From NCBI GenBank assembly GCA_938035945.1, contig CALHOU010000158.1, positions 1 through 33,446 of the forward strand: a DNA stretch of 33,446 nt, read 5' to 3'. Positions 1 through 33,446 of the stretch are shown piece by piece. The position numbers and the translations under genes were made by a program. This stretch comes from an uncultured Granulosicoccaceae bacterium. Lineage in GTDB: Bacteria; Pseudomonadota; Gammaproteobacteria; Granulosicoccales; Granulosicoccaceae. The notes beneath the pieces are model-generated. The model worked only from the letters and a program-made list of their open reading frames with translations, ran no database searches and was not told the DNA's origin. Each line of letters opens with the position of its first letter. The first letter of the stretch is position 1.

Positions 1-594
1 CGCCAAAGCATCAGTTAGCTTTCTCGTTAATCGCACATCAGTATCACTCGGCTCAGCAACTCCTGATGGGTGATTATGAGCAAAAATAACTGCCGCTGCA
101 TTCGACGCCAAACAACGCTTAACCACTTCGCGCGGATATACGGCGGCAGAATCAATCGTCCCTTCGGACAACTGCCGGTATTCCAATACTCGATGACGAT
201 TATCTAAAAACAAACCTGCAAAAACTTCGTGCTGCAAACCACTTAAATGTAACGATAAGTATTCACGCACCAATCCAGGGGATGTCATCACATCGTATTC
301 ACGCACTTCACAAAACACATGGCGCCTACTCACTTCTAATGCCGCTTGCAACAACGCATAGCGTGCTAAACCAATTCCCGGGCAAGCACAAAAGCTTTGC
401 TTATCAGCCATTAGCACATTGCGTAAACCATCGAAGTGCGTTAACAATTCGCGCGCTACATCAACCGCAGAATGCCCCGGTCGCCCGGTTTGCAGAAACA
501 AAGCCAACAACTCAGCATCACTAAGTGACGACACACCTTTTTCTAGAAGTTTTTCTCGCGGCCGCTCGGACTGCGGCCAATTTTGAATGGACAT
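1..594 (-). CDS. radC: RadC family JAB-domain protein (partial, C-terminus off the window)
   Basis: The 198 visible codons run from an ATG at 594 and leave the window in frame at base 1. The N-terminal half has a helix-hairpin-helix-like stretch (ACPGIGLARYALLQAALE). The C-terminal half holds the JAMM/JAB zinc motif HNHPSG followed by EPSDTD, about 30 residues before the edge, which is diagnostic of RadC (family knowledge). RadC proteins were long annotated as DNA repair factors, but their biochemical role is unsettled. A strong Shine-Dalgarno (AAGGAAGG) lies just upstream of the ATG. In many gammaproteobacteria radC is divergently adjacent to coaBC; here coaBC begins only at 19793. Only the last residues are missing, so the family call is secure. 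Confidence 0.95.
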   Translation of the reverse strand, partial: MSIQNWPQSERPREKLLEKGVSSLSDAELLALFLQTGRPGHSAVDVARELLTHFDGLRNVLMADKQSFCACPGIGLARYALLQAALEVSRRHVFCEVREYDVMTSPGLVREYLSLHLSGLQHEVFAGLFLDNRHRVLEYRQLSEGTIDSAAVYPREVVKRCLASNAAAVIFAHNHPSGVAEPSDTDVRLTRKLTDALA

Positions 595-751
595 GATCAC
601 CTTCCTTGTTGATCTAAAATAGTGCCTCAGCCTTGAAGCAGAATTTATACTAGCACGGTGTTAGCGATAGATTGCGGATAGAATTATTAATGAACCTGCA
701 GGTACAAGCCATTGTGCAACTGAATACCCAGACCACCCAGTCAAACGTCTA

Positions 752-1636
752 TTAGCGCGCTATGCCTGCCGCATATGTCAAACCACCTAATAGGTGCGTA
801 CGAAAATCACTTTCAGAATAGCTCTCTACCGTGTGGCCACCACCGGTATACCAAGAACGGCCACCATCGTACTCGTGATACCACGCACTGGGATGATCGT
901 CACCCATAGCACCACCTGAATAACTTGACTCGTCAAGACTTAGCAACACGTTCACTTGCGAACGCGGGTTGGTGCGGTAGTCGTACCATTCGTCTGTGCG
1001 TCTCCACGTTGGCGGCAAATGCAACGTTGACTCATGCGTTGAGTCTTCTACGTTTTGTGTGGCTGCCTGAATCTGAGGATGACTTTCAAAATAAGCACCT
1101 ACCAATCCACCATACCAAGGCCATTCATATTCGGTAAAGCTGGCGGCATGAATACCTGCATACCCGTTACCGGCGCGAATATAGTTCTCAAATGCCAATT
1201 GCTCTGCTTGATCTAAAACATCACCCGACGTCATTACCCAGACAACGGCATCATAATCAGCAAGGTTAGCATCTGTGAAAATACCAGTTGAGTCATTTGC
1301 TCTATCTGTCTCTATGTTGGCCGACGCCGCCAGCTCCTCCAGTGCAATCAATGCCGACTCAGTGGAGTCGTGGCGGAAGTCACGCGTTTCACTAAAGAGC
1401 AAGACTCGATACACCGCTGCAGGATCAGGCGCAATCGTTTCAGGCATCATCGGCTCTATGTCAGGTTGAGCATCATCTGAATCAACATCACTCATTGACT
1501 GGCCTTCAACGATTGGCATCGCCACTACTAACGTCGAATCATCAGAACCACCCGAACTGGAGCAAGCTGTAATCGTCATTGTACTTATACAAATAACAAC
1601 AAGCAGTTGGGAACAGTGAAAAAAGTTTGAGCGCAT
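752..1636 (-). CDS. ThuA-like domain lipoprotein
   Basis: 294 residues. The N-terminus is a lipoprotein signal peptide with lipobox I22-T23-A24-C25, followed by a low-complexity acidic Ser/Asp/Pro linker to about residue 70. The rest matches the ThuA (trehalose-utilisation-like) fold, a class I glutamine-amidotransferase-like domain: YRVLLFSETRDFRHDS at its start, then YDAVVWVMTSGDVLDQ, GNGYAGIHAAS, WPWYGGLVGAYFESHP, and the terminal GRSWYTGGGHTVESYS and LLGGLTYAAG. ThuA domains in secreted proteins are often linked to sugar or glycan metabolism, but the substrate is not known. It appears monocistronic, with about 160 bp of intergenic DNA on each side. Probably anchored in the outer membrane facing the periplasm (inference from the lipobox; the residue after Cys is Ser). 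Confidence 0.85.
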   Translation of the reverse strand: MRSNFFHCSQLLVVICISTMTITACSSSGGSDDSTLVVAMPIVEGQSMSDVDSDDAQPDIEPMMPETIAPDPAAVYRVLLFSETRDFRHDSTESALIALEELAASANIETDRANDSTGIFTDANLADYDAVVWVMTSGDVLDQAEQLAFENYIRAGNGYAGIHAASFTEYEWPWYGGLVGAYFESHPQIQAATQNVEDSTHESTLHLPPTWRRTDEWYDYRTNPRSQVNVLLSLDESSYSGGAMGDDHPSAWYHEYDGGRSWYTGGGHTVESYSESDFRTHLLGGLTYAAGIAR

Positions 1637-1797
1637 GTTATGTCCTAGACTCGGCTGCTTCGTTGGTTAACAGGCCAACGGGTTCGCGATGAGCACAAGT
1701 ATAAAACTAAACAGCGATTCGAATTCACGAGCATGACAACAATTGTGACGGTACTAATACCTGAAACCGACCAAGCGATCCGAGTACGCGCTCGTCT

Positions 1798-2592
1798 TTA
1801 AACCGCAAGCAATCGAGCTTCGACCCGCAAAGCGTTAATAAGCTCTGTATCCATCACCTCTGGGTACACACTAAAAAAACGAGCGACCTCCGTTGCGTAG
1901 GGTTCGCAGCTCTGCTCTAACCTTGCACGCTCACCCTGCATCAGTGTTTGCAGCATCAACAGTCTTGGTGCCTGCCTATCGATATAGCGCTTACAAATAG
2001 ATGCATGTTTCGGTTCTGGCCAATCTTCGCGAACAAGATAGGGCGGAAACAATTCCGGCGTATGTTCTCGTCGGTCCACCCACTTAGCGCGTCGACTAGT
2101 ACCTGCACGTTCTGAAACCAGACTTTCGAGCTGATAGTTGACTGGCGGTGCGCCCGACGCTATTTCACTGTCTGTTTTTTGCACATGCATGGCTGCATCG
2201 GGCAAGGAATTCCAGTCTGCTCGGCTAGGAAATTTTTCCATTTCTTGCTCCGTTGCACAAGAGTAAATAAGTGCGAGCGGCGCTTTTTCCTCACGATCTA
2301 GCAACCAGTATTCAAAATGATCAATAGCTGTAAACGGCAGCTGGACGGTTGCTAAAAAATCAAATAACTCACCCAATGCTGGGTCGGCAACATCATCCAC
2401 GGTTTGTGCTAGTTTACTGGAACGGGCTTGTAACTCCTTCGCACTCATCGTGCATATACGAATATGAATTCGATTAAGGTACTGCACTTCCCATATCTGC
2501 CCATCCAGTGTAAGCGCTCGATACGTATCGGTTTCAACAATCTGTATTTGGCCAGAGTATGGCGGGGTGAGTCTTTTGGCGAATGTTTTCAT
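1798..2592 (-). CDS. Unknown protein, third gene of a MoxR/DUF2201 operon
   Basis: No family recognised. The product is about 264 residues, soluble, with no signal peptide or membrane segment, and a mixed alpha/beta composition. The C-terminal half is rich in charged helices (for example LMLQTLMQGERARLEQ). It lies immediately downstream of the DUF2201-VWA gene (stop at 2626-2628) on the same strand, so it is very likely co-transcribed with the VWA protein and the AAA+ ATPase upstream. I chose ATG 2592 (MKTFAKRL). An in-frame GTG at 2625, directly after the preceding stop, would add 11 residues and would be a translationally coupled start; neither has a clear Shine-Dalgarno. Inference: a partner or substrate adaptor of the ATPase-VWA complex. 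Confidence 0.7.
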   Translation of the reverse strand: MKTFAKRLTPPYSGQIQIVETDTYRALTLDGQIWEVQYLNRIHIRICTMSAKELQARSSKLAQTVDDVADPALGELFDFLATVQLPFTAIDHFEYWLLDREEKAPLALIYSCATEQEMEKFPSRADWNSLPDAAMHVQKTDSEIASGAPPVNYQLESLVSERAGTSRRAKWVDRREHTPELFPPYLVREDWPEPKHASICKRYIDRQAPRLLMLQTLMQGERARLEQSCEPYATEVARFFSVYPEVMDTELINALRVEARLLAV

Positions 2593-2625
2593 TTTTGTTG
2601 GTACCGTAGGCTTATTTATGCACAC

Positions 2626-3987
2626 TTAATTTAGTTGTACACGCTGTCCCCAAGGAACACCAGCACCACCTTTTACCAGCCAAAGCGTCTCAATATGAGC
2701 TGCATGAGATGGGAAGCGCCCCACGGCATCGGTAAAATAAATAAGCAGATCAGGTGAAATTGCGTTCGACTTTATCCAATCAAATACCGGATTAAAATCG
2801 GTCCCTCCTTTTCCCTTTAACGACTTTGGCGGCTCCATGGGTTCCCAAGATTCATACACCCACGGACCATCCTCATCTAGTTTTGAATCACAAGCCAGCA
2901 AGATTATTCGAGCATTAACCAAACCTTTAATGGCATTGACTTCTGCCATGAACTCAGCGATTTCTTCTTGCTCGATAGAACCGCTGGTATCTAACGCAAT
3001 ACAGACGTTAATTTGCTCAGTGTGCAGACTAGGCAAAATCGCCTGCCCTCCACGGCGCCGTGATGGACGCATTAGATTGTAATCGGTACGACTCGTACCG
3101 CTCATGTAGTGAGCGAGCAAGTTTCGCCATGGCACCGACGAATGCAGTAAACGCTCCACCAACCTCGCCACACTACCATCCAGCTTTCCCGCGGCCGATG
3201 CTTGCTGCACTGCACCTGCAAGCCGTTGCTGCCATTGTGTATTGAGTCGATCCTTTTCTTGTGCGCTTAATGGCGGCGGTTTTACGCCCGCCGTATGATT
3301 TATCCTGCCCTTATCGATTGGCGAGCCAGAATCTTTATCGTGGTTGTTACTTTGAGCTTGATTAAAATCTGATCCATCAAATGCTTCCCGCTCTTGGTCT
3401 GCGGATTGATTAGCTTGTGATGCTTTTTCTGAAGACTGATTGGAGTTTTGGTCAGTTTGGTTCTGTTGTTGGTTCTGTTGTTGGTTGTGATCTGGATTCG
3501 GCTCGTTCTGCGGTGGTTGATTATCTTGTCCGTGATCTTCCTGAGCATCGTACAGATGCTGATCCATGGTTTCCTCATCGGAGTCTTTCTCAATCAGCGG
3601 ATAAATTTCTTCCGCACTCAGCCCTTTATAGGTTTCATCATGCAATGCACCAGGAGGCAGTTCCAGACCATCCTCTACAAGCAATTGATTGACCGCGTAG
3701 TCGCACGCAAGATTCCAGCGATTCAAATCACGGTACTCTCGCCGAGCGAAATGAGACAACCCGCAGTGCAATGCTTCATGAGCCAGCACGAACTGCACCT
3801 GGCTAAACGACAACGGTTCGATATATCTGGCGTTATAATAAATTGACCGTGCATCGGTAGCGGATGTGGCACACCAGCTACCCATTGCTTCAATGAGCGG
3901 CAACCGCAATACCAGCGCACCCAGAAAGGGCTTATCCAATATAAGACGCGTTCGCGACGCGGTTAGCTTTCTAGCAACATCATCCAT
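2626..3987 (-). CDS. DUF2201 family putative metallopeptidase with VWA-like domain
   Basis: 453 residues. The N-terminal domain (about 1-140) carries a zinc-peptidase HExxH motif, H70-E-A-L-H74, followed by H79 and the conserved-looking WNLACDYAVN. A Gln/Asn/Ser-rich linker runs from about 145 to 240. The C-terminal VWA-like domain has a MIDAS motif D333-T-S-G-S337 and GGTDFNPVF further on. This two-domain build is that of the DUF2201 'putative metallopeptidase' family, usually encoded beside a MoxR-type AAA+ ATPase, as here. The start ATG overlaps the ATPase stop by one base (TGATG), indicating translational coupling. By analogy with other MoxR-VWA pairs it may act in assembly, metal insertion or remodelling of a target complex; the target is unknown. 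Confidence 0.88.
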   Translation of the reverse strand: MDDVARKLTASRTRLILDKPFLGALVLRLPLIEAMGSWCATSATDARSIYYNARYIEPLSFSQVQFVLAHEALHCGLSHFARREYRDLNRWNLACDYAVNQLLVEDGLELPPGALHDETYKGLSAEEIYPLIEKDSDEETMDQHLYDAQEDHGQDNQPPQNEPNPDHNQQQNQQQNQTDQNSNQSSEKASQANQSADQEREAFDGSDFNQAQSNNHDKDSGSPIDKGRINHTAGVKPPPLSAQEKDRLNTQWQQRLAGAVQQASAAGKLDGSVARLVERLLHSSVPWRNLLAHYMSGTSRTDYNLMRPSRRRGGQAILPSLHTEQINVCIALDTSGSIEQEEIAEFMAEVNAIKGLVNARIILLACDSKLDEDGPWVYESWEPMEPPKSLKGKGGTDFNPVFDWIKSNAISPDLLIYFTDAVGRFPSHAAHIETLWLVKGGAGVPWGQRVQLN

Positions 3988-5042
3988 CAGTGTTGATCGT
4001 ATAACAGCACATCAGAAATTGAGTTTGCCCATTGCTTAAATTGTGGCAATGAAAATAAACGCCTGCCAATAGCTCGATGCATATCAGACACCAGCATAAC
4101 GCCCATCTCGCGCTGCGCAAATCGCTGGGCAAAATTGAGGATATGACCCAATTTCTCATCCGCTCCTTGCTCACTAGCCTCAGACAATACTACCGCTTGA
4201 CTCACTAGCGATGATGCCAGTGCGTATTGCAAGTCAATCGAATCAGGTACCACTACATCCTCACCAGCTAGAATGGCATTTACATCGGGCAAGTTATGGA
4301 GGTTATCGATAAATGCATTTATTTCTATCCCTGCGGCCTCCCCGACGCATGCTTGCAACGCACTGGCCAGCACCGGACTGTCTGGGTCAAATTTTTGTAA
4401 AGCGTGATGCGCAAACTCCCATGAGCGTGGCGTTGGAAAAGCAACAGGGTCAGTTGCCGGATCAAAATCAAATAGCAATTCGGGTCTAAAACGTAAAAAC
4501 GCTATTACTCTTTCATCGATGCCTTGCTGGTGAGCCCACATAACCCAGTCATCAATATTCACATCGAAATTATAATGGGTGAAACGATTGGCCAGTGGTG
4601 ACGGCATTGAATAAGTCACGCCTCTGTCGCCCTGACGATTGCCAGCTGCAAATATCACCCATTCATCTGGCACACGGTACTCGCCCAAACACCGATCCAA
4701 AATTAGCTGGTATGCGGCAGCTGAAACTGCAGGCGTTGCGGATGTAATCTCATCAAGAAAAAGAATACCTTTTGAGCCGTGCCTTTGGGCGTCAGGCAAC
4801 ATACGAGGAACTGCCCATTCAACAAGCTTATCCACTTGAAAAGGTATGCCTCTGAGGTCTGTAGGTTCCAATTGTGACAAACGCACATCTACCAAAGGCA
4901 CTCCATTTTGTTGTGCTAAACGTGCGACCAATTGCGACTTACCAACACCGGGTGGCCCCCAGATCATGACTGGTGTGTGGTGTCGGTCGAGCGTACTCGA
5001 AAATTCCGTTTCGAGAATGACCTGCAGGTGACTAGGGCGCAT
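3987..5042 (-). CDS. MoxR-type AAA+ ATPase
   Basis: About 351 residues from ATG 5042. Walker A is G29PPGVGKS36, Walker B is GILFLDEI, and a sensor-like segment reads FAAGNRQGDRG followed by SPLANRF. This is the MoxR/AAA_5 arrangement seen in ATPases paired with VWA proteins. An upstream in-frame GTG at 5069 would add nine residues; I prefer ATG 5042 because related proteins start a short distance before TPVMIWGPPGVGKS. It is the first gene of a tightly coupled operon with the DUF2201-VWA gene and an unknown third gene. Expected role: ATP-driven chaperone working with the VWA partner in the cytoplasm (family knowledge); the client is unknown. Confidence 0.9.
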   Translation of the reverse strand: MRPSHLQVILETEFSSTLDRHHTPVMIWGPPGVGKSQLVARLAQQNGVPLVDVRLSQLEPTDLRGIPFQVDKLVEWAVPRMLPDAQRHGSKGILFLDEITSATPAVSAAAYQLILDRCLGEYRVPDEWVIFAAGNRQGDRGVTYSMPSPLANRFTHYNFDVNIDDWVMWAHQQGIDERVIAFLRFRPELLFDFDPATDPVAFPTPRSWEFAHHALQKFDPDSPVLASALQACVGEAAGIEINAFIDNLHNLPDVNAILAGEDVVVPDSIDLQYALASSLVSQAVVLSEASEQGADEKLGHILNFAQRFAQREMGVMLVSDMHRAIGRRLFSLPQFKQWANSISDVLLYDQH

Positions 5043-5268
5043 ATTGATGTGACAATTTATTGGAATCACTTAGCTTACGAAAAAGCGAAACCGCGAGATC
5101 ACTCGAAAAACGAGTCGACTGCTCTTGACAACAATAGTAACAAAGGCCAATCTTTGATGATACGGTTGGGTAGTTGTTACCGGATACTGTTCATGGTGAG
5201 AAGGATAACGCGTGTATCACTTTTAAAGCAATTTGAAATATTGACTATGGGCATTTTTTCCAATTCGC

Positions 5269-6162
5269 ATGAGTAAAGCATTACGTAAAGATCGTATATC
5301 AGAGGACGATATCAGGCAGAGCTATTTTAGGCATGCTGCGAACGCCCAACTATTGCGTTGGTATCAGTTCGACGAAAATCCGGTGGCATCTATCAAAAAT
5401 CAACTTGATTTGTTGACCGATGAAATTGTTATTAAATCACCAAGTGGCAGAATCTGCGGTAAAGAACAATACCTATCCGCGATGAATCAACGCCCTTCTA
5501 TACCTCTCAATGCACATCGCGTTAAAAATACAGCATTAAAAGTTGTGGAGAACAATGCGCTATCGCTTAGCGCCGACATTACTTATTCAGAAGAGATAGA
5601 TTCACGCAATTCACAATTGCACACGCAGCATTTAACGTATCAGACAACCTTGGTCTACAACGAAACGATATTGCCGCGATTCAAAAGTATTTCTATCTCC
5701 GAAGCCTCCACCGCTATAGTAAAAAATCAGCAGTTTGAGTGCACTTACAGCAGCAACCGATTAAAAAGCCTTGTGCACTATTTAATGGCTATCGTAGAAC
5801 ACCCAGGCCGAGACCCAGAATACTTACGCGAAATACTAGCGCCCAAATTCGACATCCGACTAAGTGAAGCTAAAGGAAACTACACAAGCTTTGAAGAGTT
5901 AGCAGGCTGGATGACAGGACCAGTTGCGTGTATGTCTGCCACCAGACACATTGCTCATTCTATGCGCTCAAAACAAGTGGATGAGAATGAATATGAAATG
6001 AGCCTGCTTTTTGACTGGGACGGCATTCGACTCGATGGCGCGATCTTAACTGCTAAGACGCGCCACACATGGCGAGTGGTAGATGACCCTAGTGAGCGAT
6101 TCGCGCGCATCAAAAAAATTCGTGTTCGCTACCTTGAGCCCTATGAACTAGTTACTACGTAA
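5269..6162 (+). CDS. Protein with two tandem NTF2/SnoaL-like domains
   Basis: 297 residues, soluble, no signal peptide. The sequence divides into two similar halves (about 20-150 and 165-297). Each starts with a helical segment containing aromatic residues (SYFRHAANAQLLRWYQ; LKSLVHYLMAIVEHPG) and ends with beta-rich sequence typical of SnoaL/NTF2-like folds (SISISEAS; HTWRVVDDP, IKKIRVRYLEPYEL). No catalytic residues can be assigned, and its function is unknown. It is divergent from the MoxR operon and tail-to-tail with the old-yellow-enzyme gene: its TAA ends at 6162 and the other stop starts at 6163. The fold assignment is by pattern and is moderate. Confidence 0.65.
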   Translation: MSKALRKDRISEDDIRQSYFRHAANAQLLRWYQFDENPVASIKNQLDLLTDEIVIKSPSGRICGKEQYLSAMNQRPSIPLNAHRVKNTALKVVENNALSLSADITYSEEIDSRNSQLHTQHLTYQTTLVYNETILPRFKSISISEASTAIVKNQQFECTYSSNRLKSLVHYLMAIVEHPGRDPEYLREILAPKFDIRLSEAKGNYTSFEELAGWMTGPVACMSATRHIAHSMRSKQVDENEYEMSLLFDWDGIRLDGAILTAKTRHTWRVVDDPSERFARIKKIRVRYLEPYELVTT

Positions 6163-7260
6163 CTAACTTGCACCAACAAAAAATCCATATTGCTCAGCTA
6201 ACACATGACGCGCGTCAACACCGAGTGCCTTTGCAGCATTGAATGCCCAATGCGGGTCACGCATCATTTCGCGGCCGATTAAAACAATGTCTGCTTTACC
6301 CTCACTCACTAACTCATCGGCGTGTTTAGGATCTGTTATTCCACCAACTGCCATCACTGCTATTCCCGCGCCTCCACGAATAACACCAGCCATATCGGGT
6401 TGTTCGGCAGTACGATTTCCAATTGCCCCTCTCGCCTCTGGCACCGCTCCACCACCAGAACAGTCAATAATGTCTACGCCTAAATCTTTTAGCCAAGCAC
6501 TTACTTGTATTGAATCGTCTAGTGTGAGCCCACCATCAACAAAATCATGAACCGATAGACGCACCGATAAAACGCGTTCCGCCGGCCAAACATTACGCAC
6601 TTGAGCTACGGTCTCTAAAAGAAACTTTGCCCGATTTTTCAAGTTGCCACCATAGGCGTCGTCGCGCTTATTAACTAAGGGTGTTAGAAACGAATGGAGT
6701 AAATATCCGTGCGCACAGTGAATTTCTAAAAGATCGTAGCCTACATCACGGGCCAGCTCAGCCGACTGCACAAATTGTTGTTGAATGGCTTCTATTTCAT
6801 CGATAGATAAGGCACGAGGAGCTCGCCATAGACGGGTGCCGTCTGGGTCGAAAGCTTCATCAGTTGGCGCAACGGTTTCCCATGCATTTGCATCATCAGC
6901 GTCTAAGTGACTACCACCTTCCAATGCCGTGGCAGCACTGCCTTTACGACCAGAGTGCGCTATTTGAATGCCAGTAACAGCACCAAACGATTTCTGATAA
7001 GCGACGATTGGCTTTAATGCGTCAACATGCTTTTGTGCCCAGAGACCGGCACAGCCCTGCGAAATTCGCGCAGTAGGCGATACCGCCGTGGCTTCAGCCA
7101 TGATCAAACCCACACCACCTATAGCCTTCGAACTTAGGTGCACCATATGCCAATTGGAAGCAACGCCATCGTCTGAGCTGTATTGGCACATTGGCGACAT
7201 ACCAATGCGGTTTTTGAACGTGACGTTGTTAATTTTTAATGGTGAGAATAGCGTGGACAT
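6163..7260 (-). CDS. NADH:flavin oxidoreductase, old yellow enzyme family (XenA/YqjM-like)
   Basis: 365 residues, full length for the class II OYE family. MSTLFSPLKINNVTFKNRIGMSPMCQYSS carries the FMN-tuning cysteine in SPMCQYS near residue 25. Further motifs are IQIAHSGRKGS, the substrate-binding HCAHGYLLHSFL with its paired histidines, LSVRLSVHDF, and VGGITDP plus VLIGREMMRDPHWA for phosphate binding. These features match XenA/YqjM/NamA-type ene-reductases, which reduce activated C=C bonds (and in some cases nitro compounds) with NAD(P)H in the cytosol. The natural substrate cannot be read from the sequence. It stands alone on the minus strand and has no operon partner. Confidence 0.93.
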   Translation of the reverse strand: MSTLFSPLKINNVTFKNRIGMSPMCQYSSDDGVASNWHMVHLSSKAIGGVGLIMAEATAVSPTARISQGCAGLWAQKHVDALKPIVAYQKSFGAVTGIQIAHSGRKGSAATALEGGSHLDADDANAWETVAPTDEAFDPDGTRLWRAPRALSIDEIEAIQQQFVQSAELARDVGYDLLEIHCAHGYLLHSFLTPLVNKRDDAYGGNLKNRAKFLLETVAQVRNVWPAERVLSVRLSVHDFVDGGLTLDDSIQVSAWLKDLGVDIIDCSGGGAVPEARGAIGNRTAEQPDMAGVIRGGAGIAVMAVGGITDPKHADELVSEGKADIVLIGREMMRDPHWAFNAAKALGVDARHVLAEQYGFFVGAS

Positions 7261-7449
7261 GTCGATTATTTTTGCGTGTAATTAGAGTCAAGTATACGAC
7301 ACCCATGGGTATAATTAAAAAATTTTAAACAACTTACAACAAACCATCTGACGACGCCTCTATCTTACTCAACACAAAAATCGGCCGCATCAAAATTTAA
7401 ATACTTACAATATCAAACTTGGTATTCAAAGTTTTTAAACTTGTTAGGC

Positions 7450-7896
7450 ATGACACCTCGCCTGACAACGCAAACCAATTTTGTTTGCCTCGTCACAGAA
7501 CGCTATTACCTCTGTGTTCGCAGAATTTTTACTTTCCTAAAAAACGCCAGCCTTATCTCTAACCAGGAATATCGCTGGTTTAAGCATGCGCTAAGCGACA
7601 TAGGCGACAGGATCAGTGCACGTGCCCTATCTACGCCTAAAGTTAAAGTCACAAATACTGACGGCAACCCCGCCAGCCAAATGCAGGCCTTGCGAGCTAA
7701 TGCTAATCAATTTAGTTGTTGGAGCACAGCGGTCACGATGCAAAATGCAAGCGCGAATTTAGCCGTTACTAGCAGCTCCCACACTGGTATAACCACAGTG
7801 ACCAACTCCACCCGATCCTCTATAGGATGGCGACCGAGTTCAGACTCGATTGATTTTTTACTGATAACTGATTTCCTTACTCGACGGCCATACTAA
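7450..7896 (+). CDS. Doubtful hypothetical ORF in a gene-poor stretch (7261-7876)
   Basis: The 600 bp between the OYE gene and the GNAT gene contains no recognisable gene on either strand. The only sizeable open frame runs from ATG 7450 (or TTG 7441) to 7896, about 148 codons. Its N-terminal third (LISNQEYRWFKHALSDIGD) looks protein-like; its C-terminal half is Ser/Thr/Asn-rich with no motif. No proper Shine-Dalgarno is present, and the 3' end overlaps the convergent GNAT gene by 20 bp. It may be a degraded or orphan gene, or non-coding. All minus-strand frames are broken by stops. Confidence 0.22.
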   Translation: MTPRLTTQTNFVCLVTERYYLCVRRIFTFLKNASLISNQEYRWFKHALSDIGDRISARALSTPKVKVTNTDGNPASQMQALRANANQFSCWSTAVTMQNASANLAVTSSSHTGITTVTNSTRSSIGWRPSSDSIDFLLITDFLTRRPY

Positions 7897-8341
7897 AATG
7901 CAATACTTCTTCACGCATGCCCAAAGACGTGTACAGAGCAACAGCCGGCTCATCGACGTAGTCAGCCTGCACAAACACTTCATACACACCAACTGATTTA
8001 CCGAGCTCCTTTAAAAATACTATTAACTCAGTGGCTATGCCTTGACGCCGATAGCCCTCATCAACAGCTAAGTCATATATGTATATTTCACTGCGTTGCT
8101 GTTCGAACTTTTCCAGTTGATAGGCAGCTAAACCGGCAACCACCTTATTGTCAGCTAACGCGACCACAGTATAAAAATCCGGCTTGGCCAATAAGCGAAT
8201 GAGATAATCGTCGCTTGGAGGGCGCGCGGTGTAGGTATCTAACTCGTCGAATGCTCTACCGAAGCAAATCAATAGTTCGCGCAACAATGGCAACTCGTTC
8301 TCACTTACACGTAATATTTGCCAACTGCGTTCATTCGCCAT
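7877..8341 (-). CDS. GNAT family N-acetyltransferase (AAC(3)-I-like)
   Basis: About 154 residues from ATG 8341, preceded by AAGGGG at Shine-Dalgarno distance; a TTG two codons upstream is less likely. The GNAT core is clear: ADNKVVAGLAAYQLEKF, YIYDLAVDEGYRRQGIATELI (motif A with the R/Q-x-x-G-x-A acetyl-CoA pyrophosphate loop), then VYEVFVQADYVDEPAVALYTSLGMREE (motif B, including the ALYTSLG helix). The layout, with the two-acid DYVDEPA segment, resembles AAC(3)-I-type aminoglycoside acetyltransferases and their uncharacterised relatives. I do not claim resistance; the acceptor is unknown. Confidence 0.85.
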   Translation of the reverse strand: MANERSWQILRVSENELPLLRELLICFGRAFDELDTYTARPPSDDYLIRLLAKPDFYTVVALADNKVVAGLAAYQLEKFEQQRSEIYIYDLAVDEGYRRQGIATELIVFLKELGKSVGVYEVFVQADYVDEPAVALYTSLGMREEVLHFSMAVE

Positions 8342-8513
8342 GGCCAACCCCTTTTGTTTAGTTCATCCAAAAGTCTAGTTTCTAATAAAATTCATCGCAT
8401 AGTTGTCGATTCTGTGTCCTAAATTTCACCAACCAATAAATATCATGGCAAACTTCACTCCGTATGCATTACACCTATAGAGCACAACATAATTTATATT
8501 AAGAGTATCTAGC

Positions 8514-9485
8514 ATGATTATAAGGAATAAAAAACTCATCGCAGGAGCATTCGCTGTCTCCCTAGGTGTTTTAACCGGTTGCTCCGGCTCCGAACCAGCA
8601 ACACAATCACCCGGCCCTATCATTAACGAAGTACCGAACACACAGCTTCCAGAAACAATGGCTCCTGATATACAGCAGCCAGATGTACAGGTTCCAGTAG
8701 TTACTGAACCAGAGGTGGCGATTCCGGACGGGCTTATCACAAGTGTTGCCGTCGGCACTGTTCAAGGTACCTACTACCTTGGAACTCCGCCTGAGCAAAT
8801 TGGTAGCATCGAGATTTCACCATTAACCAATGGCGAAGAAACAACTATTTTCATTAGCGGTGGTTCAACCCAAATTCCAGTGAGCTCTGCCACTGAGTTC
8901 ACCACCATTTTTGTCACTACTGATGAGAGTGGTTATTTTCAGATCGACTTACCCGTTGCTGCGCTAGCAGCAGATGTCATCGCGACCTACAACACAATTC
9001 AACTCGATGGTGAAGAGGCCAATATTGACGTTAGTGTGCAATCAGCGACGGGCGACGTTAGCGCTGATGCTTCATTACCAGTGGCAAGTGTTGTCGTAGG
9101 TACGGGTGATTTGCAGATTAGCGTAAGTTGGGATACACCAACTGATGTGGATTTAGTACTGCTTGAACCAGACAGCACACTCATCTATTTCGCTGACCCA
9201 CTCAGCGATTCAGGTGGTGCACTTGATCTTGACAGCAACGCTAATTGCGAATTGGATAATATAAACAACGAGAACATCACGTACGAAAACACTATTCCAC
9301 CTTCAGGTGAGTACATCATCGCTCTGAGCTACTATTCAGCGTGCGGTGTGACAGGGCCGACAAACTACGTAGTCACTCTGCGATACAACGGCAAAACCGA
9401 TACGTTTTCTGGCGTATTCGTACCTGCCGATGAACTCAATGAAGATACTGAGCCAACTCTTATAACCACATTTCAAATTCAGTAG
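8514..9485 (+). CDS. Lipoprotein with YfaP/DUF2135-like C-terminal domain
   Basis: 323 residues. The lipobox is L20-T21-G22-C23, followed by a Pro/Glu/Val-rich spacer and a beta-rich middle region. From about residue 200 the sequence GDLQISVSWDTPTDVDLVLL, with later SGGALDLDSNANCEL, ENITYENTIPPSGEYIIALSYYSACG and NYVVTLRYNGKTDTFSG, matches the YfaP/DUF2135 beta-sandwich pattern (W-D-T-x-x-D-V-D-L and the D-x-D-S-N-A-x-C stretch). The family is often secreted and associated with VWA or adhesive contexts; its function is unknown. The gene is monocistronic and ends in a strong hairpin at 9504-9530. Confidence 0.8.
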   Translation: MIIRNKKLIAGAFAVSLGVLTGCSGSEPATQSPGPIINEVPNTQLPETMAPDIQQPDVQVPVVTEPEVAIPDGLITSVAVGTVQGTYYLGTPPEQIGSIEISPLTNGEETTIFISGGSTQIPVSSATEFTTIFVTTDESGYFQIDLPVAALAADVIATYNTIQLDGEEANIDVSVQSATGDVSADASLPVASVVVGTGDLQISVSWDTPTDVDLVLLEPDSTLIYFADPLSDSGGALDLDSNANCELDNINNENITYENTIPPSGEYIIALSYYSACGVTGPTNYVVTLRYNGKTDTFSGVFVPADELNEDTEPTLITTFQIQ

Positions 9486-9503
9486 CAGTAGATCGTTACC
9501 TAG

Positions 9504-9535
9504 CAAACCTGCCAAGAGTTGGCAGGTTTGTCTTT
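9504..9535 (+). terminator. Intrinsic terminator of the YfaP-like lipoprotein gene
   Basis: A perfect 11-bp stem (CAAACCTGCCA, 9504-9514, pairing with 9520-9530) with a 5-nt loop, starting 18 bp after the stop codon and followed by TCTTT. The U-tract is short, but position and stem strength fit a terminator. It isolates the lipoprotein gene from the downstream RtcB leader. Confidence 0.8.
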
Positions 9536-9578
9536 CCCAATTTCCCGACCTGCTTCAAAAAATAATTCGTATTTAGAC

Positions 9579-9606
9579 TTGAATCATTTTTTAATTTGCG
9601 TACACT
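9579..9606 (+). promoter_or_regulatory. Putative sigma70 promoter of the leader-rtcB transcript
   Basis: TTGAAT (9579-9584), a 16-nt spacer, and TACACT (9601-9606). The predicted start site is at about 9613-9615, at or within two bases of the leader ATG (9615), so the leader peptide mRNA would be leaderless or nearly so. Consistent with this, no Shine-Dalgarno precedes the ATG. Confidence 0.55.
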
Positions 9607-9614
9607 TGCGCTCC

Positions 9615-9701
9615 ATGAAAACTTTAAACACCAATATAAACATAAACGGCACCAGTCGATTCCTGCCAATGGCGGATGAAGGGGTGCGCGCGCGGGTTTA
9701 A
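9615..9701 (+). CDS. 28-residue leader peptide controlling the RtcB-family gene (candidate)
   Basis: ATG 9615 to TAA 9699-9701 encodes a 28-residue peptide beginning MKTLNTNININGTSR and ending GVRARV. Asn occupies positions 5, 7, 9 and 11, and positions 8 and 10 are Ile encoded by the rare codon AUA. The ORF sits between a putative promoter and a stem set ending in an intrinsic terminator. Its stop codon lies inside the antiterminator arm, and codons 2-5 form the region that can sequester that arm. This layout is that of attenuator leader peptides such as TrpL and HisL, but the sequence is not one I recognise. No coding conservation could be tested here; the evidence is structural. Confidence 0.6.
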   Translation: MKTLNTNININGTSRFLPMADEGVRARV

Positions 9702-9760
9702 TAGTTTTTAGTTTCATCGCAAAAATTATTAAAAGCCCGCTAATTAGCGGGTTTTTTTTT
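9618..9760 (+). promoter_or_regulatory. Transcription attenuator with three alternative hairpins
   Basis: Region 1 (9618-9629) pairs with region 2 (9696-9708) as 12 bp with one bulged base (9702). Region 2 (9692-9709) pairs alternatively with region 3 (9721-9740): 18 bp including one G-U, with a two-base bulge (9734-9735) and loop 9710-9720. Region 3 (9736-9740, CCCGC) pairs alternatively with region 4 (9747-9751, GCGGG), followed by nine T (9752-9760). The leader stop is at 9699-9701 within region 2. Predicted logic: with no translation, or full translation to the stop, 3:4 terminates transcription. A ribosome held at codons 5-11 covers region 1, frees region 2 for 2:3, and allows read-through into rtcB. 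All pairings were read by eye; no folding energies were computed. Confidence 0.72.
9731..9760 (+). terminator. Intrinsic terminator (attenuator hairpin 3:4)
   Basis: The stem CCCGC/GCGGG (9736-9740 with 9747-9751) can be extended outward by the wobble pair G9735-T9752 and A-T pairs. Its loop is TAATTA, followed by a run of nine T. It ends about 10 bp before the rtcB Shine-Dalgarno, so it can only serve to attenuate the downstream gene. The stem strongly resembles the well-known E. coli trp attenuator terminator (AGCCCGCCTAATGAGCGGGC, from memory). Confidence 0.85.
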
Positions 9761-9782
9761 GCACGCAAGAAAGGAAAAGGAA

Positions 9783-11225
9783 ATGAGCCAGAAGATATAC
9801 ACAGGACAAGATTTAATCGAATTGGGTTGCGTTGAAGGCCCCGAACTAGGCGATGTGCTGCGCATTGTTAACGCACGTTCGCATACGCGCGACGAAGTAA
9901 TGTCAGTGATAAAGCAACACGAGCCGGCACCTGTGCTTAATCAGCATGATAAGCCTGCGCCGTGCCAATACAACATCAGCGCAGACAACGATCTGGAAGC
10001 GAATAACATCGCAAGCGTTCGTGCCACGATGGATATCGTACTGCGTACACCTGTAGTCGTTGAAGGTGCAGTCATGCCCGATGCTTGTCCGGCAGGACCC
10101 GTTGGAACCATACCGGTGGGCGGGGTTATTGCCGCTGACAACGCCATTATTCCTGGCATGCATTCAGCCGATATCTGCTGCTCGTTAATGGCAACGGTAT
10201 TTGAAGGCTCGACACCTGCGCAAGTTATGGAGGCTGCACATCGCTCCACGCATTTTGGCGCTGGTGGCCGAGAGCGTGAGCGACAACTTGCGTTACCGGA
10301 TGAATTGGCTGCAGCCGTTGCTGCATTGCCATACCCTGCTGTGCGCGCTACTGCACACACACATATGGGTACGCAAGGAGACGGTAACCACTTCCTCTAC
10401 GTAGGTACGCTCGAGTCTACTGGACAAACCGTGATGGTAACGCATCACGGCTCACGTGGAATCGGCGCACGTTTGTATAAGGAAGGTATGAAAATGGCGA
10501 TGCAATGGCGCGATAAATTGTCACCGTCAACCAAAAATGCAAACGCATGGATTCCATTTGATAGTGATGATGGACGTGAATATTGGGATGCGTTACAGGT
10601 TGTGCGTGCGTGGACAAAGCAAAATCACACGAGCTTGCACGATCTAACGGTTGAAGCCGTGAAAGGTGACATTCATCATCGTTTTTGGAACGAGCACAAC
10701 TTTGTGTTTCGTGAAGAAAAAGATAATGGGCAAAACTTGTTTTGGCATGCAAAAGGAGCAACACCTATTCATAACGATTTCATGCCTGATACAACGGGTG
10801 TGCAAATCGTTCCATTGAACATGGCCGAGCCAATTTTGTTTGTTAAAGGTGAGCGCAACGATAACAACCGCGGATTCGCACCACATGGTGCTGGGCGCAA
10901 CATGAGCCGAACCGCACACAAGAAAAAGTTATCCAACCGTTCTGATGCGGAAATATTAAAAGCCGAAACGCAAGGTTTGGATGTGCGTTTCTATACAGGT
11001 GTTACCGATATTTCAGAATTGCCTAGCGCATACAAAAACGCCGAAAGCGTGACGGCTGCAATGCACGACTTTGATTTGGCTGACGTGGTTGATCGCGTTC
11101 TACCCTACGGCTCAATCATGGCAGGCGATGGTGGGCGGGATGCACCATGGCGTAAAAAGCGTAAAGCCCGCGACTTAGAGCGCAAGCAAGGCCAGCGCAA
11201 TAAGCATGATCGTCAGTCTCGTTAA
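9783..11225 (+). CDS. rtcB: RtcB family RNA ligase
   Basis: 480 residues from ATG 9783, preceded by AAGGAAAAGGAA. RtcB ligases join RNA 2',3'-cyclic-phosphate or 3'-phosphate ends to 5'-OH ends using GTP and Mn2+. Family motifs are present: D130-ICC133 (the D-x-x-C metal motif), G201-N202-H203-F, H221-H-GSRGIG, E304-H305-NF, WHAKGATPIH, and the guanylylated histidine in APH368GAGRNMSR. One oddity is Y206, where the NHFxE glutamate is normally found; that glutamate contacts guanine in archaeal RtcB (from memory). The protein ends in a very basic tail (KKRKARDLERKQGQR). No archease, rtcA, rtcR or prfH is adjacent. Expression is probably set by the upstream attenuator. It is a divergent family member; ligase activity is likely but untested. 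Confidence 0.88.
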   Translation: MSQKIYTGQDLIELGCVEGPELGDVLRIVNARSHTRDEVMSVIKQHEPAPVLNQHDKPAPCQYNISADNDLEANNIASVRATMDIVLRTPVVVEGAVMPDACPAGPVGTIPVGGVIAADNAIIPGMHSADICCSLMATVFEGSTPAQVMEAAHRSTHFGAGGRERERQLALPDELAAAVAALPYPAVRATAHTHMGTQGDGNHFLYVGTLESTGQTVMVTHHGSRGIGARLYKEGMKMAMQWRDKLSPSTKNANAWIPFDSDDGREYWDALQVVRAWTKQNHTSLHDLTVEAVKGDIHHRFWNEHNFVFREEKDNGQNLFWHAKGATPIHNDFMPDTTGVQIVPLNMAEPILFVKGERNDNNRGFAPHGAGRNMSRTAHKKKLSNRSDAEILKAETQGLDVRFYTGVTDISELPSAYKNAESVTAAMHDFDLADVVDRVLPYGSIMAGDGGRDAPWRKKRKARDLERKQGQRNKHDRQSR

Positions 11226-11230
11226 GAATC

Positions 11231-11263
11231 GGACCATCGTCAGCTGACGTTGGTCCTTTTTTT
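11231..11263 (+). terminator. Intrinsic terminator after rtcB
   Basis: Inverted arms GGACCA (11231-11236) and TGGTCC (11251-11256) enclose a second nearly continuous stem (CGTCAG/CTGACG) and are followed by seven T. It starts 5 bp after the rtcB stop codon. Confidence 0.9.
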
Positions 11264-11324
11264 ATGCAACCAAGCCGGTGTGTAGCTGTCATAATTCGCG
11301 TATCTACTTATCCTCGCTCTATTC

Positions 11325-12536
11325 ATGGCCACACAAGACGGCGTAAATATCAATAAGCAGCTAAAGCTACGCAGTATCATTTTACTCATCGTCGCAGAAA
11401 TCTTGGCCATGAGTCTTTGGTTTGTGTCAGCCGCCATCCTCGGCGATATGAGCAAAGAAGCAAACCTCTCCGCAGGATCACAAGCTGCACTGTCATCGGC
11501 CGTTCAAGCAGGCTTTGTGCTTGGTGCTATTTTATCGGCCATACTCGGGATTGCTGATCGTTACGAACCACGTTTCGTGTTCGCCTTTTTTTGTATCGTC
11601 GCAGCCTGTTCAAATGCCTTACTGCTATTCACGCCACCAGGCAGTGCAATAGCTATAGGCTTACGCGCAATAACCGGTGCATCGTTGGCAGGTGTTTATC
11701 CTGTGGGCATGAAAATCGCGGTCGGCTGGGGTCAAAAAGACCGTGGCTTGTTGGTGGGTTTGTTGGTTGGTGGGTTAACCTTAGGCTCGGCTTCACCACA
11801 TCTACTGGCCTACTTTGGTGGCACTGATTGGCGTAACACAGTAGCTGTTGCCTCTCTTTTGGCAACCGTAGCAGCGTTTATTGTGTTGGCAGTACGCAAT
11901 GGACCATTTCATTCCAAGGCCGCAAAGTTTAACCCAACTGTGATAACCCAGGCCTGGACCAACAAGTCCATTCGGCGTGCATACGGCGGTTACCTTGGAC
12001 ACATGTGGGAGCTCTATGCCATGTGGAGCTGGATAGGCGTTGCTCTGGCCGTCAGCTTTAGTTTCCAATTACCAGAATACCAAGCCGCCGAGTTTGCAAA
12101 GCTTATGGCTTTTATAATTATTGCAGCGGGCGCACTAAGCTGCGGCATTGCCGGATGGGTAGCCGATAGAATTGGCAAAGCCGAGCTCACTATTATTGCA
12201 ATGGCCTTTAGCGGTGTGTGCGCATTGCTCTTTGCACTGACCTTCGGCGGTAATATATGGATAACTGTCATCATCGCGGTTATTTGGGGCATCAGCATCA
12301 TCCCAGACTCGGCACAATTTTCGGTGCTTGTGGCAGACCATGCACAGGGTGAACAAGCGGGTTCACTTTTAACCTTTCAAACCGCTCTTGGGTTTGCCCT
12401 CACCATTGCCACGGTGCAGTTAGCGCCTTTGGTTGCGAGCAAAGTTGGATGGCCTGTAATGATGGGACTGTTGGCGTTGGGGCCACTGTTCGGGATATAT
12501 TCCATGTGGGGACTACGTCGACAAACCACGAAATAG
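11325..12536 (+). CDS. Major facilitator superfamily transporter
   Basis: 403 residues with about 12 hydrophobic segments, an inner-membrane protein. Signature elements of the MFS are visible: the loop 2-3 region GIADRYEPR, a central cytoplasmic loop (about residues 188-210), and a second-half counterpart GWVADRIGKAE. Segment 1 contains AEILAMSLWFVSAAILGDM, and the VYPVGMKIAVGWGQKDRGLLVGLLVGGLTLGSASPHL region resembles NarK/CynX-like or uncharacterised YfcJ-like porters. The substrate cannot be read from the sequence. It has its own upstream gap after the rtcB terminator and is followed 7 bp later by the DUF922 gene, so the two may be co-transcribed. Confidence 0.85.
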   Translation: MATQDGVNINKQLKLRSIILLIVAEILAMSLWFVSAAILGDMSKEANLSAGSQAALSSAVQAGFVLGAILSAILGIADRYEPRFVFAFFCIVAACSNALLLFTPPGSAIAIGLRAITGASLAGVYPVGMKIAVGWGQKDRGLLVGLLVGGLTLGSASPHLLAYFGGTDWRNTVAVASLLATVAAFIVLAVRNGPFHSKAAKFNPTVITQAWTNKSIRRAYGGYLGHMWELYAMWSWIGVALAVSFSFQLPEYQAAEFAKLMAFIIIAAGALSCGIAGWVADRIGKAELTIIAMAFSGVCALLFALTFGGNIWITVIIAVIWGISIIPDSAQFSVLVADHAQGEQAGSLLTFQTALGFALTIATVQLAPLVASKVGWPVMMGLLALGPLFGIYSMWGLRRQTTK

Positions 12537-12543
12537 CAAGCAC

Positions 12544-13113
12544 ATGCTGAACTACAATCAACTCTGTTGCAAATGTAAAGCCCCAATATTAGCCGTTATC
12601 ATTTCCAGCGCGCCAAACGTTTGTGCTAATCAATACCAGAAATCATATCCCGTCACCGGCTCAACCGCCCAAGCACTGATCAACAACATGGGTGATAACA
12701 CACACGTACCAAAGGGCGCGTTTGGTTACACCAAGTTAGAAACACAAATAGGTTGGGTTTCTTTTATCAACACAGACGGGCTGTGCGAAATCGAATCGGT
12801 TGAATTCGACTACGACATCACCATTTACATGCCCGAATGGCAAGACAAGCATACGGCCAAACAATGCTTGCAAGATAGTTGGGACACCGTTTGGGCAGAC
12901 ATACAGTTGCACGAAGAAAGACACAGAGACCTATTTCGCTTACTCGATCGCCAACAAATAGAACAACAACTCGGCGCAATAGCGCCGCAAGCATCCTGCG
13001 CTATCTTAAAAAAAACAATCAATCAACAACTTGCCACAATTCTTGAAGACAACGAACAATTGCACATCGACTTTCACAACACCAACACACCACCCACACT
13101 TTGGGATTGCTAA
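12544..13113 (+). CDS. DUF922-like secreted putative Zn-dependent protease
   Basis: 189 residues. The N-terminus has a signal-peptide-like hydrophobic stretch (APILAVIISSAPNVCA, cleavage probably before NQYQ). The mature part shows the DUF922 pattern: the Y-P-V-x-G-x-T start, GYTKLETQIGWV, a central acidic beta strand (VEFDYDITIYMPEW), then QLHEERHRDLF with an HExxH zinc motif (HEERH), and a conserved C-terminal Cys pair region. DUF922 members are predicted secreted metalloproteases with no known substrate. The gene begins 7 bp after the MFS gene and converges with the PEP-CTERM protein gene, leaving only 4 bp between stop codons. Confidence 0.78.
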   Translation: MLNYNQLCCKCKAPILAVIISSAPNVCANQYQKSYPVTGSTAQALINNMGDNTHVPKGAFGYTKLETQIGWVSFINTDGLCEIESVEFDYDITIYMPEWQDKHTAKQCLQDSWDTVWADIQLHEERHRDLFRLLDRQQIEQQLGAIAPQASCAILKKTINQQLATILEDNEQLHIDFHNTNTPPTLWDC

Positions 13114-13117
13114 GCGT

Positions 13118-16027
13118 TTAATAGACCATGTTATTCTGACGACGGCGATATAGGCTCACCGTAGCAAACAGCAATACAACGACCAACATAGCCCACTCAC
13201 GTGGCTCTGGCACGGCCGATACAGATAGGTTGTCGGTAGGCACTCCCACTGCTTGCTCACCATTTTCATTTTCCCGGTCGAATCGATCATCTTTTTCAGA
13301 CGCCTCTTTAAGTGCTTCCTTTTGCCGATCGTTTATCAGCACAAGCATGGACGACAGCTCGGTCACAATTCTATTTTCGAGTGCCTGTACATGTAATTCA
13401 TCCAGTTGCTCCAATCCGAGCACATCCCCACTTTTAGTCATACGTTGTATTGCTTTCGCTGCACCCAGTTTTACCAGCGCATCCCCACTGGCCGAATCGC
13501 TCGTGGCTGGCCCATCAAACCAAAGCCAATCAGAACCTACGCTAGCAAGCGTCAATCCATTCTTGTCAGCAAATTTTGACTCTTCGAGCGCGACGTCAAC
13601 GCCATTTTTTAAAATAGATAATCGCGTTTTTAATTCCCTTGGCCCACCTGTTAAAAAATCACCACCAGATCGATTAACCGTAGTTAGCCAGGCATCGGCA
13701 TAAGCTTTAGGGTAAGCGCGGTTGAGATGCAACACCCAAACCGGCACACCGGAATCGACCACGGCTTGCGCATCATCTGCCAATTCATAACCCGCAGAAT
13801 CAGTGAGGATCACAATACCTTCACTATCGGGTTGATCGCGCTGGGCAAGGAAACTTTCCAAGTGCTGAATCGGTTGCGTCTTTCCCCAATAGACCTGGTT
13901 AGACACATCAACGACATCAGTACGCTTGCATTCAAGCTTACAAAAATAGATTTGTGCATTAGCAAATTCTGCCACTGCAGCTTTCACCTCTTGCTTGAGC
14001 GTGTGCATACTACGAGAGCCATCTACCAACACAACATAGTCTTCTATAGCGTTCACTAGTGATAGAACATCTGCACGCACTTGTGCACGAGGTACAGCCC
14101 AAACGGAGCGCTCATCTGTGGCCGGTATATGAGTAATGGATGGCTCAATAGACTTGAATCGCCCGACCTCATCGGGTATCCAACCACCATCACCGCTAGC
14201 AGCAAGCGCACCGCCATTAAGCTCATTAATCGTGTCTGTATCCCAAAACAGATTTCGTCTTTCTAATAGTTTTGGTAGAGGCCATGTCCCATCTTTAGTT
14301 GCCAGCGTTGCATATTCAAAGGTCACGTACATGGGTTTGCCAGGTTTTAATGAGCTAGCTCCATCAACTGTGGCACGCTCAATGGGATAGACCCGTAGCC
14401 GATACAGTTCGGGCCCCACTTTTTCCAACAATGCAGGGTCGATTCTTCTAGACACTTCAGCGTTGTAAACTTCCTGAGCAGCGCCTCTCGGGGCGACCAT
14501 ACCTGCGTTTTGTTCCAAGTTTTGTTCCGTATCACTAAGCCAAACACCTGTTAAGACAGCAAACTCTGGCAAACTAAAATGTGCCACTGTTTCCAGAATC
14601 CGGGTTCTATGGTTAACCAGTTTTTGGGTGATTCGGATAGTGGCAAGCTGATCATCAACGCTTACGTTTATTTGCTGTTTTTGCAAATAAACCGCTTCCT
14701 GATTAACATCAAGCACACCAGCGGCGTTCTGCGCACTTGATTCATCATTGAACCTCAGCGTATCCCAAATGGCGCGGTATTCTGCTTGTTGAATAGGCTG
14801 ATCGAATATTTCGCTATAGAGCTTCGCAGCTTCAATTGAATCCTGATAATTCGCGCCATCATAAATAATAGGGCTAAACATAGCGTTGAATAGCTGCTGA
14901 GGATAGTGCGCAACATCTTCACCCAGATCAAATACTTCTTCATACAGAGCCGTTAAACTCATTGCAGAACCGGTTGACGAAATATAACGGTAACGAGAAA
15001 GGTAGGCATTCAGCAGGCCTTCTCTAATATCATCTAAGCGACCGATCATATCGTGCTGGTCGGAATCGGTTATGGCTTCTTTCTCGAGCAGTGCAAACAC
15101 CGCTTGCTGTGGCTGCCGATTAACCCGGTGATGCACACCCACTAACACACCTAACACCACCACCACTATCATGGCATTGACTAGTGACGGTCTAAGCATA
15201 ATTCGCGCTATGAACTGTTGCATATATAGAAATAGTAAAACCACCGGTAGTGCAATAAACAATAAAAAGGAAGTAATGAATAAGAACATTGCGGCGATCA
15301 AGATGATGCCTTCGGCCTGAAACAAACCAAAGAACAGTTCAAGCCAATCGATTGAAATAAGCGCATCCCAAAATTCCTTAAAGCTAAATTCGGCTATAAG
15401 CGTGAATACTTCAGCGATAAGGCTTGCAAAAATCGGAATAACGAACAGGGACAGTGCAACTGACACAAACAAGCCGACCGCAAATACCACACTCGATCCG
15501 ACCATAGCAAGTGGATTGCTAACGAAATACACACCATCTTTCACAGGACCATGTATACGTTCACAACAAATAAACACGAACCACACACACAAGGCGATTA
15601 ATGCAATAAGTAAAAACCAATAGGCGCCAAAACCAAAGTCGCGCAAATTAAGTAAAAACAGGCCAATCAACAACACAGACGGCAATTCAAAGCCGTAAAA
15701 AAACTTTAGCAATAACGGCATGCGTGGTTTGCGTTCAGAAGTGAGAAGCCAATAAAACATACCTAAGCAAACAAAGGGCAACAACATAAGTACAAGCCCT
15801 AGCCCAAAATAGTGCGCAGGCATGGAATAGTGTTGATACCACATCCACATCGATGGAATCACATAAGGGAACAGGAAAAACAAACTAAATACAACAAGTG
15901 CAATTTGCCAAACCCAAAAAACACCGCTCGCGCCAAGCATGAACAGTTCTTTAAACGATATTCGTTTGAACCACGATTTAGAATCGCCACTGTTATCGTT
16001 AGTTGCTGAAGCGTCAGATTCAACCAT
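13118..16027 (-). CDS. PEP-CTERM integral membrane protein with VIT and VWA domains
   Basis: About 969 residues from ATG 16027, which overlaps the exosortase stop and is preceded by AAGGAAAT; an in-frame ATG at 16051 is less likely. Residues about 25-320 hold roughly eight membrane segments. A VIT-like domain follows (QINVSVDDQLATIRITQ to RRIDPALLEKVGPELYRLRVYPIE), then a VWA domain with MIDAS-like VDGSRSM, and a C-terminal sorting signal AVPEPREW + hydrophobic helix + RRRQ. The whole fits the 'PEP-CTERM family integral membrane protein' class (TIGR02921 as I recall, related to MSEP-CTERM). It is presumably cleaved by the adjacent exosortase. Its function is unknown. Confidence 0.88.
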   Translation of the reverse strand: MVESDASATNDNSGDSKSWFKRISFKELFMLGASGVFWVWQIALVVFSLFFLFPYVIPSMWMWYQHYSMPAHYFGLGLVLMLLPFVCLGMFYWLLTSERKPRMPLLLKFFYGFELPSVLLIGLFLLNLRDFGFGAYWFLLIALIALCVWFVFICCERIHGPVKDGVYFVSNPLAMVGSSVVFAVGLFVSVALSLFVIPIFASLIAEVFTLIAEFSFKEFWDALISIDWLELFFGLFQAEGIILIAAMFLFITSFLLFIALPVVLLFLYMQQFIARIMLRPSLVNAMIVVVVLGVLVGVHHRVNRQPQQAVFALLEKEAITDSDQHDMIGRLDDIREGLLNAYLSRYRYISSTGSAMSLTALYEEVFDLGEDVAHYPQQLFNAMFSPIIYDGANYQDSIEAAKLYSEIFDQPIQQAEYRAIWDTLRFNDESSAQNAAGVLDVNQEAVYLQKQQINVSVDDQLATIRITQKLVNHRTRILETVAHFSLPEFAVLTGVWLSDTEQNLEQNAGMVAPRGAAQEVYNAEVSRRIDPALLEKVGPELYRLRVYPIERATVDGASSLKPGKPMYVTFEYATLATKDGTWPLPKLLERRNLFWDTDTINELNGGALAASGDGGWIPDEVGRFKSIEPSITHIPATDERSVWAVPRAQVRADVLSLVNAIEDYVVLVDGSRSMHTLKQEVKAAVAEFANAQIYFCKLECKRTDVVDVSNQVYWGKTQPIQHLESFLAQRDQPDSEGIVILTDSAGYELADDAQAVVDSGVPVWVLHLNRAYPKAYADAWLTTVNRSGGDFLTGGPRELKTRLSILKNGVDVALEESKFADKNGLTLASVGSDWLWFDGPATSDSASGDALVKLGAAKAIQRMTKSGDVLGLEQLDELHVQALENRIVTELSSMLVLINDRQKEALKEASEKDDRFDRENENGEQAVGVPTDNLSVSAVPEPREWAMLVVVLLFATVSLYRRRQNNMVY

Positions 16028-17570
16028 GATGCTTGATTTCCTTGGAAACAATTTCCCTGATATTGATTAACAATTTCTCTCGAGCTTGATCTGGTACTCC
16101 GTCATGCCACAGCACAGAAACCATTGCCCAAGGCACCGCCCGATTTTTTAATTGTGAAAGCACACGTCTGGAATAATTAACCGTAATTTGATCGCCCGAC
16201 TGAAACCAGTAGTCGCTGGTATAGGCCTGTGAACCGTTCTTAACTAAACTCAGCTGACGAAACGGTGTGAATGCATTTGACGTGTTGATCTTTTTGGTAT
16301 TGCTAGACACCACCTTGTAGCCTTGTGCAATGTAGCAATGCTCTGGTAGATGTTGCGCTTTCCAATGCCCGCTTAGCACAACGAGTACGCTGGCCCTGTG
16401 CTGTATACCAGCATGCTCGGCAACGGCTGCGTATTTATAGGCACTCGCACCATTGTCTAAGAAAAATTTTGCTTCAATCGCATTCAATGGCTCTTTGTTA
16501 AAACCTTGTGATGGAAATTCAAGCACAAGCGTATGCACTGGATCTGCTGGCTCGGCATTCGATGGGGGTGATACCAAATAGCTAGAAACCGTTACTATCG
16601 CAAGCAACATTAAGGTAACGCTCGACCGTATTGGTGCTTGCTGACCGGCTTTAGCAATTGCACGGGGGTCACCGACTCGAGATACAGGACGTTGCGCATA
16701 CCTTCGAAGCAAAAGCCAACTGCACAGCAGAGCCAGTGAAAAAAAGAACAACCCTAAAGTTTCATGTAATGCCGATGCCACGTGCGCTTGATCAAACACC
16801 AAATCCAGCAAAACGAGTAACACCACCCGAAACACGTTACCTACAAACAGCAGACTCGCCGCTATTGCCGCTAGAACCAACCACCGTAAATCAACCCGAT
16901 AACGTTCAATCCAGGTTATTGCGCAATAGAAAATTCCGCCAATCCAAAATCCCCGGATGCCACTGCAATCAATATCCACAATGGCAGCTCTGTTATCAAT
17001 TAACAAAACCGTATCACTGCTAACAGTCTCAACTCCCAATGCATGCAGTAGACTCACTGCCGATTCGGCACTTAACAGACGCATTGGAAACCCAAGAAAA
17101 ATATCCAAGTAACCTTCAAAAGGCAGCACTAACATGGCCAGCATAAAAGGCAGCACACAAGTTCGCCACGCAGATGCAGTTAAGAAGTGACCAAGCAGGC
17201 CAAAGCAGAACATGAGGAACAACGCGATCGATAACGCGTTAAATTGTAGATAGCGTTGGTTTAGCACATAAGCAGTACTGGCAACACAAACTATCAGTGT
17301 TGCGTAAACATTTTTTCTCGCAAAGGCAAAGCTATATCTATCGGCTGCCAGGCGGTAGGAACACAATGCAATAAAGCAAAGTGAAACAAGAATATGATAC
17401 TGACGATCGGGGCGGGCAATTTGTCGCCAAGCCCAGTCTAAGGCTGGGCTAAACAGAACAACAACAGCCACAAGTAAACAGGCGCTGAGCAAGGCATTAA
17501 TCCAGAATGCCAGCCGGAAATTAATATCAAAAGGTTTGATTAACCAAAGACGTTTAACGCTTGAATGCAT
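16020..17570 (-). CDS. Exosortase fused to an EpsI-like C-terminal domain
   Basis: 516 residues. The N-terminal about 295 residues are polytopic and carry the exosortase catalytic triad: C202 in DCSGIRG, R248 in GNVFRV, and H269 in LHETLG. A separate membrane anchor (about 315-330) and a periplasmic domain follow, resembling EpsI/DUF3485: GHWKAQHLPEHCYIAQGYKV and YWFQSGDQITVNYSRR. Exosortases are predicted membrane transpeptidases that cleave PEP-CTERM signals. Its own likely substrate starts 8 bp inside its 3' end, so the two are translationally coupled. The subtype (perhaps O or K class) cannot be fixed without profile searches. No EPS gene cluster is nearby. Confidence 0.9.
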   Translation of the reverse strand: MHSSVKRLWLIKPFDINFRLAFWINALLSACLLVAVVVLFSPALDWAWRQIARPDRQYHILVSLCFIALCSYRLAADRYSFAFARKNVYATLIVCVASTAYVLNQRYLQFNALSIALFLMFCFGLLGHFLTASAWRTCVLPFMLAMLVLPFEGYLDIFLGFPMRLLSAESAVSLLHALGVETVSSDTVLLIDNRAAIVDIDCSGIRGFWIGGIFYCAITWIERYRVDLRWLVLAAIAASLLFVGNVFRVVLLVLLDLVFDQAHVASALHETLGLFFFSLALLCSWLLLRRYAQRPVSRVGDPRAIAKAGQQAPIRSSVTLMLLAIVTVSSYLVSPPSNAEPADPVHTLVLEFPSQGFNKEPLNAIEAKFFLDNGASAYKYAAVAEHAGIQHRASVLVVLSGHWKAQHLPEHCYIAQGYKVVSSNTKKINTSNAFTPFRQLSLVKNGSQAYTSDYWFQSGDQITVNYSRRVLSQLKNRAVPWAMVSVLWHDGVPDQAREKLLINIREIVSKEIKHHG

Positions 17571-17747
17571 CTGTATTCCATTGCATTGTTAGAAGTCCGC
17601 AACACGTGTGCTTGCCTGCACCGCAGCTCACCTTACGAAAGCTTTGCGATTCGAGAGGTCATTCAACGCTATTCGCAAGAGCTTGATGTGAACCAATTAA
17701 GCTCAATTATGACAAATATGGTCAGTAATCCCGCCTATGTAGATTGA
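17565..17747 (+). CDS. Possible small ORF between the exosortase and GntR genes
   Basis: 60 codons, starting at an ATG that overlaps the exosortase start codon on the opposite strand. The C-terminal half (SFAIREVIQRYSQELDVNQ... NPAYVD) is protein-like with helix propensity, and two cysteines sit near the N-terminus (NTCACLH). No Shine-Dalgarno is evident. It could be a small gene, or the remnant of a longer one. Its 3' end overlaps the -35 box of the gntR promoter. Confidence 0.25.
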   Translation: MHLYSIALLEVRNTCACLHRSSPYESFAIREVIQRYSQELDVNQLSSIMTNMVSNPAYVD

Positions 17748-17772
17748 TACGAGCTCGAAATTCATGTATCTT
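17744..17772 (+). promoter_or_regulatory. Putative sigma70 promoter of gntR-comDE
   Basis: TTGATA (17744-17749), a 17-nt spacer, and TATCTT (17767-17772). The -10 element lies within the inverted repeat described separately, so a bound regulator would occlude RNA polymerase. Confidence 0.6.
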
Positions 17773-17783
17773 ATACATGAATT
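17759..17783. promoter_or_regulatory. Candidate GntR operator: perfect 11-bp inverted repeat
   Basis: The arm AATTCATGTAT (17759-17769), a 3-bp spacer CTT, and its exact reverse complement (17773-17783). It covers the -10 box of the promoter ahead of the GntR-family gene and lies 37 bp before that gene's start. Size, symmetry and position fit an autoregulatory operator of a dimeric HTH repressor (inference). Confidence 0.65.
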
Positions 17784-17819
17784 ATTTGTCAGTCGCTGCT
17801 TACATCGGAACCTAACGTT

Positions 17820-18551
17820 TTGCAATCCACAGCAACACCACTCGATACCGCACCGCTCTACCAACGCGTTGCCAGCAGAATTGCCAATCGAATTTACGAT
17901 GGCCATTGGCGCCCTGGTGAGCCGATTCCAAACGAATTTGCGCTAGCCGAAGAGTTTGCCGTCAGCCAAGGCACCATCCGCAAGGCCATGTCAGTGGTTG
18001 AAGAAACAGGTCTAGTCGATCGGCAGCAAGGTCGTGGCACATTTGTACGAAAGCTATCGGATGAGCGCTCCTACTATCATTTTTTCAGATTAGCTCACCC
18101 TCAAGGCGCGCGCGTCACACCTGAACCGGATGAAGAAACCGTCTTAACACGAAAAGCCAATGAGTCGGAGCAGAGAAGCTTTAAATTAAGCGCGAACGAT
18201 TATGTGATTGTTATTGAGCGCTTGCGTAAAGTGAACGGCACACGAGCAACATCGGAACACATAGTGGTTCCAAAAAATCTGTTTAGCGATTTGAACGACC
18301 TATCTGATGATATCCCGCAGGCTTTATACCCTTTCTATCACCAGCGCTACGGAATTTTTGTGTTGCGTACTGAAGATTATATTTCTGCCATTGCCGCGGA
18401 TAAACAAACCGCCGCAGATCTTAAAGTAAAAACAGGCAGCCCTACCTTGCAAGTTAACCGCACTGCGTTTGACATGAAAGATCGAGCTGTAGAAATTCGC
18501 ACAAGTCGGTTCCGTGCTGATTTGTTTCAATATAATGTCAACCTAAGCTGA
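17820..18551 (+). CDS. GntR/HutC family transcriptional regulator (UTRA domain)
   Basis: 243 residues from a TTG start at 17820. No ATG precedes the DNA-binding domain, and an in-frame stop lies at 17778-17780. The N-terminal winged HTH (about 10-75) has the GntR signature PLYQRVASRIANRIYDGHWRPGEPIPNE.. LAEEFAVSQGTIRKA.. GLVDRQQGRGTFV. The C-terminal UTRA-type effector domain ends with RTAFDMKDRAVEIRTSRFRADLFQYNV, typical of HutC-subfamily regulators that bind small anionic or sugar-like effectors. It is directly upstream of the comDE-like genes on the same strand, so it likely controls them and itself. The effector may be a sulfonate or phosphonate (inference). Confidence 0.88.
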   Translation: MQSTATPLDTAPLYQRVASRIANRIYDGHWRPGEPIPNEFALAEEFAVSQGTIRKAMSVVEETGLVDRQQGRGTFVRKLSDERSYYHFFRLAHPQGARVTPEPDEETVLTRKANESEQRSFKLSANDYVIVIERLRKVNGTRATSEHIVVPKNLFSDLNDLSDDIPQALYPFYHQRYGIFVLRTEDYISAIAADKQTAADLKVKTGSPTLQVNRTAFDMKDRAVEIRTSRFRADLFQYNVNLS

Positions 18552-18601
18552 ATAAACATGACTAAATTATCTAGTGTGTTGTCCAGTCGAGTGCAGCTAT
18601 C

Positions 18602-19108
18602 ATGAGTGCAGGCGACGTCAACCAGGCATTACTTGCCGAACTAAAAGCAAACGGTGCCGACTTTTTCGTATCGGTTCCTTGTAAGCTACTTGATGGATTT
18701 ATCCCAACATTAGAGCAGGATAATGAAATCACTTACCGTGCAGTTAATCGCGAAGAAGAAGGTCTTGGCATTTGCACCGGCGCATACTTAGCTGGCCGTA
18801 AGCCAGTTATAGTGATGCAAAACACAGGCGTAGGCACACTAATCACTTCATTGTGTTCGCTTGGATTGTATTACCGCCTGCCTTTCTTAATGGTTATCTC
18901 GCATCGTGGCTCACCAGGCGAACCTATTGGCGCGCAAGTACCCATGGGCACTTCAGTTGAATCGCTATTAAAAACAATAAATATTCCAACTTATATGTAC
19001 AGCGATCCAGCGGATGTAAAAAAGATTGGTCAATTAGTGCCATTCACGGATGTGGCTGAAAGTCCGGTTGCCGCCATTTTAGATTATGATTTTTGGGGAG
19101 CGCGATAA
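18602..19108 (+). CDS. comD: Sulfopyruvate/phosphonopyruvate decarboxylase-like alpha subunit
   Basis: 168 residues, the Pyr-binding half of a split ThDP-dependent decarboxylase: NREEEGLGICTGAYLAGRKPVIVMQNTGVGTLITSL contains the cofactor-activating glutamate and the QNTG stretch, and YYRLPFLMVISHRGSPGE follows. ComD/ComE decarboxylates 3-sulfopyruvate to sulfoacetaldehyde in coenzyme M synthesis or sulfonate breakdown; a closely related enzyme acts on phosphonopyruvate. The sequence does not decide between them. The ATG overlaps the stop of a 15-codon ORF (18558-18605). No good Shine-Dalgarno is seen, which fits coupling to upstream translation. The next gene supplies the other subunit. Confidence 0.82.
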   Translation: MSAGDVNQALLAELKANGADFFVSVPCKLLDGFIPTLEQDNEITYRAVNREEEGLGICTGAYLAGRKPVIVMQNTGVGTLITSLCSLGLYYRLPFLMVISHRGSPGEPIGAQVPMGTSVESLLKTINIPTYMYSDPADVKKIGQLVPFTDVAESPVAAILDYDFWGAR

Positions 19109-19110
19109 GT

Positions 19111-19680
19111 ATGAGACGTTACGAACTACTACAATCGATCGTGCCTGTACTCACCGATGAATTCATTATTTGTAATCTTGGATTTCCATCGCAAGAACTG
19201 TATTCCATTCGCGATTCAGACCATAATTTTTACATGCTGGGGTCAATGGGCTTATCTTCATCAATAGGCCTGGGTTTAAGTATGGAGATCGATAATACGG
19301 TTATCTCTATTGATGGCGATGGCAGCGTGCTAATGAACCTAGGCACATTACCAAGCATTGCGCTGGAAGATAGCAAAAACTTTATTCTGTTTATTGTTGA
19401 TAACGGCTCATACGGCTCAACCGGTGACCAAGCAACACAAACGGCGAAAGGCACATCGCTTGCGGCCATTGCAAAGGCCTCTGGAATTGCTAGCAGCGTC
19501 GAAGTACCCGGTGAGCAAGCAGCAGAAACATTGGCAAAGTGCATTAAAACACCTGGCCCGCATGTGATCGTTGCCAAAGTAGAGCCAGGCAGTCCAAAAT
19601 TGACGCCTATCCCGATGACTTCATTAGCCATTCGGGATCGATTCCGCGAGGCGGTGAAGCAGGCAAAAGCCCAAGCGTAG
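19111..19680 (+). CDS. comE: Sulfopyruvate/phosphonopyruvate decarboxylase-like beta subunit (ThDP-binding)
   Basis: 189 residues from ATG 19111, with GGGGAG 10 bp upstream; the start lies 2 bp after the comD stop. The PP-binding half holds the ThDP motif G69-DG71 ... N98 (SIDGDGSVLMNLG ... VDNGSYGSTGDQ), preceded by NFYMLGSMGLSSSIGLGLS. It must pair with the alpha subunit for activity. There is no sulfoacetaldehyde acetyltransferase (xsc), phosphonate mutase or sulfolactate gene nearby, so the pathway is incomplete in this window. A perfect 30-bp palindrome follows 18 bp downstream. The gene symbol is by similarity only. Confidence 0.82.
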   Translation: MRRYELLQSIVPVLTDEFIICNLGFPSQELYSIRDSDHNFYMLGSMGLSSSIGLGLSMEIDNTVISIDGDGSVLMNLGTLPSIALEDSKNFILFIVDNGSYGSTGDQATQTAKGTSLAAIAKASGIASSVEVPGEQAAETLAKCIKTPGPHVIVAKVEPGSPKLTPIPMTSLAIRDRFREAVKQAKAQA

Positions 19681-19698
19681 TCGCAAAAGGTACAATCC

Positions 19699-19728
19699 TT
19701 GGCGCTTAAGGTATACCTTAAGCGCCAA
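19699..19728. other. Perfect 30-bp palindrome between comE and coaBC
   Basis: 15 bp (TTGGCGCTTAAGGTA) followed exactly by their reverse complement. As RNA it gives a 13-bp hairpin with a 4-nt loop, without a T-run on the plus side. It may be a rho-dependent pause, a terminator, or a protein-binding site. It lies at the right-hand boundary of the accessory block. Confidence 0.6.
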
Positions 19729-19792
19729 TGATATCAACTAAGACGCGGCCGAGAGTCTGGTTGAGCAGGCTATCGGCTGTTACTATAGCCCT

Positions 19793-21100
19793 ATGCAATC
19801 ACTACAAAACAAGAAAATACTGCTTGGCATATCCGGTGGTATTGCCAGTTATAAGACGGCCACCCTGGCTCGACGACTTATCGATGTAGGCGCGGAAGTT
19901 CGCGTAGTTATGACATCGGGCGCGCAAGCGTTTATCACACCACTCACGCTGCAAGCCTTAACCGGAAACCCTGTTCATACCGATTTGCTCGACCCGGCAG
20001 CCGAAGCTGCCATGGGCCACATTGAGCTTGCACGATGGGCCGACATCATCGTAATAGCACCCGCCAGTGCAAACTTGATGGCGCGTTTAGTTAATGGCTT
20101 TGCCGACGATCTATTAACAACTTTATGCTTAGCCACCGATGTTCCAATCCTAATTGCGCCAGCAATGAACCGGCTCATGTGGAGTAATGCTGCCACGCAA
20201 GACAATGCTAAAACACTAACCGCACGCGGTTATACCCTGCTCGGCCCTGATGAAGGCGCACAAGCTTGTGGTGAAACGGGGGCTGGCAGAATGTTAGAAC
20301 CAGAAGATATAAGAGACCGTGTTGTGCAATTTGCCACTAACAATGGCGTTACACCAATTTCCAAACACGCTGGCAGCCCAATGCCAACTCCATCTGAACA
20401 CAACCCCGCTGCGAATCAACCGAGCGCATTTGCCGAACATCACAAATCACTCGCTGGTTTGCATATTGTTATCACTGCTGGCCCCACCGTAGAACCGATA
20501 GATCCTGTTCGCTATATCACCAATCGTAGCTCTGGAAAAATGGGGTTTGCTCTGGCCACAGCTGCAGTTAAGCAACAAGCAAAAGTAACGCTTATTGCCG
20601 GTCCAGTGTCCTTATCAACACCGCCAGGCGTGACACGTATAGATGTCGATACAGCCAAGTCGATGCACGCAGCAGCACTTAATGCTGTGCATGGTGCAGA
20701 TGTTTTTATTAGCGTAGCAGCAGTGGCAGACTACAGAGTTGAACAGGTCGCGCAAGAGAAAATCAAGAAAAACGATAACGCCATGACGCTCACATTGGTG
20801 CGTAACCCAGATATTTTGGCCAGCATTGCTGCCATGCCCGAGCGACCCTTTTGCGTAGGTTTTGCAGCTGAAACGGAACATGTAGAAAAATATGCACGCG
20901 GCAAATTGACGAAAAAGAAGCTCGATCTGATTGCTGCCAACCATGTTGGCCAGCCAGATAATCCTGTTTTTGGCTCAGATACGAATTCCTTAGAAGTATT
21001 TTGGCCAACCGATGGCCATCAACATATCCCGGCTGCACCAAAAAAACAGGTGGCAGCGCAACTACTCGATATAATTGCGGAACGACTACCCACAAGCTGA
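19793..21100 (+). CDS. coaBC: Bifunctional phosphopantothenoylcysteine decarboxylase / phosphopantothenate-cysteine ligase
   Basis: 435 residues, making 4'-phosphopantetheine from phosphopantothenate, cysteine and CTP in CoA synthesis. The CoaC half (1-190) has [10 protein letters not shown], the catalytic histidine in [10 protein letters not shown], the FMN/substrate motif PAMN, and the active-site cysteine in [13 protein letters not shown]. The CoaB half starts at [28 protein letters not shown] and contains [16 protein letters not shown] with the CTP lysine. The linker (about 185-222) is longer and more Pro/Ala/His-rich than in E. coli (406 aa). A -10-like TACTAT at 19781-19786 is only 6 bp before the ATG, with no Shine-Dalgarno, so the message may be leaderless. 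Confidence 0.97.
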
Positions 21101-21110
21101 ACAAGCCGCT

Positions 21111-21566
21111 ATGCAATCTGTTGATTACACCATCGTCGATCCTCGCATCGGCGATACCATTGAACTGCCCGCCTATGCCAGTGAGGGTTCAGCTGGTCTC
21201 GATCTTCGCGCTTGCGTAGACAAAGAGCTGGCCATTTCCCCTGGCGAAACTCATCTAATCCCAACTGGGCTGGCGATATACATTCGCGATCCTGGCTATG
21301 CGGGATTAATTGTGCCGCGATCGGGCTTGGGCCATAAGCACGGCATTGTGTTGGGTAACTTGGTTGGCCTTATCGATTCAGACTATCAAGGCCAACTGTT
21401 TGTCTCTTGCTGGAACCGAGGCGATAAAGCATATACCGTGAACGAAGGTGAGCGTATAGCGCAATTGGTAATCGTACCAGTTGCCCAAGTTGCGTTTAAT
21501 CAGGTAGATTCATTTGAAACCAGCGACCGCGGCGCAGGCGGTTTTGGCTCTACCGGCAAGTCGTAA
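21111..21566 (+). CDS. dut: Deoxyuridine 5'-triphosphate nucleotidohydrolase (dUTPase)
   Basis: 151 residues from ATG 21111, 10 bp after coaBC. A TTG at 21075 inside coaBC would add 12 residues but does not fit the family N-terminus. The five trimeric dUTPase motifs are present: [50 protein letters not shown], and the C-terminal P-loop-like [10 protein letters not shown]. It hydrolyses dUTP to dUMP and PPi, limiting uracil in DNA and feeding dTMP synthesis. The coaBC-dut pair is widely conserved in proteobacteria. Confidence 0.98.
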
Positions 21567-21713
21567 AGAAGAAGTGTTCTTGTGTCAAAACCGTGGCGAA
21601 TGTGTCCTATTCATTGGCGCTCAAAGGCACGGGTGTTGCAACATTTGAGCTAGTAGGTTCGATGCATTGAACCAAAACCAAACTGGAACCGCACTAACAG
21701 GATAACCATTACT

Positions 21714-23090
21714 ATGCCTATTTCTTCAGCCATTTTTCGCGCGTACGATATCCGAGGCGTTGTCACCGATTCGCTCACGCCCGAAGTTGTACATGAAATT
21801 GGTCGTGCCTTTGGCACAGAATGCCACGAGCGCGGTATTGAAACAGTAGTGGTTGCGCGTGATGGACGCTTATCGGGGCCTGCGTTAATTGAATCGCTAA
21901 GCAAAGGCATAAATTCAACCGGCGTAAATGTTATTGACATTGGCATGGTGCCAACGCCTGTTCTGTATTTTGCAACTTATCATCTTAAAACCGGTACCGG
22001 CATTATGGTGACCGGCAGTCACAACCCACCTGAATACAACGGATTAAAAATGGTTATCGGTGGCGACGCTTTATTTGGTGATGGTATAACCGCGTTATAC
22101 GAACGACTAAAAGCTGGCAAGCTGCACAACGGTAAAGGCTCTTTAACAACGCAAGACATATTGCAAGACTACCTCGATAGAATCTTGGGCGATATCAAAC
22201 TAAAGCGCCCGATGAAAATTGCCTACGATTGCGGTAATGGTGTTGCAGGCGCTGCTGCTCCTCAATTGTTTGATGCACTTGGTTGTGAAAGCACGGCATT
22301 GTTCACGGAAGTTGATGGCAATTTTCCTAACCACCACCCAGACCCCGCAAAGCTTGAAAACCTAAGCGACTTGATTAAATCGGTTGCCGACAATAAAGCC
22401 GAAGTCGGCCTTGCGTTTGATGGCGATGGAGATCGCGTTGGTGTGATAGATGACAAAGGCCAGGTTATTTGGCCAGATCGGCAAATGGTGTTGTTCGCAC
22501 AAGACGTGTTATCACGCAACCCGGGCGCTAGAATTATTTATGATGTTAAGTGCTCCAAGATTTTGCCTGAAGCGATCAAAGCTGCTGGCGGCGAACCGGA
22601 CATGTGGAAAACCGGTCACTCTTTTATAAAAGCACGCATTAAAGAAACGGGAGCTTTGCTCGGTGGCGAAATGAGTGGACACTTGTTTTTTAAAGAGCGT
22701 TGGTACGGATTTGATGATGCGCTTTATGCCGCAGCACGTTTACTTGAAATTCTATCGAACACAGATCGAACCGCGAGTGAGATTTTTGGCGAAATACCCG
22801 ATAGCATCAACACCCCTGAAATAAACGTAAAGTTTGAGCGCGATGGCGCACATCATGAGTTTATTGAAGCGTTTGTGAAAAATGCGAATTTTGATGGTGC
22901 CACACTTACTACTATTGATGGTATACGCGCCGATTTCGCTGATGGTTGGGGCTTGGTACGTGCATCCAATACGACGCCGTCGTTGGTTATTCGCTTCGAA
23001 GCCGACAACGAAGAAGCTATGACTCGCATTCAAAACGAATTTCGCGATACTATGCAACGAACCGACGCCAGCGTCGATACTCCGTTCTAG
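21714..23090 (+). CDS. algC: Phosphomannomutase/phosphoglucomutase (AlgC type)
   Basis: 458 residues, close to Pseudomonas AlgC. It interconverts hexose 1- and 6-phosphates (mannose and glucose) for exopolysaccharide and LPS precursor supply. IFRAYDIRGVV begins the protein; the phosphoserine loop is TGSHNPPEYNG; metal binding is in FDGDGDRVG; sugar specificity in GEMSGHLFF; phosphate binding in RASNTTPSLVIRFE. It follows dut after 147 bp, with no gene in that gap, and precedes argB by 18 bp, the same order as in Pseudomonas. The presence of an exosortase in the window gives surface polysaccharide extra interest, but algC is a core gene here. Confidence 0.96.
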   Translation: MPISSAIFRAYDIRGVVTDSLTPEVVHEIGRAFGTECHERGIETVVVARDGRLSGPALIESLSKGINSTGVNVIDIGMVPTPVLYFATYHLKTGTGIMVTGSHNPPEYNGLKMVIGGDALFGDGITALYERLKAGKLHNGKGSLTTQDILQDYLDRILGDIKLKRPMKIAYDCGNGVAGAAAPQLFDALGCESTALFTEVDGNFPNHHPDPAKLENLSDLIKSVADNKAEVGLAFDGDGDRVGVIDDKGQVIWPDRQMVLFAQDVLSRNPGARIIYDVKCSKILPEAIKAAGGEPDMWKTGHSFIKARIKETGALLGGEMSGHLFFKERWYGFDDALYAAARLLEILSNTDRTASEIFGEIPDSINTPEINVKFERDGAHHEFIEAFVKNANFDGATLTTIDGIRADFADGWGLVRASNTTPSLVIRFEADNEEAMTRIQNEFRDTMQRTDASVDTPF

Positions 23091-23099
23091 CAAAAATAA

Positions 23100-24039
<940 letters not shown>

Positions 24040-24057
24040 ACGTACTAAGTCGAAGCT

Positions 24058-24684
24058 CTAGTAGCGACCCATATCTTCTTTAAGCTCTCGATAACGCATT
24101 AAGTCATCTTCAAACTTAGTAGCAACAACGCTTCGCTCAGCCGCCTTTGAATCAATCAACGACCAGGCGTTTTCGATATTGCGTTGAATGCTGTGTTGTT
24201 CAGCATATAGGGATTCTTGTGCGTTATCCTCACCACGTGATTTCTCTTGCTGGAGGATGCGTTTTTCAACAACGCTTAGACGCTCAGATAAAATTCGAAT
24301 GCGATCATCAAGACGGCTTATCAAACCATCGATCATACCCACACGGTCATCGCGTGTACGGGTTAAATCTTCTTCTGTCGTAAACGTTGCAAGCAGTGCA
24401 CGGTCACGAATCTTCGCTAGCTCTTTGTCTCGCTCATCACGACGCTTTTGACGACGCTCTTCACGACTGAGTATTTCTTTAACGACCACGCCCTGCTTAC
24501 TCAATACCGCATGGCCATTGTCTTGGGCAGAGCTTGGCGCCCGGTCCTGATAGGTAGTTAGGCCCTGATCTTGATAGCGATACACTTTGTTCCGCTGCTG
24601 AGCCTGTGCTGTTGAGCACAATACAAGTCCGGCTACGACAGCTGCGCCGACCTTGATCAGTGATTGAGATTGCATGCTTCTCAT
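24058..24684 (-). CDS. DUF4124-domain periplasmic coiled-coil protein
   Basis: 208 residues. The signal peptide is MRSMQSQSLIKVGAAVVAGLVLCSTAQA, cleaved before QQRN. The mature N-terminus, NKVYRYQDQGLTTYQDRAPS, is the short DUF4124 motif (K-V-Y-R/K-x-x-D-x-x-G-x-x-x-Y-x-D). The rest (about 75-208) is strongly charged and helical with heptad-like spacing, likely coiled coil (SREERRQKRRDERDKE; SRLDDRIRILSERLSVVEKRI). Function unknown. It is divergent from the exonuclease III gene. A second ATG at 24675 is possible. Confidence 0.82.
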   Translation of the reverse strand: MRSMQSQSLIKVGAAVVAGLVLCSTAQAQQRNKVYRYQDQGLTTYQDRAPSSAQDNGHAVLSKQGVVVKEILSREERRQKRRDERDKELAKIRDRALLATFTTEEDLTRTRDDRVGMIDGLISRLDDRIRILSERLSVVEKRILQQEKSRGEDNAQESLYAEQHSIQRNIENAWSLIDSKAAERSVVATKFEDDLMRYRELKEDMGRY

Positions 24685-24866
24685 ATATGATTCCGAAAGT
24701 AATGTTTTGCAGATCCTCGGGACTCCGATCCCGACACCATCTAATCCGCGTCCAGTACGGTTTTACCCGCACATCACTGGTATCGTCCGTAAAAGAACTG
24801 CTTTGAGGCCGTGGGTACTTTTATGTGCGCAGAATCAAGTGTTAGCTAACGTGTACAATCTGAGTT

Positions 24867-25646
24867 ATGAGAATAATCACCGTAAATGTGAACGGCATCC
24901 GATCTGCGGCTCGAAAAGGGTTTTTTGCGTGGCTTTCACGGCAAAAAGCCGATGTGGTGTGTATTCAGGAAACTAAAGCCCAAATCGATCAATTGGACGA
25001 CCCGATATTTCAGCCCAAGGGGTTCCATTGTTATTACTTCGACGCGGTAAAAAAGGGCTATAGCGGCACCGCCATTTACAGCCGAATAAAGCCACGAAAA
25101 GTATTAAGCGGTTTAGGCATTGATTGGGTCGACAATGAAGGGCGTTACCTAGAAGCACAGTTTGGCAATGTGGCAGTGACCTCGCTTTATATGCCATCAG
25201 GGTCAAGCGGCGATGTTCGGCAGGGGTTTAAATTTGAGATGATGGATGCCTATCTGCCACATTTACAAAAACGCCGCCGATCAAAAAAATCTCAAATCGT
25301 TTGCGGCGATTGGAACATCGCTCACACCGAAGCCGATATTCGCAATTGGAAAAGTAATCAAAAGAATTCCGGCTTCTTACCCGAAGAACGCGAGTGGCTA
25401 ACTGAGCTGTTTGACAAACACAAATACGCGGATGCGTTTCGACAGTTGCCACAAAAAGAACATGAATACACATGGTGGTCTAACCGCGGGCAATCCTGGG
25501 ATAAGAACGTAGGCTGGCGACTCGACTATCAAATCATTAGCGATGACCTAAGCGATAAAGTAAAAGCCACACGCATCTACCGCACAAAGCGATTCTCAGA
25601 CCACGCCCCGTTCATCGTCGACTACGACTTCGATATAGAACCCTAA
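24867..25646 (+). CDS. xthA: Exodeoxyribonuclease III / AP endonuclease
   Basis: 259 residues, a full-length EEP-family nuclease acting on abasic sites and 3' ends in DNA repair. Catalytic residues are intact: N7/N9 in VNVNGIRSA, E35 in IQETK, D148 and N150 in CGDWN, and D245-H246 in FSDHAPF. These active-site residues distinguish it from the related Pseudomonas Crc protein, which occupies a similar locus near argB but has lost several of them (family knowledge). The ATG lies 7 bp after a -10-like TACAAT (24854-24859) with no Shine-Dalgarno, so the mRNA is probably leaderless. Confidence 0.94.
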   Translation: MRIITVNVNGIRSAARKGFFAWLSRQKADVVCIQETKAQIDQLDDPIFQPKGFHCYYFDAVKKGYSGTAIYSRIKPRKVLSGLGIDWVDNEGRYLEAQFGNVAVTSLYMPSGSSGDVRQGFKFEMMDAYLPHLQKRRRSKKSQIVCGDWNIAHTEADIRNWKSNQKNSGFLPEEREWLTELFDKHKYADAFRQLPQKEHEYTWWSNRGQSWDKNVGWRLDYQIISDDLSDKVKATRIYRTKRFSDHAPFIVDYDFDIEP

Positions 25647-25653
25647 TGCGGGG

Positions 25654-25748
25654 GGGGGAAATGCGGGGACAGTTTACTTATATCCTCATACATTTCATGT
25701 GCGCGATAGCCTACGAGGATATAAGTAAACTGTCCCCGTATTTCCCCC
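25654..25748. repeat. REPIN/MITE-like 34-bp imperfect inverted repeat
   Basis: Left arm 25654-25687 and right arm 25715-25748 are inverted copies with one mismatch, enclosing a 27-bp centre. The core contains GGGGACAGTTTACTTATATC and its complement. A run of nine G (25650-25658) borders the left arm. The element almost fills the gap between the convergent exonuclease III and DUF6232-like genes. The GGGGACAG core resembles palindromes mobilised by REP-associated tyrosine transposases (from memory). As RNA it would be a very strong bidirectional hairpin. Confidence 0.82.
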
Positions 25749-25749
25749 G

Positions 25750-26214
25750 TCATCTGGTTTCGGTATCGGCTTCGGTGCGGTGCCAGTCCATGGCCAGAGC
25801 AATGGCTTCGTGCAGTTCGAGGATATCGCTGCGGGTGGTGCGTTCTAGTTGCAGTGGCGCTGGTTCATTCGCGAGGAAAATATCCAGGCGGTAGCGGGCG
25901 CTCATGGCGAACGCGACATAGGATGAAACAACTAACAAGAATACGCATAACAGCAGTAGCACCCAATTAAGGGCGACCGGTGGAGTTTCCTGGTAGATTC
26001 TGTACGCCTGCCATGCACTTAATATCAAAGAAAACAAAAACACGATGCCAGCAACAATGCGCGGTGGCTCCACACTTTTTAGGGTAAGTTTTTGAATATA
26101 GCGTATGGCGTAGCTGGTGTTTTTAACTTCCAACCAAGATGGGGTGACAGTGATCTTCTTCCGTTGATAGAGCACTTCTTCGTCAGGCAATGAACGAGAC
26201 GCTATCGATTGCAT
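25750..26214 (-). CDS. DUF6232-like membrane protein
   Basis: 154 residues with two hydrophobic segments (about 53-70 and 82-105; IVAGIVFLFSLILSAW and WVLLLLCVFLLVVSSYVAFAM). The N-terminal part, EEVLYQRKKITVTPSWLEVKNTSYAIRYIQKL, is the pattern of DUF6232 proteins, small bacterial inner-membrane proteins of unknown function. The start codon overlaps the previous gene's TAA (TAATG), indicating coupling. The stop codon abuts the 25654-25748 inverted repeat, so the element could affect mRNA 3' ends. Confidence 0.7.
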   Translation of the reverse strand: MQSIASRSLPDEEVLYQRKKITVTPSWLEVKNTSYAIRYIQKLTLKSVEPPRIVAGIVFLFSLILSAWQAYRIYQETPPVALNWVLLLLCVFLLVVSSYVAFAMSARYRLDIFLANEPAPLQLERTTRSDILELHEAIALAMDWHRTEADTETR

Positions 26215-26666
26215 TAATGCAGTACCGGTGGTGGCTCAGGTATATCGTCGAAATCATCAAAGTCTTCATACTCAGACTCTGTATTAGCATCAGGCTCGTG
26301 GGACGAATGATGTAGCAGCATTCTCCAGCCACCATCTTCAAGGTGATAAATATTGGTTGATACCATCACGCTCACAATCTCACCGTCATGTTCTATCTCT
26401 TCACGCACTAAATGTATAGCCAATCCATCGGCTTCAGTTTGCAGCGCATCTGAAATCGAGAAGCTAATTGAAGGGGACACGGAAAACAGGTCAGAAAAGC
26501 TCTCTAATACTTGCGAGCGCCCTTCAATCCGATTGGCACCCGGATGAATACACACGATATTGTCATCCGATGACCACACTCGCCCTAGGGCTTTGATGTC
26601 GGTCTGCTCGATTGCCTCATAAAAGGCAATTTCTGCTTCCTCGGGAGTGTTAAATTTCTCAGCCAC
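26214..26666 (-). CDS. NTF2/SnoaL-like protein with acidic tail
   Basis: 150 residues from a GTG start. It has the SnoaL_3/DUF4440-type layout: helix EEAEIAFYEAIEQTDIKALGRVWSSDDNIVCIHPGANRIEGRSQVLESF, then strands ending VSTNIYHLEDGGWRMLLHHSS. The W-S-x-D-x-x-V-x-x-H-P-G and W-R-M-x-x-H-H-S-S motifs are typical of the YybH-like subgroup. The last 25 residues are acidic and Pro-rich (EYEDFDDFDDIPEPPP). No catalytic function is known. It is co-transcribed with the downstream membrane protein gene. Confidence 0.8.
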   Translation of the reverse strand: MAEKFNTPEEAEIAFYEAIEQTDIKALGRVWSSDDNIVCIHPGANRIEGRSQVLESFSDLFSVSPSISFSISDALQTEADGLAIHLVREEIEHDGEIVSVMVSTNIYHLEDGGWRMLLHHSSHEPDANTESEYEDFDDFDDIPEPPPVLH

Positions 26667-26749
26667 AAATAATTGATTAATGATTTATCGGGTGAATCAT
26701 ACCGCAGTTACGCAGTGCTTCGATGCCCGTAATGTTCCGTGCCTACTGT

Positions 26750-27580
26750 TCAGGCCGAATCAGCGCTGAGATACTCACGCCAATTGTGCGTCTCGTCACC
26801 AAACACCATGAAGTGAGGATTTAACAAAGATTCGCCCGTATTGTATTTTAAGTCGCGCATATCCGTGTCTGTGATATGGCCGCCGGCTTCTTCAACGATG
26901 CACTGAGCGGCCGCGGTGTCCCACTCTGATGTTGGCCCCATACGTACATACACATCGGCAACACCTTCAGCGACCAGGCACGACTTCAAAGATGACCCCA
27001 TTGGCACTTCCTGATGCGCACCGAGCTTGTCTAAAAATGACTGCAGTCGAGGGTTTTTTGAAGGACAACGGCTACGAGCAACGGTGAGTTCACCTTTGCC
27101 AGCAGGCGCTGCCCGCACATGAATCGGTTCAACCTCTTGGTTACCAACCTGCTTCCAGGCACCGTGCCCTTTGGTTGCAAAATAACTCAGATCAAGTACC
27201 GGCGCGGTAACCACACCTAAGATGGGTTGTCCGTGCGCGATGAGCGCAATATTTACGGAAAACTCACCGTTTCTTCGTAAAAACTCGCGAGTACCATCTA
27301 AAGGGTCAACCAACCAATAGTGCGACCACTTGTGCCTTTGAGCATAGGGAATCTGCTCAGACTCTTCCGAAATTACCGGTAGCGCATTGGGGAGTCTTTC
27401 AAGGGCATCAACGATAATGCCATTGGCGTCAATATCGGCCGTTGTGACAGGCGTGTTATCGGACTTATACGAAACATCGTAATCGTTTTCGTAAATTTCA
27501 GCGATACGTTCGCCTGCCGTGCGAGCGATGCTCAGCACTTGTTGCGTTAATTGCTTAGTTGTAGAAGGGTCGAGAAGCAT
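26750..27580 (-). CDS. cysQ: 3'(2'),5'-bisphosphate nucleotidase
   Basis: 276 residues of the inositol monophosphatase superfamily. It removes the 3'-phosphate of PAP/PAPS, protecting sulfate assimilation and RNA turnover. Metal-binding motifs are SEESEQIP, VDPLDGTREF and SEWDTAAAQCIVEEAGG. Residues TTADIDANGIIVDALER fit CysQ. The ATG at 27580 is preceded by GATAGGATG spacing. It sits downstream of gspN after a 146-bp gap, so it is likely separately transcribed. Confidence 0.93.
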   Translation of the reverse strand: MLLDPSTTKQLTQQVLSIARTAGERIAEIYENDYDVSYKSDNTPVTTADIDANGIIVDALERLPNALPVISEESEQIPYAQRHKWSHYWLVDPLDGTREFLRRNGEFSVNIALIAHGQPILGVVTAPVLDLSYFATKGHGAWKQVGNQEVEPIHVRAAPAGKGELTVARSRCPSKNPRLQSFLDKLGAHQEVPMGSSLKSCLVAEGVADVYVRMGPTSEWDTAAAQCIVEEAGGHITDTDMRDLKYNTGESLLNPHFMVFGDETHNWREYLSADSA

Positions 27581-27726
27581 CCTATCTCTTTAGCGGTTGC
27601 TTACTCTAATACTAGCGGTCATTTTGAAATTTGTTTAACTAATACACTGCGCAACAATACGCAAGAATGAAATTCGTGCGTGCCTAACAGGTAAATAACT
27701 GTAACAGATAAGATCAGCGTGGAATG

Positions 27727-28515
27727 TTAAGTCCCTTGGTTAACATTGCCGCTGTGCTGAATCTTGAATCGACCGCCGCCATCTGGCCGTGTCATACGTT
27801 GTAGTGTTTGTACAAGCTGTCGTGGCGCATTCGCCGATGGCGTCAGTAACAGATTGGTTTGGTAGTCACCGTTGCCTGCCATCGCAACCGTACCGTCGAG
27901 CGATAAATCCCCACCCGCCGATTTGATGGTAATCATATGAGCGGCATTGTCTTGTGGTTCGATGTTGATGTTCAACTTCCCTAGATTCGCTGCGAACTCT
28001 GGCCCATAGAGCCTGGTAACGATAATAGCGTCGTCCCAATTCAACTGACCTTCCAATGTTTGCAATAGGTTATTGGCTAATTTAACCGTAGAGAAACGAC
28101 CGGTGATTTTGCCGGCAAAGTCAGCAACTGGACCCGGTAGTAAAACTTCAAGCTCTTTTGCGTTGGCATTGAAATCAGCATCGGAAACGATAATGTCACC
28201 GTTTATCTGTCCGCGCACTTGCGCCACACCACCGCCGCCATAACCTTCAAAAGTTACGTTTGCACCAGCCCCGCCTTTAAGCAAGGTTGCGGGAGCCAGT
28301 TTCCACGTCACATTTTTAAATTCAAGCGGTAGTAGATCATCGGCATATTTAACGTCGCCAACTTGGCCGCTGAATAGCTTGCCAGATACGTTGCTTAGCT
28401 CTACCGGCTTTATTCGAGGCTTAACATAGTCTGCTATGGGTGCAACCGGGAACAAAAAAACAACCGACACAATGTAGGCAAGCAAGCCGAGCAGAATCAA
28501 GCGCACAACGCGCAT
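27727..28515 (-). CDS. gspN: Type II secretion system protein N
   Basis: 262 residues. One N-terminal membrane anchor (residues 4-24, RLILLGLLAYIVSVVFLFPVA) is followed by a beta-rich periplasmic domain with the GspN hallmarks VSGKLFSGQVGDVKYADDLLPLEFKNVTWKLAPATLLKG and ISGRF-like repeats (GKITGRFSTVKLANN). It is the last gene of the operon, overlapping gspM by one base (TGATG). GspN is present only in some T2SS; its role in the inner-membrane platform is not well defined. Confidence 0.9.
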   Translation of the reverse strand: MRVVRLILLGLLAYIVSVVFLFPVAPIADYVKPRIKPVELSNVSGKLFSGQVGDVKYADDLLPLEFKNVTWKLAPATLLKGGAGANVTFEGYGGGGVAQVRGQINGDIIVSDADFNANAKELEVLLPGPVADFAGKITGRFSTVKLANNLLQTLEGQLNWDDAIIVTRLYGPEFAANLGKLNINIEPQDNAAHMITIKSAGGDLSLDGTVAMAGNGDYQTNLLLTPSANAPRQLVQTLQRMTRPDGGGRFKIQHSGNVNQGT

Positions 28516-28994
28516 CAGTTCTTCTCCATATTTATGCGTGCACTGACCTTGCCTTCCAATTTAGGATTACGCGAAATATTTAATGTATCAACGGTTAAAC
28601 CGTATTGCTCGAGCTCGGCTAACACTAACACTAATTTATCGAATTCAACTTCTGAAAATTGCACGCGTGCACCATTGTTACCACGCGGTTCAACTCGATC
28701 TGGGTTACCCAATTTTGCAGCTCGAATGCGTTGATCGATTAAAGCGTAGGGCTGAAGGTCTGAGTTTTTCTGCGCTGGACCACCGGTGCCTCGAAGTGCT
28801 TGTAACTCAGCACTGAGCACTTCCATTTCCTGCAGTGTTCCGCGCTTAGAATTGATGAGTGTTCGATTGTCATCGATCTTGGTCACCATGGGATGCCATA
28901 CAAACGCATAGAACAAACCAACCAGGCTCAATGCACCCACAACGAGCACAATGATTCGATCGCGAGGTGTTTGTCTTAGATACCAATCTTTCAT
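28515..28994 (-). CDS. gspM: Type II secretion system protein M
   Basis: 159 residues: short cytoplasmic start, then one membrane helix (14-32, RIIVLVVGALSLVGLFYAFVW), then a coiled coil and a ferredoxin-like periplasmic domain (GARVQFSEVEFDKLVLVLAELEQYGLTVDTLNISRNPKLEGKVSARI). Together with GspL it forms the inner-membrane assembly platform. It follows gspL by 9 bp. Confidence 0.94.
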   Translation of the reverse strand: MKDWYLRQTPRDRIIVLVVGALSLVGLFYAFVWHPMVTKIDDNRTLINSKRGTLQEMEVLSAELQALRGTGGPAQKNSDLQPYALIDQRIRAAKLGNPDRVEPRGNNGARVQFSEVEFDKLVLVLAELEQYGLTVDTLNISRNPKLEGKVSARINMEKN

Positions 28995-29003
28995 GTTCTT
29001 CGA

Positions 29004-30218
29004 TTATTGAATTCTTATGCTACTGCGCAGGCCATCGCTGGTATTGCGCGTTGATTGCACGGTCATTTCTAAATCACCGCGCTTTTTTAATTCTGTTTTC
29101 AGCAGATCCAGGGTCGGAATGACATCGGTCGTAACATCTAAGTCAAATCGCCCTTCACGAAAGTTAACAGAGCGAATTTTTGTTTGCGGTTGTGTCGCCA
29201 TGCTTGCTGCGATTTGACTCAAATTGCTGGTGAAACCACCGCTTGTGCCACCACTAAACTTTTTGATTTCAGTTTTGAGTTGCTGTGACGGGCGCACCAT
29301 GCGCGCGCCTGGCATCGCCTCTTGAAACACTTGCGCAATTTGTGCGTCGATTTGCTCAACTTCTTGGTTAAGCTCGCGGAATTCCATCCACTTACCACCC
29401 ATGAGCACCGCTGCTAACACCGCTGCCAATGCCATCGTCCAACGCCAGGGCTTCCAGGTTTTATCAAACTGTGTTTTAGGGCTGTAGTCACCTTGCAATA
29501 AGTTGATGCGCGGCGCACTGGCCAGTCCACTGGCGTATAAGTTCAGGCGATGATCAATCGAGCGATTTTCAACATCCAGATTTTGAAACGCGGGCACGCG
29601 TGCATGATCATCGGTTTGATAAACCACCATGGCAGCACTGGTATTTTCAGGCAGCTCTTGCTGCGCACCGTTCAGCATCATGCCGGCCATGGAAGTATCA
29701 GTTACAAAGCCTTTATAGCCATTCAATCGCACCACGGCATTTTCGCTATCGACCAAGGCTGTCCACGTGGCCTGATTCAATTCTTCGGAATCAAATTTAG
29801 GTAAGGCCAGTGTTTCAGGAACAATCTCTGATGGTCTTAAGCCCGCGTCCGCACATTGCTCGCGCACCGTATCCATTGCCTCGCGACCGACAACCGCCAC
29901 CGGGTATACATCGTCTTTACCCTTAGCACCCAAGGCAAAGTGCAAGGAGTCGATATCATCGGCAACTTGATCTTCAAGCATGTTGGGCACAGCGAGCACG
30001 GCACGTGCAGCCGAACCGCCTGGTACGGCTGCTTCAGCAAGCAACACATCGTTACCCGGTAACACCAAGGTAGAACGACGGCCTTCAACTTGAGTCGCGG
30101 CCTCACTTAATGTGCCACTTTGCACCTCAGATGTGAGCACACCACGATCATCAGCGAAAGCCCACATGACGTGGTCTTCACCGATTCGCGGTAAATGTAT
30201 GATGACGTTTTTGGCCAA
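29004..30218 (-). CDS. gspL: Type II secretion system protein L
   Basis: 404 residues from a TTG start at 30218 with AAAGG four bases upstream. The cytoplasmic actin-like domain (about 1-245, GEDHVMWAFADDRG, STLVLPGNDVLLAEAAVPG) is followed by one membrane helix (about 255-275) and a periplasmic ferredoxin-like domain (KIRSVNFREGRFDLDVTTDVIPTLDLLKTEL). It links the GspE ATPase to GspM in the inner membrane. TTG is unusual within this operon, in which the other starts are ATG. Confidence 0.93.
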   Translation of the reverse strand: MAKNVIIHLPRIGEDHVMWAFADDRGVLTSEVQSGTLSEAATQVEGRRSTLVLPGNDVLLAEAAVPGGSAARAVLAVPNMLEDQVADDIDSLHFALGAKGKDDVYPVAVVGREAMDTVREQCADAGLRPSEIVPETLALPKFDSEELNQATWTALVDSENAVVRLNGYKGFVTDTSMAGMMLNGAQQELPENTSAAMVVYQTDDHARVPAFQNLDVENRSIDHRLNLYASGLASAPRINLLQGDYSPKTQFDKTWKPWRWTMALAAVLAAVLMGGKWMEFRELNQEVEQIDAQIAQVFQEAMPGARMVRPSQQLKTEIKKFSGGTSGGFTSNLSQIAASMATQPQTKIRSVNFREGRFDLDVTTDVIPTLDLLKTELKKRGDLEMTVQSTRNTSDGLRSSIRIQ

Positions 30219-30243
30219 TGCCTTTAATTCCAGTAATAATTTT

Positions 30244-31299
30244 TTATAACGTATCGCGACTTCGAAAAATCACTTTTGAACGCCCTGAATCATCGCGTTC
30301 GAGCAAAGAATACTGCGTAAGCTTTGCCGTTTCACCCAACACATCAACGCGAATTTGAAAATACCGCGACGATACCGAAATACTGTTAGGCGGTACAACT
30401 TCATCACCCGTATCGGCCGATGCTTCACTGATAAACTCTTGCACAAACAAATACGGCGTTAAGTCTGCAGCCTCACCCAACACTTCTGTTTCTTCTGCCG
30501 CTAAATCAAATATGTCTTCACATTCCGGGTAGTCTTCATACTTACCCGTATCCCAACGCGACAAACCCGATGCCAAAGGCTTCAAAAATTCAGACAGTGA
30601 CGCGATGACTTCGGGCGTTGCCGTGTTCACATTAACCTGCGTTTTGCCGTTGGTTGTTGGTAATGCCGCCACGTGTGGCAGCAACAATTTGTAGTCATCC
30701 TTCTCTGCTTCAACGGATGGGCTGAAGCCTTTTACCAATTGCAGTTCGCTAATAGAACTGATTGGGCCATTATTTGTTCGATACGGCGGCGTTAGCCCCG
30801 TGTAGTAGTCGTCTTCAGCACCCTCCGGGATGGTTGCGTTCAGATCTTTATCTATCCAATCCAAAACAGCATCAGCCTTTTCTTGGGCAATACCCAGCTC
30901 GGCAAACAGACGCTTCAAAATATCAAAGTAAACCTGATCAACATCGCCTTCAGCGTTGACTATGTTATTCACATTAAAACGCCCTTGCATGTCCACAATG
31001 CAACCCTGTAAAGACATTTGATCGATAGTGATCGGCGGAATCGTTTGCGCCCAATCATCATCCAGTGAATCACTGTTCTCGCGTAAACCCGCCTCTCGAT
31101 CAAGATATAGCAAGGCAGAGGCAAAGCTTTCACCTGCATTGGCAAAACTTCGCGCGTTCTGTATCAACACTTCGTTGCGTTCTCGGTGTAAATCGAGTTG
31201 CTGCCGACTCATTATCGCTACAACAGTTATAGTCCCTAATGCGACAACCAACAGAGCGGATATGATCGCTACACCATTTTGTGATGATTGATGACGCAT
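30244..31299 (-). CDS. gspK: Type II secretion minor pseudopilin K
   Basis: 351 residues. The prepilin-like N-terminus QNGVAIISALLVVALGTITVVAIM lacks the E5 seen in other pseudopilins, as is typical for GspK. The large alpha domain follows (DYYTGLTPPYRTNNGPISSISELQLVKGFS, then TQVNVNTATPEVIASLSEF). GspK caps the pseudopilus tip with GspI and GspJ and needs no E5 to lie at the tip (family knowledge). It begins 3 bp after the gspJ stop. Confidence 0.95.
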   Translation of the reverse strand: MRHQSSQNGVAIISALLVVALGTITVVAIMSRQQLDLHRERNEVLIQNARSFANAGESFASALLYLDREAGLRENSDSLDDDWAQTIPPITIDQMSLQGCIVDMQGRFNVNNIVNAEGDVDQVYFDILKRLFAELGIAQEKADAVLDWIDKDLNATIPEGAEDDYYTGLTPPYRTNNGPISSISELQLVKGFSPSVEAEKDDYKLLLPHVAALPTTNGKTQVNVNTATPEVIASLSEFLKPLASGLSRWDTGKYEDYPECEDIFDLAAEETEVLGEAADLTPYLFVQEFISEASADTGDEVVPPNSISVSSRYFQIRVDVLGETAKLTQYSLLERDDSGRSKVIFRSRDTL

Positions 31300-31302
31300 T
31301 AA

Positions 31303-31944
31303 CTAACCCGGTAACCCGAAAACCCGCACTACAGAGCCTAGGTCGGTCAGGGTAAAAGTAAACTCCAACGCGCGCGGCAAGCCGGGATCCTCTTCAACAT
31401 TCAACGGCGGCCATTGTTCTTGCCAGGCACCTTCAGGGTCCATAAACCGTACCGTCAAATCTTCGACGCCGCTGAGTAGCTGTCGACGCTTTATTGGTTC
31501 TTCACTGAGCGAGTCCAGGTGATACCAATAACTTCTCAGCAGGCGATCATCTTCAATGGAATAAGACACGCGCTGCAGGGTTGATCGTGGCGGGAGTATA
31601 TCCCCTGCAGGGTTCGCCCAACCGGCTTTGGTAAAATCAAATAAGGATGAACCCTGCAGATTAAATTGAAATGCTGGCAATACCGAATCGACCGATGAGC
31701 GCACTGGGCGATCAACTATTTGGGTTATGTCTTCGGCCAGGTAATAAAACGTACGCTGCAATTCGGTGATGCGATCAGACTGATTTTCAATACGCGCACG
31801 TGAATCATTGATCTGTTGCAACATTCTAAAGCCAGCTGCACCAATGATGGCCAACAAAAACATGGCCACCAATACTTCGATTAGAGTGAAGCCGCTAACC
31901 GTGATTGGTTTCTTCGATTGTCGCTTGTGATGCAATCCGTTCAT
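31303..31944 (-). CDS. gspJ: Type II secretion minor pseudopilin J
   Basis: About 213 residues from ATG 31944, one base after the gspI stop (TGACATG); an in-frame TTG at 31974 inside gspI would add 10 residues. The prepilin peptidase site is VSG/FTLIEVLVAMFLLAIIG, and the body carries YLAEDITQIVDRPVRS and RVSYSIEDDRLLRSYW, matching GspJ. Together with GspI and GspK it initiates the pseudopilus. Confidence 0.94.
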   Translation of the reverse strand: MNGLHHKRQSKKPITVSGFTLIEVLVAMFLLAIIGAAGFRMLQQINDSRARIENQSDRITELQRTFYYLAEDITQIVDRPVRSSVDSVLPAFQFNLQGSSLFDFTKAGWANPAGDILPPRSTLQRVSYSIEDDRLLRSYWYHLDSLSEEPIKRRQLLSGVEDLTVRFMDPEGAWQEQWPPLNVEEDPGLPRALEFTFTLTDLGSVVRVFGLPG

Positions 31945-31945
31945 G

Positions 31946-32368
31946 TCAACGACTGTGCTTTGGGTTACTGGCAAAACCAGTCACCGAATAAATATAGCTC
32001 TCGCTATCTGGATTCAAACGCACTTCAATATCCATACGGCGTAAATCCAAATCTTCTTTTTTTGTACGGGTGCGCACGTACCAGGTTTGCTTGACCATCT
32101 CGACTTCGATGTTTTTCGCGCCAAGCTCCGGCCAGGTTGGTAGGGCTTGTAAAGTATTGAGATGATTAACCGCGACCCACCTTCCCACTTCGCGCTCTCG
32201 CAATTTAGCGCTTCTAAACGCGCTGGCACCGGTCGATGAAACCAGCGCTGATACACCCACGGCCAAAATGGTCATGGCTACAAGTACTTCTATTAAAGTG
32301 AACCCGCGCGATCGCTGTACACGGCCGCCAACACGTCGCTGCGCAGACTTAGCGATAAATGAGTGCAT
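31946..32368 (-). CDS. gspI: Type II secretion minor pseudopilin I
   Basis: 140 residues. The prepilin cleavage site is SRG/FTLIEVLVAMTILAVGVSAL, after a 22-residue basic leader. The body contains EREVGRWVAVNHLNTLQAL, the typical GspI motif A-x-x-x-x-N. Its ATG overlaps the gspH stop by one base. It is the core of the GspI-J-K tip complex. Confidence 0.94.
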   Translation of the reverse strand: MHSFIAKSAQRRVGGRVQRSRGFTLIEVLVAMTILAVGVSALVSSTGASAFRSAKLREREVGRWVAVNHLNTLQALPTWPELGAKNIEVEMVKQTWYVRTRTKKEDLDLRRMDIEVRLNPDSESYIYSVTGFASNPKHSR

Positions 32369-32925
32369 TAGTTCAGCGCCTCAATAACCACAGGCTCAAC
32401 TTCACCAGTAGCGATAGCGTGCTCGTGCTCGGCTTCGATATCACTCATTATTATGCGAAAATCAGGCATCATTTCGCCATTGGATAAAAATAAAACGTGT
32501 GGCTTGAGCGGATCTTCATCTGTTGCAGCGGCGATCTCATCCTCGAGTTCTTCAAGCACTATCGGTATACCCTCAATGTCTACCCGAAATTCAATATCGA
32601 TATTCTCTTTGCGAAAACTTAAACGCTCGTCTTCTAAAATTTGCCAGTTTGCGTCACCGGTTTTTTCATCCGCACCCAGAATATAAAATTCGTAACTGTT
32701 CGGATGAAAACGTATGCCTAGTTGCTGGCGAGAATAAATCGCTTGATCAGACGCTAAGATCATTAATAAGCGAGTTCGTTGAGCACTGTCGCGGATGGTG
32801 GTGCCCACGTTTTGAAAATCCACTTTCAAAACAATAACACCAGTCATGATGGCGATGATCGCCACCACGACCATGATTTCGATAAGCGTGAAACCCGCAG
32901 ATCGTCGTGCTGTTTGCAGGCGCAT
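32368..32925 (-). CDS. gspH: Type II secretion minor pseudopilin H
   Basis: 185 residues. The leader is short, the cleavage site is SAG/FTLIEIMVVVAIIAIMTG, then GspH-type DSAQRTRLLMILASDQAIYSRQQLGIRF and SYEFYILG. The C-terminal part is acidic (ELEDEIAAATDEDPL) and somewhat longer than in E. coli relatives. It follows gspG by 31 bp. Confidence 0.93.
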   Translation of the reverse strand: MRLQTARRSAGFTLIEIMVVVAIIAIMTGVIVLKVDFQNVGTTIRDSAQRTRLLMILASDQAIYSRQQLGIRFHPNSYEFYILGADEKTGDANWQILEDERLSFRKENIDIEFRVDIEGIPIVLEELEDEIAAATDEDPLKPHVLFLSNGEMMPDFRIIMSDIEAEHEHAIATGEVEPVVIEALN

Positions 32926-32956
32926 AAAAATAGCTTATCGAGTCAAGTACTAATGA

Positions 32957-33391
32957 TTATTGACCGTTAATGATGTCTTGACCAAAGCCTTCACCACCTT
33001 CAGCACCGTCCTTCGCCAGTGAAAGCAAATCGAAATCACCATTCTCGCCTGGGCTTACGTAAACATAGTCACGGCCCCAAGGGTCTTGCGTTAGCGCCTT
33101 CAAGTAACCGCTCGACCAATTAGCCGGTTCTGGATCGCCTGTTGGTTTTTCTACCAACGCTTGCAGACCTTGATCGGTTGACGGGTAAGAGAAGTTGTCT
33201 AATTTATACATTTCAAGCGCTTGGGAGATGGACGCGATATCCGATTTCGCTCGAACCACGCGCGCCTTATCTGGGTTATCCATAATTTTAGGTACAACGG
33301 CGGCGCCCAAAATGGCGATAATTGCCACAACGACCATAATTTCAATCAGGGTAAAGCCAGCTTGGCCCGACCGTTTCATACTCTTGACCAT
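32957..33391 (-). CDS. gspG: Type II secretion major pseudopilin G
   Basis: 144 residues. The prepilin peptidase site is QAG/FTLIEIMVVVAIIAILGAAVVPKIM. The body has KSDIASISQALEMYKLDNFSYPSTDQGLQALVEKP and the calcium-binding-loop region QDPWGRDYVYVSPGENGDFDLLSLAKDG typical of GspG. It is the first gene of the visible gsp block, with GGAGACAG upstream. The 55 bp beyond its start hold no gspF sequence. GspG forms the pseudopilus shaft. Confidence 0.97.
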   Translation of the reverse strand: MVKSMKRSGQAGFTLIEIMVVVAIIAILGAAVVPKIMDNPDKARVVRAKSDIASISQALEMYKLDNFSYPSTDQGLQALVEKPTGDPEPANWSSGYLKALTQDPWGRDYVYVSPGENGDFDLLSLAKDGAEGGEGFGQDIINGQ

Positions 33392-33446
33392 AACGGTACT
33401 GTCTCCAAAATATTCCGGTTAACTCTATTTTCAACCTATCCCAACA

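What the first reader, a model, noticed from the sequence alone, without database searches (positions are those of the whole stretch)
9615..9783. Translation-controlled attenuator ahead of an RtcB-family RNA ligase
A 28-codon ORF is followed by three mutually exclusive pairings. Region 1 (9618-9629) pairs with region 2 (9696-9708); region 2 (9692-9709) pairs with region 3 (9721-9740) over 18 bp; region 3 (9736-9740) pairs with region 4 (9747-9751), followed by nine T. The leader stop codon is inside region 2, and the Asn/Ile cluster overlaps region 1. This is the logic of the amino-acid operon attenuators, but the controlled gene encodes an RNA-repair ligase. The known control of E. coli rtcBA is sigma54/RtcR, so a leader-peptide attenuator for an RtcB gene would, as far as I know, be new.
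Basis: partly seen in the sequence, partly recalled or inferred. Interest (0 to 1): 0.88.

Follow-up and report, generated by a model that had tools for sequence, protein, structure and literature searches.

The report
Stall-sensing switch for RNA repair
A short RNA switch probably lets a bacterium turn on an RNA-repair enzyme, and in sister copies a set of spare transfer RNAs, when protein synthesis stalls because transfer RNAs are missing or broken.

Summary
Fourteen genomes of the order (Granulosicoccaceae) carry this RtcB clade: the leader stands directly ahead of rtcB in 9, heads a tRNA-HNH-rtcB or HNH-rtcB cluster in 3, and is absent in 2. Over 18 such leaders the antiterminator (region 2:3) is strongly supported (Stouffer z -12 to -14; 0 of 50,000 arm swaps as good). 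Region 1:2 is poorly conserved, so the best model is simpler: finishing the leader gives OFF; an early stall, or no ribosome, gives ON. The leader ORF looks leaderless. New here: the same attenuator stands ahead of tRNA genes in 7 genomes, including the window's own (8 divergent spare tRNAs). I infer a tRNA repair-and-replace regulon switched on by ribosome stalling. Asn and ATA codons are enriched in the leaders, though composition explains part of that. All evidence is computational; no expression data exist here.

The parts
9579..9584 (+). -35 element TTGAAT
   Evidence: aligns without gaps with 7 other leaders; below the threshold of the consensus scan
9601..9606 (+). -10 element TACACT, 16 nt after the -35 and 8 nt before the leader ATG; start of transcription predicted at or within about 2 nt of the ATG
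   Evidence: start of transcription not measured
9615..9701 (+). leader ORF, 28 codons and stop; no Shine-Dalgarno-like tetramer upstream
9692..9709 (+). region 2, 5' arm of the antiterminator; holds the leader stop codon
9721..9740 (+). region 3, 3' arm of the antiterminator; includes the 5' arm of the terminator
9736..9760 (+). intrinsic terminator hairpin (9736-9751) and nine T (9752-9760)
   Evidence: sequence; conserved in relatives
9783..11225 (+). rtcB, 480 aa, RtcB-family RNA ligase; the only PF01139 match found in its genome (86% complete)
11231..11263 (+). hairpin and T-run after rtcB; the gene looks monocistronic
   Evidence: read by eye
9504..9530 (+). inverted repeat after the upstream gene 8514-9485, a separate hairpin before the leader promoter
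   Evidence: read by eye

Best explanation
A leader-peptide transcription attenuator that senses ribosome stalling. The transcript starts at or within about two bases of the leader AUG and is translated without a Shine-Dalgarno. If the ribosome finishes the roughly 28 codons it covers region 2 while RNA polymerase makes region 3, the terminator folds and rtcB stays off. If the ribosome stalls in about the first two thirds of the leader (a tRNA cleaved or uncharged, or a damaged ribosome), or if none loads, region 2 pairs with region 3, the terminator cannot form and rtcB is transcribed. Homologous leaders ahead of tRNA genes in this genome and in relatives suggest one regulon that mends RNA (RtcB) and replaces lost tRNAs, and that shuts off when decoding recovers. 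Shown by sequence: architecture, conservation, pairing, gene targets. Inferred: leaderless start, stall-ON logic, and tRNA loss as the natural signal.
For: Leader directly ahead of rtcB in 9 of 14 genomes with this RtcB clade, ahead of a tRNA-HNH-rtcB or HNH-rtcB cluster in 3 more. Region 2:3: Stouffer z -6.8 (9 leaders), -13.8 (18 leaders), -12.2 with non-overlapping segments; cognate arms better than swapped arms (9 of 20,000; 0 of 50,000); three leaders held out of model building z -6.7; RNAalifold on 13 leaders picks the antiterminator. Ribosome-mask folding: window 0.98 without ribosome or with early stalls, low on the last codons; 15 of 18 leaders switch. No SD-like tetramer in 18 of 18; -10 box 7-9 nt before ATG in 12 of 18 by script against 5% of background ATGs. 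RtcR absent from all leader bearers. Eight leaders ahead of tRNA genes in 7 genomes. Precedent for the logic: in PA5471.1, deletion or an early stop turns armZ on, and loss of the CCA-adding enzyme raises armZ through the leader (PMC13041342, passages).
Against: No expression data. Folding is equilibrium, not kinetic; L007 and L010 switch weakly and L013 does not, and with the ribosome exactly on the stop codon the prediction is mixed in several leaders. Two of 14 genomes with the RtcB clade lack the leader (G033, G045). L013 has no recognisable -10 and L011 only a poor one. Leader peptides share no run of one codon, so the signal is a guess; Asn/ATA enrichment is partly compositional. The own-genome tRNA-array leader scores only E 0.0025. 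The control set of ordinary terminators is 5.
Confidence: 0.7

Rival explanations
1. Classical amino-acid-specific attenuator: Asn/Ile codons sense particular charged tRNAs, and region 1:2 frees the terminator when the leader is not translated.
For: 1:2 pairing p 0.048 in the window and 0.010 in L009; 1,576 of 50,000 permutations over 18 leaders. Asn 31 against 12.3 expected and ATA 15 against 3.6 in 15 leaders; ATA in 16 of 18 leaders.
Against: 1:2 z near zero or positive in many leaders; no shared run of one codon, 13-20 different amino acids per leader; ATA nearly as common one frame off; antiterminator predicted by default without a ribosome in most leaders.
Confidence: 0.15
2. The link with tRNA genes is incidental: the attenuator belongs to a mobile island and spread with it, and the tRNAs are cargo not usefully controlled by it.
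For: Array tRNAs are divergent (55-71% identity to housekeeping tRNAs) and one is degenerate (G044); HNH genes lie in or beside several clusters; no shared synteny around rtcB copies; tRNA array units elsewhere lie on plasmids and phages (PMC12803027, passages).
Against: In each of the 8 cases the first thing after the leader terminator is a tRNA (or tRNA-like) gene on the same strand, in 7 genomes; in 3 of them the rtcB copy stands elsewhere with its own leader. In Anabaena a tRNA array and rtcB share one regulator.
Confidence: 0.2
3. A constitutive partial terminator, or chance: the ORF and alternative arms do not regulate.
For: Support in the window alone is modest; no expression data.
Against: Co-varying antiterminator, near-fixed promoter-ATG spacing and an ORF ending in region 2 across relatives; 5 other terminators lack the pairing (mean z +0.25).
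Confidence: 0.05

Closest known systems
PA5471.1 leader of armZ/PA5471 (P. aeruginosa; PMC12057347, PMC3516279, PMC13041342, PMC3575510, passages)
   Same: Leader-peptide attenuation of a gene described as RtcB-like; induced by ribosome inhibition and by a tRNA-processing defect; on when the leader is deleted or stopped early
   Different: 13-codon leader about 250 bp upstream; gene cotranscribed with the release-factor-like PA5470 and acting on MexZ. Here: 22-57 codons, apparently leaderless, another RtcB clade (window protein 58.6 bits to TIGR03073 against a cut-off of 271.8), sister copies ahead of tRNA genes. Sequence homology of the two leaders was not tested
Anabaena trn array and rtcB under the repressor TrcR (PMC10272220, abstract and passages)
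   Same: Spare tRNA array, rtcB and HNH genes under one regulator, relieved by translation stress
   Different: Protein repressor, not a cis-acting RNA attenuator
RtcR/sigma54 control of rtcBA (PMC7790460, abstract and outline)
   Same: Damaged tRNA is the signal for RtcB expression
   Different: CARF-domain activator that binds tRNA fragments; RtcR absent from the leader-bearing genomes
Leaderless polycysteine ORF attenuators of mycobacteria (Canestrari et al. 2020, seen only as described in PMC9031893)
   Same: Leaderless short ORF whose elongation speed controls a downstream gene
   Different: Sensor of one amino acid with contiguous Cys codons
tRNA array units (M. avium; PMC12803027, passages)
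   Same: Clustered tRNAs redundant with and divergent from housekeeping ones, with an HNH gene
   Different: No leader or attenuator passage found by the word search; no RtcB mention in that paper's text

Membership tests
Leader-peptide transcription attenuator | Short translated ORF before the gene | tested here: inconclusive
   ORF conserved in position and length class over 18 leaders; translation not measured
Leader-peptide transcription attenuator | Mutually exclusive antiterminator and intrinsic terminator | tested here: met
Leader-peptide transcription attenuator | Ribosome position decides between the two structures | tested here: inconclusive
   Predicted by masked folding in 15 of 18 (cut chosen after seeing the numbers); needs experiment
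trp/his-type attenuator | Region 1:2 protector of the terminator | tested here: inconclusive
   Weak in the window (p 0.048), poorly conserved over the set
trp/his-type attenuator | Run of codons for the regulated amino acid | tested here: not met
   No shared run; Asn and ATA enriched only
PA5471.1/armZ-type leader | Controls an RtcB2-PrfH (TIGR03073) operon | tested here: not met
   58.6 bits to TIGR03073, cut-off 271.8; hairpin after rtcB
RtcR/sigma54-controlled rtcBA | RtcR gene in the genome | tested here: not met
   No PF06956 match in G000 (86% complete); 1 of 48 order genomes
RtcB RNA ligase | PF01139 profile match over cut-off | tested here: met
   134 bits, cut-off 27
RtcB RNA ligase | Ligase activity | not testable with these tools
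   no assay
tRNA array unit | Dense tRNA cluster redundant with and divergent from housekeeping tRNAs | tested here: met
   Own genome C64: 8 of 8 array tRNAs have a housekeeping anticodon match, 55-71% identity; other genomes not compared this way
Leaderless mRNA | 5' end at the AUG | not testable with these tools
   Predicted from -10 spacing and lack of SD

The most novel reading that the evidence does not exclude
One leaderless, stall-sensing attenuator family forms a regulon that answers tRNA destruction by both mending RNA (RtcB) and replacing lost tRNAs from spare arrays: a leader-peptide attenuator that controls tRNA genes, closing a direct loop from decoding failure to tRNA supply without any protein regulator.
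Probability: 0.55. Interest if true: 0.9.

Novelty: new variant of a known kind. Interest (0 to 1): 0.8.

Why it matters
How cells keep spare tRNA arrays silent yet ready is known in one case, a protein repressor in Anabaena. A cis-acting switch whose input is the ribosome itself would be a protein-free answer, and it would tie RtcB and tRNA arrays to one signal. It also suggests that leader attenuation of RtcB-type genes takes several forms: PA5471.1 in Pseudomonas, short Shine-Dalgarno-led leaders ahead of some other gammaproteobacterial RtcBs seen here, and this longer leaderless type. It makes directly testable whether tRNA-cleaving toxins induce repair and replacement together.

Tried and rejected
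Region 1:2 as a general protector: not carried by the set. Sensing of one amino acid: no shared codon run. ATA as the sensor codon: 16 of 18 leaders, but ATA is also common one frame off, so only suggestive. Reading through MazF and ribosomes without anti-SD, suggested by the leaderless start: kept as an idea only; a review says other laboratories did not reproduce the stress-ribosome findings. Rfam: no gathering-level match in the window. tRNAs in the window: none.

Similar leaders elsewhere: model R2 over 369 class genomes gave 6 weak hits (E 7e-5 to 8e-4) besides the window; by eye three (L292, L294, L295) are SD-less short ORFs with a terminator, downstream genes not identified, and three look like gene-end terminators. 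Model R1: of 5 hits in the order not used to build it, 4 are ordinary terminators. Model R2: of 7 hits in the order not used to build it, 3 are noise; it missed the G016 array leader, which was read by eye. Same RtcB clade outside the order: a terminator scan upstream of 132 loci (five of them copies of order genomes; some with little upstream sequence) gave 10 with a terminator; 4 are known leaders, the other 6 did not show this architecture by eye. Synteny: 5 window proteins gave no tblastn hit at 1e-5 in 16 loci with about 1.5-6 kb flanks.

Full report
What is there. The gene at 9783-11225 is an RtcB-family ligase (PF01139, 134 bits) and the only such match found in its genome, which is 86% complete. 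The bin belongs with uncultured Granulosicoccaceae: the 81%-identical RtcB of a same-genus genome (G010) lies on a 7,526-base contig whose public twin is so labelled. Only 22 bases separate the T-run from rtcB, so a promoter between them is unlikely. In the window alone the fold is only mildly unusual (z -2.25, 5 of 200 shuffles).

Conservation ahead of rtcB. One search covered 115 related genomes; 14 have a match to this RtcB at E <= 1e-24, all in the order. Nine have the leader directly ahead of rtcB (G000, G002, G010, G029, G036, G037, G039, G044, G046). Two have it at the head of a tRNA array-HNH-rtcB cluster (G012, G016; in G016 rtcB is cut by the contig end) and one ahead of HNH and a fragmentary rtcB (G021). 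Two lack it (G033, G045; 900 bases upstream read by eye). In a tree of 25 RtcB proteins the window falls in a ten-member family clade (support 100/96), eight of the ten with the leader; the G029 gene belongs to another clade. Five proteins from around rtcB in the window gave no hit around the other copies, so leader and gene seem to move together, within the flanks held.

Which pairings are supported. Eighteen leaders in fourteen genomes were compared. For region 2:3 the cognate arms pair better than shuffles: Stouffer z -6.8 for the first nine leaders, -13.8 for eighteen, -12.2 with segments that do not overlap. They also pair better than arms swapped between leaders (9 of 20,000 and 0 of 50,000 permutations). 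Three leaders not used for the model give z -6.7; five other terminators give mean +0.25, a small control. RNAalifold on thirteen leaders picked this antiterminator as the consensus; on the first eight it had picked the terminator. Region 1:2 is weak: z -1.06 for nine, -2.17 for eighteen, 1,576 of 50,000 permutations.

Predicted logic. I folded the nascent transcript up to the 5' arm of the terminator with a ribosome-sized mask at each codon. In the window the antiterminator is formed without a ribosome (0.98) and with a ribosome on early codons, and mostly lost with a ribosome on the last codons. Over eighteen leaders, fifteen switch by the cut early-half mean >= 0.7 and last-seven mean <= 0.4, a cut set after seeing the numbers; L007 and L010 are weaker, L013 does not switch, and with the ribosome exactly on the stop codon several are ambiguous. 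So finishing the leader should give OFF, while stalling or not starting should give ON. This is equilibrium folding, not kinetics.

Leaderless start. In eight leaders the promoter aligns without gaps: TTGAnn-like box, 16 nt, -10 box, 8 nt, ATG (in one the -10 fits better one base further on). Over eighteen, none has a Shine-Dalgarno-like tetramer upstream; a -10 box lies 7-9 nt before ATG in twelve by script, against 5% of background ATGs, and in sixteen when I read them by eye; L011 has a poor one and L013 none. The 5' end is therefore predicted at the AUG or within about two bases.

Codons. Leader peptides are diverse, 13-20 different amino acids each. In the early part of fifteen leaders Asn (31 against 12.3 expected), ATA (15 against 3.6) and CTC (14 against 2.7) are enriched. 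Dinucleotide shuffling weakens but does not remove this (p 0.001 or less), and ATA is nearly as common one frame off (15 and 13). General stall sensing fits better than a sensor of one amino acid.

tRNA genes. A covariance model of the rtcB leaders found the same element ahead of tRNA genes in G047. Weaker hits, reading by eye and a second model gave eight such leaders in seven genomes: G000 (own, C64), G012, G016, G020, G036, G044 and G047 (two). ARAGORN counts behind them: 8, 3, 17, 13, 6, 0 (a degenerate tRNA-Asn-like stretch read by eye), and 5 plus 1. Three of these genomes (G000, G036, G044) also carry leader-rtcB elsewhere. The own-genome leader (57 codons, all 20 amino acids) scores only E 0.0025 but was not in the model and has promoter, antiterminator (z -3.9 to -5.2) and terminator. 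Its eight tRNAs each duplicate a housekeeping anticodon and are 55-71% identical to that tRNA. The second G047 leader, with three CCG codons, stands directly ahead of tRNA-Pro; that may be chance. HNH genes of one kind lie in or beside several clusters; one was scanned (PF14279/PF01844), the others were likened by eye.

What is known. P. aeruginosa PA5471.1, a 13-codon leader, attenuates armZ/PA5471, described as RtcB-like, in response to ribosome inhibition (PMC12057347, PMC3516279: passages) and to loss of the CCA-adding enzyme; leader deletion or a stop at codon 3 turns it on (PMC13041342: abstract and passages). So an RtcB-family attenuator is not new, and its behaviour fits the model here. 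In Anabaena, TrcR represses a 26-tRNA array, rtcB and HNH genes and is relieved by translation stress (PMC10272220: abstract and passages). M. avium tRNA array units hold an HNH gene and redundant, divergent tRNAs (PMC12803027: passages). Searches for attenuation or leader peptides together with tRNA operons or arrays found no paper joining them: none; (tRNA arrays with anticodon nuclease) none; only the Anabaena paper; one search counted 155 papers holding two of four terms, of which I saw the 15 listed by title and abstract start. The library lacks most subscription journals, so this is weak evidence of absence.

Verdict. The attenuator is real and conserved. It is a new variant of a known kind: an apparently leaderless, stall-ON attenuator of a different RtcB clade, whose homologues also head tRNA genes. 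Mechanism and signal are inferred.

Noticed in passing
L191 (-), L023 (-), L024 (-), L027 (-), L186 (-), L190 (+), upstream of rtcB: Other gammaproteobacterial RtcB genes have 9-13 codon ORFs with a Shine-Dalgarno upstream (L024 with a TTG start), followed by a terminator in L191, L023, L024 and L027 but none found by my scan in L186 and L190, which are of the RtcB-PrfH type. Terminator scan: 1 of 30 loci and 4 of 18 loci, some loci being duplicates; sequences.
   Followed up: partly
G000:C64, L257:4108-5420: The window's own genome has a second leader of this kind ahead of eight divergent, redundant tRNA genes (Asn, Gln, Asp, Thr, Lys, Glu, Arg, Ser); the contig ends 259 bases later.
   Followed up: yes
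L229:1957-2029: ARAGORN calls a tRNA with anticodon CTA (labelled Pyl) inside the G047 tRNA array: possibly an amber-reading or miscalled tRNA.
   Followed up: no
L292, L294, L295, near position 1501: Short SD-less ORFs with a terminator in other gammaproteobacterial genomes, weak hits of model R2; downstream genes not identified.
   Followed up: no
L112-L166: RtcB relatives of this clade, 39-54% identical, are encoded at 55 loci of viral contigs.
   Followed up: no
window 16020-17570 (-) and 13118-16051 (-): Neighbouring exosortase (PF09721) and VIT-domain protein (PF08487) genes.
   Followed up: no
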